Positions 1-64,000 of a stretch of DNA of 64,000 nucleotides are shown piece by piece. The notes beneath the pieces were generated by a model that was given only the letters and a program-made list of their open reading frames with translations, had not been told where the DNA came from and ran no database searches. Every line of letters begins with the position of its first letter. Positions within the stretch are counted from its first letter, which is position 1. A program made the translations under genes and the position numbers. Origin of the DNA: Exiguobacterium acetylicum. Lineage in GTDB: Bacteria > Bacillota > Bacilli > Exiguobacteriales > Exiguobacteriaceae. Where the stretch lies: NCBI RefSeq assembly GCF_019890935.1, contig NZ_CP082333.1:3019501-3083500 (forward strand). The letters run 5' to 3'.

Positions 1-872
1 AATTACCGCTTGATACGATTTCATTGAATCTCGCACTCGTTCTCGGAACGGCTGGATTACCACATATCTTGATTCGTTTCTTTACTGTTAAGGATGCTCC
101 GACTGCTCGTAAATCCGTCGTATATGCGACATGGATCATCGGTGCTTTTTATATCTTGACGATTTTCCTCGGCTTTGGTGCCGCTGCTTTCGTCGGTTCT
201 GAAGATATCATTGCTGCCAATGCTGCTGGTAACATGGCGGCACCACTTCTCGCCCAAGCACTCGGTGGTGATTTACTCTTCGCGTTCGTTGCCGCGGTAG
301 CCTTTGCGACGATCCTCGCCGTTGTTGCGGGACTCGTCTTATCTGCAGCATCCGCCTTTGCCCATGACTTCTATAGTCATATTCTTCGCAAAGGACAAGC
401 AACGGAAAAAGAACAGATGACGGCAGCACGACTCGCTTCCATCGCCGTCGCCTTGATTTCGATGGTACTCGCATTGTTCGCACAAACGATGAACGTCGCG
501 TTCCTCGTTTCACTTGCCTTTGCTGTCGCGGCAAGTGCCAACTTGCCAGTCATTCTCTTGACGATCTTCTGGCGCCGTTTCAATACTGGCGGAGCTGTCA
601 CAGGTATGATCGTCGGGTTATTCTCTTCACTGATTCTCGTCGCACTCAGTCCAAACCTTTGGGCAGTCGACGGTTCAGCCTTGTTCGTCGGGGAAGCCCT
701 CTTCCCGCTGACGAATCCAGGAATCGTCTCCATCCCACTTGGCTTCCTCGGAGCCATCGTCGGGACATTGTTGACGAAATCGAACGAAGTTGCCGGTAAC
801 TTCGAGCGTATCTTAGTCAAGGCCAATACCGGTATCGATGCAGCCACGGAAGTCGCCGCATCAAAAGAATAA
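1..872 (+). CDS. actP: Acetate/cation symporter, C-terminal part (partial)
   Basis: The reading frame is open from the left edge to the stop at 870-872, so the gene starts outside the window. About 289 residues are visible. They match the C-terminal half of sodium:solute symporters of the ActP/YwcA type, which carry acetate or other short carboxylates inward with a cation. Recognisable features are the [12 protein letters not shown] stretch followed by ARKSV, the [13 protein letters not shown] helix with AFAHDFY after it, and the SANLPVILL helix. About seven hydrophobic helices are visible and the tail is short and polar. A strong terminator follows. Substrate assignment to acetate is by family resemblance only. 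Confidence 0.85.
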
Positions 873-882
873 GTTCCCCTTA

Positions 883-913
883 ACGGCTCCTTCAACCCCC
901 TTGAAGGAGCCGT
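883..913 (+). terminator. Rho-independent terminator of the acetate symporter
   Basis: Perfect 13-bp stem (883-895 with 901-913, ACGGCTCCTTCAA arm) with a five-base C-rich loop, followed by CCCCTTTT. It lies 10 bp after the symporter stop. Confidence 0.85.
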
Positions 914-986
914 CCCCTTTTACATTCTTCTCATTCATTGCCATACTAAGTGAAGAATAGAGAAGAACAGGAAAGGAAGACTGTAC

Positions 987-1844
987 ATGGATCTCGCTTT
1001 TTATTATTTCTTAATCCTCGGATTTTTTATTGGAATCATCTCCGGCTTTTTCGGAATCGGTGGCGGTATCATCTTGACGCCCCTACTACTCATTTTAGGA
1101 TATGCTCCAAGCGTTGCGATCGCGACCAGTCTCATGTTGACTCTCGGATCAACCGTTTCAGGTACGCTCTCTCACTTACGTCTTAAAAATGTCGTCTGGC
1201 GCGATAGTCTTGTCGTCGGGGGTGTTGGAATCATCGGTTCGACGATCGCGACACCACTTGTCCTTCGTTTAGAGGAAGTCAACGGTGCTCATCTCGTCAT
1301 CTCGATCGTTTATATCGGACTCTTACTCTACTTCGCAAATAAGTTCTTACGCCCGAAAGCAACGACCGGTGAACAGACGGGTTGGAAAAATCGATATCTT
1401 GCCCTTGCCTTCACTGGTCTGTTCGCTGGATTCATCTCTTCGCTTCTCGGTGTCAGCGGTGGATTCATCATCACACCGTTACTCGTCGGGATTGTTGGCT
1501 ATGAGTTGAAACGTGCGGTTGGAACGAGTATTGCCTCCGCGTTACTGATCGTCTTATCGGGACTCGTCAACTATACGGTCGCGAGCACGAATATCGATAT
1601 CCTCGTCGGGATCATGCTGATCGTCGGCGCCTTGCTCGGAGCACCGATTGGCGCGAAACAGTTGACGCATTTCGAAAGTCCGTTCGTCAAAAAGTACCTC
1701 GGTATCTTCTATTTGACAGTTGCGGTCAGTGTCCTACTCGAAGTCATCGGCTGGAACGTCGCTTCACTCTCTGTCCTCGTTGCGCTTAGTTTGATTTTCT
1801 TACTGACGCTCCTCATCTACAGCCGTCGTCGAACGAATGGATGA
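987..1844 (+). CDS. TauE/SafE family sulfite exporter-like membrane protein
   Basis: A 285-residue polytopic membrane protein with the internally duplicated architecture of the TauE/SafE (DUF81) family. The glycine-rich motifs GFFGIGGGII near residue 25 and SLLGVSGGFI near residue 155 are equivalent positions of the two halves. Family members export sulfite, sulfoacetate or other small organosulfur anions; the substrate cannot be told from sequence. The ATG at 987 is chosen because GGAAAGGAAGA lies just upstream. It stands alone between two terminators. Confidence 0.85.
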   Translation: MDLAFYYFLILGFFIGIISGFFGIGGGIILTPLLLILGYAPSVAIATSLMLTLGSTVSGTLSHLRLKNVVWRDSLVVGGVGIIGSTIATPLVLRLEEVNGAHLVISIVYIGLLLYFANKFLRPKATTGEQTGWKNRYLALAFTGLFAGFISSLLGVSGGFIITPLLVGIVGYELKRAVGTSIASALLIVLSGLVNYTVASTNIDILVGIMLIVGALLGAPIGAKQLTHFESPFVKKYLGIFYLTVAVSVLLEVIGWNVASLSVLVALSLIFLLTLLIYSRRRTNG

Positions 1845-1857
1845 ATCGTCTCATCAG

Positions 1858-1895
1858 AAAAGCCGTGGTGCCTGTTGAAAGGCATCACGGCTTTT
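1858..1895. terminator. Terminator between convergent tauE-like and alsT-like genes
   Basis: Stem of 14-15 bp (1858-1871 with 1881-1895, AAAGCCGTGGTGCC arm, one G-T pair) flanked by A and T runs, so it can serve both converging genes. Confidence 0.8.
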
Positions 1896-1901
1896 GTTCG
1901 T

Positions 1902-3278
1902 TTAAGCGACTCGTTTATGACCCGTCCGTTCGTAGTTCCTCGTTTGTTCAATGACCAAGTGCGACAAGAACAACATTCCAATCAAGTTCGGAATCATCAT
2001 TAATCCATTTGCGATATCTGCGACCAGCCACAACGGTTCTAATTGCGCGACCGCACCATAACAGGCTGCGAGCGCAAAGAACACGCGGTATCCTTCGTTG
2101 AAGCGTGTCGTACCGCTCAAGTACTCCAAGCACTTCTCTCCATAGACATACCACCCAATGATTGTTGAATAACCGAAGAAGAAGACGGAGAAAGCGACCG
2201 TCCATTCTCCAAATGATCCAAGAACACTCGCAAAGGCGGTTGCTGTCAGTGCTGCCCCGGAAAGATTCGCATCATGCATCATACCTGAATGTAGTCCACC
2301 TGATGGATCCCAAAAACCTGTCGTCAGAAGGACGAGTGCCGTCATCGTACAGACGATCAAGGTTACGATGAAGGTACTCGTCATCGAAATCAATCCTTGT
2401 TCGACCGGACGCTCACTTTTTGCAGATCCAGCAATCAAGGCTGCCGTCCCAAGTCCTGCTTCGTTCGTGAAAATCCCCCGTGCTACACCGACTTGCATTG
2501 CCATCATGATTGATACACCGGTGAAGGCTCCCGCCGGCGCAAGCGGCTGGAAGGCGTACTCAAAGATTAAACCAAAGGCTGGTAGAATCTGATCTGCCTT
2601 CAATACTAAAAGGACACAAGCGGCACCGATATAGAGTAAGCTCATGATCGGAACGAAGATCGTCGAGATCGCACTGACGCGTTCGAGCCCACCACGAATC
2701 GATACATAGACCGCAATTGCGAGCAGAATGCCGAATACTAGCAGCGGCACACGAAACGATTGCTCAAGCACCGTTGCCATCGCATTCGCTTGCACCGTAT
2801 TCCCAACACCAAATGATGCGATCAAACCAAATACCGCAAACAGGATGGCGAGGAATTTAAATTTAGGTCCTAGTCCCTTTTCGATATAATACATCGGTCC
2901 ACTGACGGCTTCGCCGCGTTCGTTTCGACTTCTAAAGAGAATGGCAAGGAGGCTTTCTGCATATTTCGTCGCCATTCCAATTAAACCGATGACCCACATC
3001 CAAAAGACTGCGCCCGGTCCGCCCATCGTCAAGGCGACTGCGATCCCTGCGATGTTTCCGTTTCCGATCGTCGCCGCGAGGGACGTCATCAACATCTGAA
3101 AGCTACTGATTTCACCTTCACCTTGCCCTGATTTTTGAACAGATAATTGAAACGCTTGTTTTAAGCGCCGAAACTGAAGACCACGTAAGCGGATCGTAAA
3201 GTACACTCCTGTTCCTACCAACAACACCATACTCGGAATCCCCCAGACCCAAGCCGATATCAGACGTAATACTTCCAT
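1902..3278 (-). CDS. alsT: Sodium:alanine/glycine symporter (AGCS family)
   Basis: 458 residues with about ten membrane helices. The family signature is seen around residues 55-100: SSFQMLMTSLAATIGNGNIAGIAVAL followed by GGPGAVFWMWV, and later FTNEAGLGTAALIAGSA. AGCS proteins take up alanine or glycine with Na+ or H+. The ATG at 3278 has GAGAGGAT about 9 bp upstream. It diverges from the PucR-type regulator and lies two genes from alanine dehydrogenase, so uptake of alanine for catabolism is the natural reading. AlsT/GlnT-type members can also carry glutamine, so substrate is inferred from context. Confidence 0.85.
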   Translation of the reverse strand: MEVLRLISAWVWGIPSMVLLVGTGVYFTIRLRGLQFRRLKQAFQLSVQKSGQGEGEISSFQMLMTSLAATIGNGNIAGIAVALTMGGPGAVFWMWVIGLIGMATKYAESLLAILFRSRNERGEAVSGPMYYIEKGLGPKFKFLAILFAVFGLIASFGVGNTVQANAMATVLEQSFRVPLLVFGILLAIAVYVSIRGGLERVSAISTIFVPIMSLLYIGAACVLLVLKADQILPAFGLIFEYAFQPLAPAGAFTGVSIMMAMQVGVARGIFTNEAGLGTAALIAGSAKSERPVEQGLISMTSTFIVTLIVCTMTALVLLTTGFWDPSGGLHSGMMHDANLSGAALTATAFASVLGSFGEWTVAFSVFFFGYSTIIGWYVYGEKCLEYLSGTTRFNEGYRVFFALAACYGAVAQLEPLWLVADIANGLMMIPNLIGMLFLSHLVIEQTRNYERTGHKRVA

Positions 3279-3357
3279 GCCATTTCATCCTCTCTCTCTT
3301 TTCCGAGGCTTACCGTAGCATGTAGTTGTGTTTTCTTACAATACAAAAGAATACTTT

Positions 3358-3386
3358 TTGTGATTTTACACAATAGAAGATATACT
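3358..3386 (+). promoter_or_regulatory. adeR promoter with overlapping TTGTG-N6-CACAA palindrome
   Basis: TTGTGA (3358-3363) and TATACT (3381-3386) are separated by 17 bp, a good sigma-A promoter for the PucR gene. The -35 box is part of the palindrome TTGTG-ATTTTA-CACAA (3358-3373). The same palindrome with one base change recurs at 4635-4650 upstream of ald. Binding by the AdeR-like protein is inferred; the overlap with its own -35 would fit autorepression. Confidence 0.6.
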
Positions 3387-3422
3387 AAAACTATCGAGTG
3401 AAAGAGAAAGAAGGGAAATCCC

Positions 3423-4640
3423 ATGTTAGAAGCTTCATATCATTCCTTAGACGACTTAGCGGAAGCGATCGGTATTGCCTTGAATGCCCCGATTACGATT
3501 GAAGATCGCAATCACCGCCTTCTTGCGTATAGTACGCATACAGCTGATACCGACCCTGCCCGTGTCGCAACGATCATTGGTCGCCGGGTACCGGAATCGG
3601 TCATCGACCAACTCTGGAAAGATGAAGTCATCCAGAGCCTTGCTACACAAGATGATCCACTCATTATTTCTGCACGCACGGATGTCGGACTGAATGACCG
3701 TGTCGCCATTGCGATCAAGCAAGATTCAGAAATTCTCGGCTATATTTGGTCGATTGCCCGAAGCACGCCGTTTACTTCTTCGGAACTAGCGGACTTAAAG
3801 AAAGGAGCTCTACTTGCTCAACGTCAGTTACTGGCGATCGACATGCAGAAAAAACGGAAGGAAGAGCAGACGGAACAGTTCTTCTTCGAGTTATTACATG
3901 AAGAACTATCCGAGTCGGAGATTCTGAAGATGTTCTCTAAACTCCATGTCGCACCACCTGGCATCAGTCGCTTGACGGTCATTCGTTTTTCAGAGGCAAT
4001 CACACCGCGTCTCGCCGATCGCCTGCGCTATTTATTGACGATTCAGCAGACGGTCCGTCCGTTACTTTATGCATATGATGAGACGGATTTTATCTTGTGG
4101 ATCAGCACAAACGATCGCGACGCAGAACAAGAACGTCTGCAGTTCGACGCCTTCATCCAGTCGTTTCGACAATTACTCGCGGAGCGGTTCGATTATACGA
4201 ACTTCGTCGCAGCAAGTAGTGAAGTCTTCACCGGCGTCCAAGCGATTCCCGAGCGCTATGAAGAAGCGGGCATCGTCTTGCGTTTGAAAGACGCCTTTCC
4301 ATTTGAGTTGAAGAACGTGACCCGTTACGAACGCCTCGGCCTATTTCAGCTCTTACCGATTTTCTCAGAACGTTTGCGACGGCGGACGGTTCGCTTGGAA
4401 GAAATCGAACGGTTGCGTGCTTACGATGTGAAACATGCCTCCTCCTTATGTGAGACGTTAGAATGGTTCCTTCATTATGATGGGAACGTCAAACAAGTCG
4501 CTTCCCATCTCCATGTCCATCCGAATACGATCCTCTATCGGATGCGACGAATCGAAGAGGAAGCGGGCATTCGAATGGAATCTTTACCTGAACGCTCTTT
4601 ACTTTATTTGTATCTAAAAGCAGACCGATATCCTTTGTGA
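3423..4640 (+). CDS. adeR: PucR/CdaR family regulator, probable activator of ald (AdeR-like)
   Basis: 405 residues. The N-terminal ~150 residues form a ligand-sensing domain, a middle GGDEF-like region carries no GGDEF signature, and the C-terminal PucR-type helix-turn-helix spans about residues 345-395 ([20 protein letters not shown] then [12 protein letters not shown]). In Bacillus subtilis the PucR-type AdeR activates ald in response to alanine. Here the gene sits between a divergent alanine symporter and ald, the same functional context. ATG at 3423 has AAGGGAAA just upstream. Its stop codon lies inside the left arm of its own terminator. The AdeR identity rests on context plus family. 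Confidence 0.8.
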
Positions 4641-4661
4641 TTTTCCACAAAGGATATCGGT
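4624..4661 (+). terminator. adeR terminator carrying an AdeR-type palindrome at its tip
   Basis: A perfect 16-bp stem (4624-4639 with 4646-4661) with a six-base loop, followed by TATTTTT. The adeR stop codon (4638-4640) is inside the left arm. The apical part, TTGTG-ATTTTC-CACAA (4635-4650), matches the adeR promoter palindrome at 3358-3373 in 15 of 16 positions, so the same DNA may be an operator for ald about 70 bp upstream of its likely start of transcription. Confidence 0.8.
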
Positions 4662-4704
4662 TATTTTTGAAAACGCCGATAAAGTGGAACGCTTTCATTT
4701 CTCG

Positions 4705-4710
4705 TATACT
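4705..4710 (+). promoter_or_regulatory. Probable ald -10 box
   Basis: TATACT lies 52 bp before the ald start codon. No good -35 box is seen at the right distance (AAGTGG region), which fits a promoter that needs an activator. Confidence 0.4.
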
Positions 4711-4761
4711 GAAGATGAAGAGAAATTGATTTGTTTATTTGCGAAAGGGGATCGCGTTCAC

Positions 4762-5886
4762 ATGATCATTGGAGTATTAAAGGAAATCAAAAACAACGAA
4801 AACCGTGTTGCATTAACACCTGCCGGGGTAGCAGCGTTACATGCACAAGGACATCGTGTCATCATTGAATCAATGGCAGGTATGGGGAGTGGCTTCACGA
4901 ACGAAGAGTACGTTAAAGCAGGTGCTGAAATCATCGCGACTGCTGCTGAAGTCTGGGCAACAGCCGAACTCGCTCTAAAAGTTAAAGAGCCGATCGCTTC
5001 AGAGTACCAATACTTCCGTCCGGATCTAACATTGTTCACGTATCTTCACCTAGCAGCTGAGCCAGAATTGACACGTGCACTCGTTGATTCGAACATCACA
5101 GCAATCGCTTATGAGACGGTTGAGAAGAACCGCACACTTCCATTGTTAACACCAATGAGTGAAGTCGCAGGACGTATGGCATCGCAAATCGGTGCACAGT
5201 TCTTAGAAAAACCACATGGTGGTATGGGCATCCTGCTTGCAGGTGTTCCTGGGGTTCGTCGTGGAAAAGTCACAGTCATCGGCGGTGGTGTCGTCGGAAC
5301 GAACGCTGCGAAACTCGCAGTTGGTCTCGGTGCGGATGTCACGATCATCGATGTCAGCCCAGAACGCCTTCGTCAGCTCGATGATATCTTCGGTAACTCG
5401 ATCAACACATTGATCTCCAACCCGTACACGATTGCTGAAGCGGTCGCTGAGAGTGATCTCGTCATCGGTGCCGTCTTGATTCCAGGTGCAAAAGCACCGA
5501 AACTCGTCACTGCCGATATGGTCAAACGCATGAAGCCGGGCGCTGTCATCGTTGACGTTGCCATCGACCAAGGTGGTATCTTCGAGACGGTCGACCGTAT
5601 CTCGACGCATGATGACCCAACATATGAAAAATTCGGTGTCGTTCATTACGCAGTCGCGAACATGCCAGGTGCTGTTCCACGTACGTCTACACTAGCATTG
5701 ACGAACGCAACGCTTCCGTATGTCCTTGAGCTCGCGAACAAAGGCACACACCGTGCGCTTGCTGAAAACGATGCTCTTGAAAAAGGATTGAATGTCGCGC
5801 AAGGATTCGTCACGTACGAAGCGGTCGCACGCGATCTCGGATACACGTACAAATCCGTTGAAGATGTGCTTCACCTACACGCATAA
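4762..5886 (+). CDS. ald: Alanine dehydrogenase
   Basis: 374 residues, the usual length for this hexameric enzyme that oxidises L-alanine to pyruvate and ammonia with NAD+. It starts [23 protein letters not shown] 4762 is preferred over upstream in-frame starts because AAAGGGG lies 11 bp before it and the family begins here. The catalytic lysine region KVKEP and the histidine in TYLHLAAE are present, and the NAD-binding loop [11 protein letters not shown] is near residue 175. Together with the adjacent symporter and PucR regulator it forms an alanine utilisation unit. It ends at a strong terminator. Confidence 0.97.
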
Positions 5887-5898
5887 TCTTGAAAGTAG

Positions 5899-5939
5899 AA
5901 ATAGTCGATGATTCCTTTTTGAGGAACCATCGACTATTT
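5899..5939 (+). terminator. ald terminator
   Basis: Stem of about 18 bp (AAATAGTCGATG arm at 5899, one mismatch) with right arm ending at 5939, followed by TTTTTTA. Confidence 0.85.
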
Positions 5940-5950
5940 TTTATTGCTTC

Positions 5951-5979
5951 TTGAGGCAACACTCGGCTTGTCATATGAT
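5951..5979 (+). promoter_or_regulatory. Promoter of the TPR-like gene
   Basis: TTGAGG (5951-5956), 17-bp spacer, TATGAT (5974-5979), about 50 bp before the start at 6028. Confidence 0.5.
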
Positions 5980-6027
5980 GAGAAACGAAGACTTATGATT
6001 TTGAACTAGTAGAGGGGATCTCATTAC

Positions 6028-6888
6028 ATGACACAAACCATAACCGCCCATTCTCATGAACTTCAGAGCCACGTCGCTGAAGTCGCGTTACTCGAAGCAC
6101 TGACATCCGATACAGAAGAGAGCGTACGTATTGCCGCAACTGAGCGCTTACGTGTTCTTGTCCCATCTCATCCATTGCTCAACATTGCTACAGCTCATTC
6201 CCTTTACTTCAAGAACGAACACACTCAAGCGCGCCGGCTGATCGAGGAGACACATCAGCAACTCGGTGAGCATGTGCACGGATACATACTCCTCGGTATC
6301 ATCAGTGAAGATGAAGGATATATGCACGAAGCAGAACAGTTTTTCCTTTCAGCCATCACACGGTTCCCTGAAGAGCCAGCAGGACATCGTTTCCTTGCCG
6401 TCCATTACAATCATCGTCAATTTTATGGGGAGTCAGCTGTTCATGCGTTTACATATTTAAAGAAGGTTGGCGCATCTGGAATCGATACGCTGATGGCCAT
6501 TGATTCCATCCAACAATTAGACGGTCATTCGATCGACACGTTGGAAGCACTCTATGCATTAATCCTTGGCGTATCTCATCTCGACAAAACCACCGTCTTT
6601 CATGCGACAGCTTCTGTCAATCAAAGCATTCAATATGAGAAGCTGCATGCTACATTGCGCGAAGACAGCGACGAGACCCTCTACGCTAAGCTCGATGAAT
6701 ACCTTTCCAACATGCTCGAACATGGCTTGTTCGCAGCTGTTTATGACGATTCCGAAGAAAAGATCTATCGCCATGTCTTTCAGGATATGTGTCGGGATAT
6801 GACCATTCGTCATGCAGGTTGGCGTGCGTACCCGGATTATATTCGATTACGCTTTCTCTATTTCAAACAATTGTTGTTACGCGACTGA
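6028..6888 (+). CDS. TPR-like helical repeat protein, function unknown
   Basis: 286 residues, no signal peptide or membrane helix. The first half has tetratricopeptide-like pairs of helices, for example LNIATAHSLYFKNEHTQARR (about residues 52-71), then HGYILLGIISEDEGYMHEAEQ, then GHRFLAVHYNHRQFYGES. The C-terminal half is helical and lacks a recognised motif. Such proteins are usually scaffolds or peptide-binding regulators. ATG 6028 follows AGAGGGGAT. It has its own promoter, and its end converges on the next gene with only 3 bp between. Confidence 0.6.
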   Translation: MTQTITAHSHELQSHVAEVALLEALTSDTEESVRIAATERLRVLVPSHPLLNIATAHSLYFKNEHTQARRLIEETHQQLGEHVHGYILLGIISEDEGYMHEAEQFFLSAITRFPEEPAGHRFLAVHYNHRQFYGESAVHAFTYLKKVGASGIDTLMAIDSIQQLDGHSIDTLEALYALILGVSHLDKTTVFHATASVNQSIQYEKLHATLREDSDETLYAKLDEYLSNMLEHGLFAAVYDDSEEKIYRHVFQDMCRDMTIRHAGWRAYPDYIRLRFLYFKQLLLRD

Positions 6889-6891
6889 ACG

Positions 6892-7539
6892 TTAAAAAGC
6901 AAACGCGACGAGTGCCGCGATCGTCCATGGCAAGATCAAGTTGTCGAGATCGCGATATGAGATGGCTTCGATCAAGGCTGCGATGTTCGCAAGCAAAAAG
7001 CCATAACTGACAGCGAGCCAAACCGGTTGTCCATAAAACAAGAACGTCACGGTCAACACGAGGAATGACGCCAAAAATAGGGCGATACTTCCTTCAAAGG
7101 ATCGTTTTGTCTCACCACGGACGTAAAACGTCTTTCCGTAGCGTTTTCCGACGAGAGCCGCGAGACCGTCGCCCCAAGCAAGCACCATGCTTCCCGCAAC
7201 AAGCGCCATCGGTTGTCGTTCGAAGAAGAACAGGACGAGTCCTGCTAGAGCGAGTGGATAATAGACCGTTCCGTAAGAAGGACGATCGACGTCGTGCATC
7301 TGACCGATTCCTTTTCGTAGTGTCACTAGATTCACGACAGCAAAGAATAACAACGGTACGATCGCAACGTACCAGTGATCCAGCCAGAGCAGCGCAAGAA
7401 ATACCCAGTGACCGACAGCAATATGAATCCATTTCCGAACCGTCTCGGGAGAAAAACCGAAACGGCGTCCAATGACTTCCAGGATGACGAGAACTAGCCC
7501 GACGATTCCAATCGTGCCAAGAGCAGCTATCCATTCCAT
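6892..7539 (-). CDS. Diacylglycerol/polyprenol kinase family membrane protein (Sec59/VTE5-like)
   Basis: 215 residues with about six membrane helices. The conserved stretch AWGDGLAALVGKRYGKT (about residues 120-136) followed by KRSFEGS is the CTP-binding signature of the Sec59/phytol kinase/CDP-diglyceride synthase-like group, which phosphorylates membrane prenols or lipids using CTP. The EVIGRRFGFSPETVRKWIHI segment near residue 25 is also typical. ATG 7539 is chosen over 7545 because the GGGGG ribosome site is 7 bp away rather than 1. Substrate unknown. Confidence 0.7.
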   Translation of the reverse strand: MEWIAALGTIGIVGLVLVILEVIGRRFGFSPETVRKWIHIAVGHWVFLALLWLDHWYVAIVPLLFFAVVNLVTLRKGIGQMHDVDRPSYGTVYYPLALAGLVLFFFERQPMALVAGSMVLAWGDGLAALVGKRYGKTFYVRGETKRSFEGSIALFLASFLVLTVTFLFYGQPVWLAVSYGFLLANIAALIEAISYRDLDNLILPWTIAALVAFAF

Positions 7540-7605
7540 CGTCATTCCCCCTTTCTTTCCTATTATTGTACGTTGTTTCAGTTGCCATTTGCCCTATTGA
7601 ACCTT

Positions 7606-7629
7606 CATTTGATAACATAAGGTCAAATG
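7606..7629. promoter_or_regulatory. Inverted repeat CATTTGA-N10-TCAAATG
   Basis: Perfect 7-bp arms separated by 10 bp in the intergenic space just upstream of the DUF1836 gene. It may be an operator; no factor can be named. Confidence 0.3.
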
Positions 7630-7654
7630 ACGTCCTAGAGAGGAAGTTTTGGAA

Positions 7655-8278
7655 ATGTATGATGCTCAAGCAGTCCAAACATTATCAAGTTGTCTGCAAC
7701 GCTTGAACGAAGGAAAAGGAATCGAACCCCTCGTCGCAACGGAAGGCACAGAATTGCCGAAGGTCATCAATCGCTTGAAGCAATTCGATCCATTAAAAAA
7801 TGGTCTATCTATCAATGAAATCGTTCATTTGGCAAATGCCCTGATCGGCGAACATATGTCAGCGACGACGATCCAGAACTGGACGAAACGTGAAGTCCGG
7901 GACATCATCGGCGTACCGCATCGCGGAAAGAAGTACTCGATCAATCAAGCTTCGATCATCTATCTACTGGATGATTTGAAACACCTCTTCTCGTTAGAAG
8001 AAACACGAGAACTGCTGACGATCGTCTTCAAGAATCCGAATATTGATGAGGATGATTTAATCAGTCCGCTTAATTTTTATCTCGTCTACACGCAACACGC
8101 AGAAACAAGTGGTCCAATCGAATTGACGGAGAAGCGTCTCAGACGCTCGCTCGAGCGTATTAACGCTTACCGCCCTGAAACTGTCCACGTTCTCCAACTG
8201 TGTCTCTATGCCCGTCGTGTATCGCATTTGACACACGAAGCGAAACAACGCCTCCATCATGTTCTGCAAACGACATGA
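7655..8278 (+). CDS. DUF1836 family protein, MerR-like DNA-binding regulator
   Basis: 207 residues matching DUF1836 proteins common in Bacillales. The region LSINEIVHLANALIGEHMSA (about 50-70) with TIQNWTKREVRDIIG resembles the winged helix of MerR-type regulators, with a RGKKYSINQ wing. No ligand-binding domain is recognised. ATG 7655 lies 8 bp after AGGAAG; the TTG at 7649 is too close. Likely a small transcription factor; target unknown. Confidence 0.7.
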   Translation: MYDAQAVQTLSSCLQRLNEGKGIEPLVATEGTELPKVINRLKQFDPLKNGLSINEIVHLANALIGEHMSATTIQNWTKREVRDIIGVPHRGKKYSINQASIIYLLDDLKHLFSLEETRELLTIVFKNPNIDEDDLISPLNFYLVYTQHAETSGPIELTEKRLRRSLERINAYRPETVHVLQLCLYARRVSHLTHEAKQRLHHVLQTT

Positions 8279-8281
8279 TGA

Positions 8282-8320
8282 AAAAAAGATGCCATCCATG
8301 TCATGGAAGGCATCTTTTTT
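8282..8320. terminator. Bidirectional terminator between DUF1836 and tubby-like genes
   Basis: Long stem with A and T runs on both sides (AAAAAAGATGCC arm, one internal A-A mismatch), usable by both converging genes. Confidence 0.85.
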
Positions 8321-8323
8321 TAT

Positions 8324-8800
8324 TTAGACGGCTGTCAGTGATTTATAGTGGACGTTGTTCGTCAGACTTTTCAAGACAGAGAGTAGTTCGTACATCGAGA
8401 GTTTGTCCGCATCCTTGACGAGACGGTACTCATCACCGTCTTGCAACAATTCCGCAACGACTTCTCCAGCGGCACTCCGTACGGAGAATTTTCCTTTTGT
8501 CAGGTCGAAGGAAATCGTGAACGTACCACGCTCATACACGTTATACTCACATTTCTTCGAGAAGAGCGAAAACTTCTCACGCATTTGACCTACCTCTTGT
8601 CCATCATGGTTCATCACGACCCACTTCTTACATGTCGGAATGAACTTACCAAACGCTACCCCTCTACCTTCACCATTCATTACTTGAACACGACCATTCT
8701 CGTCGTGTTGAACCGCACCAATCATTTGGTGCGCTTCATCATAAATCGCGGCATGACCTTGCGAAAAAACGCAACCCTGCACATAGACAACTTTGCGCAA
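8324..8800 (-). CDS. Tubby/LURP-one-related (LOR) family protein
   Basis: 158 residues. The alternating beta pattern with IYDEAHQMIGAVQ, NHDGQEVGQMREK, YNVYERGTFTISFD and SVRSAAGEVVAEL is that of the LURP-one/tubby C-terminal fold, a 12-stranded barrel found in phospholipid-binding and scramblase-like proteins. The role in Bacillales is not settled. A TTG start at 8800 is chosen because AGAGGAGA lies 7-8 bp upstream; longer versions would include the ribosome site. No signal peptide. Confidence 0.6.
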   Translation of the reverse strand: MRKVVYVQGCVFSQGHAAIYDEAHQMIGAVQHDENGRVQVMNGEGRGVAFGKFIPTCKKWVVMNHDGQEVGQMREKFSLFSKKCEYNVYERGTFTISFDLTKGKFSVRSAAGEVVAELLQDGDEYRLVKDADKLSMYELLSVLKSLTNNVHYKSLTAV

Positions 8801-8971
8801 CAGAAATTCTCCTCTCACTGCTAAAACGTGCTGGTTTTTCGTCCCCAGTTTATTTAGACATCCTGTATAGTTTAACTTTCTTTATCTGTATGATATTTCG
8901 TTAACGAAAATGATTATTGCACCGTTTCTCCAAATTGACAACCCCCTTTTGTCGACAATCATTCGACATGT

Positions 8972-9499
8972 TCAATGCAGGTTCATCTCCTTTGCAAATG
9001 CGAGCAATTCTTCCCGATCAATGAGGCGAACCTGATTTGGCTCTGCTAGCTGATACGCAGCTTCCGTAAAGGTCGAATTCGTAACGACCCACCCCTCGTC
9101 CATCCCGTAGAATGGAACCGAGGCAGCGACCTGTTGAACCGCTTCGAGCCCTACAGCCGCACTATATCGCTTTGCCTGGATGGCAATCTTATACCCTCGT
9201 TCATCCTCTATCAACAAATCTGCTCCGAAGTCGCGTGAAGCAGGTGTTAACTCGACCCGATATCCTGCTGTTTCAAATAAATCGGCAAGCCATTCTTCAA
9301 ATTCTCGTCCTTCCATTCGATCGAGTCGTTTTTCAAGCGACGGCGTTAAAATGGACAAAAGAAGAAAAAGGATACACCCTACTATACTGATGATTAAGAT
9401 TAAAGGTTCCCAAGAACTCGAAAAAAAATAAGTTCCGAAAATTCCTATCATTGCAAACAAAGCTGCTAGTAACAATCGTTTTCGTTTTAATCGTTTCAT
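8972..9499 (-). CDS. Membrane-anchored Mrr-type restriction endonuclease-like protein
   Basis: 175 residues. Two hydrophobic helices occupy residues 8-26 and 32-50, followed by a cytoplasmic Mrr_cat domain. Within it the PD-(D/E)xK pattern is visible: E66-E69 region (EGREFEEWLADLF), RDFGADLLIEDE with the catalytic aspartate, and IQAKRYS with the Q-x-K pair. Mrr-like nucleases cleave modified DNA, but small membrane-anchored forms without a helix-turn-helix are of unknown role. ATG 9499 is close to a GGGGAAAAGCACG ribosome site. Stands alone with no methylase nearby. Confidence 0.7.
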   Translation of the reverse strand: MKRLKRKRLLLAALFAMIGIFGTYFFSSSWEPLILIISIVGCILFLLLSILTPSLEKRLDRMEGREFEEWLADLFETAGYRVELTPASRDFGADLLIEDERGYKIAIQAKRYSAAVGLEAVQQVAASVPFYGMDEGWVVTNSTFTEAAYQLAEPNQVRLIDREELLAFAKEMNLH

Positions 9500-9661
9500 C
9501 GTGCTTTTCCCCTCTACTTCGTCGTGACCTTTTTTTCACTATACTAAAATTCTTCGTCGGTTGCTTCCTTCAACAGGAAACACGACTCGTCTTGCAGAAG
9601 TAAACTAACGAGGAAAGACTGTCTTAAAATCCATGGTCGAAGACCAGTCAGGAGGTAGCTC

Positions 9662-11797
9662 ATGGCAGAACATTCATCCCCTTCATCGCTACGAATCATT
9701 CACGCGACGTTACGTGCTATGAAAGACCCCGTTCTTCTTGTCGATGCAAATGGAAGGATTCAATTTCATAATGAAGCGTTTCAACACCAGTTCATGAACA
9801 CTCCGAATATCGAAACCGTTCAGGAGCTGTTTCCCATCACGGATGATTTCTTTCCATTACAGAAGGAAGCCGTCATTTCAACGACACATCAATTAACAGT
9901 CACAGCGATTGAAGCGACGGACTATTTTCTTGTCCATGTCGCCCCCCTGAAAATCGAGGACTTATTCAATTCAACACTAGATACTGCTCTATTCATCACC
10001 GACTCGGAGTTTCGGATTCAAACTTGTAACGAGGTGGCAAGCACCTTATTCCGTTTTGAAAATGCCGAAGACATCATGGGTCTCCAAGCGACGGTTCTAC
10101 ATGATGCGAAGGAAATCGCTACCCGCCGTCAACATCTCGAACAATTGAACTTAAAAGATTTATCGGACGCGCAACTGTTTTTACTGCATGGACGGGAAGC
10201 CGAAAATGAATGGACCTATCATCGTTTGGATGGCTCAACGTTCCACGGACGCCTTTATATGACACGGTTGCCAAACGATACGTACTTCCTGCTCATTCAG
10301 GACATCACACCGCAAAAACAAATCGAATGGCATCTGACGAAAAGCGAACGCCGCTTCCGACTCTTCTCGGAATCCGTCGTTGAAGCCGTCATCTTTCATG
10401 ATCACGGCATCATCATCGATGCCAATCGCGCAGCAGAAGTCATTTTCCGGACGAAACTTGAGAAAATGAAAGGTAAGATGACGCTTGAATTGATTCATCC
10501 GGATCATCACGCGCGTGTCTTGCAACGCATCGAGGAGCATCGAGAAGAACCATACGAAGTCCTCGGTCAACGTGCCGACGGAACCTCTGTCGAAATCGAA
10601 GTCTTCCCGCGTGAAATCATCTACAACAACATCCGGATGCGTGTCGCTGTCGTTCGTGATATTACAGAACGAAAAAAGATTGAGAAAATGCTTGAACGTG
10701 AAAAAAATGCCATTATGCGTCAGCGTGATATCACACAATCGATTCTTCAGGCATCCAATGAAGGGTTCCTACTGACAGAAGAGGATGGGAGTTTCATCTT
10801 CATGAACGTCAAAGCACGCAAATTACTCGATGTCCCAGGCATTGCACCAAGTAAGATTCAAGAACGAATCAGTCTGATTCCGAATCTCGATTTGAACACT
10901 CGATTCGAGATGCTCCGACAAGTAGAAGAATTACTCGCCGGAAAACATTCTGAACTATCTTTTCGTTTCACGTTACAGCGACCAAATGAGTCCAGTCCAC
11001 TTTATTTCGAATTTTATGCGACTGCGATCAAAAAGGAGAAGAGCCGCATTTCTCGTCATGGCTTCCTATTTGTTTTCCGTGATCGGACAGAGGAAGCGAA
11101 GATGGATCAAGTAAAAGACGAACTCGTCAGTACAGTATCGCATGAGTTGCGCACGCCGCTGTCCTCCATTCTCGGCTATATGGAATTACTACGATATAAA
11201 AAACAATCGGCTGATCGAATCGAACGGTATGTTGAGATCGTTCACGAAGAGACGAAACGATTGACGACGCTATTAAATGAGTTTTTAGACATTCAGCGTC
11301 TAGAAGGTGGAAAACAGGAGTATACTTTCACGTCGTTCTCGTTACGCGATCTTCTCGCATCAACCGTCGATGCCTATGGCGAAACCGTCGAGACGCATCG
11401 GATTGATCTAGAACTACCAGAGGATCCTGTTCTGATTTTTGCGGACGAGCACAAAATCAAGCAGGTGATCTTGAACTTGCTTTCGAACGCCATTAAGTAC
11501 TCTCCACAAGCGGATCATATTCGAGTCCTTCTTTCAGCCAATCCGGAACAAGCAACGTTCTCTGTGACAGATTATGGACTCGGTATTCCACAAAATGCTT
11601 TTGAAAAGCTCTTTACGAAATTTTACCGGGTCGACAACTCAGACATCCGGAAAATCGGCGGAACCGGACTCGGACTTGCCATCTGTAAGGAAATCATCGA
11701 ATCGCACGGAGGTGCGATTTCCGTTGAATCAGAAATCAATGATGGTTCGACGTTCACCGTTGTACTCGAACGTGATCCAAGAAAGGAATGGAATTGA
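9662..11797 (+). CDS. Cytosolic multi-PAS sensor histidine kinase (orphan)
   Basis: 711 residues without membrane helices. At least three PAS regions are seen: about 10-105, 105-220 and 225-345 (the last ending VAVVRDITERKK), with a fourth about 360-475 ending VFRDRTEE. The HisKA domain follows with the phospho-acceptor in VSTVSHELRTPLSS near residue 495, and HATPase_c with N box LLSNAIKYSP and G boxes DYGLGIP and GTGLGLAICKEI. ATG 9662 has CAGGAGGT upstream. No response regulator is adjacent; its stop overlaps the start of an SDR gene (TGATG), so the two are translationally coupled. The sensed signal is unknown. Confidence 0.9.
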   Translation: MAEHSSPSSLRIIHATLRAMKDPVLLVDANGRIQFHNEAFQHQFMNTPNIETVQELFPITDDFFPLQKEAVISTTHQLTVTAIEATDYFLVHVAPLKIEDLFNSTLDTALFITDSEFRIQTCNEVASTLFRFENAEDIMGLQATVLHDAKEIATRRQHLEQLNLKDLSDAQLFLLHGREAENEWTYHRLDGSTFHGRLYMTRLPNDTYFLLIQDITPQKQIEWHLTKSERRFRLFSESVVEAVIFHDHGIIIDANRAAEVIFRTKLEKMKGKMTLELIHPDHHARVLQRIEEHREEPYEVLGQRADGTSVEIEVFPREIIYNNIRMRVAVVRDITERKKIEKMLEREKNAIMRQRDITQSILQASNEGFLLTEEDGSFIFMNVKARKLLDVPGIAPSKIQERISLIPNLDLNTRFEMLRQVEELLAGKHSELSFRFTLQRPNESSPLYFEFYATAIKKEKSRISRHGFLFVFRDRTEEAKMDQVKDELVSTVSHELRTPLSSILGYMELLRYKKQSADRIERYVEIVHEETKRLTTLLNEFLDIQRLEGGKQEYTFTSFSLRDLLASTVDAYGETVETHRIDLELPEDPVLIFADEHKIKQVILNLLSNAIKYSPQADHIRVLLSANPEQATFSVTDYGLGIPQNAFEKLFTKFYRVDNSDIRKIGGTGLGLAICKEIIESHGGAISVESEINDGSTFTVVLERDPRKEWN

Positions 11798-12861
11798 TGC
11801 GGACCTACTTTATGACGGGTTTCCCCGGTTTTTTAGCGACCAAACTGATCGAACAACTGGCACGTGTTCCGGACCAAATCGCTTGTTTTCATTTGCTTCA
11901 TTTACCGTCAGAGCGAAACGCAGCTGTTAAGCGACGCCAGGATCTTCTAGAACGTACATCCTTACGATCGGAGCAACTTGTATTGCACGAAGGCGATATC
12001 ACGGTCGAACAGCTTGCTTTATCATCAGAGGCGCGGATGATGTTGCAACAAGACGTCACACACATCTTTCATCTCGCGGCGCTATATGATTTAGCAACAG
12101 CATATGAACCCGCCTTTCGAATCAATGTGATCGGTACCGCGAACGTGACACAGTTTGCTCATACGTGTTGGACCTTAGAGCGCTACATTTACTTCAGTAC
12201 AGCGTATGTCTCAGGTCTTCGTTCCGGAATGGTTCTAGAAGATGAGTTACAAGCAAGTGCCTTTAAAAATGCTTATGAAGAAACGAAATATTTAGCAGAA
12301 GTGCGTTTCCGTAAAGAAATCGGAACGATCCCCTATACGATCATCCGTCCTGGAATCGTCGTCGGTCATTCCGAAACGGGCGAAACACCGAAGTGGGATG
12401 GCGTGTATTTCGTTTTAAACGCGATGCGTCTCCTGCAATCTTTTGCTCCTCTCCCGTATCCCGGTCGAGCAAACGCACTCGTCAATCTCGTGCCTTATGA
12501 TTACGTCATTGAAGCGACCGCTTATCTCAGTCATGCACCGGTCGGAAGAAATAAGACCTATCATCTGACAGATCCATTCCCACATGGCGCACGCGCGATT
12601 TTTGAGATGTTACACGTCGCCTATTATGGACGTTATCCGCGCGGAATCGTTCCGTTTCGACTCGTTAGCACGGCATTGACTCCAGCTGTCGCGAAACGAC
12701 TTCAGATGCAACGTCAGACACTTGACTACTTCATTCATCCCGTTCAATATGACACGACACATGCCTTACGCGACTTACGGGACACTGGTATTATTTGTCC
12801 AGATCTTGCAGAAACGATGCCTCGGCTCGTCCAATATTACCAAACACACGCGACACACTAA
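11797..12861 (+). CDS. Extended SDR / thioester-reductase-like NAD(P)-binding enzyme
   Basis: 354 residues. The Rossmann glycine motif is TGFPGFLATKL at residues 6-16 and the catalytic Y-x3-K is in YEETKYLAE near residue 163, with an upstream serine/threonine in YFSTAYVSG. The layout matches extended short-chain dehydrogenases of the male-sterility/fatty acyl reductase and carboxylic acid reductase type. Substrate unknown. The start ATG overlaps the stop of the kinase gene by one base, with AAAGGAA 8 bp upstream. Sharing an operon with an orphan kinase suggests a joint function that is not obvious. Confidence 0.8.
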   Translation: MRTYFMTGFPGFLATKLIEQLARVPDQIACFHLLHLPSERNAAVKRRQDLLERTSLRSEQLVLHEGDITVEQLALSSEARMMLQQDVTHIFHLAALYDLATAYEPAFRINVIGTANVTQFAHTCWTLERYIYFSTAYVSGLRSGMVLEDELQASAFKNAYEETKYLAEVRFRKEIGTIPYTIIRPGIVVGHSETGETPKWDGVYFVLNAMRLLQSFAPLPYPGRANALVNLVPYDYVIEATAYLSHAPVGRNKTYHLTDPFPHGARAIFEMLHVAYYGRYPRGIVPFRLVSTALTPAVAKRLQMQRQTLDYFIHPVQYDTTHALRDLRDTGIICPDLAETMPRLVQYYQTHATH

Positions 12862-12907
12862 AAAAGTCCAATCGTTCTTCCGCAAGGGAAGTCGATTGGA
12901 CTTTTTT
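12861..12907. terminator. Bidirectional terminator between SDR and Ktr genes
   Basis: Stem AAAAAGTCCAATCG (12861-12874) with CGATTGGACTTTTTT (12893-12907) and further pairing inside (TCTTCC/GGGAAG) around a GCAA tetraloop. Confidence 0.9.
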
Positions 12908-12912
12908 ATCGG

Positions 12913-14304
12913 TTACCCGATCAACATATTTTCTTTTGGATAACGAATCGTCCGGTCTCGTTGCGTCGCGAACGTGAACAGGATCGTCAAGGAGCCGACA
13001 CGTCCGAGTAACATCATGAACATGATCAAAAACTTCCCAAAGCTATTGAGCTCAGCTGTTACGTTCAAAGAAAGACCAACTGTTCCAAATGCCGAAACGG
13101 TCTCAAAGAATAGACCAATAAAGGAAATATTCGGCTGGGTCAACGCCAAGAACGTCGTGATCAAAGCGATGAACAGTAAACTGAAGACAGCAATCGCATA
13201 TGCCTTTTGAATCGCTTGCGTCTGAACAGTCCGTCGCATCAGAACCGTTTCACGCTGTCCGCGTATATACGTCCAGACATTCTTTAAGATGACCGCTGCC
13301 GTCGTGACCTTGATCCCGGAACCTGTTGATGCGGAACCTGCCCCAATGTACATCAAAACCATCATCAAACCGATCGAGAGCGGTACCATCGTCGTTAAAT
13401 CGATTGTCTGGAAACCAGCCGTTCGTGTCGTGACGACTTGGAAGAATACGATATGGAGCGCACTGAAGAACGATTCATCCTTTAATGAACCCAAGTTCGA
13501 AACCCACTCGTAGAGCATCATTGCTAAAACACCTAGTCCATTGATGACGAGTAGTGATAGCACCATCAATTTAGAATGGAGCGAAATTTTCTTGAAGTTT
13601 CGTTTACCAGCGATATCCGCGATGACCGTAAAACCAAGACCACCAATCATCAAGAGCGCTGCAATCGTCAGAATGAATGTCGTATCTTGTTGGAAACCGA
13701 TTAGATTATCACCCCATAGTGCGAATCCTGCATTGTTGAAGGCGGATACGGCATGGAACAAACCGTAATAAAGTGCTTTCCCGAAACTGTATTTGTATTG
13801 AATGAACAAATCAAGCGCAATCAAAAACATCCCAACGATTTCAACGAGGACCGTCGTGACGATGATATTACGAACGAGACGAATCGTTCCGCCCGGACTA
13901 TCGAGATTAAACATCTCTTGAATGATGATCCGCTGACGAATCCCAATTTTTCGTCCCGTGACACTGAGCAAGACGAGCGCGATCGTCATGAATCCAAGCC
14001 CACCGACCTGAATTAAGAGCATCATGATGATTTGACCGAGTAAATTATAGGACTCGGCAATATTGATCGGTGACAGTCCTGTGACGGTTCCTGCCGATGT
14101 CGCAACGAATAGGCAATCGATGAATGATACATCTTGCCCCTCTTGTTGTGAGATCGGAAGCCACAATAAAAAACCACCTAGTAAAATCGTCAATGTAAAG
14201 CCAGTTGCGATAAAACGTGCCGGTTTATCGAACAGCTGATGATACATCAATTCACCTAAACGCCCGAAGCGTGCGAGTCGTGAACGTCTTTTATGCGAGA
14301 ACAT
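12913..14304 (-). CDS. TrkH/KtrB-family potassium uptake membrane subunit
   Basis: 463 residues. The four P-loop selectivity segments of the Trk/Ktr/HKT fold are all visible: ATSAGTVTGLSP, SAFNNAGFALW, TRTAGFQTID and VSAFGTVGLSLN. Ktr subunits import K+ with Na+ and need a cytosolic RCK partner (KtrA or KtrC), which is not in this window, so this is a KtrB- or KtrD-like orphan subunit as often seen in Bacillales. ATG 14304 has AGGGGGAG upstream. No c-di-AMP riboswitch was recognised in the 160-bp leader. Confidence 0.88.
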   Translation of the reverse strand: MFSHKRRSRLARFGRLGELMYHQLFDKPARFIATGFTLTILLGGFLLWLPISQQEGQDVSFIDCLFVATSAGTVTGLSPINIAESYNLLGQIIMMLLIQVGGLGFMTIALVLLSVTGRKIGIRQRIIIQEMFNLDSPGGTIRLVRNIIVTTVLVEIVGMFLIALDLFIQYKYSFGKALYYGLFHAVSAFNNAGFALWGDNLIGFQQDTTFILTIAALLMIGGLGFTVIADIAGKRNFKKISLHSKLMVLSLLVINGLGVLAMMLYEWVSNLGSLKDESFFSALHIVFFQVVTTRTAGFQTIDLTTMVPLSIGLMMVLMYIGAGSASTGSGIKVTTAAVILKNVWTYIRGQRETVLMRRTVQTQAIQKAYAIAVFSLLFIALITTFLALTQPNISFIGLFFETVSAFGTVGLSLNVTAELNSFGKFLIMFMMLLGRVGSLTILFTFATQRDRTIRYPKENMLIG

Positions 14305-14464
14305 CTTACTCCCCCTAGATTTTTTTCAGACAGAATTGTCTTTATCATACTCCCTCGAATTAAGAAGTTCTATCGAAATATGCAATCGACTAAACGTTTT
14401 CGTATTTTTTTGGTAAACTAGATAAAAGTGGACGTGTAATCATTAAAGGAGGTTGAGGGAAACA

Positions 14465-14704
14465 GTGGACCCTAAGACGGCTGATCATTCGATTGAGGAT
14501 GTCTGGCGAAGGCTGGAACGACAATCACAATGGATGCCTGCGCAATTGTATTATCAATTCGAGGAACTCTTATCATTACATTTGGAGCAACCGATTCTAA
14601 ATGAATTGTATCAAGTGTTAAAAAAATACGACGTACTGACCGATATAGAGCGTGACGAACGAAACGAAAGCATTCAAATGCTAATCGACGAAAACGGCGC
14701 TTGA
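14465..14704 (+). CDS. Small acidic protein of unknown function
   Basis: 79 residues, helical, rich in E, Q and L (VWRRLERQSQWMPAQLYYQF near residues 15-34), no membrane segment. GTG 14465 follows AAAGGAGG by about 12 bp; a TTG at 14453 abuts the ribosome site and is unlikely. A terminator separates it from motA. I do not recognise the family. Confidence 0.55.
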   Translation: MDPKTADHSIEDVWRRLERQSQWMPAQLYYQFEELLSLHLEQPILNELYQVLKKYDVLTDIERDERNESIQMLIDENGA

Positions 14705-14724
14705 TTCTCGGTTTTTGGATTTCC

Positions 14725-14755
14725 GAGCAGAAGAAGTGTCTTCTGCTCTTTTATT
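14725..14755 (+). terminator. Terminator of the small acidic protein gene
   Basis: Perfect 10-bp stem GAGCAGAAGA/TCTTCTGCTC (14725-14734, 14739-14748), tetraloop AGTG, then TTTTATTTTT. Confidence 0.85.
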
Positions 14756-14802
14756 TTTCGTTCCTATACGGATTACATACAGAAAGGTGGCACACATCAA
14801 TC

Positions 14803-15588
14803 ATGGATATCGTGTCGATCATCGGGATCATTCTTGGTCTCATCACATTAGTCGGAGGTATGATCTTAAAAGGTGCGCCTCCGGTTGCTTTACTTAACCC
14901 AGCAGCCCTCGTCATCATCTTCGTCGGGACAGCAGCTGCCATCATGATTTCCTTCCCGAAGGAACGATTGAAAGTCTTACCTGCCTTGTTTAAAGTCATC
15001 TTATTCGAACAAAAGCTGATGACGAAACAAGTGTTGCTCGGACAATTTCTGACACTCTCGACGCAAGCACGTAAAGAAGGTCTGTTATCTCTCGAATCAG
15101 CACTTGAAGAAGTCGATAATGCCTTCATGAAGCGCGGCGTCATGATGGTCATCGATGGACAACCATCCGAATATGTCGAGGACGTCATGACACGTGACCT
15201 CGAAAACATGACAGAACGCCATCATGCCAATGCGAACATTTTCACGCAAGCCGGTACTTACGCACCAACGCTCGGGGTTCTCGGTGCCGTTGTCGGTCTC
15301 GTTGCCGCCTTATCCGATTTATCGGACATCGAAAAATTAGGTCACGCCATTTCAGGTGCCTTCATCGCAACACTATTCGGGATTTTCACCGGATACGTCC
15401 TATGGTTCCCGTTCGCAACAAAACTGAAGCAAAAATCAGCGAACGAGATTCAATTATACGAGATGATGATTGAAGGGATTCTCTCGATTCAAAACGGTGA
15501 ATCACCGAAAAACTTAGAGGATAAGCTACTTGTGTACTTGACACCGAAGGAGCGTGCAAATTATGAAGCGGAAAAAGAAGCCGCATGA
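14803..15588 (+). CDS. motA: Flagellar motor stator protein MotA
   Basis: 261 residues, the usual length. Four membrane helices are present: two near the N-terminus (residues 2-50) and two around 150-205, including the conserved APTLGVLGAVVGLV and GHAISGAFIATLFGIFTGY segments, with the cytoplasmic loop that contacts FliG between them. With MotB it forms the ion-driven stator. ATG 14803 is the family start; longer in-frame versions run through the preceding terminator. motB overlaps by 26 bp, implying coupled translation. Confidence 0.93.
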   Translation: MDIVSIIGIILGLITLVGGMILKGAPPVALLNPAALVIIFVGTAAAIMISFPKERLKVLPALFKVILFEQKLMTKQVLLGQFLTLSTQARKEGLLSLESALEEVDNAFMKRGVMMVIDGQPSEYVEDVMTRDLENMTERHHANANIFTQAGTYAPTLGVLGAVVGLVAALSDLSDIEKLGHAISGAFIATLFGIFTGYVLWFPFATKLKQKSANEIQLYEMMIEGILSIQNGESPKNLEDKLLVYLTPKERANYEAEKEAA

Positions 15589-16330
15589 CGAACATATCTC
15601 CGAAGGCTGGTTAATTCCGTACGCCGACTTATTGACCTTACTTCTGGCACTCTTCATCGTACTTTTTGCTTCGAGTAGTGTCGATGTCGTGAAATTAAAA
15701 GCGATGTCACAGACATTTAGTTCTGTCTTCAACGGTGGATCAGGGATGATCACGAACAGTTCACTTTCTACTCAAGAAGAAGAGGATTCGAAAAAACTCG
15801 ATGCGCGGACGAAGGCACAAAGCTATGAGATCGCAGAACTCGAAAAAATCAAAGAAGAAGCCAATCAATACATTAAGAATGAAAAACTTGAAAAAGACAT
15901 CAAGGTCGAAATCACGAATGAAGGACTTGTCTTTACGATTCGCGACCGCGCGTTGTTCTCACCAGCTCAAGCAGAAGTAAGAGGACGCTCGCTTCAAATC
16001 GCAGAGGGAATGAGTGCACTGCTCGTCAAAGCAGGGCAACGTCAGATTCAAGTGTCTGGACATACAGATAATATTCCAATCAACACAGCACAGTATCCGT
16101 CGAACTGGGAACTGAGTGCGGACCGGGCGATCAGTTTCATGCGTGCCTTACAACGGAATCCAAAGCTTGAACCAAAACGCTTCACCGTCAGCGGTTACGG
16201 TGAATTCCAACCAATCGCGTCCAATCAAACGGAAGCAGGTCGCAGTCAGAATCGACGCGTCGAAGTGTTGATTCGACCATTGATCGACTTAAAAGCGAAT
16301 GTACTCGACGAGACAAAAGTCAAATCCTGA
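15563..16330 (+). CDS. motB: Flagellar motor stator protein MotB (peptidoglycan-anchored)
   Basis: 255 residues: a short basic cytoplasmic start, one membrane helix around residues 18-40 carrying the ion-binding aspartate in PYADLLTLLLAL, a plug/linker, and a C-terminal OmpA-like peptidoglycan-binding domain with VSGHTDNIPI and NWELSADRA near 155-185. ATG 15563 lies 10 bp after AAGGAG inside the end of motA. Whether the pair uses protons or sodium (MotAB versus MotPS) cannot be decided confidently from the helix alone. Confidence 0.93.
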   Translation: MKRKKKPHDEHISEGWLIPYADLLTLLLALFIVLFASSSVDVVKLKAMSQTFSSVFNGGSGMITNSSLSTQEEEDSKKLDARTKAQSYEIAELEKIKEEANQYIKNEKLEKDIKVEITNEGLVFTIRDRALFSPAQAEVRGRSLQIAEGMSALLVKAGQRQIQVSGHTDNIPINTAQYPSNWELSADRAISFMRALQRNPKLEPKRFTVSGYGEFQPIASNQTEAGRSQNRRVEVLIRPLIDLKANVLDETKVKS

Positions 16331-16334
16331 ACGT

Positions 16335-16371
16335 AAAAAAGCTCCTTCGTGGTTGACGAAGGAGCTTTTTT
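16335..16371. terminator. Bidirectional terminator after motB
   Basis: Perfect 16-bp stem, AAAAAAGCTCCTTCGT (16335-16350) with its complement at 16356-16371, loop GGTTG. It also ends the converging DUF420 operon. Confidence 0.92.
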
Positions 16372-16904
16372 TAATAATACGGACGAATCATGATATAGAC
16401 GATGACACCAGTCAAACTGACGTATAACCAAAGCGGCATCGTAAAGCGTGTCCACTTTTTATGCTTCTCGAAGTTTTGATTCACAGCGTGCGCGAGTGAC
16501 ATCAAGACGAGTGGGACGATGACTGCAGCTAGAATGATGTGCGTAATCAGGATGAAGAAATAGACAGGGCGAACGAAACCTTCGCCCCCGAATTTCGTCG
16601 ATTCACTGACGGCATGATACGTGACGTACGAAATTAAGAATAAAGTCGTCGTCGTCATCGCACCACCAATGAAGCGACGATGGTTCACCCGGTTGCCCCG
16701 ACGAATGGAAATCCAAGCACCGAGCAACAGCATGAAGGTAAAACTATTGAAGATGGCATTCAAAAAAGGAAGCAACGTCCAATCGAATCCTGAATCAACT
16801 TGTACGGGTGGCGCAAAGAATAAAAGCGCCACGAGCAAATTGATGACAAGCGTCAGCAGGATGACGAGCGGAACGAAATTCCGTTTAGTAGCAGGTTGTT
16901 GCAT
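16371..16904 (-). CDS. DUF420 membrane protein (YozB/CtaM-like)
   Basis: 177 residues with five membrane helices and several conserved histidines (VNHRRF, YHAVS, THIILA, LAHAVNQNFEKHKKW), matching DUF420. The Staphylococcus aureus member CtaM is needed for maturation of a haem-copper oxidase, so a role in cytochrome oxidase assembly is plausible. It follows the disulfide oxidoreductase gene by 3 bp and shares its transcript. Confidence 0.8.
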   Translation of the reverse strand: MQQPATKRNFVPLVILLTLVINLLVALLFFAPPVQVDSGFDWTLLPFLNAIFNSFTFMLLLGAWISIRRGNRVNHRRFIGGAMTTTTLFLISYVTYHAVSESTKFGGEGFVRPVYFFILITHIILAAVIVPLVLMSLAHAVNQNFEKHKKWTRFTMPLWLYVSLTGVIVYIMIRPYY

Positions 16905-16907
16905 GAA

Positions 16908-18335
16908 TCATTCTCCTTGTTTCCAGTCGAAATAACGTTTCAACCATTTTGGGATCGGACCAGCGAATAGACGTTCACGCCAGTAGACATCAGCAGCACG
17001 CTGAACAGCAGCACCACGGATCGGATATGGATGGACGACACGCGACAATTGACCGACCTTATCTTTACGCGCCATCGCATAGACGACTTCTTGCATCCAC
17101 TCACCGGCTTGTTCTCCGATTGCATGTGCTCCAATCAGTTTTCCACGCTTATCGGCGATGAGCTTGACGCGCCCTTCTGTCTGACCATTGATGACGAAAC
17201 GATCGACTTCATCGAGACCGGTCTGATAGACCTTGATCTCCCCATGTTTCTTGCGTGCCTCGTCTTCCGTCAATCCGAGATGGAATAATTCAGGCGTCGT
17301 GAATGTGACCCATGGAACCGCCCGATAATCCGGCTTCGTCCGTAGACCGAATAAAGCATTCGTGACGACCGTTTTTCCTTCCAGTCCTGCGACATGCGTA
17401 AATGGGAGCGAGTTGATCGTATCTCCGACCGCAAAGATGTGTCGTTGACTTGTGCGAAGTGAACCATCGACCTGGACGAATCCTTTTTCGACGTGTACAC
17501 CGGCTCGATCGAGACGTAGTGCTTCGATGCGTGGCTTACGACCGACCGCGACAAGCACGGCATCCGTTTCGATGACACGTGATTCGCCGTTCGCTTCGAC
17601 CGTCACTTCGATGCCCCCGGCTGACTTGCGGACGTGCGTGACCTTCGTATCGAGATGTAATGTCAATTCTTGTTCAAGCTGACGTTGAATGACTTCGACC
17701 ATGTCGCGATCTTCTTTTCCGAGTAACGTCTTCATACCCTCGATGACCGTGACTTCTGTTCCAAGATGCGCATACGCTTGCGACAGCTCAAGACCAATCG
17801 CACCACCACCAATGACGAGCAGTCGCTCCGGACGCTCCGTCAATTCGAAAATCGTCTCGTTCGTTAAATAATCAATCGTATCGAGTCCATCAATCGGTGG
17901 AATGATGGGTTGAGATCCCGTCGAGATCGCAAACTTCTCACCTACGACAAGCTGTCCCGCCACTTCCACTTCATGAGCACTGAGGAATGTCGCTTCTCCG
18001 ATATAGACATCGACGCCAAGGTCTTCGAACCGTTTCGTTCCATCGTGTGATTGAATGATGTTACGTGCCCGATCGACGCTTGCTTTCGTTTTCGAATAGA
18101 CCGCATCCCCGTTCAGCGTCACGTTGTATTTTTCAGCCGTTCGCTTCATGACATGGACATCGTGCGCGGCTTCGATCAAAGCCTTTGAAGGAACGCAACC
18201 ATAATGGAGACAATCTCCGCCTAGGTGCGTATGCCGTTCGATCAGGGCGACGTGCGCGCCGAGACTTGCTGCACCGGCAGCAATCGTCATCCCGGCTGCC
18301 CCACCACCAATGACAACTAATTGATAGGTCTTCAT
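16908..18335 (-). CDS. FAD-dependent pyridine nucleotide-disulfide oxidoreductase (mercuric reductase/lipoamide dehydrogenase-like)
   Basis: 475 residues. The FAD motif is VVIGGGAAGMTIAAGAAS at residues 8-25, the redox-active pair is in GGDCLHYGCVPSK near 40-52 (C-x4-C), the NAD(P) motif is VIGGGAIGLELSQAY near 172, and the second FAD motif GDTINS is near 310. The C-terminal dimerisation domain ends HPYPIRGAAVQRAAD, not the usual HAHPT of lipoamide dehydrogenase, which places it with the uncharacterised mercuric reductase-like group that lacks the N-terminal metal-binding domain. Its start overlaps the DUF1499 stop (ATGA). Confidence 0.85.
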   Translation of the reverse strand: MKTYQLVVIGGGAAGMTIAAGAASLGAHVALIERHTHLGGDCLHYGCVPSKALIEAAHDVHVMKRTAEKYNVTLNGDAVYSKTKASVDRARNIIQSHDGTKRFEDLGVDVYIGEATFLSAHEVEVAGQLVVGEKFAISTGSQPIIPPIDGLDTIDYLTNETIFELTERPERLLVIGGGAIGLELSQAYAHLGTEVTVIEGMKTLLGKEDRDMVEVIQRQLEQELTLHLDTKVTHVRKSAGGIEVTVEANGESRVIETDAVLVAVGRKPRIEALRLDRAGVHVEKGFVQVDGSLRTSQRHIFAVGDTINSLPFTHVAGLEGKTVVTNALFGLRTKPDYRAVPWVTFTTPELFHLGLTEDEARKKHGEIKVYQTGLDEVDRFVINGQTEGRVKLIADKRGKLIGAHAIGEQAGEWMQEVVYAMARKDKVGQLSRVVHPYPIRGAAVQRAADVYWRERLFAGPIPKWLKRYFDWKQGE

Positions 18336-18709
18336 CGCAAGCCCTCCTCGTAACGACGTGTGATGTCTTCCATCCGTTTACGGTTGACGCCCCAGTCGGA
18401 GTATCCGACACGCGATGCCGAACGGAAATGGATCACTTGTGCGGCTTCATCGAAGTAAAATTCGACGTCATCTTTGAAGCGAAAGACTTTACTCGTGAAG
18501 ATGGCATGAATGTATGCCCCTTCCTCCTTGACGACTTTGACGCGGTCGAGGCTTTGTAGGATACGTAAGAGTTGGAACTTCGAATCTGCAAGCGTTCCTT
18601 TGAACGGGAGCGGACGCATTTTCATATCCTGTAGATCGGTTTGAGTAGATACCGCGTTCGGTTTTCCGGAGAGCGGTTGAAGCGTACCATTTGAAACACC
18701 AAGTGCCAT
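18332..18709 (-). CDS. DUF1499 domain protein
   Basis: 125 residues with the family core IHAIFTSKVFRFKDDVEFYF and FRSASRVGYSDWGVNRKRME. DUF1499 proteins are small, of unknown role, and often sit beside redox enzymes as here. ATG 18709 has GGAGGAATCAG upstream. First gene of the DUF1499/oxidoreductase/DUF420 operon. Confidence 0.8.
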   Translation of the reverse strand: MALGVSNGTLQPLSGKPNAVSTQTDLQDMKMRPLPFKGTLADSKFQLLRILQSLDRVKVVKEEGAYIHAIFTSKVFRFKDDVEFYFDEAAQVIHFRSASRVGYSDWGVNRKRMEDITRRYEEGLR

Positions 18710-18802
18710 GACTGATTCCTCCGTTTCCTATCATCTGATCCATTTCGTACTATAATCCACTTAACTTTACCAGTTTCTGTTTCACTCTGCCTGTCTGAGT
18801 GT

Positions 18803-20188
18803 TTACGCTTTCGTGACAGGTAGCAGAATCGTCGCGATGACGCCGCCTTCCGGCTGATTATCAATGAATAGCTTGCCTTCATGTGCTTCGACGAGTTCTC
18901 GGCAAATCGATAGTCCGAGCCCTGTTCCACCCTTTCCTTTTTGCACTTGATAGAACTTTTCTGTGACGTGACGTAAGTGCTCTTTCGGAATTCCGGGACC
19001 TTCATCACTGAAGGAGAGGAACAACACACGCTCTGAACGAACGAGTCGAATGGTGATCGTGCCACCGACTGGAGAAAAGCGGATCGCATTATCAAGCAGG
19101 TTCAAGAAGACTTGTTTCAATCGGTTTTCGTCGTACAGACCGACGACTTGCGCCGGTAACTTCTGTACGATCTGGACATTTTTTTCTTCCAGCTTTTGAC
19201 GCAGTTGCGCCGTCACGGTCTCGATGATTTCCGTCAAGTTGACTTCCTGACGGTATAAGACGAGGCGACTCGTCTCGAGTTTCGAGAAATCGAGTAACTG
19301 CTCAACGAGCGAAATCAAACGCTCCGTCTCCGAATGAATGATGCCCATCCCAAGCGACGCCTCTTCCGGCAACTGATCCTGTTCGACGAGTAACGTTTCA
19401 CTCCAGCCTTTGATTGATGTCAGCGGTGTCCGTAATTCATGGGAAATACCAGAAATGAATTCATCTTTCAATGTTTCCTGCTGTTTGATCTGTTGTCCCA
19501 TATAATTGATCGTCCGCGCTAGTTCTCCAAGCTCGAACGAGTATTCCTCGTTCACCTTGACGTCGTAATGCTGTTTCGCGATTTGATCCGATGCTCCGAT
19601 GACTTCTTGAATCGGTCGGACGATCGACGAGACGAGACGTGAGGAATAGATGAAGGCAAGTCCCCAAATTACTGTACCCAGGAGGACGATCGCTAAACAA
19701 ATTTCGATCACACGTCGATCGATTCGCTCAAGCGACGTCGTATAACGAAGCGCTCCCGTCGTCTGACCAAACGACACGACAGGTTCTGTTACTTCCAGTA
19801 AATGTTCTCCCGTCGCCTCATCATCATATCGTTTCGTGACGGTCTGTCCCGCTCTTACTTGATTGATCGCCTCTCGCGTCAACTTACGTTCCGAGATGAA
19901 TCCGGTCGAAGAGTAACGCGGAATCCCTGTCGCATCCAACACTTCGATTTCAGCGTCTGGATAAGCGTAAGAATCGAGTACATCATGGATCGTCGCTTCT
20001 GAATCGGCGTAATCATAAGCAAGGCCGCTATTCGCAAATAAGACAGCACTCGCATTCGCATGACGTTTTAAGACATCCGTCGCCGTCACGTAGTAATAGT
20101 TATAGGTCACGAACGAAAGGATCCCGATGACGAGTAAGACTGTCACCGTGATAATCGTCATGAACCGCATCAATATTTGGCGCTTCAT
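18803..20188 (-). CDS. Membrane sensor histidine kinase (two-component)
   Basis: 461 residues: helix about 9-30, extracytoplasmic sensor about 31-160, second helix about 162-182, HAMP about 183-236, HisKA with ISGISHELRTPLTSIKGW near 246-263, and HATPase_c with NLLDNAIRFSP, DEGPGIP and GTGLGLSICREL. The architecture is PhoR/ResE-like. It overlaps the response regulator stop by 4 bp, so the two form one operon with the regulator first. Confidence 0.92.
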   Translation of the reverse strand: MKRQILMRFMTIITVTVLLVIGILSFVTYNYYYVTATDVLKRHANASAVLFANSGLAYDYADSEATIHDVLDSYAYPDAEIEVLDATGIPRYSSTGFISERKLTREAINQVRAGQTVTKRYDDEATGEHLLEVTEPVVSFGQTTGALRYTTSLERIDRRVIEICLAIVLLGTVIWGLAFIYSSRLVSSIVRPIQEVIGASDQIAKQHYDVKVNEEYSFELGELARTINYMGQQIKQQETLKDEFISGISHELRTPLTSIKGWSETLLVEQDQLPEEASLGMGIIHSETERLISLVEQLLDFSKLETSRLVLYRQEVNLTEIIETVTAQLRQKLEEKNVQIVQKLPAQVVGLYDENRLKQVFLNLLDNAIRFSPVGGTITIRLVRSERVLFLSFSDEGPGIPKEHLRHVTEKFYQVQKGKGGTGLGLSICRELVEAHEGKLFIDNQPEGGVIATILLPVTKA

Positions 20189-20877
20189 TCTTCGTTACGC
20201 CACTTGTATCCATGTCCCCACAATGTCTCGATGAACTTCGGTTCCGCTGGATTCTCTTCGATTTTTTGACGAAGACGGCGAATATTGACATCGACCGTCT
20301 TCCGATCACCAAAGTAATTCTCACCCCATACCGCATCGAGTAATTCATCTCGCGACATGACTTGATCTTCGTTTTTGATGAAATGGCAAAGTAAATCGTA
20401 TTCAGTTGGTGTCACTTCGACGTCAACACCTTCTTTTTGGACGCGCTTCGCGCCTAAATCAATCCGGAACGGTCCAGACACGAGTTCACGCGGCTGTTTT
20501 CTGCGGCGTAACGTCTCTACCCGTCGCAGGAGCGATTGGATGCGCGCGAGTAGCTCTGCTGGACTGAATGGCTTCGCGATGTAATCGTCCGCTCCTACGC
20601 TCAGTCCCATGACTTTATCCTCTTCTCGTGTCCGTGCCGTCAGCATGATGATCCCGACGACTTCATCCTTTGCCCGCGCCTGTTCACAGACGGCAAAACC
20701 GTCGACTTCCGGCATCATGATATCGAGTAACAGAATATCGAAGGTTTGTTGATCAAACTGCGCAAGCGCTTCTTTCCCATTTTCCGCCTCGATGACATCA
20801 TAGCCTGCCCGTTTCAAATTAATGACGATGAAACTGCGAATCGCATGTTCATCTTCGGCTACTAGTATTTTGGTCAT
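20185..20877 (-). CDS. OmpR/PhoB family response regulator
   Basis: 230 residues. Receiver domain with acidic pair AEDEH at 7-11, phospho-acceptor aspartate in ILLLDIMMPE (near 53) and KPFS lysine near 103; winged-helix C-terminal domain ends FIETLWGHGYKWRNEE. ATG 20877 has GGGGGAG upstream. Pairs with the downstream kinase. The regulon and signal cannot be assigned; a lipoprotein gene lies just upstream in the same direction and may be co-transcribed. Confidence 0.92.
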   Translation of the reverse strand: MTKILVAEDEHAIRSFIVINLKRAGYDVIEAENGKEALAQFDQQTFDILLLDIMMPEVDGFAVCEQARAKDEVVGIIMLTARTREEDKVMGLSVGADDYIAKPFSPAELLARIQSLLRRVETLRRRKQPRELVSGPFRIDLGAKRVQKEGVDVEVTPTEYDLLCHFIKNEDQVMSRDELLDAVWGENYFGDRKTVDVNIRRLRQKIEENPAEPKFIETLWGHGYKWRNEE

Positions 20878-20897
20878 TCTTTTCTCCCCCTGATTCT

Positions 20898-22157
20898 TTA
20901 TTCCACAAGTGTGACACGATTGACGAACACTTCATAATCCTTCGTCGCATCAATCACATAGACATAATCGATACCTTCTTTGATTTTTCGTTTTTGATCA
21001 CTCGCAATGTATTGATTCTTCGGAATGACCTCTAATTCGAAATCAATCTGCTTCGTTTCTCGATTGATGAACCGAACACGATTTTCACGTTTCTCGATCG
21101 TTTCACGCGTCGCCCAGTTGGCAGGGAACCGCATGACGAAATTGTATTCTTGATCGATGTACTGCTCTTCTCGCAATTCGAATCCACTCTCGAGAAATGG
21201 CGGATTATCTGACCCATTCCATGTGTAATATGCCGTGATGCGTGGTTTCGGTTCACCCTCACGCCCTTTACTGCCTTCTGGCGTATACTGATGACCAAAC
21301 TCGACGATTCCGTCTTGATCGACATCTTTCGGGAAAGTATACATCGGTTCGACGATCTCATCGACCTGACCGAAACGAACCTGTTCCAACGTATCGTTCG
21401 CTAAGCGGAATAATCCGATGTGCATTTTCGCATCTCGTGTATATGAGACGATCAAGCCTTTATTCCGAGCGGCATTGATCGTATCGACTTCAAATAAATC
21501 ATGTTCTGCGAATAAATCGCCATCCTGCGTTAAAAGTGTCGTCTCTTGGTGCTCTTTCGACAGGATGTCTTTATAATAGATCAAACGAGACGGACTGCCC
21601 TTTTGCAGAAGCACCATATCCCGCTCTCGATCTTGATTCAAATCAGCTACCGACAGACGATCGTATCGATCGACTTTCGTGACGTCTCGTTGCTTCGATA
21701 GTAACTGCTCAATGATGTATAACGTATTTTCACCATAACTGGTAATACCGATGACCAGGTGGTTTTGTTTATGTCGTGCGTCAGTTATGACTTCGAGTCG
21801 ATCGATGGCTCGACCGTCAGCTACCGTCTGTCGCGCTACGAGTCGCCATTTTTCGCCTTGTCGTTCATGGACGAGCAGATGAATCGTGAAGCGCCCGTCC
21901 TGCTCGCTGCGGTAGAAGGTGATCGCCTCATCTTTACCGTTTCGATCTAAATCGACGAGTTCGTATAGACGTGATACCGCTTGATTTCGTGGTGCCACGA
22001 TCTCTGCCTGTTTCGGCAAATCGCGGTCAATCCGTTCTTTCAACGACTGCTCCCATGCCGGAAGGGACGGATGTTCGAGTAAAGAGGCGGGATGCGGAAA
22101 CATCGTACTGCATCCTGCTAATAATAGACTTGATATGATCATGAAGAGATATTTCAT
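20898..22157 (-). CDS. Lipoprotein with DxDxDG-type (FG-GAP/VCBS-like) repeats
   Basis: 419 residues. A type II signal peptide ends in the lipobox LLLAGC at residues 12-17, so the mature protein is lipid-anchored outside. Three calcium-loop-like motifs, DLDRNGKDEA, DLNQDRERD and DVDQDGIVE, are spaced through the middle, as in FG-GAP/VCBS beta-propeller repeats. ATG 22157 is chosen for the lipobox and the AAAGGA site 9-10 bp upstream; a longer open frame has no support. It lies 20 bp upstream of the two-component genes, a candidate accessory protein of that system. Confidence 0.7.
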   Translation of the reverse strand: MKYLFMIISSLLLAGCSTMFPHPASLLEHPSLPAWEQSLKERIDRDLPKQAEIVAPRNQAVSRLYELVDLDRNGKDEAITFYRSEQDGRFTIHLLVHERQGEKWRLVARQTVADGRAIDRLEVITDARHKQNHLVIGITSYGENTLYIIEQLLSKQRDVTKVDRYDRLSVADLNQDRERDMVLLQKGSPSRLIYYKDILSKEHQETTLLTQDGDLFAEHDLFEVDTINAARNKGLIVSYTRDAKMHIGLFRLANDTLEQVRFGQVDEIVEPMYTFPKDVDQDGIVEFGHQYTPEGSKGREGEPKPRITAYYTWNGSDNPPFLESGFELREEQYIDQEYNFVMRFPANWATRETIEKRENRVRFINRETKQIDFELEVIPKNQYIASDQKRKIKEGIDYVYVIDATKDYEVFVNRVTLVE

Positions 22158-22200
22158 AAAGTTGGAATCCTTTCCGTACGGGCTCTGTTTCCACTTTATC

Positions 22201-22222
22201 ATACTCTCTTCGAGGAGAGTAT
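22201..22222. promoter_or_regulatory. Palindrome ATACTCTC-N6-GAGAGTAT between divergent genes
   Basis: Perfect 8-bp arms in the 124-bp space between the divergent lipoprotein and HAD genes. Position fits an operator; no factor is named. Confidence 0.3.
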
Positions 22223-22281
22223 ATTGTCGAACGGGGGACAAGTTGTTACGATATACAGATAATTGAAAGGGGTTTGAATGT

Positions 22282-23112
22282 ATGACGTATAAAATGATTG
22301 TTCTCGATTTAGATGATACCTTGTTGACAAGTGACCATACGATTTCACCACGTACGAAAGAAGCTTTACTCGCTGCGCAGCGTCGCGGGAAGAAGGTCGT
22401 GCTCGCTAGCGGTCGTCCGACATTTGCCATGCTCGACCTCGCAAAAGAACTGGAACTCGCCCGCTACGGCAGTTACATCCTAAGCTTCAATGGCGCTTCA
22501 ATCATTGATTGTAAAACGAACGAGTCGCTCTTCCTCAGCACGCTTTCCCCGGAGACGGTCCACCGCCTCGACGATTTGAGTAAACGGGAGGGTGTCTACA
22601 TCCACACGTATGTCGGACATGAGATCCTGACAGAGGAACCGAATGAATATACGACGCTCGAAGGACAACTGACAGGCATGGAGGTCATTCGTGTCGCTGA
22701 TTTTAAAGCCGCGATTCAAACACCTGTCGTCAAGTGTTTGATGATGGCAGAAGAGATGCACCTCGCGCGCGTCGAACAGACGCTTCAACAGGAACTTGCG
22801 GGTGAACTCGCGGTGGCTCGCTCGAAGCCATTTTTCCTTGAATTCACAGAAGATGGTGTCACAAAAGGCACAAGCCTTGCCTTACTGTCTGAAAAACTGG
22901 GAATCGCTCAAGAAGAAGTCATTGCTTGTGGAGACGGCAACAACGATCTATCGATGATCGAATGGGCAGGTCTTGGTGTCGCGATGGCGAATGCAGCCGA
23001 TACCGTCAAAGAAAAAGCACAGTATATGACCGCTTCGAACGATGAAGATGGTGTTGCTCTCGTCGTCGAAAAGTTCATGATGGATGAGGAGCCGGCTATC
23101 TCAAGCCGCTAA
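22282..23112 (+). CDS. Cof-type HAD-IIB phosphatase
   Basis: 276 residues. Motif I DLDDTLLTSD near residue 8, motif II SGRP near 43, and motifs III/IV in KGTSLALLSEKLGI and CGDGNNDLSMI near 213. The C2B cap between them is typical of the Cof/YkrA/YxeH group, which dephosphorylates sugar phosphates, FMN or PLP. ATG 22282 has AAAGGGG 9 bp upstream. A full copy of the 343-bp repeat follows before its terminator. Confidence 0.88.
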   Translation: MTYKMIVLDLDDTLLTSDHTISPRTKEALLAAQRRGKKVVLASGRPTFAMLDLAKELELARYGSYILSFNGASIIDCKTNESLFLSTLSPETVHRLDDLSKREGVYIHTYVGHEILTEEPNEYTTLEGQLTGMEVIRVADFKAAIQTPVVKCLMMAEEMHLARVEQTLQQELAGELAVARSKPFFLEFTEDGVTKGTSLALLSEKLGIAQEEVIACGDGNNDLSMIEWAGLGVAMANAADTVKEKAQYMTASNDEDGVALVVEKFMMDEEPAISSR

Positions 23113-23114
23113 GT

Positions 23115-23457
23115 GACTCAAAAAAAGAATGACGCGTCTTTTCACGCCCTTTCCCCAGGCGAGACACAAGCCAATTTTCCTGCTTCATTCAAGCAGGAAA
23201 ACGGGTCTTGTTTGTCTCTGACAGCGCAAAATTGTGCTTTTTCCTGTAGGAGTTGCGTGTGACGCGTCTTTTTTTATACCTGGAAGAAGGATCAGAGAAG
23301 CATTTCGTTCACTCGACATCGCTTCCTAGGGAAAAACAAGCAAGAGCGACCCTGCAGCGAAGAGGTGTGATGCTTGTCCCTGGAAAACGATTCGAGACGA
23401 ACAACAAGCGCAATCCTTCTCGTTAAGAGAAAAACTGCGCTTTGTCTTCAGTCTCAG
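23115..23457 (+). repeat. Non-coding foldback repeat, full copy A
   Basis: 343 bp from GACTCAAAAAAAG to CAGTCTCA; a reverse-oriented copy of the same length is at 40752-41094. No open frame of note. First module: GACGCGTC at 23131-23138 and again at 23261-23268, enclosing GAGACACAAG (23161-23170) paired with CTTGTTTGTCTC (23207-23218), and a perfect 11-bp hairpin TTTTCCTGCTT/AAGCAGGAAAA (23175-23201), ending in a T run. Second module holds an ACAAGC/GCTTGT foldback and a hairpin around TTCTC-GTTAA-GAGAA near 23419-23432. It sits between the HAD stop and its terminator, sense strand. Confidence 0.85.
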
Positions 23458-23482
23458 GCTGACTTTTGAGTCAGCCTTTTTT
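23456..23482 (+). terminator. Terminator after repeat copy A (serves the HAD gene)
   Basis: Stem AGGCTGACT/AGTCAGCCT with TTTG loop followed by TTTTTT on the plus strand. Confidence 0.8.
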
Positions 23483-23494
23483 GATTTACGACAT

Positions 23495-24154
23495 TTACGA
23501 CAAACACCAGTCGATCGGCTCTCTTCCCTGCTCTTTCAGCCAAGCATTCGTTTGAGAATACGGTTTACTACCGAAAAATCCACGACTCGCGGATAAGGGA
23601 CTCGGATGGACGGCTTCAAGAACAAGATGACGATCCGTATCGATCAGCGCTTTTTTACTCTTCGCATGATTTCCCCAGAGGATGAATACGATCGGTTGTG
23701 TCTGTGTTCCTAATACTTCGATGACCCGATCCGTAAACGGCGCCCAGCCTTTTTTAGCATGTGATCCCGCTTTCCCTTCCTCAACCGTAAGCGACGTATT
23801 GAGTAAGAATACTCCTTGTCGTGACCATGCTTCGAGATTTCCGGAGGTCGGAGCCGGACAACCGATATCTGTGACGAGTTCCTTATACATGTTTCGAAGG
23901 GACGGAGGAATCGGTACTCCGTCATGCACGGAAAAGCTGAGTCCATTCGCCTGACGTGGACCATGGTAGGGATCTTGCCCTAAGATGACGCACCGGACAT
24001 CTTCTGGCGCGACTGCATCGAACGCATGAAAGATCCGCTCTTTCGGAGGGTAGACGGTCGTCGTTTGATAGGCTTCCTTCAAAAAAGCCCACAGTTCTTG
24101 AAAATAGGGTTTTTCCTTTTCTTCTTTTAACACGGTTTGCCAAGATGGATGCAC
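23495..24154 (-). CDS. ung: Uracil-DNA glycosylase (family 1)
   Basis: 219 residues. The catalytic water-activating motif GQDPYHG and the uracil-binding HPSPLSASRGFFG motif are both intact, as is NTSLTVEEGKAGSH. It removes uracil from DNA to start base excision repair. The GTG at 24154 is chosen: AAGGAG lies 9 bp upstream and the product then begins HPSWQ, in line with the family length. Diverges from the glycosyltransferase gene. Confidence 0.97.
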   Translation of the reverse strand: MHPSWQTVLKEEKEKPYFQELWAFLKEAYQTTTVYPPKERIFHAFDAVAPEDVRCVILGQDPYHGPRQANGLSFSVHDGVPIPPSLRNMYKELVTDIGCPAPTSGNLEAWSRQGVFLLNTSLTVEEGKAGSHAKKGWAPFTDRVIEVLGTQTQPIVFILWGNHAKSKKALIDTDRHLVLEAVHPSPLSASRGFFGSKPYSQTNAWLKEQGREPIDWCLS

Positions 24155-24234
24155 GTGAATCCGCTCCTTTTTCAGTCTCAAGTCGCTGTTCGTCCGTCTT
24201 GATTCTGCTATGATGGATGATGAGGTGGAAAACT

Positions 24235-24960
24235 ATGATTCAGACAAAACAATTATTCGGACTACCATTCGTCGATGCGACACCTTCGCAATGGTATACC
24301 CATATTAAAACAATCTTACACGACCGCGGAAAAGCCTTTCTTGTCACAGCGAACCCAGAGCTCGTGTTGCGTGCATTGCGCGAACCTTCTTACGATGCCA
24401 TCTTACGACGGGCGACGTTCATCACACCAGACGGAATCGGTGTGACGGCTGCCAGTAAACGGATGGGAGCACCGCTCACTGCGACATTACCAGGAATCGA
24501 GACGGCACGTGAACTATTGCGGACGGCAGACGCACTCGAGAAGCGTGTCTTTTTACTCGGTGGACGTCCGGAAGTCATGAAATCGTTGATCCGTCAGTTA
24601 TCGATTCGTTTTCCGAACATCCACTTCGTTGGAACGTTTCATGGTTTTGGAAAGACAGAAGAAGCTACGCGAGCAATCGCAGAAGCAGACGCTGATCTTG
24701 TTCTCGTCGCACTCGGTGCGCCAAAACAGGAAGAATGGATCGCTTCCATCTATGATCAAGTCGATCACGGCATCTTTATCGGTGTCGGTGGTGCGTTCGA
24801 CGTCTGGTCCGGACACAGTAAGCGCGCGCCTAAATTATTCCGTCGCTTCAAGCTAGAGTGGCTCTATCGTATCTCGACGCATCCTCGTGGATTCGAGAAA
24901 CTCAAGGATTTGTTACTTTTCCTGACGCTCGTGCTTCGCAAAAAATCAACGCTCTCTTGA
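24235..24960 (+). CDS. WecB/TagA/CpsF family glycosyltransferase
   Basis: 241 residues. The GT26 pattern is clear: VTANPELVLRA near 35, ITPDGIGVTAASK near 64, VFLLGGRPEV near 104, VALGAPKQEEWI near 158 and GVGGAFDVWSGHSKRAP near 183. TagA adds N-acetylmannosamine to undecaprenyl-PP-GlcNAc to form the wall teichoic acid linkage unit; this protein may do so or act in another surface polymer. ATG 24235 has AGGTGG 6 bp upstream. No other teichoic genes are in the window. Confidence 0.85.
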   Translation: MIQTKQLFGLPFVDATPSQWYTHIKTILHDRGKAFLVTANPELVLRALREPSYDAILRRATFITPDGIGVTAASKRMGAPLTATLPGIETARELLRTADALEKRVFLLGGRPEVMKSLIRQLSIRFPNIHFVGTFHGFGKTEEATRAIAEADADLVLVALGAPKQEEWIASIYDQVDHGIFIGVGGAFDVWSGHSKRAPKLFRRFKLEWLYRISTHPRGFEKLKDLLLFLTLVLRKKSTLS

Positions 24961-24978
24961 GCGCACACAAAAAGGGCC

Positions 24979-25147
24979 GACTTAAAAAATGACGCGTCCT
25001 TTCACGCCCTTTCCTCAGACGAGACACAAGCAAGAGCGACCCCGAAGTGAAGCGGCGCGATGCTGGTCCCAGGAAAACGATGTGTGATGAACAAAAAAGC
25101 GCAATCTTTCTCGTTAAGAGAAAAATTACGCTTTACCTTCAGTCTCA
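24979..25147 (+). repeat. Non-coding foldback repeat, copy B (internally deleted)
   Basis: 169 bp. Both ends match copy A, but the segment equivalent to 23172-23341 is absent. In copy A that segment lies between two ACAAGC direct repeats (23166-23171 and 23336-23341), and copy B keeps one, as expected for deletion between short repeats. The 3' hairpin AGCGCAAT...TTCTC-GTTAA-GAGAA is retained. It lies just 3' of the TagA-like gene, sense strand, and is embedded at a terminator. Confidence 0.85.
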
Positions 25148-25176
25148 AGGCTCCCGACACGGCGGGAGCCTTTTTG
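25147..25176 (+). terminator. Terminator after repeat copy B
   Basis: AAGGCTCCCG/CGGGAGCCTT stem with a short loop then TTTTT. Sequence before the repeat (AAAAAGGGCCGAC) resembles the left arm (AAGGCTCCCGAC), so the repeat appears to have entered this hairpin. Confidence 0.75.
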
Positions 25177-25185
25177 ACGCTTATC

Positions 25186-25818
25186 TTATGCGTTGACAGT
25201 CGAGAATGAACGACCGAGTTCTTTTGCTTTAGCGATTGCTGCTTCTTTGATTTCTTCTGCTTTTTCTGGGTTCATTGCCATACCTTCGATGAAGAGTGCA
25301 TCGTAGTCTGTTACACCAGTGAAAGCAAGCGCTTGACGGAGGTAGTCATCACCGAAATTGAGACCAGATCCTGTGTAGACGCCACCTGTTGCTTGGATGT
25401 GGAGTGCTTTTTTGCCTTCCATCAAGCCTTTTGGACCTTCTGCAGTGTAAGCGAATGTTTTACCTGCAAGAAGAACACTGTCGATGTACATTTTGAGACG
25501 TGCTGGGAAAGAGAAGTTCCACATTGGTGTGACGAAGACATACTCATCTGCTTCCATGTATTGCTCGAGATGTTTTGTCATCGTACCGACTTTTGCGATC
25601 TCCACTTCTGTTAACTCTTCGCCTGTTGCGAATTTGCCCCATGCGCTAAGAACATCTGTATCGATTTCTTGGACTGTTTCGTTATATAGATCAAGAACTT
25701 CTACTTCAGCTGAAGGATTCGCTGCTTTGTAGCTTTCGAGGAATGCTTCACCGACTTGAAGGCTGAAAGAGTGTTCTGTAGCTTTCGGGTTAACAGTTAC
25801 ATAAAGTAATTTAGTCAT
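25186..25818 (-). CDS. azoR: FMN-dependent NADH:azoreductase/quinone reductase
   Basis: 210 residues of the flavodoxin-like AzoR family. Visible are the start TKLLYVTVNPKATEHSFS with the phosphate-binding loop, VTPMWNFSFPARLKMYIDSV near 95-115, and HIQATGGVYTGSGLNFG near 140. These enzymes reduce quinones and azo compounds by two electrons and protect from electrophile stress. A clear promoter with an overlapping palindrome lies upstream, and a MarR-type regulator gene is 145 bp away, as in MhqR/YodB systems. Confidence 0.93.
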   Translation of the reverse strand: MTKLLYVTVNPKATEHSFSLQVGEAFLESYKAANPSAEVEVLDLYNETVQEIDTDVLSAWGKFATGEELTEVEIAKVGTMTKHLEQYMEADEYVFVTPMWNFSFPARLKMYIDSVLLAGKTFAYTAEGPKGLMEGKKALHIQATGGVYTGSGLNFGDDYLRQALAFTGVTDYDALFIEGMAMNPEKAEEIKEAAIAKAKELGRSFSTVNA

Positions 25819-25858
25819 TATTATTTCTCCCTTTTATTTAAAGTAAATTCTGTAACTA

Positions 25859-25906
25859 AACATACCAACCACCTTTTCGTTTGTCAATCAGTTTGACTTC
25901 CAAACG
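25859..25906 (-). promoter_or_regulatory. azoR promoter with interrupted palindrome
   Basis: On the minus strand, TTGACA (25882-25887), 17-bp spacer, TATGTT (25859-25864). The palindrome CGTTTG (25878-25883) with CAAACG (25901-25906), containing inner TCAA/TTGA, covers the -35 box, fitting repression by the neighbouring MarR-type protein (inferred). Confidence 0.65.
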
Positions 25907-25913
25907 AATAAAA

Positions 25914-25942
25914 AAAGCTCAAGTCCGTGACCTGAGCTTTCT
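25914..25942 (-). terminator. Terminator of the marR-like gene
   Basis: AAAGCTCA/TGAGCTTT stem with a T run on the minus strand side; separates the regulator transcript from azoR. Confidence 0.7.
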
Positions 25943-25963
25943 TGATCTTATGAGTGCTAATTC

Positions 25964-26422
25964 TTACACATTTTCGAGCGGCGTATAATGTTCGGCTCGT
26001 AAACCGATTCGTTTCAACTGATCAATCAACTGTTCCTTTTCAGAAACCGATAAATCCTTAAATAAGTCTGCTAAAAAGGCTTCATGTTTCGGGAATGTCT
26101 CTTCCATTAGTTCGCGTCCAGCTTCCGTTAATGTCCCAAACGTAACACGACGATCCGTCGCACATGATTTTCGCGCAATCAACCCACGCTTTTCAAGTTT
26201 ATCCACGACATACGTCACACTTCCGCTCGTTAATAGAATCTTATCGCCAATTTGTTGTAGAGGCGTGTCCCCTTTGTGGTACAGCAATTCAAGAACTCCG
26301 AATTCCGATAAATTCAACTGATGTGTTTTGATGTCTGCCTTCACTTGCTCCGTCACCGCATGCATCGTCCGAGATAGAACAACGAGCATTTTTAATGCCA
26401 GCTTCGAGTCTGTCGATTCCAT
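25964..26422 (-). CDS. MarR family transcriptional regulator
   Basis: 152 residues with the MarR winged helix: LNLSEFGVLELLYHKGDTPL near 38, GDKILLTSGSVTYVVDKLEK near 60 and the wing RKSCATDRRVTFGTLTEAGR near 85. One cysteine lies at the wing (SCATDRR), a position of possible redox interest. Members beside azoreductase genes sense quinones or similar electrophiles. ATG 26422 has GAGGGG about 10 bp upstream. Confidence 0.9.
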   Translation of the reverse strand: MESTDSKLALKMLVVLSRTMHAVTEQVKADIKTHQLNLSEFGVLELLYHKGDTPLQQIGDKILLTSGSVTYVVDKLEKRGLIARKSCATDRRVTFGTLTEAGRELMEETFPKHEAFLADLFKDLSVSEKEQLIDQLKRIGLRAEHYTPLENV

Positions 26423-26457
26423 TTTACGTTCGCCCCTCTTTGTGTTGTATCGTCACA

Positions 26458-26486
26458 ATCATAGACTTCTTTGTCTACCTGGTCAA
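26458..26486 (-). promoter_or_regulatory. marR promoter with TAGAC-N6-GTCTA palindrome
   Basis: Minus strand TTGACC (26481-26486), 17-bp spacer, TATGAT (26458-26463). The perfect palindrome TAGACTTCTTTGTCTA (26462-26477) fills the spacer and could be an autoregulatory site. Confidence 0.6.
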
Positions 26487-26536
26487 TTCTTGCTGAATTT
26501 TTGCAATGATCTACTGCGTAAAATTAGTTCTTGCGG

Positions 26537-26550
26537 TGAAACGCGTTTCA
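26537..26550. promoter_or_regulatory. LacI-type operator TGAAACG/CGTTTCA
   Basis: A perfect 14-bp palindrome with the central CG typical of LacI/GalR operators, 43 bp before the small gene that leads into the LacI-type regulator gene. Autoregulation is inferred. Confidence 0.6.
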
Positions 26551-26592
26551 TAGCCTATTGTCTTGATATACACTAAAAAGGAGGTAATCATC

Positions 26593-26853
26593 ATGTCGAT
26601 TCATACACGATTAATCCAGCTGTTCAAACGAAATGTTGCTTTTGAGTGGGCCATCGAACAATTGCATACACCAGCAGGTTATTATTTGTGTCAGCACACG
26701 TTGGTCGATCAATACCCCGATTTGTCTCCTCAAGAAAAAACGCGACTGCTCTCAAAGATCAATGAATTGGCTGAGCAGACAGCTCCATTCTCGGCTCCCG
26801 TCTCTCGACAGGATTGGCGCCGACTTGAACGACGATTATCTCGTAAGATGTAA
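26593..26853 (+). CDS. Small protein of unknown function upstream of a LacI regulator
   Basis: 86 residues, helical and basic at the C-terminus (QDWRRLERRLSRKM). No membrane segment or known motif. ATG 26593 has AAGGAGG 9 bp upstream, a strong ribosome site. It is 17 bp from the LacI-family gene, so the two are co-transcribed and probably under the palindrome at 26537. Confidence 0.55.
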   Translation: MSIHTRLIQLFKRNVAFEWAIEQLHTPAGYYLCQHTLVDQYPDLSPQEKTRLLSKINELAEQTAPFSAPVSRQDWRRLERRLSRKM

Positions 26854-26870
26854 TCCAGGAGGGATGCGCG

Positions 26871-27824
26871 ATGACGAACATCCGAGACTTGGCACGTGAA
26901 GCCAACGTGTCCGTTACGACAGTCTCACGTGTACTAAATGATCATCCGTACGTTGCGAACGAGAAGCGACAAGCTGTTCGAGAAGCCATCGAAAAACTCG
27001 GATATATCCGTAATCAGACTGCCGTCCATCTATCGACGGGTATGACAAAAACGGTCGGAGTCATGCTTCCGTTCGTTGATCATCCATATCACGCTGCCAT
27101 TCTTCAGGGCATCGCGCAAGCCGCCTTTGACGCGAGCTATCGGTTCTTGACGTGGCAAACGAATTATGTGGAAACGCATGAGCAACTGGCACTGGATGCG
27201 CTGGCGCAACAGGAAATCGACGCACTCATCGTCGTGTCGCACAGTCTTCCCTTATCAGCGATTTTATCGTATGAACGTTATGGCCCGATCGTCTTTTGTG
27301 AACATCATGAAGATGTCGCTGCCGTCTATATCGATCACTATACGGCCTTTCAACAAGGACTTGCACATCTGCGACAACAAGGACATACGAGCATCGGCAT
27401 CTGTCTCGGACGACCGGACAGTACGAATAGCTTGGCGCGTAAACATGCGTATCAAGAGGTCGTACGTGACGAATTCGTCTATGAACAGACCTTGACGATT
27501 GAAGACGGTGCGACCGTCGCAAGACGCTGGATGCAACAAAAACAACGACCGACCGCTATCTTGACCGCAAGTGATCACGTGGCGGCAGGTCTCATCTTGG
27601 AACTCCGAAAACAAGGCTATCAGGTTCCTGGAGACCTGTCTGTCATTGGTTTTGATGGAAGTGAACTCGCTGAAGTCTTAGCGATGACGACGATCGCGAT
27701 CCCTTATGCCACGATCGGGCGACATGCGTTTCAATTAACCGTCCGCGAAGATCTCGTTGCTCGTCCACAAATCGAAGTACCCTCGACGTTCATTGCTGGA
27801 ACGACCGTTCTTCCTCATACCTGA
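26871..27824 (+). CDS. LacI family transcriptional regulator
   Basis: 317 residues. The N-terminal helix-turn-helix and hinge NIRDLAREANVSVTTVSRVL with YVANEKRQAVREAIEKLGY are canonical; the rest is a periplasmic-binding-protein-like sensor, with the usual DHVAAG and DLSVIGFDGSE segments near 225-255. No sugar operon is adjacent, so the effector is unknown. ATG 26871 follows AGGAGGG by 8 bp. Confidence 0.93.
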   Translation: MTNIRDLAREANVSVTTVSRVLNDHPYVANEKRQAVREAIEKLGYIRNQTAVHLSTGMTKTVGVMLPFVDHPYHAAILQGIAQAAFDASYRFLTWQTNYVETHEQLALDALAQQEIDALIVVSHSLPLSAILSYERYGPIVFCEHHEDVAAVYIDHYTAFQQGLAHLRQQGHTSIGICLGRPDSTNSLARKHAYQEVVRDEFVYEQTLTIEDGATVARRWMQQKQRPTAILTASDHVAAGLILELRKQGYQVPGDLSVIGFDGSELAEVLAMTTIAIPYATIGRHAFQLTVREDLVARPQIEVPSTFIAGTTVLPHT

Positions 27825-27836
27825 ATCCATATAAAA

Positions 27837-27870
27837 AAGCGACGAGTTCATCGATTTGAATTCGTCGCTT
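27837..27870. terminator. Terminator between LacI and NlpC/P60 genes
   Basis: AAGCGACGAGTTCA (27837-27850) pairs with TGAATTCGTCGCTT (27857-27870), one G-T pair, preceded by an A run, so it can serve the minus-strand gene too. Confidence 0.75.
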
Positions 27871-27878
27871 CATTTCGT

Positions 27879-28532
27879 TTAAAGAGTTCCTGCCGCTACA
27901 TACCGTGATCCCCAGTAGCCGCCACGGAACGATTCTTTGACGACTCTTCCATAATACGAGTTCGCATTGATCATCGTACCACCATCGACAGCGATTCCAA
28001 CGTGTTGAATCCCACTTCCATGTGTAAAGAAGACGAGATCACCAGCGCCTGGTGCCGTACGTTTTGTTGCTGAGTATTGAGCCGCTGCCGTACGTGGGAG
28101 TGATTTTCCTAGTGCTTGATAAACGTAACGTGTAAATCCAGAGCAATCAAAGCTAACAGGACCTGTCGCACCAAAAACATAAGGACGTCCTTTGAGACCT
28201 TCTGCTACCGAAACGATCGTTGATCCTGTTTTACTAAGACCTTTTGTCGCTTTAGCGTTATATGGTTTCGTGTATGTAGAGGCGATGTATGCTGATTTCC
28301 CTTGATGACGGATTTGATACCATTCTTTGACCTGACCTACGACGGTTACAGCTTGTCCAAGTTTCAATTGCCCGACTCGTTTACTTGATACAGCAGCTTT
28401 TGCACGAATATTCAGCACATCCACTGACACCACTACTTTTTTACTTGTTGCAGCTTGCGTTGATGCTGGGACGAGTGTCCAACTACTGATGAGTAACGTT
28501 AAGGTTAACAAAACACGAGTGACAGCTTTCAT
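27879..28532 (-). CDS. Secreted NlpC/P60 cell-wall endopeptidase with SH3b domain
   Basis: 217 residues: signal peptide (residues 1-28, cleavage after TQA), bacterial SH3 domain about 30-90 (VVSVDVLNIRAKAAVSSKRV), then an NlpC/P60 domain from about 108. The catalytic cysteine is in VSFDCSGFTRYVY and the histidine in GIQHVGIAVDGG. It would cut stem peptides of peptidoglycan outside the cell. ATG 28532 follows AGAGGAG by 9 bp. Confidence 0.93.
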   Translation of the reverse strand: MKAVTRVLLTLTLLISSWTLVPASTQAATSKKVVVSVDVLNIRAKAAVSSKRVGQLKLGQAVTVVGQVKEWYQIRHQGKSAYIASTYTKPYNAKATKGLSKTGSTIVSVAEGLKGRPYVFGATGPVSFDCSGFTRYVYQALGKSLPRTAAAQYSATKRTAPGAGDLVFFTHGSGIQHVGIAVDGGTMINANSYYGRVVKESFRGGYWGSRYVAAGTL

Positions 28533-28655
28533 CGATTCATTCTCCTCTTATGTATGAATGTATTGCACGTCTGAATTGTCAGATAATTTCTGTATTTATC
28601 CTATCATGTTCCAGATTTTCATCATGTTACAGTTCTTTAACGCGTATTCTTTTTC

Positions 28656-28672
28656 GTAATACTTTTGTAACA
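28656..28672 (-). promoter_or_regulatory. Candidate WalR-type box upstream of the wall hydrolase
   Basis: Minus strand reads TGTTAC-AAAAG-TATTAC; the WalR consensus is TGTWAH-N5-TGTWAH, so one base departs in the second half. It lies about 125 bp upstream of the NlpC/P60 gene, and such hydrolases are typical WalR targets. Confidence 0.3.
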
Positions 28673-28682
28673 AAATAAAAAA

Positions 28683-28726
28683 ACAGGTTGTAGAACGGCT
28701 TAGGATAGCCATTTCTACATACCTGT
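28683..28726 (-). terminator. Terminator of the RND pump gene
   Basis: Minus strand stem ACAGGT...CCTGT with inner pairings TGTAGAA/TTCTACA and GGCT/AGCC, followed by TTTTTTT. Confidence 0.85.
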
Positions 28727-28751
28727 CAGTTTGAGTCACTTAATCGTTTTT

Positions 28752-31700
28752 TCAAGAATCAATTGACTTCTTTTTACGGAAACGTGCTAAGAATTCATAG
28801 ACGATCGGCACGATAAGGAGTGTCAACAACGTCGAACTTGTCAGTCCACCGATGACCGTCACACCTAACCCTTTTGAAATCAATGCGCCACCTTCGAGTC
28901 CAAGCGCAAGTGGTGCAAGTGCACCAATCGTCGCAAGTGCCGTCATCAAGATTGGACGTAAACGTGTACCTGCTGCATCGAGTAATGCTTCACGCGTCGA
29001 TAAACCTTCCGCTTCTTTATGAATGACACGGTCGATCAAGACGATCGCATTCGTCACGACGATTCCGATCAACATCAAAGCGCCAATCAAGGATGACACA
29101 GAAATCGTCTCTCCTGTAATCAACAGGGCAACCAGTCCACCGATGATTGCGAATGGAAGTGAGAACAAGATGACGAGTGGTGTCAATGCTCCTCCAAACG
29201 TAATGACGAGGACAAGATAGACGATCGCTACAGCTGCTGCCATTGCTAGACCAAGTTGTGTGAACGACTCTTGGATCTGCTCTGTGACTCCGCCTTGCTC
29301 ATACGAGACGCCTGTCGGACGATCAATGTTTTTGACGGACTTTTCAATCGCTTGAGAAGCCTCTGTTGCTTTATCCGTTTTTAGTTCTGCTGTAACGGTA
29401 GCGACGAGTTTTCCATCACGTTCGTTAAGCGAATCAGGAGTCGTTCCTTTCTTCACTTCAACGAAATCGGACAATTTGCGAACGCCAAGCGGTGTCACGA
29501 CATCCGTCTCTTCCAAATCTTGAATGGAATCGTATGTCGTTTGTTCGTTTGGAACGATGACATCGAGTTCCTTCCCATCTACCTTAATAGTAGAAAGTGG
29601 TTTTTCTTCTCCTTGGACATTAGCAATGCCCTGCGCAAGTTGTGCTGTTGAAACGCCGAATTCAGCCGCTTTTTGCTGATCGACTTCGAACGTATATTGC
29701 GTATACGCTTCTTTTAAATCTGTCGTTACTTTTCGAACATACTTCGATTCACCTTCGATCGCATCGACGAATTTCGGTGTTACTGCTTCTAAATCTTCAA
29801 TATTATTTGCAAAGATTGAATACGAGACGCCTGACGAAGCTGCGCCACCACTAAAGTCTTGCTCTTTCCATTCTCCTGTTGGAATGTCAGCATTCAGCTG
29901 TTTGATGGCTGTCTGTTTAACATCTGCGAAACCTTCCGTGTCTGGATCGTATTGGACGATGAAGACCCCTTGTTTCGTATTCCCTGGATTCAATGGATTT
30001 TCTCCACCGACGGTAAACTGAAGATTATCGATATTTTTTTGTTTGTTGAAATAATCTTCTGCTTGATCAGCTGCTTTTAACGAATCATCCAACGTTTGAC
30101 CTGGTTTTGGATTGTATGTGACGTAGAGTGTCTTTTCTCCTTCTTGATTCAAGAAGTTGACACCAATCGTTGGTACGAGAGCAAAACTACCGATCAACAG
30201 TAAGACTGAAAGACCAAAGACGATGAGTTTATGGTTAAGAGACCAATTCAGCATACGGCGATACCCATTCGCCAACTTTCCGCCCTCTTCTTTTTCCGGT
30301 TTTGGTGCTTTACCACGCTTAAAGAGCGAATCCGCGAACATCGGAACGACCGTAACTGCAACGATCAAGGACGCGAATAGCGCAAAGACGACTGTCAAAG
30401 CGAATGGTAAGAACAGCTCACCAACGAATCCCGTAACGAATCCGAGTGGCAAGAAGACCGCGATCGTAACGACTGTCGACGAAGCGATGGGAATGAAGAC
30501 CTCTCGTGTTGCACTGATGATCAGTTCTTTTCCTTTTAACTTTTCCGTCGGATCCGTCAAACGACGATAAATATTTTCGATGACGACGATGGAATCATCA
30601 ACGACTCGACCAATCGCGACCGTCATCGCTCCGAGTGTCATGATGTTCAAGGAAATATCCATCTGCTTCAAGACAAGAATTGCCATCAGAAGGGATAACG
30701 GAATCGAAATAACAGCAATGATCGTTGATTTAATGTTTCGTAAGAACAGCAAGATGATGACGATCGCAAATAACGCACCAATCAATGCTTTACTGATCAT
30801 CGTCGAAACAGATTCCTCAATTGGTTTTCCTTGATCCAGTGTCACAGATGCATTGACCGAACCGTTTTCTTTTTCAAAGTCTTTGATCGTCTGCTTGACT
30901 GCATTGACGACATCGACCGTGTTTGCATCTTGCGACTTCGTTACTTGAACACCAATCGATCGTTCACCATTCGAACGCGAGATCGATTCCTCGATCCCTT
31001 TATCTTCGATCGTCGCGACTTGCGACAACGTGACAGTTGGCACTTGTGTTGGCGCCGTCTGTGCTGCCTGACCGGACGTTGCGCCTGTCGCTGGTGTCGT
31101 TTGGGATGCCGCAGGGGCTGACGATGGAGCTTGTCCTGCTTGTCCTGCTTGTCCTGCTTGTCCTGCTTGTCCTGCTTGTCCTGCTTGTCCTGCTTGTCCT
31201 GCTTCAGGAGTATTCGATACTGGCGGTGTATAGGGAAGACGAAGATCTTTTAATTCCTTGACCGTCGTTGCTTTTCCATCTAATACGACCGCTTGTTCCT
31301 TATCTCCTAACTCGTACAAGCCAAGCGCTAAACGGGAATCATTAGCTTGAATCAATTGTTTCGCATTCTCTTCGGTTAGACCGTAACGTTCGAGTTTTTT
31401 CTCATCGAAGCGAATTTCGATCCGGCGAATCTCTTGACCCGCGACTTGAACCGTCTGCGCCCCTTCGATTCCTTCAAGCTTTGGTTGAAGTTCGTTTTCA
31501 ACGAGTTTCGTTAATTCAGATAGGGAACGTTCCTTATCCGAAACGGCAAAACCGATGACTGGGAATGCATCAAAGGAAATCCGTGATACTTGTGGTTCCT
31601 GAACACCTTCCGGTAATTCGACGTTTGAAAGAGCTTCTTTTACTTTTTGCTCGGCTTCTTCCATATCCGTGCTGAAGTTATAGTCGATTTGTAGGTTCGA

Positions 31701-31967
31701 TGCATTTTGGAAAGACGTCGAACGTACTGTATCGACTCCCGGTAAATTTTCGACCTTACTTTCAAGTTCTCGACTGACTTCATCTAGCACCTGTTCTGGT
31801 GTAGCACCTGGATAAATCGTCGTCACCGACACAGTCGGCGTCGTGATGTCTGGCAATGTCTCGAGCTTCATCGATGTTCCCGCATAAATACCGGCAACCG
31901 CGATGATGATCGTCATAAGCCAGAGGGCAAACTTATTGTTCACCGAAAACTGGATGATCTTTTTCAT
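28752..31967 (-). CDS. RND superfamily efflux permease (SwrC-like)
   Basis: 1071 residues, AcrB-type. First helix near residues 8-28, a large extracytoplasmic loop, a bundle of helices about 390-560, second loop, and a final helix bundle after about 880. The proton-relay aspartates lie in VGRVVDDSIVVIENIYR-like helix 4 (AIGRVVDDSIV). It pumps hydrophobic compounds; B. subtilis SwrC exports surfactin. ATG 31967 has GGGAGA about 8 bp upstream, 12 bp after the TetR gene stop. The first loop contains eight GQA tandem units followed by a low-complexity P/S/T/A stretch (about residues 255-315), unusual for the family. Confidence 0.9.
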   Translation of the reverse strand: MKKIIQFSVNNKFALWLMTIIIAVAGIYAGTSMKLETLPDITTPTVSVTTIYPGATPEQVLDEVSRELESKVENLPGVDTVRSTSFQNASNLQIDYNFSTDMEEAEQKVKEALSNVELPEGVQEPQVSRISFDAFPVIGFAVSDKERSLSELTKLVENELQPKLEGIEGAQTVQVAGQEIRRIEIRFDEKKLERYGLTEENAKQLIQANDSRLALGLYELGDKEQAVVLDGKATTVKELKDLRLPYTPPVSNTPEAGQAGQAGQAGQAGQAGQAGQAGQAPSSAPAASQTTPATGATSGQAAQTAPTQVPTVTLSQVATIEDKGIEESISRSNGERSIGVQVTKSQDANTVDVVNAVKQTIKDFEKENGSVNASVTLDQGKPIEESVSTMISKALIGALFAIVIILLFLRNIKSTIIAVISIPLSLLMAILVLKQMDISLNIMTLGAMTVAIGRVVDDSIVVIENIYRRLTDPTEKLKGKELIISATREVFIPIASSTVVTIAVFLPLGFVTGFVGELFLPFALTVVFALFASLIVAVTVVPMFADSLFKRGKAPKPEKEEGGKLANGYRRMLNWSLNHKLIVFGLSVLLLIGSFALVPTIGVNFLNQEGEKTLYVTYNPKPGQTLDDSLKAADQAEDYFNKQKNIDNLQFTVGGENPLNPGNTKQGVFIVQYDPDTEGFADVKQTAIKQLNADIPTGEWKEQDFSGGAASSGVSYSIFANNIEDLEAVTPKFVDAIEGESKYVRKVTTDLKEAYTQYTFEVDQQKAAEFGVSTAQLAQGIANVQGEEKPLSTIKVDGKELDVIVPNEQTTYDSIQDLEETDVVTPLGVRKLSDFVEVKKGTTPDSLNERDGKLVATVTAELKTDKATEASQAIEKSVKNIDRPTGVSYEQGGVTEQIQESFTQLGLAMAAAVAIVYLVLVITFGGALTPLVILFSLPFAIIGGLVALLITGETISVSSLIGALMLIGIVVTNAIVLIDRVIHKEAEGLSTREALLDAAGTRLRPILMTALATIGALAPLALGLEGGALISKGLGVTVIGGLTSSTLLTLLIVPIVYEFLARFRKKKSIDS
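31131..31202 (-). repeat. In-frame 9-bp tandem repeat (GQA x8) inside the RND gene
   Basis: Eight identical copies of TTGTCCTGC (plus strand), encoding Gly-Gln-Ala eight times in the first extracytoplasmic loop. Perfect identity at the DNA level suggests recent expansion by slippage. Confidence 0.98.
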
Positions 31968-31981
31968 CGTATGGTTCTCCC

Positions 31982-32539
31982 TCACTCTTCAATTTGTTTG
32001 TCTAGTCGTCGTGCACGTTCTATTAATTGCTGAATTAATCGTTGTCGCACATCTGGAGACGGTGCACCGAACTGAAAATGCTCCGACAATTTCAAACCGT
32101 CTAATGTAAAGCGAATCGATAATACTTCAACCGGATCCATCTGTTCTGTCAGTTGGCGGAAGAACTGCTCCGCTTGTCGCTTTCGTTCCTCGACGAACGT
32201 CGCGTGATCCTTTAACAAGGACAACAAGTAAAGAAGCGCATCCATGTCGAGATGGAACTCCTCTTGCTGCTGAATTTGCAACGTCACGAACGCTTCCATC
32301 GGTCCCATCGTCAACTGATGCTGTTCATATAGTTCAAATTGACGTGCTTCTTGCGCCTCGATGACCCCCATTAATAAAGCTTCCTTCGAAGCGAAATGAT
32401 ACAATAGCCCACCTTTTGAGACATTCGCTTGTTTCGCTACTTCTTCGAGCGTCAATTGGGTGAATCCTTGTTGCAAAATAATCGTCGTCGTTGCTTCAAG
32501 AATCCGACGCCGTGTCTCTTGCGCTTTTGCACTGGCCAA
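31982..32539 (-). CDS. TetR family regulator of the RND pump
   Basis: 185 residues. N-terminal helix-turn-helix RRRILEATTTIILQQGFTQL with EEVAKQANVSKGGLLYHFAS, then a ligand-binding helical domain of low conservation. A TTG start at 32539 has GGGGGAG 5-6 bp upstream. It precedes the RND gene by 14 bp in the same transcript, the usual arrangement for a drug-sensing repressor. A perfect palindrome lies just upstream. Confidence 0.9.
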   Translation of the reverse strand: MASAKAQETRRRILEATTTIILQQGFTQLTLEEVAKQANVSKGGLLYHFASKEALLMGVIEAQEARQFELYEQHQLTMGPMEAFVTLQIQQQEEFHLDMDALLYLLSLLKDHATFVEERKRQAEQFFRQLTEQMDPVEVLSIRFTLDGLKLSEHFQFGAPSPDVRQRLIQQLIERARRLDKQIEE

Positions 32540-32569
32540 TAGTCTCCCCCTTCCCTCATATTTTACTGT

Positions 32570-32583
32570 ACCGTCTGGACGGT
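32570..32583. promoter_or_regulatory. Palindromic operator ACCGTC-TG-GACGGT upstream of tetR
   Basis: A perfect 6-2-6 palindrome downstream of a minus-strand TTGAAA-N17-TAAAAA promoter candidate and about 30 bp before the TetR start. Position and form fit the TetR autorepression site. Confidence 0.65.
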
Positions 32584-32660
32584 TTCTTTTTACAGTGTAC
32601 GAATTCTTATTTCAAGATGCAATCGCTTTGCTTATGTTTCACGTGAAACTTTCGTGAACG

Positions 32661-32736
32661 AAAAAAGACTGACTCAAATGTCAGTCTCTACACAGATAAG
32701 GGCGCGAAAGGACGCATCATTCTTTTGGATTCAGCC
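32661..32736 (-). repeat. Remnant of the foldback repeat, copy D, with proC terminator
   Basis: On the minus strand, GGCTGAATCCAAAAGAATGATGCG with CCTTTCGCGCCCTT matches the first ~45 bp of copy A (AAGAATGACGCGTC, CACGCCCTTT) with several changes; the rest is missing. It ends at the hairpin AGACTGAC/GTCAGTCT plus TTTTTT (about 32665-32688), which terminates proC. As with the other copies it is sense to the gene just upstream. Confidence 0.65.
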
Positions 32737-32749
32737 TCTTTTGAATCCA

Positions 32750-33520
32750 TTATTCGTCTGCTTCGCGTGCACTCTCTCGTAGTGCCGCTTGCATCGTATC
32801 GAATAAGTGATGCTCCCGTAGCACTTGGACGCCACGATCCGTTGGTCCACCAGGTGCCGCAACATCGGCAATCAGACGATCCGTACTTGCGTCGGAGCGC
32901 ATGAGAATTTCAGCTGAACCTTTCATCGCTTGAGCAACGATTCGGCGTGCATTTTCTTCTTCAAAACCAGCATCCGTCAAAACCGGCACCATACCAGCTA
33001 CGATTTCATAGAAGAAAGCAGGACTACATCCAGCTGCCGCCATGAATGCCGGCATCGTCGATTCATTTGCTTCCGCAATTTCTCCGACACGTCCAAATAA
33101 TGCCTCGACTACACTTCGGATCTCTTCATTCACGCGTGAGCCGAACCATAGTCCAGTCATTCCTAAACGGTGTGCGACTGGAGTATTCGGCATGGCGGCG
33201 ACTGTCGGTTGTTTTGCCAACTGTTCGATTTCATATGGTGTAATATGCGCAGCAATCGAAACGATCGTCTGATTCGTCCATTGTTGATTCGCTACATAGT
33301 CGAGTACACCATCGGGTTGCATGCCCAGCATGACGACATCGTATAAGGAGACGTCCTCCTGTTCGACCGTTTGAACGCCGTGTCGTGCTGCGACTTCCGT
33401 CAAACGTGCCCCGCCACTTCGATTCGTCATCGTGATATCTTCTCGTGCCAATCCAGAAGCGACCCATCCTTGAACGAGTGCCTCACTCATCGCACCAGCT
33501 CCTACTATCAATAGTTTCAT
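32750..33520 (-). CDS. proC: Pyrroline-5-carboxylate reductase family protein
   Basis: 256 residues. NAD(P) motif LLIVGAGAMSEALVQGWV at 3-20, MPNTPVAHRLG near 110 and the C-terminal APGGPTDRGVQVLRE segment that replaces the usual SPGGTT. ProC makes proline from pyrroline-5-carboxylate; the altered motif leaves room for a paralogue such as the ComER-like or ProG-type form. ATG 33520 is preferred over 33523 for ribosome-site spacing. Confidence 0.82.
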   Translation of the reverse strand: MKLLIVGAGAMSEALVQGWVASGLAREDITMTNRSGGARLTEVAARHGVQTVEQEDVSLYDVVMLGMQPDGVLDYVANQQWTNQTIVSIAAHITPYEIEQLAKQPTVAAMPNTPVAHRLGMTGLWFGSRVNEEIRSVVEALFGRVGEIAEANESTMPAFMAAAGCSPAFFYEIVAGMVPVLTDAGFEEENARRIVAQAMKGSAEILMRSDASTDRLIADVAAPGGPTDRGVQVLREHHLFDTMQAALRESAREADE

Positions 33521-33546
33521 CATCTATCCTTCCTTTCCCTCAAAAA

Positions 33547-33569
33547 AAGACCAGTCATGAACTGGTCTT
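33547..33569 (-). terminator. Terminator of the CBS-ACT gene
   Basis: AAGACCAGT/ACTGGTCTT stem with CATGA loop; the minus strand continues in a T run. Confidence 0.85.
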
Positions 33570-33580
33570 ATGCGGGTCCA

Positions 33581-34219
33581 TTATACACGAACAGCTAAAT
33601 CTTCGACAGCAACGACACGAAGTCCCTTGTCGTCAAGTTTCTTGACGATTTTTTTCTTTGTCTTCTCGTCACAATCCGTCGGTAATGTAATCAATACACG
33701 ACGCATGACGCTACTCTTCGCATCGAGTGTCATCAGACTCGCGACCGTTGAATATTTGTTGACGATCTTCGAGATTTTCTCAAGTGCCCCTTTTTGTTCA
33801 CTGAGGGCTACTGTCAGGACGTAACTTCCCGAATCACGGTTCCATGCTTCTTCAAGCATTCCAAGCATTTTTCCGTGTGGCAGGATACCGAAGAAATGAC
33901 CGTCGTCATTCAAGACCGCGATATACGGTAATTCCTTGATTGAGAAGAAGACTTCAAAGAAATTACTTCCTGTATAGATGTATTTGGATGTATTCTTAAT
34001 CAGCGACATGACGTTATCGTCTAAGCTGCCACCATTCATCCCATGCCGATAGATGTGCATCTTATAGATGTTCCCTTTGAAGTCCTGTCCTGATTGGTCA
34101 AGGACCGGGACACAGCGATATCCGGTTTTTTCAAGTGTGTCGAGTGCTTCACGAATCGTCGCTGTCTCGGAAATCGTGACACATTGATGCTTCGGAATAC
34201 ATAAACTTTGTACGAGCAT
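33581..34219 (-). CDS. CBS-ACT domain protein, possible c-di-AMP-binding protein (CbpA-like)
   Basis: 212 residues: two CBS motifs (about 8-60 and 75-130, with HQCVTISETATIREALDTLE and ELPYIAVLNDDGHFFGILPH) followed by an ACT domain (about 135-205, SGSYVLTVALSEQKGALEKI). This order is that of Listeria CbpA, one of the cyclic di-AMP-binding CBS proteins. ATG 34219 has GAGGAGGA 7 bp upstream. Lies divergent from the DUF47-pit operon. The ligand is inferred. Confidence 0.72.
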   Translation of the reverse strand: MLVQSLCIPKHQCVTISETATIREALDTLEKTGYRCVPVLDQSGQDFKGNIYKMHIYRHGMNGGSLDDNVMSLIKNTSKYIYTGSNFFEVFFSIKELPYIAVLNDDGHFFGILPHGKMLGMLEEAWNRDSGSYVLTVALSEQKGALEKISKIVNKYSTVASLMTLDAKSSVMRRVLITLPTDCDEKTKKKIVKKLDDKGLRVVAVEDLAVRV

Positions 34220-34560
34220 AATAAAATCCTCCTCTTTTACCTGATTACGCAGACTTAATCATATCATTCGATTTTCATGCGCCATATCCTCTTTTCCCAC
34301 TTCTGATGCGCTTTTATTCTTACAATCACAAGACAATCTCTTGCAATTACAACGTAATCCAACTCATTTCAATCAAGTACACTTCACTTTTTCCATTGTC
34401 AGACAATTTATTAAATCTACAATCACCTTCATATTAAGATTTATTAAGATTTCGTAAAGACGCTTCATAAATGTATTCTTTTACAATACCGTCTGCTACA
34501 ATCGAACTCGTGAAGTTACTTCACTATTCTATTCTTGTTCTTAATATGGAGGCAGAAGAA
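34220..34560. promoter_or_regulatory. 341-bp divergent intergenic region with 11-bp phased repeats
   Basis: No gene is seen. Two clusters stand out. At 34322-34359, CAATC, CAATC, CAATT and TAATC begin at 34323, 34334, 34344 and 34355 (steps 11, 10, 11). At 34434-34460, TTAAGA (34434), TTAAGA (34444) and TAAAGA (34455) repeat at steps 10 and 11. ATTGTC-A-GACAAT (34395-34407) is a perfect palindrome. Such phasing is typical of OmpR/PhoP-type tandem sites; PhoP control of the phosphate operon is a guess. Confidence 0.4.
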
Positions 34561-35178
34561 ATGTTTAGTAAAAAACAAGATCCATTCGCAGTGAAATTAT
34601 CCGAAATCGCAGGACACTTAAAAACGACTTCGCAATTCTTCGTTGACTTTAAAATCAACGGCATCGCGGATGTAAAAGAATTTGCACATAAAGTAAAAGA
34701 CTTCGAAACAGCTGGGGACGATTTGATGCACCAGTTGATCATCGACTTGAACAACGCGTTCATCACGCCGATCGACCGTGAAGACTTACTCGCACTTGCT
34801 AACGCACTTGATGATGTCTTAGACGGTTTTGAAGAATGTTCAGCGATCTTCGAAATCTACAATATCGTTCAAGCAGACGAGCACATGATCAAGTTCGTTG
34901 ATGAAATCAACATCGCTGTCACAGAACTCGCGATGTCAATGGATCTTCTTGTTGCACGTAAATTGCAACCGATGCGTGAACACGTCATCAAAATCAAAGA
35001 ACAAGAGACGATTTGTGACAACCTACGCCGTAAATCGATCAAAGCATTGTTCGCAACAGAAACAGATCCAATTAAAATCATCCAATATAAAGAAATCTAT
35101 GAATCGCTCGAATCAATCGCGGACTACTGCCAAGATGCAGCTAACGTCATTGAAACGATCATCATGAAAAACGCTTAA
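34561..35178 (+). CDS. DUF47/PhoU-like protein, Pit accessory
   Basis: 205 residues, all helical, with the DUF47 pattern: VKDFETAGDDLMHQLIIDLN near 45, AFITPIDREDLLALANALDDV near 65 and DPIKIIQYKEIYESLESIAD near 170. DUF47 proteins pair with low-affinity phosphate transporters and probably regulate them. ATG 34561 has GGAGG 9 bp upstream; an earlier in-frame ATG lacks a ribosome site. 16 bp before pit. Confidence 0.9.
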   Translation: MFSKKQDPFAVKLSEIAGHLKTTSQFFVDFKINGIADVKEFAHKVKDFETAGDDLMHQLIIDLNNAFITPIDREDLLALANALDDVLDGFEECSAIFEIYNIVQADEHMIKFVDEINIAVTELAMSMDLLVARKLQPMREHVIKIKEQETICDNLRRKSIKALFATETDPIKIIQYKEIYESLESIADYCQDAANVIETIIMKNA

Positions 35179-35194
35179 GTGAGGAGCTAACGAG

Positions 35195-36199
35195 ATGGAT
35201 AGCCTGTTTATCATCACCGCCATAATCGTGATTCTCGCACTTAGCTTCGACTTCATCAACGGTTTCCACGATACAGCGAACTCGATCGCGACTTCGGTGT
35301 CGACTCGTGCGTTGAAACCACGTCATGCCATCATCTTGGCTGCATCGATGAACTTCCTAGGTGCAATCACGTTCACTGGAGTCGCAAAAACGATCTCTGG
35401 TGACATCGTTGATCCGTCAACACTTGAACATGGTAGCTACGTCGTCATCGCTGCCTTGATTTCAGCCATTGCCTGGAACCTTTTGACTTGGTACTTCGGT
35501 ATTCCGTCAAGTTCTTCGCATACACTGATCGGTTCGATTGCTGGTGCTGCTGTTGCCTCTGTCGGATTCGGAGGAATCGAAGCAAAAGGCTTCTTGAAAA
35601 TCGTTCAAGCCTTGCTCATTTCACCAGTGCTCGCATTCACACTCGGTTTCATCGTTTATGCAATCTTTAAAGTCATCTTCAAAAAAGGAAACTTGGCGAA
35701 GACGAATCGTCGCTTCCGTCATGTTCAAATTGCAACCGCTGCTTTGCAGTCGTATACACACGGTACGAACGACGCACAAAAAGCGATGGGGATCATCACG
35801 CTTGCTTTGATCTCATCTGGTTATCAAACGGATCACGAAGTTGCGACTTGGGTTAAACTCTCATGTGCGATCGCAATGGGTCTCGGAACATCTGTCGGTG
35901 GATGGCGGATCATCAAGACCGTTGGTGGTCAAATCATGAAAATCCGTCCGGTCAATGGGGTTGCAGCTGACTTAACATCAGCAGCGATCATCTTTGGAGC
36001 GACAGCGATTCATCTTCCGGTTTCGACGACACACGTCATCTCTTCTGCCATCTTGGGTGTAGGTACATCACACCGTAAGAAAGGTGTAAAGTGGGGAACA
36101 GCACAGCGCATGCTCATTACATGGGTCATCACATTGCCGATTTCGATGGCTTTCGCTGCCTTGATCTACTATATTCTCGACTTCTTATTCATTAAATAA
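35195..36199 (+). CDS. pit: Low-affinity inorganic phosphate transporter (Pit family)
   Basis: 334 residues with about ten helices and the duplicated PHO4 signatures: FDFINGFHDTANSIATSVST near 15-35 and SYTHGTNDAQKAMGII near 188-203, plus GIPSSSSHTLIGS near 104 and LPVSTTHVISSAILGVG near 270. It imports phosphate or metal-phosphate with protons. Co-transcribed with the DUF47 gene. Confidence 0.95.
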   Translation: MDSLFIITAIIVILALSFDFINGFHDTANSIATSVSTRALKPRHAIILAASMNFLGAITFTGVAKTISGDIVDPSTLEHGSYVVIAALISAIAWNLLTWYFGIPSSSSHTLIGSIAGAAVASVGFGGIEAKGFLKIVQALLISPVLAFTLGFIVYAIFKVIFKKGNLAKTNRRFRHVQIATAALQSYTHGTNDAQKAMGIITLALISSGYQTDHEVATWVKLSCAIAMGLGTSVGGWRIIKTVGGQIMKIRPVNGVAADLTSAAIIFGATAIHLPVSTTHVISSAILGVGTSHRKKGVKWGTAQRMLITWVITLPISMAFAALIYYILDFLFIK

Positions 36200-36206
36200 G
36201 TACTTG

Positions 36207-36237
36207 CCCCGCCTACTCAAAAGAGGTGGGGTTTTGT
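36207..36237 (+). terminator. pit operon terminator
   Basis: CCCCGCCT/AGGTGGGG stem (36207-36214, 36224-36231) then TTTTG. Confidence 0.75.
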
Positions 36238-36330
36238 GTACATCAGAAGCGTCGATAGTTGTTGTTTTTCCCATAATTCGCTATGATGAAGAACAAGAAG
36301 GATTGTCTATTTCTTTAGGAGGAATGCCCC

Positions 36331-37146
36331 ATGACAAAACGTAAAGCCTTAACGATTGCTGGTTCCGACACGAGCGGTGGAGCTGGTATTCAAGCTGATT
36401 TGAAAACATTCCAAGAACTTGGTGTCTATGGAATGAATGCTTTGACGGTCATCGTCGCACAAGACCCTGATCACTCTTGGCACCATGCGGTTTACCCAAT
36501 CGACACAGAACTCGTCCGGACACAAATCCACACGGTCCTTGGAGGTATTGGTGTTGATGCGATGAAGACGGGTATGCTCCCGACTGTCGAAATCATTGAA
36601 GCCGTTGCTGAGAAAATCAAATCATCCGGCGTTCAAAACGTCGTGATCGATCCTGTCATGGTCTGTAAAGGCGAAGACGAAGTGCTGAACCCTGATACGG
36701 CAAACGCACTTCGTGATGTCTTGACACCACTTGCGACGGTCGTCACACCGAACGTCTTCGAAGCCGGACAACTGTCGGGCCTTGGTAAGACACCAGCAAC
36801 GATCGACGAGATGAAACTTGCAGCAGCACGGATTCACGAAAAAGGTGCGCAATACGTTCTTGTCAAAGGTGGCAGCAAGATTGACCATCCACAAGCAGTT
36901 GACGTGCTTTATGACGGAAAAGAGTTTATCCTGATTGAGGACGAACGAATCGAGACACCGTACACGCACGGTGCCGGCTGCACGTATTCTGCAGCAATCA
37001 CGGCCGAACTCGCAAAAGGTGCATCGGTAGAAGCTGCTGTCCGTACAGCAAAATCTTTCATCACTTCTGCGATTCGTCATTCATTCCGTTTGAATGAATA
37101 CGTCGGACCAACTGATCACGCTGCACATCGTACAGTCCAGTCTTGA
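36331..37146 (+). CDS. pdxK: Pyridoxine/pyridoxal kinase (ThiD-like, PdxK)
   Basis: 271 residues, the same length as B. subtilis PdxK and close to it along the length: ALTIAGSDTSGGAGIQADLK at the start, VDAMKTGMLPT, VIDPVMVCKGEDEVL and TPYTHGAGCTYSAAITAELA. This ribokinase-fold enzyme phosphorylates pyridoxine, pyridoxal and pyridoxamine for PLP salvage; related ThiD enzymes act on hydroxymethylpyrimidine. ATG 36331 has AGGAGG upstream. Confidence 0.9.
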   Translation: MTKRKALTIAGSDTSGGAGIQADLKTFQELGVYGMNALTVIVAQDPDHSWHHAVYPIDTELVRTQIHTVLGGIGVDAMKTGMLPTVEIIEAVAEKIKSSGVQNVVIDPVMVCKGEDEVLNPDTANALRDVLTPLATVVTPNVFEAGQLSGLGKTPATIDEMKLAAARIHEKGAQYVLVKGGSKIDHPQAVDVLYDGKEFILIEDERIETPYTHGAGCTYSAAITAELAKGASVEAAVRTAKSFITSAIRHSFRLNEYVGPTDHAAHRTVQS

Positions 37147-37153
37147 TCCGCTT

Positions 37154-37182
37154 AAGAAGTCCGCGATATCCGCGGACTTCTT
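37154..37182 (+). terminator. pdxK terminator
   Basis: AAGAAGTCCGCG (37154-37165) with CGCGGACTTCTT (37171-37182), short ATATC loop, then TCTG; the T run is short. Confidence 0.65.
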
Positions 37183-37207
37183 TCTGTATAGGAGAGGAGA
37201 AAAGTTT

Positions 37208-37576
37208 ATGCAAGCCATTGATGTACAAGAAATACAGCGTTATATCGACGAACATGCGAATACACCGTTATATGTACACGTCGAGACGACGAACGGTGCT
37301 TACGCGACGCACCAAGATCCAACTTTCCATAGCGCAGGGATGTTTTTCCGTAATGCGGAAATCACTTACGAACGTGGTCTGATCACAGGAAACGGACCTT
37401 ACCGGATCGGTTTGAAACTTGCCCACGGCTGGTTATACGGTGAAGGATTGACTGACTTCGAATTTGCTGGGGATCAATTGTTGATTGCCGGTCACGATAT
37501 CGAAGGACGTCTTGCGATTGCTTTTGAACTTAGCCCGACACCATTCGCTCAAGGTGCAGAGGAGGTAGACGCATGA
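37208..37576 (+). CDS. yojF: YojF family protein (DUF1806), bacillithiol operon partner
   Basis: 122 residues, with the DUF1806 pattern PLYVHVETTNGAYATHQD near 20-38 and GWLYGEGLTDFE near 75. In Bacillales yojF is consistently paired with bshB2, here overlapping by 4 bp (ATGA). Its molecular role is unknown. ATG 37208 follows GGAGAGGAGA. Confidence 0.85.
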   Translation: MQAIDVQEIQRYIDEHANTPLYVHVETTNGAYATHQDPTFHSAGMFFRNAEITYERGLITGNGPYRIGLKLAHGWLYGEGLTDFEFAGDQLLIAGHDIEGRLAIAFELSPTPFAQGAEEVDA

Positions 37577-38223
37577 CACACGAAGATCATTTACTCGTCG
37601 TCTTCCCTCACCCGGATGACGAAGCTTTCAGTTCTGCCGGTACGATCATCGAACACGCTGAAAACCGCGGTCCTGTCACGTACGCTTGTCTGACACTTGG
37701 TGAGATGGGACGTAACATGGGACGTCCTGTCTTTACGAACCGGGAACAGCTCGCAACGATTCGTAAACGCGAGTTAATCGATGCTGCTGCAAAAATGAAG
37801 ATTTCGGATCTCCAGATGTGGGGACTTCGTGATAAGACCGTTGAATTCGAAGATGAGGCAGCACTTGCTGACCGTATTCTTGCCTTGATTCAACAGACAC
37901 GACCAACTCGTTTGATTTCGTTCTATCCGGGTTACGCGGTCCATCCCGATCATGAAGCGACAGCTCGCGCCGTCGTGCGTGCCCTCCGGATGATGGATCC
38001 TGCTGATCGCCCAGAGTTCCTTGCGGTCGCTTTCGCGAACAATACGAAAGAAGAGCTCGGGGAAGGAACATTCATTCATGATGTCAGTGCCTATACGGAT
38101 CAAAAGATCAAAGCACTCGAAGCACACGCTTCACAAACAGGTGGTCTGATGAAGGTCATCTCGGAAGATTCGAACATTCGAGATCTACTCGTCAAAGAAC
38201 GCTACTATCACTATCCACTTTAA
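37573..38223 (+). CDS. bshB2: Bacillithiol biosynthesis deacetylase BshB2
   Basis: 216 residues of the PIG-L/LmbE zinc hydrolase family. The metal and catalytic motif FPHPDDEAFSSAG is near residue 10 and the third metal ligand is in YAVHPDHEATARAV near 118. It deacetylates GlcNAc-malate in bacillithiol synthesis and may also act on bacillithiol conjugates. Its presence supports a Bacillales host. Confidence 0.92.
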   Translation: MTHEDHLLVVFPHPDDEAFSSAGTIIEHAENRGPVTYACLTLGEMGRNMGRPVFTNREQLATIRKRELIDAAAKMKISDLQMWGLRDKTVEFEDEAALADRILALIQQTRPTRLISFYPGYAVHPDHEATARAVVRALRMMDPADRPEFLAVAFANNTKEELGEGTFIHDVSAYTDQKIKALEAHASQTGGLMKVISEDSNIRDLLVKERYYHYPL

Positions 38224-38233
38224 TCTTCTTACA

Positions 38234-38277
38234 AGAGATGCGTACCGTCCGATCGACGATACGCATCTCTTTTTTTG
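38234..38277 (+). terminator. bshB2 terminator
   Basis: AGAGATGCGTA (38234-38244) with TACGCATCTCT (38260-38270), then TTTTTTT. Confidence 0.9.
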
Positions 38278-38343
38278 TCTTTATCAGAAAACGTCGACTT
38301 TTTCAATGGCTTCTGCTAGTGTGAATAGTTGAGACTATGTCTC

Positions 38344-38380
38344 CGGAGTTCGTAACCTCCTCCGTTACAAAAACTAGGAA
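38344..38380 (+). ncRNA. preQ1-I riboswitch of the queCDEF operon
   Basis: P1 stem CGGAG (38344-38348) with CTCCG (38360-38364), a loop beginning TTC, then the A-rich tail ACAAAAACTAGGA (38367-38379) that forms the class I pseudoknot. It lies 15 bp before the queC start, directly before queuosine-precursor genes. The pseudoknot strand abuts the AGGAATGGAAG ribosome site, so translational control is likely. Confidence 0.8.
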
Positions 38381-38394
38381 TGGAAGTGTACATT

Positions 38395-39051
38395 ATGAAA
38401 AACGAACGTGCTCTTGTCGTCTTTAGTGGCGGTCAAGACTCAACGACTTGTTTGTTTCAAGCACTGAAACAATACGAAGAAGTCGAAGTCGTGACGTTTA
38501 ATTACGGACAACGTCATGCTCAAGAACTCGAAGTCGCACGCGACATCGCCTCTGAGCTCGGTGTCAAACACCATGAGCTTGATCTCTCTCTTCTCAGTCA
38601 ACTGACGAGTAACGCCTTGACTGACCACAGCCAAACCATCACGACGAACGAAGATGGTCTTCCTTCTACTTTTGTAGATGGACGAAATCATCTGTTTCTT
38701 TCGTTCGCAGCCGTCCTTGCGAAAGGACGCGGAATCCGTCATATCGTCACTGGCGTATGTGAAACGGACTTTTCCGGTTACCCTGACTGCCGTGATGCCT
38801 TCATCAAGTCGCTCAACGTGACATTGAACCTTGCGATGGACTATCCATTCGTACTTCACACGCCACTCATGTGGCTCGACAAAAAAGAGACGTGGGCGCT
38901 TGCCGATTCGCTCGGTGCGTTTGATTTCGTTCGAAATCGCACGTTGACGTGTTACAACGGCGTCATTGGAGATGGTTGCGGTGAATGCCCAGCCTGTGAA
39001 TTACGGAAAAATGGATTAGATGCATACATCAAGGAGGTTCAACACACATGA
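38395..39051 (+). CDS. queC: 7-cyano-7-deazaguanine synthase QueC
   Basis: 218 residues. The ATP-pyrophosphatase loop [15 protein letters not shown] is at 8-22, and the zinc cluster [19 protein letters not shown] near 190-208 holds the four cysteines. It makes preQ0 from CDG. ATG 38395 is chosen over 38380: TGGAAG is 8 bp upstream and the earlier ATG is inside the riboswitch/ribosome site. Overlaps queD by 4 bp. Confidence 0.97.
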
Positions 39052-39503
39052 CATTCAATTACGAAGCACCTGAAACGGTCGAGCGCCCGACTGGCGACTC
39101 GCTTATCTATACGAAATCTCGCGTCATGATCGTAAAAAAACTGACGTTCGACGCAGCGCACCACCTATATGATTATGATGGAAAATGCCGTGCCCTTCAT
39201 GGTCACACGTATCATGTCGATATGGGAATCAGCGGTTTTCTGGATCACCGCGGTATGACACTCGATTTTGGTGACCTTAAAAAAATCTTCAAAACACATC
39301 TCGAACCACTATTGGATCACCGCTACCTGAATGAATCGTTACCATACATGAATACGACAGCTGAAAACATGGCAGCTTGGATTTTCGAGACACTCGGACA
39401 ACATCTTCCGGATGAGCGTGGACTTCGTGTCGAATTCGTCAAGCTCTATGAGACACCGACTGCTTTTGCTGAAGTCCGTCGTGAGTGGATGAACGAAGCA
39501 TGA
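39048..39503 (+). CDS. queD: 6-carboxy-5,6,7,8-tetrahydropterin synthase QueD
   Basis: 151 residues of the 6-PTPS fold. Zinc-binding histidines are in [20 protein letters not shown], with the catalytic cysteine C-x3-HGHTY, and LDHRYLNE follows near 92. It converts dihydroneopterin triphosphate to CPH4. ATGA overlaps join it to queC and queE. Confidence 0.96.
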
Positions 39504-40216
39504 GTGCCTTAACAAAAACACCAAAAATTCCGGTTCTCGAGATTTTCGGACCAACATTTCAAGGAGAAGGACGATCGATTGGTCAAAAGACGATGTTCGT
39601 CCGGACCGGCGGTTGCGACTACTCTTGTTCGTGGTGTGATTCCGCCTTCACGTGGGATGGTTCTGAAAAACCCGAACTCTTGACGGCAGAGACGATCATA
39701 GAACGCCTTGATGTACTCGGCTCTTACGGACATGTCACGATTTCTGGTGGGAACCCGTTACTTCATGCATCAATCGGCACATTGGTTGCGGCATTAAAAG
39801 AACGAAATATCACGATGTCTGTCGAAACCCAAGGCTCCTACTGGCAAAATTGGTTGCTTGATATCGATGACGTCACACTTAGCCCTAAACCACCTTCAAG
39901 TGGGATGAAGATTGATTTCGATCGCTTGGATGTCTTTTTTAAGCGTTTACCGGAACAACAGCGTGCCGTTAAAATCGTCATCTTTAATGAGAAAGACCTC
40001 GACTTCGCGGCGATGATTTCAGAACGATATGCGCTAAAGACGCTTTATCTATCGCTCGGTAATCCTGATCCGCACGAAGAAGGAACGATCGCTCCACGCA
40101 TGCTACACGATTTAAAAACACTTTGGGAACGCGTCGCACGTGATGAGCGCTTCAATCATGCGCGCGTCCTACCACAACTACACGCCCTCGTTTTCGCGAA
40201 CGATCGTGGCGTCTAA
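39500..40216 (+). CDS. queE: 7-carboxy-7-deazaguanine synthase QueE (radical SAM)
   Basis: 238 residues. The radical SAM cluster is C-x3-C-x2-C in GGCDYSCSWCDSAF near 38, with EIFGPTFQGEG at the start and TISGGNPLLH near 85. It contracts CPH4 to CDG. ATG 39500 overlaps the queD stop. Confidence 0.96.
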   Translation: MSALTKTPKIPVLEIFGPTFQGEGRSIGQKTMFVRTGGCDYSCSWCDSAFTWDGSEKPELLTAETIIERLDVLGSYGHVTISGGNPLLHASIGTLVAALKERNITMSVETQGSYWQNWLLDIDDVTLSPKPPSSGMKIDFDRLDVFFKRLPEQQRAVKIVIFNEKDLDFAAMISERYALKTLYLSLGNPDPHEEGTIAPRMLHDLKTLWERVARDERFNHARVLPQLHALVFANDRGV

Positions 40217-40229
40217 GGAGAAATGATTC

Positions 40230-40718
40230 ATGCGACCTGAAGATTTAAACGACTTATCGTTACTCGGCCAAAAAGCCGTCCCATACATTTTTGAATACCA
40301 ACCAGAAGTTCTCGAAGCATTCCCGAATCGTCACCCGGAAAATGATTACTTCGTGAAATTCAATGCACCAGAATTTACGAGTCTTTGCCCGATCACGAAT
40401 CAACCAGACTTCGCGACGATTTACATCTCGTACATCCCGGACGAAAAACTCGTCGAATCAAAATCACTGAAGTTGTACTTATTCAGCTTCCGTAACCATG
40501 GTGATTTTCATGAGAACTGCATCAACGTCATCGGAAAAGATCTCGTGAAATTGATGGAACCTCGCTATCTTGAAGTATGGGGCAAATTCACGCCACGCGG
40601 TGGAATCTCGATTGATCCGTACTACAATTACGGGAAGCCTGGTACAAAATACGAACAAATGGCAGAGCACCGTCTATTCAATCACGATCTCTATCCTGAA
40701 ACAATCGATAATCGTTAA
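40230..40718 (+). CDS. queF: NADPH-dependent preQ0 reductase QueF
   Basis: 162 residues, the short unimodular type. The catalytic cysteine is in [17 protein letters not shown] near 50 and the QueF motif [16 protein letters not shown] follows near 80. It reduces preQ0 to preQ1, the ligand of the riboswitch upstream, completing a feedback circuit. The original terminator after it is split by repeat copy C. Confidence 0.97.
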
Positions 40719-40725
40719 GACGACT

Positions 40726-41143
40726 AAAAGAGGAACAAGGGGAAATCCCTTTGAGACTGAAGACAAAGTGCAATTTTTCTCTAACGAGAAGGATTGCGCT
40801 TTTTTGTTCGTCTCGAATCGTTTTCCTGGGACAAGCATCGCGCCGCCTCACTTCGCTGCAGGGTCACTCTTGCTTGTTTTTCCCAAGGAATCGATGCCGA
40901 GTGAACAAAGCACTTCTCTGATTGTTCTTTCGATATAAAAAAATGACGCGTTACACGCCACTCCTACAGGAAAAAGCGCGATTTTGCGCTGTCAGAGACA
41001 AACAAGACCCGTTTTTCTGCTCGAATAGAGTGGGAAAACTGGCTTGTGTCTCGCCTGAGGAAAGGGCGTGAAAAGACGCGTCATTTTTTGAGTCAGCCCA
41101 TTTGTCTATAATCTACAAGAAGAAATCCCTTTGTTCCTCTTTT
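40726..41143. terminator. queF terminator split by a repeat insertion
   Basis: Left arm AAAAGAGGAACAAGGGG (40726-40742) and right arm CCCTTTGTTCCTCTTTT (41127-41143) are complementary over 17 bp but are now 384 bp apart. GAAATCCCTTTG occurs at both junctions (40742-40753 and 41122-41133), as a target-site duplication would. Without the insert they form one compact hairpin with an AAAT loop. Confidence 0.85.
40752..41094 (-). repeat. Non-coding foldback repeat, full copy C
   Basis: 343 bp, same length as copy A and reading on the minus strand: GACTCAAAAAATGACGCGTC first, TCAGTCTCA last. The inserted segment between the flanking 12-bp duplications is 40754-41121, so about 27 bp on its 5' side is not shared with copy A. 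The first-module foldback (ATGACGCGT-CTTTT-CACGCC against GGCGTG-T-AACGCGTCAT) pairs better here than in copy A. Sense with respect to the XRE gene. Confidence 0.85.
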
Positions 41144-41153
41144 TTGATGCCCA

Positions 41154-41435
41154 TCAACTAGATGGAAGGTCAATCAAGGACGTGCTATCCTGCTGACGGA
41201 TGACCTCAGGTGGCCAGATATGCCGAATTAAGTGATCCGAAGGGACATGTAAGACACGGGCCAGTCGCTCAATCATTGAAAATGAGGGATGGGCAATGCT
41301 ACTTTCAATACGCTGGATCATCTCAGGTGTCGTCTCAGTTAACTCTGCTAATGTATTTTGATCTAACTGATGACGTTCTCTTAATGTACGAATCCGCTGT
41401 CCGTACTGTCCGATCGGTTGAATCCCTTCTTTCAT
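41154..41435 (-). CDS. XRE-family helix-turn-helix regulator
   Basis: 93 residues containing one Cro/C1-type domain about 10-70: IRTLRERHQLDQNTLAELTE with TTPEMIQRIESSIAHPSFSM, then IERLARVLHVPSDHLI. A short polar tail follows. ATG 41435 is preferred over TTG 41444 because the AAAGGA site is otherwise too close. Target unknown; stands alone. Confidence 0.8.
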   Translation of the reverse strand: MKEGIQPIGQYGQRIRTLRERHQLDQNTLAELTETTPEMIQRIESSIAHPSFSMIERLARVLHVPSDHLIRHIWPPEVIRQQDSTSLIDLPSS

Positions 41436-41611
41436 CCGCTTCAAACATCCTTTCTTCTTTTAAAACTAAACAACGTTCACTGTAGTCTTATTCCCACTTT
41501 TTTTAAATCTGAATACCTTTCCGAACTATCAATTTTTAATCAAAATAAAATTTCAAATATTTTTCTTATAAAACACTAGCTTTTTAAAAAGTTATCGCTT
41601 ACAATTCTATA

Positions 41612-41625
41612 TGCAAACGGTTGCA
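41612..41625. promoter_or_regulatory. CcpA cre site upstream of the PTS gene
   Basis: TGCAAACGGTTGCA matches the cre consensus TGNAANCGNTNNCA at every fixed position. It lies about 75 bp before the PTS start. ATCGCTTACA occurs on both sides as a direct repeat (41594-41603, 41629-41638). Confidence 0.75.
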
Positions 41626-41698
41626 TTAATCGCTTACATTATTGCACTGTTCTTACACACATATTAGAGAAAAAGAGATACAAAAGGAGTGAATGATC

Positions 41699-43360
41699 TT
41701 GAAAAATGCTATTTCGTTCGATTTTTGGCAAAAACTCGGTAAAGCCTTGATGGTCGTCATCGCGGTTATGCCTGCTGCAGGAATCATGATCTCGGTCGGG
41801 AAACTGATCGGCATGTATGGAGGCGATATCGCGTTAATGCAAACGATTGCTCGAATCGTTGAAGATTTAGGTTGGGCCATCATTACGAACCTTCATGTCT
41901 TATTCGCCGTCGCGATTGGTGGATCATGGGCAAAAGAACGTGCTGGTGGTGCGTTCGCAGCGTTACTCGCCTTTATTCTGATCAACCGCGTCACAGGAGC
42001 TATCTTCGGCGTCAACACTGACATGATCGCGGACCCAAAAGCAACGGTCGATTCATTGCTTGGTTCTGAGCTCATCGTAAAAGATTATTTCACTTCAGTT
42101 TTAGGGGCACCGGCTCTCAACATGGGAGTATTCGTCGGAATCATCTCTGGTTTCCTTGGTGCCGTTCTCTTTAATAAATTTTATAACTTCAGTAAATTGC
42201 CAGATGCTCTTGCCTTCTTTAACGGAAAACGTTTTGTACCATTCGTCGTCATTGGTGGATCAGTCGTTGCAGCATTCGCCTTATCACTCGTTTGGCCGTT
42301 CGTTCAAGGCTTATTGAATGACTTCGGTCGCTGGATTGCCTCTTCACGTGATTCTGCACCGATCATTGCACCGTTCGTATACGGTACACTCGAGCGTCTA
42401 TTACTTCCGTTCGGTCTCCATCACATGTTGACTGTCCCGATGAACTACACGGAACTCGGTGGAACGTACAAAATCCTGACAGGTGCTGCTCAAGGATCGA
42501 CAGTTGCTGGTCAAGATCCGCTTTGGTTAGCTTGGATCACTGACCTTGTTAACTTAAAACAAGCCGGCAACACACAAGGATACAATGATTTGATCAACAG
42601 TGTCGTTCCTGCTCGTTTTAAAGAAGGACAAGTCGTCACATCACTTGCTTCATTGATCGGTATTGCTGTCGCAATGTACATGTCAGTTGATGAAGATAAA
42701 AAGAAAGCATACAAACCTGTCTTCTTATCTGCTGGACTTGCGGTCTTCTTGACAGGTGTCACGGAGCCAATCGAATTCATGTTCATGTTCATCGCTCCTG
42801 TTCTTTACGTCATCTATGCTGTACTAACAGGTGTTGCTTTCGCACTAGCAGATGTCATGCATCTTCGGATTCACGCATTCGGTGCGATCGAACTCTTAAC
42901 GCGGATTCCATTGATTGCAAAAGCTGGATTAATTGGTGATTTAATTCGTTTCATCGGTGTCTGTGTGTTCTTCTTCTTCTTGAACTTCTTCACGTTCCGT
43001 TTCGTCATCAAGAAGTTCAACTATGCGACACCAGGTCGTAACGGGAACTATCTGGACGATATCAACGTATCTACAACTGAAGCTTCAGGTGAGGCTGCTG
43101 CGACATCAGCTCCTGCCGACGGTTCGCAAGCTTCACAAATCATCGATTTGCTTGGTGGACAGCAAAACATCGAGGACGTCGATGCCTGCATGACGCGTCT
43201 TCGTGTCACTGTCAAAGATCCAGCGCTTGTTGCAAAAGAAGCAGACTGGAAAGCAAACGGTGCACTTGGTCTGATCCTTAAGAACAATGGCGTGCAAGCC
43301 ATCTACGGTCCAAAAGCCGATATCTTAAAATCAGATATCCAAGACCGGATCGGCGCATAA
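41699..43360 (+). CDS. PTS sugar transporter EIICB (glucose/maltose-type)
   Basis: 553 residues: EIIC membrane domain about 1-450 (ALMVVIAVMPAAGIMISVGK at the start, ITEP-equivalent GVTEPIEFMFMFIAPVLYVI near 365), a linker, and EIIB domain about 475-553 with the phospho-cysteine in DVDACMTRLRVTV. No EIIA domain, so it needs a separate EIIA such as the glucose one. TTG 41699 has GGAG 9 bp upstream, whereas ATG 41693 is only 3 bp from it. The sugar is uncertain. Confidence 0.85.
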   Translation: MKNAISFDFWQKLGKALMVVIAVMPAAGIMISVGKLIGMYGGDIALMQTIARIVEDLGWAIITNLHVLFAVAIGGSWAKERAGGAFAALLAFILINRVTGAIFGVNTDMIADPKATVDSLLGSELIVKDYFTSVLGAPALNMGVFVGIISGFLGAVLFNKFYNFSKLPDALAFFNGKRFVPFVVIGGSVVAAFALSLVWPFVQGLLNDFGRWIASSRDSAPIIAPFVYGTLERLLLPFGLHHMLTVPMNYTELGGTYKILTGAAQGSTVAGQDPLWLAWITDLVNLKQAGNTQGYNDLINSVVPARFKEGQVVTSLASLIGIAVAMYMSVDEDKKKAYKPVFLSAGLAVFLTGVTEPIEFMFMFIAPVLYVIYAVLTGVAFALADVMHLRIHAFGAIELLTRIPLIAKAGLIGDLIRFIGVCVFFFFLNFFTFRFVIKKFNYATPGRNGNYLDDINVSTTEASGEAAATSAPADGSQASQIIDLLGGQQNIEDVDACMTRLRVTVKDPALVAKEADWKANGALGLILKNNGVQAIYGPKADILKSDIQDRIGA

Positions 43361-43384
43361 ACCTGCGAGATTAGGGAACTATCT

Positions 43385-43422
43385 AAAGGTGAAGCTCTTT
43401 TATAAGAGTTTCACCTTTCTTA
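43385..43422 (+). terminator. Terminator/attenuator between PTS and phosphatase genes
   Basis: AAAGGTGAAGCTCTT pairs with AAGAGTTTCACCTTT (43385-43418). It may leave some read-through into the next gene, 29 bp on. Confidence 0.7.
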
Positions 43423-43446
43423 TTTAAAAAATCAGGAGGACCACTC

Positions 43447-44250
43447 ATGCGTCTACTCACACTAAATTGTCATTCGTGGCAGGAAGAACAGCCACTCGAA
43501 AAATTAAACCAGATCGTTCAACAAATTCTCGCTCAGGATTATGATGTCATCGCACTGCAAGAAGTGAGTCAATTGATGGATACACCCATCGTCTATGATG
43601 ATGTTCGTAACGATAACTTTGCCTATTTGATCCAGCAAGCGTTAAAAGAACAAGGTCAAACCTACTCCCTCGTCTGGGATTTTGCTCATATCGGCTATGA
43701 TAAATATGAAGAAGGACTCGCTCTTTTGACGAAACATCCAATCTTAAAATCGGACAGTTATTATGTTAGTCGCAGTCAAGATACATTCGATTGGAAATCA
43801 CGAAAAATCGTCCGTGCGACGATCCAAGTCGACGGTACACCGATCACGTTCAATACATGTCATCTTGGCTGGTGGGCAGATGAAGTCGAACCGTTCCAGG
43901 AACAATTCAATCATTTGATGGCTCGGATGGATCCACTCGAATGGACATTCTTCCTCGGTGATTTCAACAACGATGCCTTAGAACGAAATACAGGTTATGA
44001 CTATATGATGCAACGGGGATTGCACGACGTCTTCCTGCTAGCTAAGGAAACAGTCGGAATTGAGACGATAAATGGCAACATCGATGGATGGGAAGACAAT
44101 CAACAAGGATTGCGGATCGATCTCGTCTTATCGAATCGGAAAATTGACGTTGAACGCGTCGGTGTCGTGTTTGATGGGATTCACGGTCCTGTCGTTTCCG
44201 ATCACTACGGTGTGGAGGTCGATATTCAGATTCAAAAAAATGAACATTAA
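43447..44250 (+). CDS. Endonuclease/exonuclease/phosphatase family protein
   Basis: 267 residues of the Mg-dependent EEP fold: MRLLTLNCHSW, the metal-binding glutamate in VIALQEVSQ, WTFFLGDFNND near 160 and the C-terminal histidine in VSDHYGVEV. EEP members hydrolyse phosphodiesters or phosphomonoesters of nucleic acids, lipids or sugar phosphates. Its location after a PTS gene suggests action on an imported phosphorylated compound, but this is inference. SD AGGAGG upstream of 43447. Confidence 0.8.
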   Translation: MRLLTLNCHSWQEEQPLEKLNQIVQQILAQDYDVIALQEVSQLMDTPIVYDDVRNDNFAYLIQQALKEQGQTYSLVWDFAHIGYDKYEEGLALLTKHPILKSDSYYVSRSQDTFDWKSRKIVRATIQVDGTPITFNTCHLGWWADEVEPFQEQFNHLMARMDPLEWTFFLGDFNNDALERNTGYDYMMQRGLHDVFLLAKETVGIETINGNIDGWEDNQQGLRIDLVLSNRKIDVERVGVVFDGIHGPVVSDHYGVEVDIQIQKNEH

Positions 44251-44253
44251 GTA

Positions 44254-44282
44254 TTGACAACGCTTTCTTTTCTCCTTTAAGA
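44254..44282 (+). promoter_or_regulatory. Promoter of the sucrose-type PTS gene, with possible cre overlap
   Basis: TTGACA (44254-44259), 17-bp spacer, TTAAGA (44277-44282). TTGACAACGCTTTCTT over the -35 resembles a cre site but misses the final A. Confidence 0.5.
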
Positions 44283-44302
44283 TGTAATCAAATCAATAGT
44301 GC

Positions 44303-44378
44303 GGATTGTGACAGTACGGCTGGCAAGACCGAAATGACACCTCGTTAGGAGAGGTGTTGTTCGGTCTTGCCTTTTTTT
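44303..44378 (+). promoter_or_regulatory. RAT antiterminator/terminator switch before the PTS gene
   Basis: The RAT element GGATTGTGAC...GGCTGGCAAGACC (44303-44330) matches those bound by BglG/LicT/SacT proteins. It overlaps the left arm of a terminator (GGCAAGACCGAA 44322-44333 with TTCGGTCTTGCC 44360-44371, then T7), with ACACCTC/GAGGTGT pairing inside. A matching antiterminator gene lies just downstream of the PTS gene. Confidence 0.9.
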
Positions 44379-44419
44379 GTCTCATTCAGCACGTTTCATG
44401 AAAAAGGAGGACTTTTCCG

Positions 44420-45832
44420 ATGGATTATCAACAAACTGCTAAACGTGTGCTCGAACTCGTCGGCGGACGCGAGAACATCATCACTGCTGCTCATTGCGCG
44501 ACGCGTTTACGCCTTGTCTTGCATGATGAATCAAAGGTTGATCAAGCAGCACTTGAAGACTTAGATGGTGTCAGCGGCGCCTTCTCAAGTTCTGGTCAAT
44601 ACCAAATCATCTTTGGTACCGGTACCGTCAATAAAGTATTTGCTGCGTTTGCACCACTTGCCGGTGTAAAGGTCGATGGAGAGGAACCACTCGACGTTAA
44701 AAAGGCTGCATCGCAAAAATTAAATCCGTTCGCCCGTCTTGCCCGCTCGCTCTCGAACGTCTTCGTTCCACTCATTCCGGCAATCGTCGCAGCCGGTCTC
44801 TTGATGGGATTACTCGGTATGATTAAGGCTTTCGGTTGGGTTGACGGTGATTCACCGATCGTCCAACTACTGGATATGTTCTCGTCTTCTGCCTTCATCA
44901 TCCTACCGATCCTGATCGGTTTCTCGGCAGCTCGTGAATTCGGTGCGAACCCGTACCTCGGTGCTGTCATCGGGGGGATCATGACACACCCGTCCCTCTT
45001 AAACCCTTGGACGCTCGGTAATAGTGATCCGGAAGTCATGAAGTTCCTCGGAATGAACATCGAGTTGATTGGTTATCAAGGAACGGTCTTCCCGGTTCTC
45101 TTAACCGTTTGGGTCATGGCAAAGATTGAACAACAGGTCCGGAAACGGACACCCGAGACGCTTGACTTACTCGTCACACCGTTCGTTACGGTTCTCGTCA
45201 CTGGATTCTTGGCATTGATCGTCATTGGTCCGATCGGAACGTTACTCGGAAAAGGCATTTCATTCGTACTCGTCTTCTTCTATGAACAGTTCTCAGTCGT
45301 CGCCGGTCTTCTCTTCGGTGGACTTTATTCGACAATCGTCATCACAGGGATGCACCATAGTTTCCATGCGATTGAAGCAGGATTACTTGCAGATAAGAGT
45401 ATCGGAAAGAACTTCCTCTTACCGATTTGGTCGATGGCGAATGTCGCTCAAGGTGGTGCCGGACTTGCCGTTTACTTCTTGACGAAGAACGTTAAACTCA
45501 AAGCACTCGCCCTACCGTCTGCGTTCTCAGCATTTCTCGGAATCACAGAACCCGTCATCTATGGCGTCAACTTACGTCTTGGAAAACCATTCATCGGTGG
45601 TGCCATTGGTGGTGCGATCGGTGGCGGTTATGTCGTCTTGACACAAGTCGCTGCGAACGCTTATGGATTAACTGGAATTCCGATGATTGCGATCGTCGCG
45701 CCACTCGGTGCGTCAAACTTGATCAACTATCTCGTCGGATTCGCCATTGCAGTCGTCACTGCTTTCATCTCGACTGTCGTCTTGATGCGTCTCGATGCAC
45801 GGAAACAAAAAGAAACGGACGTTGCTGCTTAA
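44420..45832 (+). CDS. PTS EIIBC transporter, sucrose type
   Basis: 470 residues. EIIB is N-terminal with the phospho-cysteine C26 in ITAAHCATRLRL; EIIC follows from about 105 with ITEPVIYGVNLRLGKPF near 375. The order and sequence fit the SacP/ScrA group, and the neighbours (antiterminator, fructokinase) favour sucrose. No EIIA domain and no sucrose-6-phosphate hydrolase gene in the cluster. ATG 44420 has AAAGGAGG upstream. Confidence 0.85.
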   Translation: MDYQQTAKRVLELVGGRENIITAAHCATRLRLVLHDESKVDQAALEDLDGVSGAFSSSGQYQIIFGTGTVNKVFAAFAPLAGVKVDGEEPLDVKKAASQKLNPFARLARSLSNVFVPLIPAIVAAGLLMGLLGMIKAFGWVDGDSPIVQLLDMFSSSAFIILPILIGFSAAREFGANPYLGAVIGGIMTHPSLLNPWTLGNSDPEVMKFLGMNIELIGYQGTVFPVLLTVWVMAKIEQQVRKRTPETLDLLVTPFVTVLVTGFLALIVIGPIGTLLGKGISFVLVFFYEQFSVVAGLLFGGLYSTIVITGMHHSFHAIEAGLLADKSIGKNFLLPIWSMANVAQGGAGLAVYFLTKNVKLKALALPSAFSAFLGITEPVIYGVNLRLGKPFIGGAIGGAIGGGYVVLTQVAANAYGLTGIPMIAIVAPLGASNLINYLVGFAIAVVTAFISTVVLMRLDARKQKETDVAA

Positions 45833-45838
45833 TCCTTC

Positions 45839-45877
45839 ATGCGACCAAACCGAGTCCTCGGGCTCGGTGGTCGCATT
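45839..45877 (+). terminator. Hairpin after the sucrose PTS gene
   Basis: ATGCGACCA...CCGAG with CTCGG...GGTCGCAT, then only TTTG, so termination may be partial. Confidence 0.6.
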
Positions 45878-45883
45878 TGTCGG

Positions 45884-45913
45884 TTCGCAAAGCACTGAAG
45901 TTCGCTTTATAAT
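45884..45913 (+). promoter_or_regulatory. Promoter of the antiterminator gene
   Basis: TTCGCA (45884-45889), 18-bp spacer, perfect TATAAT (45908-45913). It gives the regulator its own transcript, free of the RAT switch. Confidence 0.6.
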
Positions 45914-45944
45914 AAAAGAAAAGATCGGAAAGGAGGACGTCAGG

Positions 45945-46802
45945 CTGATTATTCATAAGATCCTTAATAATAACGCTGTTGTCGTCAAAGAAAATGGACA
46001 GGAACGTATCGTCATGGGACCAGGCATCGCATTTGGAAAAAAGAAAAAAGATCCGATTCAAGCGACGAAGATCGAAAAAATGTTCATCCCTTCATTTGAA
46101 AATGCAGAACAGTTCAAAGAGATTTTAACAACGACACCACTTGAGATCATTGATTTATCGGAACGCATCATCTCACATGCAGAAGGTGAGCTCCAAACAC
46201 CGTTTCATGATTATATTCACGTCAGTCTGACGGACCACCTTGCTCATGCCGTACGATTAGCGCGTGAACAACTCGTCGTGCATAATCGATTGGCAGAAGA
46301 AATTCGCCTTTTGTACGGACCGGAGTATGCGATTGGCGAATGGGCAGTTCTTGAGATCGAGCGTGCCTTACAGGTCACGCTACCGAAAGAAGAAGCTGCG
46401 AACATCGCGCTTCACTTATATAATGCACGCCAAACGCATCCAAATATGGCGACTGCGTTGCAGACGGTGACGTTACTCAATGAACTACGTGAACAGATCG
46501 AAGTCTTTTTTGGACAAACAATCGAGACCTCATCGATGACGTATTATCGTTTCTTTACGCACATGAAATTGGTCCTCGCCCGGATTGAACAAGGAGAAAC
46601 CTTACACGACATGGATGATGTGATTTTATCTGCCGTCAAAACACGTTATGCCGAGGCTTATGCCTGTGCGAGTCAAATGAGCAATTGGTTGACTGTCGAA
46701 CTCGATACACGTGTACCTGAATCAGAAATCGGCTATATGGCTTTACACATCGAACGGATTCGTCCGGATCTTGAAAGGAGTTCTACGTATGAAAATCTTT
46801 AG
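45945..46802 (+). CDS. BglG/SacT-family transcription antiterminator
   Basis: 285 residues. The RNA-binding CAT domain is IIHKILNNNAVVVKENGQER with IVMGPGIAFGKKKKD at the N-terminus; two PRD domains follow (about 65-170 and 175-280) with phosphorylatable histidines in SLTDHLAHAV, ALHLYNA, FFTHMKL and MALHIERI. It would bind the RAT at 44303. No ATG, GTG or TTG lies at the right place: the family N-terminus and GGAAAGGAGG (45927-45936) place the start at a CTG (45945) or an ATT next to it. The end overlaps the fructokinase start by 14 bp. Confidence 0.88.
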   Translation: MIIHKILNNNAVVVKENGQERIVMGPGIAFGKKKKDPIQATKIEKMFIPSFENAEQFKEILTTTPLEIIDLSERIISHAEGELQTPFHDYIHVSLTDHLAHAVRLAREQLVVHNRLAEEIRLLYGPEYAIGEWAVLEIERALQVTLPKEEAANIALHLYNARQTHPNMATALQTVTLLNELREQIEVFFGQTIETSSMTYYRFFTHMKLVLARIEQGETLHDMDDVILSAVKTRYAEAYACASQMSNWLTVELDTRVPESEIGYMALHIERIRPDLERSSTYENL

Positions 46803-47724
46803 TTTAGGGGAAGCATTGATTGATTTAATTCCTCTTGATGCTGAAAACATGACGTTTCAAAAAAATCCTGGGGGTGCTCCTGCCAATGTCTCTGTCGGAC
46901 TCGCTCGATTAGGCGCTGACAGTTATTTTCTTGGAGCTGTCGGTGATGATTCGATGGGACACTTCTTGAAAGATACGTTACATCATTATGGTGTTCGTAC
47001 CGACCATCTCGTCCACGATTCGACGCAAAAAACAGGACTTGTGCTCGTTACGAACGGTCAGGGTGGCGAGCGGTCGTTTGAGTTCATCAACACGGAGCGC
47101 GCGGATATGCAATTCCACGAAACCCATGTCCCGGAGGATTTCACGTCCGTCGATTTATTACACATCGGTTCGATCTCTTTAATCACTGGAGAATCCGTCA
47201 ACGCGACACGAAAAGCCATCGCACGTGCAAAAGCACACCAGGTACCAGTCTCATATGATCCGAACTTACGAGAGTCGTTATGGCCGAATCTGGACGAAGC
47301 GCGGACGACGATTCGATCCGTTCTACCGGATGCACAAATCGTCAAACTTGCTGAGGAAGAATTGACGTTTCTAACTGGGCAAACGAATCTTGATGACGGG
47401 GCTGCTGAATTGTTAGCTGAATATCCGATTCGTCTTCTTGCCATCACGCGAGGAAGTGAAGGATCGATTCTCTATACGGATCGTGCGATGACTGTCATCG
47501 ATGCGATTACGGTCGACGCCATCGATACGACAGGAGCTGGAGATGCCTTCATGTCCGGTTTACTCTACCAGTGTGCATTACGCGATTTTTCGTTTGATTG
47601 GTCTGAAGATGAACTTCGCGACATCGGTCGATTCGCAGCGATTTCAGGTGGACTTGCTGCTTCCGTCAAAGGAGCGATGGCTGCTCTGCCAACGCTTGAC
47701 GAAGTCGCTCATCGCTTGAGTTGA
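46789..47724 (+). CDS. scrK: Fructokinase (PfkB family)
   Basis: 311 residues of the ribokinase fold: FSLGEALIDLIPLD at the start, NPGGAPANVSVGLARLG near 25-41 and the anion-hole/base motif DTTGAGDAFMSGLLYQ near 245. It phosphorylates fructose released from sucrose. ATG 46789 has GAAAGGAG upstream and lies inside the end of the antiterminator gene. Confidence 0.9.
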   Translation: MKIFSLGEALIDLIPLDAENMTFQKNPGGAPANVSVGLARLGADSYFLGAVGDDSMGHFLKDTLHHYGVRTDHLVHDSTQKTGLVLVTNGQGGERSFEFINTERADMQFHETHVPEDFTSVDLLHIGSISLITGESVNATRKAIARAKAHQVPVSYDPNLRESLWPNLDEARTTIRSVLPDAQIVKLAEEELTFLTGQTNLDDGAAELLAEYPIRLLAITRGSEGSILYTDRAMTVIDAITVDAIDTTGAGDAFMSGLLYQCALRDFSFDWSEDELRDIGRFAAISGGLAASVKGAMAALPTLDEVAHRLS

Positions 47725-47744
47725 ATCGATGACTCAGTAAAAAT

Positions 47745-47790
47745 AAGGATGGAGAGGTTCCGGACCCAGTGTCGAAATCTCTCCATCCTT
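47745..47790 (+). terminator. Terminator after the fructokinase gene
   Basis: Perfect 12-bp stem AAGGATGGAGAG (47745-47756) with CTCTCCATCCTT (47779-47790), then TTCG. Confidence 0.8.
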
Positions 47791-47831
47791 TTCGTTTGAT
47801 TAATGAATCGTTGATTCACTAAGCGAATCGA

Positions 47832-48527
47832 TTAAGGTGTATCGATAAATCGTTTGATTTCATCTAATGACTCATCCTGTTGTTCTTTTGGCGTTAATGG
47901 GCTACTGTTGTCCCCTTTTTGTCGACCGTACATCCCAAAGTTCGCGTGGTTCCCCTGCTTGATTTCATGGAATACCGCATCTTTTCGAACGTCCTGCTTA
48001 CTTTTTTCGATATCAGCGACTGGTAAAACACCATCTCGTCCACCGTAGATCGTTAGTGATGGCACATCAATCGAATCAATCGGATAGGACGCGAGGAAAA
48101 CGATCCCCTTAATTTTTGGATGTTGTTCAACGATCGTCGAAGCTGCGCTTCCACCGAGCGAATGCCCGATCAGATACCATTTTTTGACCTGCGGATATTC
48201 CTCGATGATATCGAGTCCTTCGTTTGAGTCAAGCAACGCAATCCGAAACGGTAGCTTCGGGATGACGACGAAGTGCCCGTCTTTCGCTAGTTGCTTACCG
48301 TAATAACTGTAGGCTGCTGCATCGACTTTTGCCCCTTGATAAAAGATGAATCCGACATCACTCGTCTTTTTTCCAAATGTCACTTCACGGGGTGTATCTG
48401 CCTCCATGTAAGATATTGCTTGGGGAGACGCATCATAATCGAACTGTGCCCAGATCATGAATACAACTATGAGCAGTGCTAACAGCGCAGCAATCGTTCC
48501 AATAATTCGTATACTCCATTTTTTCAT
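47832..48527 (-). CDS. Membrane-anchored alpha/beta hydrolase
   Basis: 231 residues. An N-terminal helix (about 7-27) anchors it, with the catalytic domain outside. The nucleophile elbow is GHSLGGSAAS near 120, the acid lies in GGRDGVLP near 168, and the histidine in QGNHANFGMYG near 197, a full triad. The NHANFG motif is typical of the alpha/beta hydrolase_5 group. Substrate unknown. Confidence 0.82.
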   Translation of the reverse strand: MKKWSIRIIGTIAALLALLIVVFMIWAQFDYDASPQAISYMEADTPREVTFGKKTSDVGFIFYQGAKVDAAAYSYYGKQLAKDGHFVVIPKLPFRIALLDSNEGLDIIEEYPQVKKWYLIGHSLGGSAASTIVEQHPKIKGIVFLASYPIDSIDVPSLTIYGGRDGVLPVADIEKSKQDVRKDAVFHEIKQGNHANFGMYGRQKGDNSSPLTPKEQQDESLDEIKRFIDTP

Positions 48528-48636
48528 CTCATTTCCTCCCGTTATCGTTATACCTCTTATTATGTGTTAAATCACATATGAAAACAAATATTAGAATTTT
48601 CAGTCATTGTAAGCATCTCTATCGCTTTTTCATGAA

Positions 48637-48656
48637 TTGGTTTAAGATGAAACCAA
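48637..48656. promoter_or_regulatory. Palindrome TTGGTTT-N6-AAACCAA
   Basis: Perfect 7-bp arms, 30 bp before the nucleobase permease start. A likely operator; not a recognised PurR or purine-riboswitch motif. Confidence 0.35.
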
Positions 48657-48685
48657 TATTGTTTTTTCGAAAGGAGATTCACGTT

Positions 48686-49957
48686 TTGCCGCGTACCCTT
48701 GTGTCTACGATTCAATGGTTTTTGTTCATTATCTGTACTAACATTGCCCCGCCCCTTGCCATCGCAGCATCGTTTGAACTCTCGGGTGCCGAGACGCTTT
48801 CCTTCTTATCTCGTTGTCTATTCGTATTTGCCATCTTAAGTCTCTTTCAAGTCCTACTCGGACATCGTCTACCGATCATGGAAGGTCCTGCTGGAATTTG
48901 GTGGGGTGTATTTGCTCTCTATTCGTCGATTGGTGTCACATTGTACGGCAGTTATTCAAACACATTACAGTCGCTTGGATTCTTACTCCTACTCAGCGGT
49001 ATCATCTGTATCGTCTTGACGATGACGGGTGTCTTACGGCGCTTAGTCCCTCTTTTTACACCGCAAGTCATCGGTGTCTACATGCTGTTGCTGTCGGCAC
49101 AGCTGTCCGGATCCGTCATGAAAGGATTACTCAATATCGAAGATGGACGAATTCAAGTATTACCTGCCGTCATCTCGATTCTGACGGTCTTGATCTCGCT
49201 TTATTTAGAACGAAGCGATCGCTTACGCCAGTATGCTTTATTAATCACGTTACTCGTCGGTTGGAGCATGTTTGCATTGATTGGTCGTGCCGAGATGCCA
49301 AGCTTCGATGGTCCACTGTTCACTTTACCGAGCTTGTTGCCGTTTGGCGGTATTCATGTCGACTGGAGCTTATTACCGACAGCTCTCATCATCTCGTTGT
49401 TGTTAATGACGAACGTCTTAGCAAACATTAAAGTCATCGAACGGATCATCAGTGCGAAGCGCGGAGAAACCGTCAAAGGACAAGTCGGAACAGCTGGTAT
49501 CACGGCTGGTATCGGACAACTCTTCGCTGGTCTGTTCGGTACAGTCGGTCCTGTCGCGATTTCCGGAACGGCTGGTTTCATTGCCTCAACAGATAACACG
49601 GACCGCAAAGCGTTCGTCTATGCGAACATCACGTGCCTCTTCCTCAGTATCGTGACACCATTCGTCGGGTTGATTGCTAAAATCCCCGTCGCCGTTGGTT
49701 ATGCGATGGTCGCACCGATTGTTGCCGGGATGGCGATCATCGGCGTCACGGAAGCAGCCCGTGACTTGAATCGTCAAACAGCGATGATCACAGTCGGACT
49801 TCCGGTTCTCGTCGGTATCGGTGCGTTGTTACTACCGAAAGGAGCAACAGCCGATTTACCACCGCTCGTGACGACCCTGATGTCAAACGGACTCGTTCTC
49901 GGAACATTGGTCGCCTTGCTCGCAGAAGGGTTACGCCATATTCGGACGAATGATTAA
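48686..49957 (+). CDS. NCS2-family nucleobase permease (YwdJ-like)
   Basis: 423 residues with about twelve helices. NCS2 signatures are visible: QWFLFIICTNIAPPLAIAAS near 10-30, MEGPAGIWWGV near 68 and GTVGPVAISGTAGFIAS near 285. It would import uracil, xanthine or another purine with protons; the divergence from UraA/PbuX suggests the YwdJ branch. TTG 48686 has AAGGAG 9 bp upstream; earlier in-frame starts have no ribosome site. Confidence 0.82.
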   Translation: MPRTLVSTIQWFLFIICTNIAPPLAIAASFELSGAETLSFLSRCLFVFAILSLFQVLLGHRLPIMEGPAGIWWGVFALYSSIGVTLYGSYSNTLQSLGFLLLLSGIICIVLTMTGVLRRLVPLFTPQVIGVYMLLLSAQLSGSVMKGLLNIEDGRIQVLPAVISILTVLISLYLERSDRLRQYALLITLLVGWSMFALIGRAEMPSFDGPLFTLPSLLPFGGIHVDWSLLPTALIISLLLMTNVLANIKVIERIISAKRGETVKGQVGTAGITAGIGQLFAGLFGTVGPVAISGTAGFIASTDNTDRKAFVYANITCLFLSIVTPFVGLIAKIPVAVGYAMVAPIVAGMAIIGVTEAARDLNRQTAMITVGLPVLVGIGALLLPKGATADLPPLVTTLMSNGLVLGTLVALLAEGLRHIRTND

Positions 49958-49958
49958 T

Positions 49959-49996
49959 AAAAAGACGCTTTCTCGGTTGAGAAAGCGTCTTTTTTC
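49959..49996. terminator. Bidirectional terminator
   Basis: Perfect stem AAAAGACGCTTTCTC/GAGAAAGCGTCTTTT with GGTT loop between the converging permease and peptide transporter genes. Confidence 0.92.
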
Positions 49997-50001
49997 ATGC
50001 A

Positions 50002-51495
50002 TCAGCGAATACCGCGCATGTATTTTTGAAGTTTTGGTGCGAAAGCGAACAAGAGTAATCCGAAGATGACGGCAACGATACCTGTGATACCGAAGTACAA
50101 AATCTCCGTGTCATTCGTATAGTATTTAACGATTTGTGCGTTGACCGCTTGACCCGTTGCGTTCGTCAAGAACCACAGACTCATCGTTTGTGCAGAGAAA
50201 GCCGCGGGTGCGAGTTTCGTCGTTGCCGATAGACCGACTGGTGACAAGAAGAGCTCACCGATGACGACGAGGAAGAAGCTCAGTGCAAGCCAGAGTGGAC
50301 TAACTGACGTCTCCACACCGAACAGGATACCTGGTAGTGTCATGACGATGAATGAAAGTCCGGCAAACAGAAGACCAAACGAGAACTTTTGCATCGTCGT
50401 TGGTTGACGATCACCGAGTTTGACCCAGAAGCTCGCAAACACAGGTGCTAATACGATGATGAAGAGCGGATTCAACGATTGGAAGAATGCCGGTTGAATC
50501 TCAAATCCTAAGAATGAAAGGTTCGTCCGTTCACTTGCGAAGATGGAGAGGACGTATGAACCTTGTTCTTGGATTGCCCAGAAAATCGCTGCTGCGATGA
50601 AGAGCGGAATATACGCAATCAAACGTGAGCGCTCATCATCCGTGATCTTTGGACTACGAAGCATGACTGTGAAGTAAGCGATCGGAATCAAGATCCCGAG
50701 AATCGTGACCATTAAAGTAAAGCGAGAAATCGTCAACAGTCCTGTCATCGATGCAACGACACCGAGTACCGCAATCACGACGACAACGATTGATGCGATC
50801 GTGATGAAGCGTTTTTTCTCGTCCCCTTTTAATGGGTTCAAGACATACGTACCCGCTTGACCAAGGTTTTTCTTTTTCGTCAAGACGAAGACGACAAGTC
50901 CTGCGAACATCCCGATGGCAGCGAGTGCGAAACCAGCATGGTATCCACCGCGGTCAGCCACTTCACCGACGACGAGTGGTGAGAGGAATGCTCCAGCGTT
51001 GATCCCCATGTAGAAGATACTAAAACCAGCATCGCGACGGTTATCCGTCTTGCTGTACAAATCACCGACGATATTCGATACGTTCGGTTTTAAGAAACCA
51101 GTACCGATGACGATGAGTCCCATCGAGATGAAGAGGGCTGTAATGCCTGCTGGTAAAGCAAGGACGATATGCCCTAGCATGATCAAGATACCACCATAGA
51201 AGACGGTCCGTGACGTACCGAGTAAACGGTCAGCTACCCATCCCCCAATGATCCCTGACATGTAGACGAGTGAACCATAAACGGCCATGATTGATGCAGC
51301 TGTCGTCTTATCGATACCTAGACCACCGTTGGCAACTGAATCGTACATGTAGAAGATAAGGATGGCACGCATGCCATAGTAGGAGAAACGCTCCCAAAAC
51401 TCAGTGAAGAAGAGGGTGAATAACCCTTTCGGATTCCCGAAGAATCCTTTTTGCGGAACGGTCTTATAGACCTGATCGCGATCAAACTCTGCCAT
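50002..51495 (-). CDS. POT/PTR2 family di-/tripeptide transporter
   Basis: 497 residues, about 14 helices. The proton-coupling ExxERFxYY motif is FFTEFWERFSYYGMRAIL near 27-44, with GGWVADRLLG near 80 and GTGFLKPNVSNIVGDLY near 145. It imports di- and tripeptides with protons, DtpT-like. ATG 51495 has AAAGGAG 8 bp upstream; a 42-residue in-frame extension has no ribosome site. Confidence 0.93.
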   Translation of the reverse strand: MAEFDRDQVYKTVPQKGFFGNPKGLFTLFFTEFWERFSYYGMRAILIFYMYDSVANGGLGIDKTTAASIMAVYGSLVYMSGIIGGWVADRLLGTSRTVFYGGILIMLGHIVLALPAGITALFISMGLIVIGTGFLKPNVSNIVGDLYSKTDNRRDAGFSIFYMGINAGAFLSPLVVGEVADRGGYHAGFALAAIGMFAGLVVFVLTKKKNLGQAGTYVLNPLKGDEKKRFITIASIVVVVIAVLGVVASMTGLLTISRFTLMVTILGILIPIAYFTVMLRSPKITDDERSRLIAYIPLFIAAAIFWAIQEQGSYVLSIFASERTNLSFLGFEIQPAFFQSLNPLFIIVLAPVFASFWVKLGDRQPTTMQKFSFGLLFAGLSFIVMTLPGILFGVETSVSPLWLALSFFLVVIGELFLSPVGLSATTKLAPAAFSAQTMSLWFLTNATGQAVNAQIVKYYTNDTEILYFGITGIVAVIFGLLLFAFAPKLQKYMRGIR

Positions 51496-51706
51496 ATGAT
51501 CGGCTCCTTTCATCAATCCTAAATAAGTGCATAATCCATCATCTTTTCCCGCTTTCCCCAAACGATAAGCGTGACGAAACAGATAGGATACGAATACACT
51601 GTTTTGCCTGAATTGTCTCACTTCTTTTTTTATATATGAGACAGCACTTTACCATTCAACCGCAAATCATTTGATGAGTCAAATATTATTTACGTTACAA
51701 GAATAA

Positions 51707-51737
51707 CAAAAAGAGCAGTCGACTACTCGACTGCTCA
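51707..51737 (-). terminator. Terminator of the lipoprotein/GspS-like/NAD(P)-binding operon
   Basis: GAGCAGTCGA...TCGACTGCTC stem; the minus strand continues CTTTTTG. Confidence 0.8.
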
Positions 51738-52370
51738 GGATTGCATCTGTTTCGATTCAATGATTGTAATTCCAGGCGGTGCATGTAACGTTTCACGGAT
51801 CATCGCCGCAGCGACTTGACCAGCTTCGATCGGAGCAATGGCGCTCCGCTTCAACAAGGGCCGTAAGACCGTCGAAATTTTCGCAGCCGCTTGTTCGCCT
51901 AAGCGGAATTCATCTCGATCCCCTAGCAACAATGATGGTCTAAAAATCAATAACGCGTCATATCCGAGTACACGTAATCCGTTTTCCGTGTCCCCTTTTA
52001 CGCGATTGTAGAAGGTTTTGGCATTCGGATGGGCACCGAGCGCCGAAATCAAGGCAAATCGTGTCGCCCCGAGGTCTAACAATTCACGACCCAGTTCAAT
52101 CGGATATGTGTAGTCAACCAGACGAAATGCCTCTTGCGATCCTGCTTGTTTGATCGTCGTGCCCAGTGCACAATAGACATGGTCGACGACAGGTAGTTCA
52201 ATTTCTGTCACACGATCAAAATCAATCACCCATTCTTCCAATTTCGGATGAAAACGGCGCATCGGGCGGCGAACGAGAACATGTACCTCGCTATATGCAT
52301 CTTCTGCCAACAAACGATCGACGAGTTCTTGTCCGACTAGACCAGATGCTCCTAAAATTGCTGCTCTCAT
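51735..52370 (-). CDS. NAD(P)H-binding oxidoreductase-like protein (atypical SDR)
   Basis: 211 residues. Rossmann motif AAILGASGLVGQELVDRLL at 3-21, VYCALGTTIKQAGS near 66 and SALGAHPNAKTFYNRVKG near 108, resembling the HTATIP2/TIP30-like atypical SDR group. It may bind NADPH as sensor or enzyme. Third gene of a tightly overlapping operon (ATGA overlap with the upstream gene). Confidence 0.8.
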   Translation of the reverse strand: MRAAILGASGLVGQELVDRLLAEDAYSEVHVLVRRPMRRFHPKLEEWVIDFDRVTEIELPVVDHVYCALGTTIKQAGSQEAFRLVDYTYPIELGRELLDLGATRFALISALGAHPNAKTFYNRVKGDTENGLRVLGYDALLIFRPSLLLGDRDEFRLGEQAAAKISTVLRPLLKRSAIAPIEAGQVAAAMIRETLHAPPGITIIESKQMQS

Positions 52371-53590
52371 ACGTTTCTCCCTCCTTCATGCTGTCGACCA
52401 ATGGGTACGAAATAGGAACGGTTTCCAGTGATCCGTTCTCCGGCACGTACACCGATCGCACTTGGTCTTCCTCCTAAAATAAAGACACCATACATATACG
52501 CGACTTCTCCCTCTTCCCGAAGTGAGTACGTCGGTAATTCTTGATACGCTTGATAAACAGCCGGTTGATCACGAAACGTATGCTGTTCATTCTTTAGCAT
52601 GATATGTCCTTGTCCATCATGGACCGTCACGGTATCTCCTTCACGCCCGAAGATTGGTTTTTTAACGAATGATCTCTGGCTTGAAATGAATGGATCAGCG
52701 GATAAGTACGTCGGTAAAAAATAACGCGCAATCGTCATGTGGTCCGTTTCACTCAAGTACGGATGATTGGCTTCATGCAACATCCAGATCAATGCAAGAA
52801 CCGACTTGGCTTGCATTAAAAAGGCAGACGGTGGATTGATGATTTCGAGTCGCCCCGTCTCGACGAGTTGCAGGAGCAATTGTCCTAAATTTCTTCCGTC
52901 CTCATCCCGGTCAAGTAAGGCCATCTCGATCGGAAAGGTTTGACGATATAAAATATCGATTCTTTTACCTGCCTCATCGTACAGACCTTCTTCCGGACGA
53001 ATCTCTAATGCATGAAGTGGACAGTAGGTCGCATCAACCCAAAATGACTGCAAATACTCAGCCGTCAATCGATCCTCGATGTGGTCACCATGTGAGGTGA
53101 AGACGACATGCGGATGCTGTTTCGTCCGATGTGTCGCGGCTTCGATCGCACGACGGACAGTTGCCTTCAGCCATTTGTTTTCCCCATCGTTGACCCGTTC
53201 AAAACCTTGTTTTTCCGCTACGACATCATTGACTTCAAATACTTCCTTAATGAAAGTCGGCGTATCCGCGTTCCATTCCATGAGTGAAATACGATCTGCC
53301 GTCGCAATGAAATCAAAGCGTCCGATGACGGTCAACGGTCGCATCGTCTCAAGTCGTAAAAAAGCGAGACTTTCAACTGGAAAGCCAAGCTCGAGCAGTG
53401 CCTCATCATCCATCGATCGAAGAATCGGAAGTACTTTTTCAAATATCTTGTAAACTTCTTGCGCCGCGATATGCAGTTGGTCGATTCGTTCGTCCGAGAT
53501 GGGCATGATTTCCGTCACAGCGTACGGTTCCCCGTCCAGCACATCCCAAAAACGATCGATGTCTCCGTAAAAGGTTTGTCGTCTGTTCAT
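52367..53590 (-). CDS. Glutathionylspermidine synthase-like ATP-grasp ligase (YgiC/YjfC family)
   Basis: 407 residues. The preATP-grasp and ATP-grasp parts are visible: MEWNADTPTFIKEVFEVND near 105, NPPSAFLMQAKSVLALIW near 258, FVKKPIFGREGDTV near 308 and a C-terminal YMYGVFILGGRPSAIGVR near 370. The true GspS joins glutathione and spermidine; YgiC-like proteins lack the amidase half and their ligation product is unknown. Overlaps both neighbours by 4 bp. Confidence 0.88.
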   Translation of the reverse strand: MNRRQTFYGDIDRFWDVLDGEPYAVTEIMPISDERIDQLHIAAQEVYKIFEKVLPILRSMDDEALLELGFPVESLAFLRLETMRPLTVIGRFDFIATADRISLMEWNADTPTFIKEVFEVNDVVAEKQGFERVNDGENKWLKATVRRAIEAATHRTKQHPHVVFTSHGDHIEDRLTAEYLQSFWVDATYCPLHALEIRPEEGLYDEAGKRIDILYRQTFPIEMALLDRDEDGRNLGQLLLQLVETGRLEIINPPSAFLMQAKSVLALIWMLHEANHPYLSETDHMTIARYFLPTYLSADPFISSQRSFVKKPIFGREGDTVTVHDGQGHIMLKNEQHTFRDQPAVYQAYQELPTYSLREEGEVAYMYGVFILGGRPSAIGVRAGERITGNRSYFVPIGRQHEGGRNV

Positions 53591-53925
53591 CCGCCGAAAA
53601 AGCCGGAAGATGAGCCTGTTCCGAATCCCTTTGTCTTCGTGTTATAACTCTTTACTTCTTTTGATTTCGGCGTATACCCTTTCGTTCGCATCGCACTATG
53701 CATCAAGGCACGTGATGCGAAATAACTACCACCCCAGTAATAGTATCCTGAATGAGTTGATGAACTATCATCACAGTACCAAACGCCTTCATCATTATCA
53801 TACTCATAGTCATCACAATCCGGATCATCTGGTCGTTCCGCTCGTGCATCATCCGATCCACACCCACTCAGTGTCGTTCCGATCAACAGTGTTGCAGCTA
53901 GTGTCGCTTGTTTCATCCAATTCAC
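53587..53925 (-). CDS. Small lipoprotein paired with the GspS-like ligase
   Basis: 112 residues. Lipobox LSGC at residues 19-22 after a hydrophobic signal. The mature part is acidic with a tyrosine-rich centre (YYYWGGSYFASRA) and ends SSSGFFGG. E. coli YgiB/YjfM (DUF1190) lipoproteins are likewise encoded next to YgiC/YjfC, with a glycine/serine-rich C-terminus, so this is probably the Gram-positive counterpart. GTG 53925 has AAGGGG about 10 bp upstream. Confidence 0.72.
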   Translation of the reverse strand: MNWMKQATLAATLLIGTTLSGCGSDDARAERPDDPDCDDYEYDNDEGVWYCDDSSSTHSGYYYWGGSYFASRALMHSAMRTKGYTPKSKEVKSYNTKTKGFGTGSSSGFFGG

Positions 53926-54063
53926 CGTCTCAGTCCCCTTTCCTTTTACTCTCGTTATGGATAGTATACGCTTTTTTGGAGAGAAAAGTTTCTTTGTTCT
54001 GCCGGAACTTTTTTTCCTTCAATGTGGTAATAGTATCTATAGAATGAAAAGGAGGATTTACGC

Positions 54064-54507
54064 ATGTCACTCGCCTACTACGTTGAAGAAAATGGTGAAT
54101 TCCATCCGATCTATCAATATGATCGTTATGCGATCGAACCAGAAGAAATCATTGCCCACCAACTCTGCGAATTTCATATCATCGAAGGACATCAATACGA
54201 GCTTCGTTCCAATGAGATGGCAGGTGAATATGATCAATTGATCGTCGACCACATTAAAGCATCACCACGTGCGACAGAAGAACGCGTTTATCCACCGCAT
54301 CAAATTCATATCGAGTTCAGACAGTATTTATCTGACAGCGCGCAACCGCTCTTAAAGACATCAACGGTTCCGAATCACGTCCAAGCGATGCGTTTTTTGA
54401 TCAAGGACAAGATCGAAGTCGAAGGACACGGTGTGTTTGAGCGTGACAGCTGTGAAATCGATATCGACCGGAATTGTTACGTCGTCTATCTTGCCGATAC
54501 ACTTTGA
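54064..54507 (+). CDS. Hypothetical cytoplasmic protein
   Basis: 147 residues, acidic, mixed beta/alpha, no signal or membrane segment. I see no known motif; HIIEGHQYELRSNEMAGEYD and FERDSCEIDIDRNCYVVYL are characteristic stretches. ATG 54064 follows AAGGAGG. Its terminator directly follows, so it is a single-gene unit. Confidence 0.6.
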   Translation: MSLAYYVEENGEFHPIYQYDRYAIEPEEIIAHQLCEFHIIEGHQYELRSNEMAGEYDQLIVDHIKASPRATEERVYPPHQIHIEFRQYLSDSAQPLLKTSTVPNHVQAMRFLIKDKIEVEGHGVFERDSCEIDIDRNCYVVYLADTL

Positions 54508-54520
54508 GATGTAAAATCAG

Positions 54521-54549
54521 GTCTCTTCATTTCCAAGAGACGTTTTTTT
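54521..54549 (+). terminator. Terminator of the hypothetical gene at 54 kb
   Basis: GTCTCTT/AAGAGAC stem with 7-base loop then GTTTTTTTT. Confidence 0.85.
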
Positions 54550-54593
54550 TGGCATACTAGAAAGTAAGAACGAATCAATCGAGGTGAACGAAC

Positions 54594-54767
54594 ATGAGTG
54601 AACAACCAAAAAAACTATCATTGCAAGAGGCAATGATCGAACGCTTGAAAGCAAAAAAACAAGCACAAACAAAACGTCCGACTGGCTTACAAGGAACACA
54701 AACGAAACAATTGACGAGCCAACAGACGAAAAAAGCAAACAACCAGAAAAAACGGACAGGCGTCTAA
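54594..54767 (+). CDS. Small basic protein of 57 residues
   Basis: ATG 54594 lies 7 bp after GAGGTG and the frame runs 57 codons to TAA at 54765-54767. The product starts MSEQPKKLSLQEAMIERLKA and is rich in K, Q and T (tail QKKRTGV). It is strongly basic and likely unstructured at the end. It lies 31 bp before the ABC-F gene. I do not recognise the family; the ribosome site and codon pattern support expression. Confidence 0.6.
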   Translation: MSEQPKKLSLQEAMIERLKAKKQAQTKRPTGLQGTQTKQLTSQQTKKANNQKKRTGV

Positions 54768-54798
54768 GTCACAGGAATTCATGAAATAAGGAGTAATT

Positions 54799-56355
54799 AT
54801 GAGTATTTTAACGGTATCTAACTTAAGTCACGGATTCGGTGACCGCGCCATTTTCGAAAATGTCTCCTTCCGCCTGTTAAAAGGCGAGCACATCGGTCTC
54901 GTCGGTGCGAACGGTGAAGGAAAATCGACGTTCATGAACATCATTACGTCGCAACTTGAGCCGGATGAAGGAAAAGTCGAATGGGCGAAACATGTACGCG
55001 TTGGTTATTTGGATCAGCACGCTGTCCTTGAAAAAGGATTAACCATCCGCGATGCACTTAAAGGTGCATTCCAGTACATGTTCGACATCGAACAGGAAAT
55101 CAATGATTTGTACGGTAAAATGGGTGAAGTCGAGCCAGAAGAACTGGAAAAGATGCTCGAAGAAGTCGGCGTCTTGCAGGACATTCTGACGAATAACGAC
55201 TTCTATACGATCGATGCAAAAGTCGAAGAAATCGCGCGCGGTCTTGGGCTCGATGAGATCGGACTCGACCGGGATGTACAAGAGCTCAGTGGTGGACAGC
55301 GGACGAAAATCCTGCTCGCCAAACTCCTTCTTGAAAAACCGGACATTCTCTTACTTGATGAGCCGACCAACTATCTCGATGTCCAGCATATCGAATGGTT
55401 GAAACGCTACTTGAATGAATATGAGAATGCGTTTATCTTGATTTCGCACGACATTCCATTTCTCAATAGCGTCATCAACTTGATTTATCATATGGAAAAT
55501 CAAGAATTGAATCGTTATGTCGGTGATTACGACAACTTCGTTACGATCCATGAAGCGAAGAAAAAGCAACTCGAGTCTGCGTTCAAGCGTCAACAGCAGG
55601 AAATCTCTGAGTTGAAGGACTTCGTTGCCCGGAACAAGGCACGTGTCTCGACACGGAACATGGCGATGTCACGTCAGAAGAAGCTCGATAAGATGGATGT
55701 CATCGAACTTGCGCAAGAGCGTCCAAAACCAGAGTTCCACTTCCTCCAAGCACGGACACCAAGTAAATTGATGTTCGAAGCAAAAGGTCTCGTCATCGGT
55801 TACGACGAGCCGCTCTCGCGCCCTCTTGATCTAACGATCGAACGTGGGCAGAAGATTGCGTTGCACGGTGCGAACGGGATCGGGAAATCGACGTTGCTCA
55901 AGAGTTTGCTCGGTGAAATTCCAGCTGTCTCGGGTGTCGTTGAGCGAGGCGAGAACTTGCATATCGGGTACTTCGAACAAGAAGTTAAAGAGAAAAACTC
56001 GAATACGTGTATCGAAGAGATTTGGAATACGTTCCCGTCTCTGACACAACAACAAGTGCGTGCTATGCTCGCGAAGTGTGGTTTGATGACGAAACACATC
56101 GAATCGAAAATCGAAGTGCTCAGCGGTGGGGAAAAAGCGAAAGTCCGTCTTTGTAAATTGATGAATACGGAATCGAACATCCTCGTACTCGATGAGCCGA
56201 CGAACCACTTGGACGTCGAAGCCAAAGAAGAATTAAAACGTGCGTTACAAGAGTACAAAGGAACCGTCCTGTTGATCTCACACGAACCAGAATTCTATGA
56301 AGCTGTTGCGACAGACTTATGGAACTGTGAATCATGGACGACAAAAGTATTCTAA
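54799..56355 (+). CDS. ABC-F family ATPase (YkpA/YbiT-like)
   Basis: 518 residues with two ABC domains and no membrane helices. Walker A GANGEGKS and GANGIGKS, signatures LSGGQRTK and LSGGEKAK, Walker B LLLDEPTNYLD and LVLDEPTNHLD, and the interdomain linker about 235-310 with QLESAFKRQQQEISELKDFV. ABC-F proteins act on ribosomes, resolving stalls or giving antibiotic protection; the YkpA/YbiT branch is housekeeping. ATG 54799 follows AGGAG. Confidence 0.92.
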   Translation: MSILTVSNLSHGFGDRAIFENVSFRLLKGEHIGLVGANGEGKSTFMNIITSQLEPDEGKVEWAKHVRVGYLDQHAVLEKGLTIRDALKGAFQYMFDIEQEINDLYGKMGEVEPEELEKMLEEVGVLQDILTNNDFYTIDAKVEEIARGLGLDEIGLDRDVQELSGGQRTKILLAKLLLEKPDILLLDEPTNYLDVQHIEWLKRYLNEYENAFILISHDIPFLNSVINLIYHMENQELNRYVGDYDNFVTIHEAKKKQLESAFKRQQQEISELKDFVARNKARVSTRNMAMSRQKKLDKMDVIELAQERPKPEFHFLQARTPSKLMFEAKGLVIGYDEPLSRPLDLTIERGQKIALHGANGIGKSTLLKSLLGEIPAVSGVVERGENLHIGYFEQEVKEKNSNTCIEEIWNTFPSLTQQQVRAMLAKCGLMTKHIESKIEVLSGGEKAKVRLCKLMNTESNILVLDEPTNHLDVEAKEELKRALQEYKGTVLLISHEPEFYEAVATDLWNCESWTTKVF

Positions 56356-56368
56356 GCTACACCATACA

Positions 56369-56403
56369 AAAGATGGGATGCCCAGAAGGGTATCCCATCT
56401 TTT
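56369..56403 (+). terminator. ABC-F gene terminator
   Basis: AAAGATGGGAT/ATCCCATCTTT stem followed by TTAG. Confidence 0.85.
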
Positions 56404-56488
56404 TAGTTCACACACTTAATCATTGCATGATTGTGCATCTTCACGCACACTAAGACTTAGAAAATGATTATGAAGGAGCGTGTTTTTT

Positions 56489-57274
56489 TTGGAAACGATC
56501 ACGAAAAAGGCAACACTATCCTATCTCCATGTTCCAAGCGGTGGTTCAGAACAGTTGATTGCCCGTCTCTATTCACCTGAACATACAGCGAATGCTCCAC
56601 TGATTGTCCTCTTCCACGGATTTCCCGGGAAACAGTTGAACATGGACTGGGCAGTTCAACTTCAAAGTGCAGGGTACCATGTACTCGTCACGTCGTATCG
56701 TGGAACGATCGGGAGCCCTGGAACCTTCCGATTCCAACATGTTTTGGAAGACGCGACCGCGACACTACAGTATGTCTGCTCAGAGTCTTTTACTGCCGAA
56801 CATGGCATCAAGGCGGATCAGATTACCGTCGTTGGTCATAGCATGGGCGGCTTCGCCGGTCTACATGCTTTTGCTGAGACACCAGAGGCTGCACATTATG
56901 TCGGAATCTCTCCGTTTAATTTTGGTCTCGTCGGTCAGCTCGTCCTCGAACATCCGGAATACGAAGCTGCGCTATACGGTGTACTCGAACGAGGAGCTGC
57001 TTTCCTAAATGGTGCTGTTGCTGACGCGTTACTCGATGAGTTGAAGCACCATCATACGACTTGGAACTTACTGACGCTAAAAGAACGTTTAGCCGATCGC
57101 TCGATGTTGCTTATGACGTCAGAACGGGACGAAACATCGATTAAAGCACTCCATCATGACTTATTGCTACCCGACAGTCCGTTCGAGGAAGCAATCGTCG
57201 ATAGTGATCACAACTATATCGAAAATCGGGACGCTGCCTTTAACGAATGGACGGCTTGGCTCGCCCGACAATGA
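56489..57274 (+). CDS. Alpha/beta hydrolase (S9-like fold)
   Basis: 261 residues, cytoplasmic. Oxyanion loop LFHGFPGKQLNMD near 40, nucleophile GHSMGGFAGL near 117, and histidine in DSDHNYIENRD near 240. Substrate unknown, probably an esterase. TTG 56489 is chosen because AAGGAG is 10 bp upstream; the GTG at 56480 is only 1 bp from it. Confidence 0.8.
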   Translation: METITKKATLSYLHVPSGGSEQLIARLYSPEHTANAPLIVLFHGFPGKQLNMDWAVQLQSAGYHVLVTSYRGTIGSPGTFRFQHVLEDATATLQYVCSESFTAEHGIKADQITVVGHSMGGFAGLHAFAETPEAAHYVGISPFNFGLVGQLVLEHPEYEAALYGVLERGAAFLNGAVADALLDELKHHHTTWNLLTLKERLADRSMLLMTSERDETSIKALHHDLLLPDSPFEEAIVDSDHNYIENRDAAFNEWTAWLARQ

Positions 57275-57283
57275 AAAGAGCGC

Positions 57284-57862
57284 TCAGCGTACGACTGAGC
57301 GCTCTTTTGCTGAAGTTCGAGTCCGTTGCACAGGACGGATCCGCATCCGATAAAGGACGAGCGTAAACATCGTCAGTGTTGAGACAGTGTACCAAATGGT
57401 CGTGAATAGGGTTCCGGTATCCGTACCGATGAAAAGCCCATGTGCCGTCATTAATAGCCAAGCAGGTAAGACAAGCCAGTGCGTCAATTTCCAAAGCGTC
57501 TTGCCTAACGTTTCCTTCAAGAAATCCGATGTCACGAGAACGAATCCGAATAAGTAAAGACTGATCGTTCCTAGCGCATTCCAGAGTGGTTCATAAGAAG
57601 CTTGGCCCGGAATCAGGACCTCAAAAATCGTCAGTGGTGCGTATGAATCGACGATGATGAGTGTCGCATGAAGGACGATTGCGAGCAACCCTGCCCAGCC
57701 ACTATATAAATGCACGTGATGTAGCCGTGCTTTTTGTTTTTTGAGTGCCGGGTAAGAACCGAGCAATCCCGCTAAGACAGAAATCGTCATGAAGAAGTGC
57801 CCACTTAATCCACTCAACCGAATCATCGTCCATGTCGAGAATAACCATTTCATCCAGTCCAT
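57284..57862 (-). CDS. Ferric-reductase-like transmembrane haem protein
   Basis: 192 residues with about six helices. Two histidine pairs suit bis-haem b coordination across the membrane: H51 and H65 in one helix (14 apart) and H128 and H141 in another (13 apart); H22, H48 and H49 are also present. This is the pattern of the ferric reductase-like transmembrane domain, but no FAD/NADPH domain is attached. It follows ApbE with a 13-bp overlap and is the last gene of the acidic protein-apbE operon. Confidence 0.75.
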   Translation of the reverse strand: MDWMKWLFSTWTMIRLSGLSGHFFMTISVLAGLLGSYPALKKQKARLHHVHLYSGWAGLLAIVLHATLIIVDSYAPLTIFEVLIPGQASYEPLWNALGTISLYLFGFVLVTSDFLKETLGKTLWKLTHWLVLPAWLLMTAHGLFIGTDTGTLFTTIWYTVSTLTMFTLVLYRMRIRPVQRTRTSAKERSVVR

Positions 57863-58740
57863 ATCTCACTCACTCCCTTCTGTTCACTTCGCCATTCCCC
57901 AGCAGTATCCAAAATCAATAATCGTCCTTTTGGAAACCAACGAAACAGCTTTTCCTGACGTTCTGTCTCTGTCATCTGAAAGGCAAGCTTCGTCATGACT
58001 TCTGCTTCATAGAGTTGTGGCGCAGATGCGGTCACTTGAAGAATCGGACTTTTCGTCGGACGTCCTGTTCGTCCATCTAATAAATGATGATGCGTCTGGT
58101 CGTCCGTCTTCCACGATCGATAGACACGGTTCGATGTCGCGACCGCGCCTTGTCGCAATTTCACATCAGCGACGCGTTGTTCGGTCTCGGGATGTGTGAT
58201 CGTGATATTCCATGGTTCCTCATCCGACCAGACGATGACGTCACCACCCGCTTCAATCAATCCGCGATTCCAGGTTTTTCGTAGTCGTTGCGCTGCGATC
58301 ATCGCGGCAGCTCCTTTCCCGATACCACCTAGGTCGATAAAACCGCCTCCGACTCTCGTCACGTCACAGCCTTCAATGATGAACGGGGCGATTTCTGGTG
58401 GAGCAACCTCTTCATAAACGACAGCTTGTGTGAAGGGAAATGATTGGCGATAGCCATTGGCTTGTTGTTGCGCCAGCAGGAATGGGGAAAAATAACGTTC
58501 GGTCTGCTCGAAGTATCGCGTGGCGCGGGCCAGCAAGCGGGCTAACGGTAAGGACACCGATAACGTGTCGCCGATCCGTAAGCGATTCAATCGACTGACT
58601 TCGCTTTGCTCATCAAAGCGTGACCACTGCCGATCTACATAATGAAAGAATCGGACAAGTTCCTCCCATTCTGCTTCATCGATCGGCTGATCCGTTACGA
58701 ATCGCACCTGATTATGCATCGCATACAATTGTCGCTCCAT
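57850..58740 (-). CDS. FAD:protein FMN transferase (ApbE-like), no signal peptide
   Basis: 296 residues. ApbE motifs are present: FIDLGGIGKGAAAMIAAQRL near 145, GLIEAGGDVIVWSD near 178, HHHLLDGRTGRPTKSPI near 235 and the metal-binding aspartate/threonine region AEVMTKLAFQM near 263. ApbE links FMN to a Thr/Ser of target proteins, usually outside the membrane. No lipobox or signal peptide is seen here: the start MERQLYAMHNQV has GGAGGAGG just upstream, so the start is firm. No target with the usual flavinylation motif is in the window. Confidence 0.88.
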   Translation of the reverse strand: MERQLYAMHNQVRFVTDQPIDEAEWEELVRFFHYVDRQWSRFDEQSEVSRLNRLRIGDTLSVSLPLARLLARATRYFEQTERYFSPFLLAQQQANGYRQSFPFTQAVVYEEVAPPEIAPFIIEGCDVTRVGGGFIDLGGIGKGAAAMIAAQRLRKTWNRGLIEAGGDVIVWSDEEPWNITITHPETEQRVADVKLRQGAVATSNRVYRSWKTDDQTHHHLLDGRTGRPTKSPILQVTASAPQLYEAEVMTKLAFQMTETERQEKLFRWFPKGRLLILDTAGEWRSEQKGVSEIWTG

Positions 58741-58751
58741 CTTCCTCCTCC

Positions 58752-59060
58752 TTACCTCGAATGGCTAGACTGACCGTCACTCGATCCACCCGGTTGACTG
58801 AAGCCAGATGATTCATCACCTTGCCATTGATCGTCATCGTCTTCTTCGTAATATCCATCATCCCCTTCGTATTCGCCTTCATCATCGCTATACTGATTCC
58901 CTTGAGATGGTAGCGTCGTATCGTTCGAATACGTATCGCCTGTCGAAACAGGTGTCGTCGAGGAATCGTTCGAGCTAACACTCAACTGACCAATCGCAAG
59001 TCCGATGAAGACGGAACTACTAAGCCCGACGAGCCATTTCGCAAATGGTTTGGGTTTCAT
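58752..59060 (-). CDS. Acidic exported or membrane-anchored protein
   Basis: 102 residues: basic start, hydrophobic segment about 9-27 (AKWLVGLSSSVFIGLAIG), then an extracytoplasmic low-complexity part rich in S, T, D, E and Y (acidic run at about 60-80) ending in G/S. No fold recognised. ATG 59060 follows GAGAGGAAACAG. First gene of the apbE operon, controlled from a promoter with the tandem TGTCAG box. Confidence 0.65.
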   Translation of the reverse strand: MKPKPFAKWLVGLSSSVFIGLAIGQLSVSSNDSSTTPVSTGDTYSNDTTLPSQGNQYSDDEGEYEGDDGYYEEDDDDQWQGDESSGFSQPGGSSDGQSSHSR

Positions 59061-59088
59061 CTGTTTCCTCTCCCTTCTTGTTACGTTT

Positions 59089-59121
59089 ACTGTATCGAAA
59101 AAAACTGACAACTAACTGACG
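59089..59121. promoter_or_regulatory. Tandem TGTCAG box between divergent redox operon and two-component genes
   Basis: Plus strand CTGACA (59105-59110) and CTGACG (59116-59121), 11 bp apart. On the minus strand this reads CGTCAG-N5-TGTCAG-N10-TACAGT, with the -10 at 59089-59094. The same arrangement occurs at 61007-61039. A GATAAT -10 (59132-59137) for the regulator gene lies 10 bp on the other side. Confidence 0.75.
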
Positions 59122-59161
59122 GCAACTATGGGATAATGAGAAAAAAAGAGGAGCGATGTGC

Positions 59162-59839
59162 ATGCGCGTTTTGGTAGCAGAAGATGATCAGCGTCTTGCG
59201 AAGATGTTACGCCTCCATTTGGAGCGGGCAGGATATCAGGTAGATGTTGCGCAGGATGGAGTGGAAGCGCTCCTCCAATGTCAGACGTATCGCTATGACT
59301 TACTCGTTCTCGATTGGATGATGCCTCGTAAGAGCGGAGTCGAAGTCGCCGCTACCTTACGGCAAGAACAGTTTGAAGGCGGCATCTTGATGCTGACTGC
59401 TCGTGATACGGAAATCGATCTCGTTCATGGTCTCGATAGTGGAGCCGACGACTATCTCGTTAAACCGTTTCAATCGAATGAATTACTGGCACGACTGCGC
59501 GCGCTCAGTCGTCGTCAACAAAAGGCATTCGTGTCGACGGTCTCCTTCAACGGACTAGTACTCGATCTATCGTCACAAACAATTTCCTATGAACATCATC
59601 CGATTGATTTAACACGACGTGAATTTGAATTCCTTTCCTTACTGTTAAGACGACCTGAACAGGTGATGAGTCGTGAATTGATCATTGAAGTCGTGTGGGG
59701 GATTGGGGCGGATATTACGGATAACGCGCTCGATGCGCTCGTCCGACTCGTTCGGAAAAAATTAGATGCGGTCGGAGCTCCTAATTTGATCCGGACAGTT
59801 CGCGGATTCGGTTATCGTTTAGGTGATCCGCATGCTTGA
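59162..59839 (+). CDS. OmpR family response regulator (redox locus)
   Basis: 225 residues. Receiver with AEDDQ at 6-10, aspartate in LLVLDWMMPRKSG near 51 and KPF lysine near 101; C-terminal winged helix ending NLIRTVRGFGYRLGD. ATG 59162 is 8 bp after GAGGAG; ATG 59156 is too close. It overlaps the kinase gene by 8 bp. The tandem TGTCAG sites nearby are its likely targets, given the direct-repeat, 11-bp form bound by OmpR-family dimers. Confidence 0.92.
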   Translation: MRVLVAEDDQRLAKMLRLHLERAGYQVDVAQDGVEALLQCQTYRYDLLVLDWMMPRKSGVEVAATLRQEQFEGGILMLTARDTEIDLVHGLDSGADDYLVKPFQSNELLARLRALSRRQQKAFVSTVSFNGLVLDLSSQTISYEHHPIDLTRREFEFLSLLLRRPEQVMSRELIIEVVWGIGADITDNALDALVRLVRKKLDAVGAPNLIRTVRGFGYRLGDPHA

Positions 59840-61001
59840 ATCGATTCGAAAACGACTGACCTTGTTATTCAGCGGTTCGTTCTTTCTTGTACTAGTCCTC
59901 ATCCTGATTGGTGTGTATGTCACGAACGCTCAATTGCTGAATCGAATGGAATTGAATCAATTGAAGGGCGTATCTGATCGAGATATCTTCGAACGGATCG
60001 AGCATGGGGAATATCAATTCATTCGAAATCCGATTTACTTCCAGTTACTCGATGGTTCAGGAAACGAACGCTATGCAAGTCTGCCGCCAGACGTCGAGTC
60101 TAAAACACTACGCCGTTTTTTAAGCTCGAATGATACGACGCAACAAGTGGAATGGGATGATCGACACTTCTTACTGTATCAACGAAGTACCGAAGAAGGA
60201 CGACTACTACTGATGAAGGACATTTCTCCGACCGAAGATACCTTACAACGATTGATTGCCGTTCTTGCGGGGATTGCGGTGCTCGCAACGGTTGTCCTAA
60301 CACTAGTCGGATACATCCTTGCTGGTCGAGCCGTCATTCCGGTGCAACAAGCATTCGATCGCCAACGTCGTTTTACGTCCGATGCTTCACATGAACTACG
60401 GACACCTCTGACAATTGTCTATAGCGGAATTGAATTGCTAGAAGCGGAATCACTTTCGAATGAAGGACGTACGATTCTAGAGGACATTAAAGCAGAAACG
60501 GCAGGCATGCAGTATTTGGTCACCGATTTATTATTGCTTGCGCGAGAAGGACAGCCGTCCCCAAAACAGGAAGTTGACCTCAGTTCACTCGTTCAAAAGA
60601 CTGTCGAACGTTTTCAGCACGCCTACTTGGATCGCGTCATCCACGCCTCGATAATGCCTGACTTACGCATGAAAGGGGATGCCCATCAATTAAACCGCTT
60701 ATTGACGGTCTTTCTTGAGAATGCTCTTGTCTACAGTGATGATGTCATCGATGTCTCATTAAACGAAACAGCCACAGAACGCCAGTTGACGATACAGGAC
60801 CGCGGAATCGGTATCGCTTCCGATCAACAAACTAAAATATTCGAGCGCTTTTACCGAGGGGACCATTCACGTCACGGAACAGGAACCGGTCTTGGGTTAT
60901 CGATTGCTCAATCCATTGTGGAGCAACATGGTGGAACGATTTCCATTGATTCAACATTAGGTGAAGGTACACGGTTCATCATTCATTTCCCAACTCTTTA
61001 A
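59832..61001 (+). CDS. Membrane sensor histidine kinase (redox locus)
   Basis: 389 residues: helices about 10-32 and 140-162 bracket an extracytoplasmic sensor of about 105 residues, with only a short linker before HisKA (TSDASHELRTPLTIVYSG near 185) and HATPase_c (FLENALVYSDD, DRGIGIA, GTGTGLGLSIAQSI). ATG 59832 has TAGGTG 7 bp upstream. Partner of the preceding regulator. Confidence 0.92.
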   Translation: MLESIRKRLTLLFSGSFFLVLVLILIGVYVTNAQLLNRMELNQLKGVSDRDIFERIEHGEYQFIRNPIYFQLLDGSGNERYASLPPDVESKTLRRFLSSNDTTQQVEWDDRHFLLYQRSTEEGRLLLMKDISPTEDTLQRLIAVLAGIAVLATVVLTLVGYILAGRAVIPVQQAFDRQRRFTSDASHELRTPLTIVYSGIELLEAESLSNEGRTILEDIKAETAGMQYLVTDLLLLAREGQPSPKQEVDLSSLVQKTVERFQHAYLDRVIHASIMPDLRMKGDAHQLNRLLTVFLENALVYSDDVIDVSLNETATERQLTIQDRGIGIASDQQTKIFERFYRGDHSRHGTGTGLGLSIAQSIVEQHGGTISIDSTLGEGTRFIIHFPTL

Positions 61002-61006
61002 AACGA

Positions 61007-61039
61007 TGTCAGTTAACTGTCAGATAAGCAGGGTAAAGT
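61007..61039 (+). promoter_or_regulatory. Tandem TGTCAG box at the DUF2231 promoter
   Basis: TGTCAG (61007-61012) and TGTCAG (61018-61023), 11 bp apart, then exactly 10 bp and TAAAGT (61034-61039). Same spacing as at the divergent 59.1-kb promoter, so both are probably bound by the response regulator encoded between them. Confidence 0.75.
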
Positions 61040-61080
61040 AAGACTAGGATTTACCATACTTATCCAAGGAGGTTTTTGAT

Positions 61081-61494
61081 ATGTTGGGAAATGTACCGCT
61101 TCATCCGCTTCTTGTCCATGCACCGATTGCACTTTTGTTATTCGCGACGATCTTATTACTCGTCAGCCTGAAATGGACGCAATTCAAACTGTTTGCCCTT
61201 TTTACGTTGGTCGTCGGTCTGATTTCTGGAGTTGCCGCCTATTTGTCTGGAGACGGGGCAGAAGAGTATGCGGAAGCGAATTTAAGTAGCGTCACCCATG
61301 CTGCCATCGAAAATCATGAGCATTTCGCGTTATTCAGCCTTGTTGCCTTTGGTGTCTCGCTGTTATTTCTTTTGTTGGGTTACCGCTCGAACAAAAAAAT
61401 GTTTTTATTACTCAGTTTCGTCGTTGCCATCGTCGGTAGCGGACTACTTGCTTATACTGGTCATCTCGGTGGTCAAATGGTCTATGCCAAATAA
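61081..61494 (+). CDS. DUF2231 membrane protein
   Basis: 137 residues with four helices. The family motif LHPLLVHAPIALLLF is at the start (H8, H13) and further histidines occur in VTHAAIENHEHFALF near 72-86 and YTGHLGGQ near 128. Histidine pairs of this kind suggest haem or metal binding, but no function is established. ATG 61081 follows AAGGAGG. Own promoter with the TGTCAG box. Confidence 0.8.
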   Translation: MLGNVPLHPLLVHAPIALLLFATILLLVSLKWTQFKLFALFTLVVGLISGVAAYLSGDGAEEYAEANLSSVTHAAIENHEHFALFSLVAFGVSLLFLLLGYRSNKKMFLLLSFVVAIVGSGLLAYTGHLGGQMVYAK

Positions 61495-61497
61495 AAC

Positions 61498-61548
61498 AAG
61501 AGCCGGTCTATTTTCTCTTTTGATCAGAGAAGTAGACCGGCTCTTTTA
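61498..61548. terminator. Bidirectional terminator after the DUF2231 gene
   Basis: AAGAGCCGGTCTA (61498-61510) pairs with TAGACCGGCTCTT (61533-61545), with inner TCTCT/AGAGA pairing. Confidence 0.9.
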
Positions 61549-61560
61549 TATTGTTGCGAT

Positions 61561-62793
61561 TTATTTACGATGTGCACGTCCCGGGCGACGGTTATTCGAA
61601 CGACGCGTGTTTCCGCGTCCTTCTGTCGTCTTCCGTGATCCTTTACTTTGATCGTGTTGTGCGCGAATCGCTTCTTCAGACAATTCGACGACAATCGGCG
61701 TGACCGAGATGTTCAATTCCCGCTCCATATCACGGAACGTCCGACCATCTTTTGGCGTCACGATGGAAACGGCAATTCCGTCGTTCCCAGCACGTCCTGT
61801 CCGACCGATTCGGTGAACGTAGCTTTCCGCATCGTCCGGTAAATCATAGTTAAAGACGTGTGTCACACCTGTCACATCAAGTCCACGAGAAGCAACATCT
61901 GTTGCGATCAGGAATTGTGTTTTTCCTTGATAGAACTTCGCCATCGCTTTTTCCCGTTTCCCTTGCGTTAGTCCACCGTGCAATTCATCCGTCGGATACC
62001 CTTGCATCTGCAGTTCTTCGTTCAATTTACTGACGCGACGTTGTGTACGGCAGAAAATGATTGCTGCGTACGGACGCATCTCGTCAAGCATCGTCCGCAG
62101 TGTCGCTTGTTTGCGGCGATCCGTCGTCTCGACGACGAACTGTTCGATTGCTTCAACAGTAATACTTTCCGCTTCCACCTGTACTTCGACTGGATTACGC
62201 AAATACGTTTTCGCCAGTTCCTCTACTTTCGGTGGCATCGTTGCGGATAACATGACGAATTGACGATCGACCGGTGCTGCTTCGATGATGTCTTCGATTT
62301 CTGGCAAGAAACCGATTTGTAGCATTTGGTCCGCCTCATCCAAGACAAGCGTCCGTAATTCACTTAAATCAAGTGTGCCGCGACCGACGTGGTCAAGAAT
62401 CCGTCCTGGTGTTCCGATGATGATTTGTGGCATCCGACCGAGACGTTGAATCTGTTTAAAGACGTCTTGTCCGCCATATACAGCAAGCGCACGGTACTGT
62501 TCCGTATTCCGAATCAGTTTATGCGTCTCATCGGCAATTTGACGCGCAAGTTCGCGTGTCGGTGCGACGATCAATGCTTGAACCGTTTGTGATTCGACAT
62601 CAATTTGCTCAAGGATTGGTAAGAGAAATGCTAACGTCTTCCCTGTTCCCGTTTGCGCCTGACCAATCAAGTCGCGTCCGTCAAGTAATGACGGAATCGC
62701 CTGTTCTTGAATCGGTGTTGGCTCCTTGATGCCTTGTTTTTGTAATTTTTTTATCCACAGGTCACTGATGTGTAATGTTTCAAATGTTGACAT
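61561..62793 (-). CDS. DEAD-box RNA helicase
   Basis: 410 residues. Motifs in order: Q motif (PTPIQEQAIP), AQTGTGKT, PTRELA, GTPGR, VLDEADQM, SAT, then IIFCRTQ, ATDVASRGLD and HRIGRTGRAG. A short basic R/G/N/K tail after about 375 probably binds RNA. It unwinds RNA in ribosome assembly, mRNA decay or cold adaptation. ATG 62793 follows AGGAGGA. The first codons and leader carry four perfect DnaA boxes. Confidence 0.93.
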   Translation of the reverse strand: MSTFETLHISDLWIKKLQKQGIKEPTPIQEQAIPSLLDGRDLIGQAQTGTGKTLAFLLPILEQIDVESQTVQALIVAPTRELARQIADETHKLIRNTEQYRALAVYGGQDVFKQIQRLGRMPQIIIGTPGRILDHVGRGTLDLSELRTLVLDEADQMLQIGFLPEIEDIIEAAPVDRQFVMLSATMPPKVEELAKTYLRNPVEVQVEAESITVEAIEQFVVETTDRRKQATLRTMLDEMRPYAAIIFCRTQRRVSKLNEELQMQGYPTDELHGGLTQGKREKAMAKFYQGKTQFLIATDVASRGLDVTGVTHVFNYDLPDDAESYVHRIGRTGRAGNDGIAVSIVTPKDGRTFRDMERELNISVTPIVVELSEEAIRAQHDQSKGSRKTTEGRGNTRRSNNRRPGRAHRK

Positions 62794-62871
62794 GATATAT
62801 CCTCCTAAAAATTATCCACAGAAAAAAGCTGTGGATAACCTGCTTCGCATAGACAAAAACAGTTATCCACA
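62751..62871. promoter_or_regulatory. Cluster of four perfect DnaA boxes
   Basis: TTATCCACA occurs at 62751-62759 (inside the helicase coding region), 62812-62820 and 62863-62871 on the plus strand, and as TGTGGATAA at 62830-62838. The middle two form a perfect 10-bp inverted repeat with a 7-base spacer. A minus-strand TATACT (within 62886-62891) could place the last three boxes in the helicase 5' leader. Confidence 0.85.
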
Positions 62872-62897
62872 GCCGTGCTCTATTCAGTATACACAAT

Positions 62898-63197
62898 TTA
62901 CGCGTTTGTTGCTTCCTGTTTTAGTTTCCAGTCGAGTACGAATGTACCAAACGGGATGAATGATGCGATGAACGCAATCCCTGCCTTAACGATCGACCAA
63001 TCATATTTGAATTTAACGACTGCAAGCCAAAGTGCATACATGACGAACAAGACACCGTGAAGTGCACCCACGACCGAAACAGCTTGCGGAATATCTGCCA
63101 TATACTTCAACGGCATCGCAATCAACAGTAAGACTAAAAACGAAATTCCTTCTAGTATCGCAATCATTCGGAATTGCCCAAGCGTAGTTCTTAACAT
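62898..63197 (-). CDS. DUF3817 membrane protein
   Basis: 99 residues, three helices, matching DUF3817 (MLRTTLGQFRMIAILEGISF and VVGALHGVLFVMYALWLAVV). Role unknown; often beside unrelated genes. ATG 63197 follows AAAGGAG. It ends 104 bp upstream of the helicase gene, on the same strand. Confidence 0.85.
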   Translation of the reverse strand: MLRTTLGQFRMIAILEGISFLVLLLIAMPLKYMADIPQAVSVVGALHGVLFVMYALWLAVVKFKYDWSIVKAGIAFIASFIPFGTFVLDWKLKQEATNA

Positions 63198-63275
63198 CCC
63201 GTCACTCCTTTTTCTTGATTCCTGTACTTAGTATACGGGATGGACGATCCTTCTGTGACCTGTGTCACAGGATTG

Positions 63276-64000
63276 TCAGATTTCGAGTGGACGTAACCGC
63301 GCTTCGATGGCAGCTCGCTTTGGTTCAAGAAACGGTGGTAACGCAAGCGTCTCCCCTAACGTTTCAACCGACTCATCCGTCGCGAATCCCGGTGTATCCG
63401 TCGAGAGTTCAAATAAGATATGGTTCGGTTCCCGGAAGTAAAGAGCTTGGAAATAGTGACGATCGACTTTACCAGAGTTCGGTAAGTGATAGGCATTCAG
63501 GCGTTCGACCCACTTTTCATATTCATCACTGTTCGGCACTCGGAACGCGACGTGATGGACGCCACCACGACCAAGACGTTCTCGATCGAGATCTGGACGT
63601 GCCTCGATATGAACCTCTGCTCCTATACCACCTTCTCCCGTTGCATAGACTTCAATCGGTGCAAATTCACCTGCTAAAGATGGATAAGAACCTACTTTTC
63701 GGAATCCCATGACTTCCGTCAGTACACGGATCGTCAACGTTGGATCGTTGACCGTCAATGTGACGGCTCCTAGTCCAACGATCGCATGCTCCGATGGAAT
63801 CTCTTCTTGTGGCCATGGTACACCACCTGCGACACCTACCTCACCATCTTCCGCGACGAGAATCAAACGTGTTCCTTCCTGATCACGAAAAGCGAGTGTT
63901 CGACGCCCTGCTCGCTCGACGATTTCATCGTGATCCACACCTTTCGCTTCAAAACGTTGTTTCCAAAAATGAAGTGCAGCCGTTGTTTTGACACGAAGCG
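63276..64000 (-). CDS. Ring-cleaving dioxygenase of the VOC superfamily (partial, MhqA/MhqO-like)
   Basis: The frame is open to the right edge, so the N-terminus is missing; about 241 residues are seen. They include the end of the first VOC module (LHFWKQRFEAKGVDHDEIVE) and the second with AIVGLGAVTLTVNDP, GRGGVHHVAFRVPNSDEYEK and HILFELSTDTPGFATDE, giving the metal ligands H, H and E. MhqA/MhqO-type enzymes cleave hydroquinone-like rings in electrophile stress. An internal GTG at 63938 is not the true start. Confidence 0.85.
   Translation of the reverse strand, partial: LRVKTTAALHFWKQRFEAKGVDHDEIVERAGRRTLAFRDQEGTRLILVAEDGEVGVAGGVPWPQEEIPSEHAIVGLGAVTLTVNDPTLTIRVLTEVMGFRKVGSYPSLAGEFAPIEVYATGEGGIGAEVHIEARPDLDRERLGRGGVHHVAFRVPNSDEYEKWVERLNAYHLPNSGKVDRHYFQALYFREPNHILFELSTDTPGFATDESVETLGETLALPPFLEPKRAAIEARLRPLEI

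What the first reader, a model, noticed from the sequence alone, without database searches (positions are those of the whole stretch)
23115..23457. A family of 343-bp non-coding foldback repeats, with four copies in 64 kb
Copies at 23115-23457 and 40752-41094 (reverse) have the same length and share ends (GACTCAAAAAA...ATGACGCGTC and TTCAGTCTCA). A shorter copy is at 24979-25147 and a remnant at 32661-32736. They encode nothing but are rich in inverted repeats: an outer GACGCGTC pair, GAGACACAAG/CTTGTTTGTCTC, an 11-bp TTTTCCTGCTT hairpin, and a 3' AGCGCAAT/TTCTC-GTTAA-GAGAA hairpin. Some stem differences between copies keep pairing (for example GCGCAAT with ATTACGC or ATTGCGC via wobble). This looks like a non-autonomous mobile element whose RNA folds, comparable in kind to B. 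cereus bcr repeats or MITEs.
Basis: partly seen in the sequence, partly recalled or inferred. Interest (0 to 1): 0.78.

Follow-up and report, generated by a model that had tools for sequence, protein, structure and literature searches.

The report
Terminator-hunting mini-transposons in Exiguobacterium
The repeats are dead-end copies of mobile elements (IS1182 family) that land on, and either replace or duplicate, the hairpins that stop transcription at the ends of genes; a similar target preference was known in staphylococci, but these mini-versions and the clean duplication of whole hairpins appear not to have been described.

Summary
The repeats are real: about 43 places in the window's own Exiguobacterium genome and matches in all 19 genomes of the genus. 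They are not one 343-bp family but two nested non-autonomous elements of the IS1182 insertion-sequence family. Form 1 (~235 bp, the common kind; copy D is a remnant) has ends GGCTGACTCAAAA...TTTTGAGTCAGCC and a foldback core. At 10 of 10 form-1 sites compared with relatives, the empty site holds a site-specific terminator-type hairpin that the element has exactly replaced, without target duplication: the stem-loop-replacing transposition reported for staphylococcal IS1272. Form 2 (copies A, B, C) is a composite: the form-1 core joined to the ends of a second IS1182 element. Its intact 1,662-bp parent, in two relatives, is flanked by exact duplications of the whole target hairpin (22-30 bp). 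So two related elements hit the same kind of target with opposite outcomes. The core is also a repeat in many Bacilli, absent from Rfam. Stems covary strongly, but wobble pairs give no sign that + strand RNA is what is selected. No intact IS1182 transposase was found in the host genome.

The parts
23115..23126 (+). Copy A: what is left of the form-1 left end (GACTCAAAAAAA), 2 bp after the stop codon of the upstream gene (22282-23112)
   Evidence: empty relatives read TAACTCAAAAA + terminator hairpin here
23127..23272 (+). Copy A: foldback core (core I) shared by form 1 and form 2
   Evidence: alignment A1 of 47 copies; covariation
23273..23456 (+). Copy A: module II = reverse complement of the non-coding left end (leader) of the IS1182-family element IS-a; terminal repeat TTTGTCTTCAGTCTCA at 23441-23456
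23456..23477 (+). Terminator-like hairpin AGGCTGACTTTTGAGTCAGCCT + TTTTT; differs from the hairpin of empty relatives
24974..25147 (+). Copy C: form 2 with an internal deletion (core start 24974-25034 + module II end 25026-25147); a full-length copy stands at the same site in E. indicum, and the site is empty in two other relatives
25149..25170 (+). Host terminator hairpin GGCTCCCGACACGGCGGGAGCC, also present in the empty relatives
32661..32736 (-). Copy D: form-1 remnant (both ends, core mostly lost); in E. indicum likewise; relatives carry other terminator hairpins at the spot
40752..41121 (-).
40941..41086 (-). Copy B: core I
40752..40940 (-). Copy B: module II
41122..41131 (-). Copy B: target duplication, left copy (AAGGGATTTC)
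   Evidence: empty site AAGAGGAACAAAGGGATTTCCCCTTGTTCCTCTT in G001 (L295)
40742..40751 (-). Copy B: target duplication, right copy (AAGGGATTTC), within the host terminator hairpin

Best explanation
The repeats are miniature, transposase-less derivatives of two IS1182-family insertion sequences, which choose targets by shape: the hairpin of an intrinsic terminator, presumably extruded as a DNA cruciform. Form 1 is the left end (terminal repeat, foldback core, hairpin) and right end of an IS-c-type element with the transposase gene deleted; it replaces the hairpin, leaving the flanking A and T tracts (sites and replacement shown; enzyme and strand chemistry inferred). Form 2, in the window, appears to have arisen when a form 1 replaced the palindrome next to the right end of an IS-a-type element and the transposase was lost (inferred from one shared junction). 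The composite then moved with IS-a ends, duplicating the target hairpin or its tip (shown). The elements carry terminator-like hairpins of their own, so that a hit terminator is probably replaced by another terminator and insertion is nearly neutral (inferred). IS1182 transposase must act in trans; no intact copy was found in the host genome, so the family there is probably stranded.
For: Empty sites: 10 of 10 form-1 sites have, in close relatives, a different palindrome of 22-37 bp at exactly the element's place, each folding better than all but 0-8 of 300 shuffles. No direct repeats flank form 1 (mean 4.6 bp against 4.4 between unrelated sites). Parents: IS-a, 1,662 bp, transposase 470 bits to NF033551 IS1182 (cut-off 270), same end sequences as form 2, five copies each between two exact copies of a whole hairpin, 22-30 bp. 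IS-c in G005: terminal repeat GAGGGTGACTCA.../...TGAGTCACCCTC, core I homologue (75 bits), hairpin, IS1182 transposase. Form 2 sites: 29-bp hairpin duplication (L127), 22-bp (L139), inner-hairpin duplication at B with the empty site seen in G001. One terminator was hit by three different elements in three species: G000 form 1, G002 form 2, G016 IS-b. Terminator-like hits in the elements exceed shuffles. Papers: IS1272 removes its target stem-loop without duplication, targets are terminators, and its transposase lacks a stop codon (PMC5678879, PMC4923244); a whole-stem-loop duplication was proposed there only as pathway b of a model.
Against: No autonomous element with exactly the form-1 end GGCTGACTCAAAA was found; the nearest (G005) differs at a few bases. 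No intact IS1182 transposase in the host genome. Copies A and C have damaged left ends, so their own insertion events cannot be read cleanly. Terminators evolve fast, so for distant relatives (sites A, D) a changed hairpin is weaker evidence than for the ten close comparisons. Only 10 form-1 sites were compared.
Confidence: 0.88

Rival explanations
1. A conserved structured RNA (3' UTR element, sRNA or RNA-level regulator) that is the reason for the family's spread and conservation.
For: Strong fold (z -7.2); covariation above all shuffles and slides; core conserved across 12 of 94 sampled Bacilli genera with compensatory changes.
Against: G.T and A.C departures equal (32 vs 38), as expected of DNA palindromes or of no strand-specific RNA constraint; unrelated gene contexts; presence/absence at orthologous sites; no Rfam match; no consensus promoter excess.
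Confidence: 0.08
2. Spread by homologous exchange between terminators (gene conversion) and not by transposition.
For: Some copies look like mosaics (L026: IS-a right end with a form-1 body; L014/L028 share an unusual tail).
Against: Replaced hairpins share no sequence with the element, and junctions are exact; form 2 and IS-a make target duplications.
Confidence: 0.04
3. REP/REPIN-type repeats mobilised by a RAYT or IS200/IS605 (HUH, Y1) transposase.
For: Palindromic, intergenic, multicopy; the genome has one Y1 transposase.
Against: That Y1 gene is the tnpA of a single IS605-type element with tnpB; no copy is next to it, the nearest is 1.7 kb away beyond another gene. Form 2 has DDE-type ends and duplications and an IS1182 parent.
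Confidence: 0.02

Closest known systems
IS1272 / TnSha1 of staphylococci (IS1182 family; PMC5678879, PMC4923244)
   Same: Target chosen as a stem-loop, mostly terminators, no sequence consensus; hairpin removed or replaced, no duplication (form 1, IS-b); transposase without its own stop codon (IS-a); repeated hits on one terminator; tandem duplication of a left end (IS-a copy in G010).
   Different: Form 1 is a miniature element without transposase at ~36 places; IS-a and form 2 duplicate the whole hairpin or its tip, an outcome only proposed (pathway b/c) for this family in those papers.
MITEs of bacteria in general
   Same: Short, no coding capacity, ends shared with an autonomous IS, multicopy, intergenic.
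   Different: Form 1 has no target duplication because it replaces its target; form 2 is built from parts of two different IS.
B. cereus group bcr repeats
   Same: Intergenic foldback repeats of similar size in a Bacillota genome.
   Different: No sequence or end relationship was found or tested; here the parents are identified as IS1182 family.

Membership tests
IS1182 family (autonomous parents IS-a, IS-c) | IS1182-family DDE transposase | tested here: met
   IS-a: NF033551 470 bits (cut-off 270), DDE_Tnp_1_6, DUF772; IS-c in G005 390 bits
IS1182 family (autonomous parents IS-a, IS-c) | Terminal inverted repeats bounding the element | tested here: met
   CTCAGACTGAAGACAAAG.../...TTTGTCTACGATCTGA; GAGGGTGACTCA.../...TGAGTCACCCTC
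MITE (forms 1 and 2) | No transposase gene, ends shared with an autonomous element | tested here: met
   Form 2 ends = IS-a ends; form 1 left end and core = those of IS-c by homology, not identity
MITE (forms 1 and 2) | Mobility: occupied and empty orthologous sites | tested here: met
   10/10 form-1 sites; B; C
MITE (forms 1 and 2) | Target-site duplication | tested here: met
   Form 2: 22-29 bp hairpin or 10-12 bp hairpin tip. Form 1: absent, as for IS1272
IS1272-type stem-loop-replacing transposition (form 1) | Target palindrome removed, no duplication, no sequence consensus | tested here: met
IS1272-type stem-loop-replacing transposition (form 1) | Carried out by an IS1182-family transposase | not testable with these tools
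   Needs a transposition assay; no intact transposase in the host genome
REP/RAYT or IS200/IS605 | Linked Y1 transposase with the repeats at its flanks | tested here: not met
A family of Rfam 15 | Covariance-model match | tested here: not met
   No match for the core at gathering or E <= 1
B. cereus bcr repeats | Sequence or end homology | not tested
   bcr sequences were not fetched

The most novel reading that the evidence does not exclude
The core, conserved across Bacilli and found upstream of IS1182 transposases in two lineages, is a functional nucleic-acid part of the transposition machinery (an RNA or a folded DNA strand) that helps the transposase recognise hairpin targets or controls its expression, and copies of it spread because of that role.
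Probability: 0.1. Interest if true: 0.85.

Novelty: new variant of a known kind. Interest (0 to 1): 0.52.

Why it matters
It shows, with natural before-and-after sites, that one transposase family attacks terminator hairpins with two opposite outcomes (replace or duplicate the hairpin). That makes the proposed cruciform-cutting model testable with two closely comparable enzymes. It also shows that the ends of many genes in one genus carry terminators supplied by mobile elements, and it ties a widespread, unnamed Bacilli repeat to IS1182 elements.

Tried and rejected
Rfam (three scans): nothing for the core. Phage and plasmid collections: no match. REP/RAYT: the only Y1 transposase is an ordinary IS605-type element. 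The pattern search for the IS-a end brought mostly chance matches; the hits in duplicated permease genes (1476540, 1480044, C2:95609) are coding sequence. A general link of the core with IS1182 elements in all Bacilli was rejected: 39 IS1182-type loci gave only 5 core hits, 4 of them upstream of a transposase (L268's lies downstream). A joined-flank query was used so as not to gather the whole genome, which the session does not lay as a file.

Full report
Observation. Copies A and B align at 87% over the stated ~343 bp, C and D are real partial copies. In the whole genome (G000, 3.39 Mb; genus Exiguobacterium from the named relatives of a neighbouring gene, up to 98% protein identity) three searches merge to 43 places, 36 with the core. 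This is a lower bound. All 19 genomes of the genus have matches to both parts. Plasmid and phage collections have none.

Two forms. Most copies in the genome are not like A and B. Form 1 is ~235 bp: RRGGCTGACTCAAAAAA - core (bounded by GAATGACGCGTC/GACGCGTCATTC) - hairpin GATAAGGGTGGCAG-N9-CTGCCACCCTTATC - AGAGACTGACTTTTGAGTCAGCCYY. Form 2 (A, B; L002, L004, L005) has the same left half, but its right half is module II, and its outermost left end, where kept, is TCAGATTGTAGACAAA. With TTTGTCTTCAGTCTCA at the right, this makes an imperfect 16-bp terminal inverted repeat.

Form 1 replaces terminators. For ten form-1 sites I searched the two flanks, joined without the element, in seven relatives and read the spanning sequences. 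In every case the empty allele has a palindrome exactly where the element stands, different at each site. Example L011: empty AAAATGAC[AGGATGGACCGCGGTCCATCCT]GTCATTTT, occupied AAAATGACGAGGCCGACTC...GAGTCAGCTCCGTCATTTTT. The palindromes fold better than all but 0-8 of 300 dinucleotide shuffles. The A and T tracts, and in some sites outer stem pairs, remain. There is no direct repeat beyond chance. One site holds elements in opposite orientation in G000 and in G006 and G017, as expected of independent hits on one hairpin; this was also reported for TnSha1 (PMC4923244).

Module II and its parent. Upstream of module II in several relatives lies, on the opposite strand, an IS1182-family transposase. 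The complete element, IS-a, is 1,662 bp. Its transposase gives NF033551 470 bits against a cut-off of 270, with Pfam DDE_Tnp_1_6, DUF772 and DDE_Tnp_1. The reading frame runs out of the element (..MRVCLRSE) into the target. Five copies (L168, L170-L173) are each flanked by two exact copies of a whole hairpin, 22-30 bp, e.g. GAAGCAGTGGACACCGCGTCCACTGCTTC. Form-2 copies show the same: L127 29 bp, L139 22 bp, and near-exact in L004 and L005. In window copy B the duplication is the hairpin tip AAGGGATTTC, and the undisturbed hairpin AAGAGGAACAAAGGGATTTCCCCTTGTTCCTCTT is present in G001.

Parent of form 1. A scan with NF033551 over the genus found the family in 9 of 19 genomes, none in G000. The G005 element (IS-c) begins GAGGGTGACTCA, then carries a core homologue (75 bits to the model of the core; its sequences contributed to that model), a strong hairpin and the transposase, and ends CTTTTGAGTCACCCTC. 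G005 also carries a form-1-like element with the same kind of ends (L096). An element identical in its ends to the G000 form 1 was not found. A third group, IS-b (G004, G016), has ends GAGGCTGGGACATAACT and sits between the A and T tracts without duplication.

Composite origin. In IS-a the right end is followed by a palindrome: read inward, TCAGATTGTAGACAAA-CCCTCATTTC.. (L169), or with one base changed in the others. In form 2 the same end continues TCAGATTGTAGACAAA-TGGGCTGACTC... The junction lies inside the palindrome and is alike in L127, L004 and L002 (with point changes). This fits one event in which a form 1 replaced the palindrome, followed by loss of the transposase. This step is an inference.

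One terminator, three hits. The terminator of form-1 site L010 is intact in G006 and G001. It is replaced by form 1 in G000 and by IS-b in G016, and it carries form 2 with a 29-bp hairpin duplication in G002.

Structure. On 47 aligned cores, 96.7% of cells pair, and 11 pairs have changes on both sides against 4.9 expected; 0 of 500 shuffles and no slide reach it. Related copies can inflate such controls. G.T and A.C departures are equal (32 and 38, p = 0.55; 20 and 21 distinct types). So the stems are kept, but nothing shows selection on RNA of the + strand; DNA palindromes would behave the same. Terminator-like sites within and beside the copies exceed shuffles: 13 vs 2.6, 5 vs 0.5, 5 vs 0.7.

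Beyond the genus. A covariance model of the core matched 28 of 200 Bacilli genomes in 12 of 94 genera. The consensus is GCTTTCCGCGGGCG..AGCCTCCTCG..GGGTCTC..CTTTTCCCGCAGGAGTC. Rfam 15 has no such family. IS1182 transposases occur in 63 of the 200 genomes drawn from the class, but only a few have the core beside them: G005 (three copies) and G156 of a sister genus (L245) upstream in sense orientation, and L268 downstream. The core is thus tied to IS1182 elements in two lineages, not in general.

Known or new. Stem-loop targeting with removal of the hairpin is known for IS1272/TnSha1 of the same family (PMC5678879, PMC4923244). Wan et al. drew whole-hairpin duplication as a possible pathway b. 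I found no paper that documents it, nor one on these miniature elements, in the open-access library searched; subscription literature and ISfinder could not be checked. Hence 'new variant of a known kind'.

Noticed in passing
L128 / L169 (G010:C9 ~191618-191904) and L111 (G010:C11): The left end of the IS-a element is partly duplicated in tandem, as reported for IS1272 (IRL-side duplication).
   Followed up: no
L168, L170-L173: The IS-a transposase frame has no stop codon inside the element; its end is supplied by the target hairpin, so that each copy encodes a slightly different C-terminus.
   Followed up: partly
L026 (G000:C1 ~937117): A mosaic: a host hairpin and the IS-a right end at the left, a full form-1 tail at the right; its origin is not clear.
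   Followed up: no
L303 (G000:C1:1015614-1017096): A single IS605-type element with tnpA (Y1) and a TnpB of 378 aa in the own genome.
   Followed up: partly
L094, L095 (G015, G007): Core I stands next to a second, Bacillus-type version of the same repeat (GACTCCTGCGGGAAAAGCG...), two generations of the family side by side.
   Followed up: no
L177 (G000:C1:1475732-1481500) and L178 (G000:C2:94002-96437): Near-identical large permease-like genes in tandem on the chromosome and once more on contig C2 (probably a plasmid).
   Followed up: no
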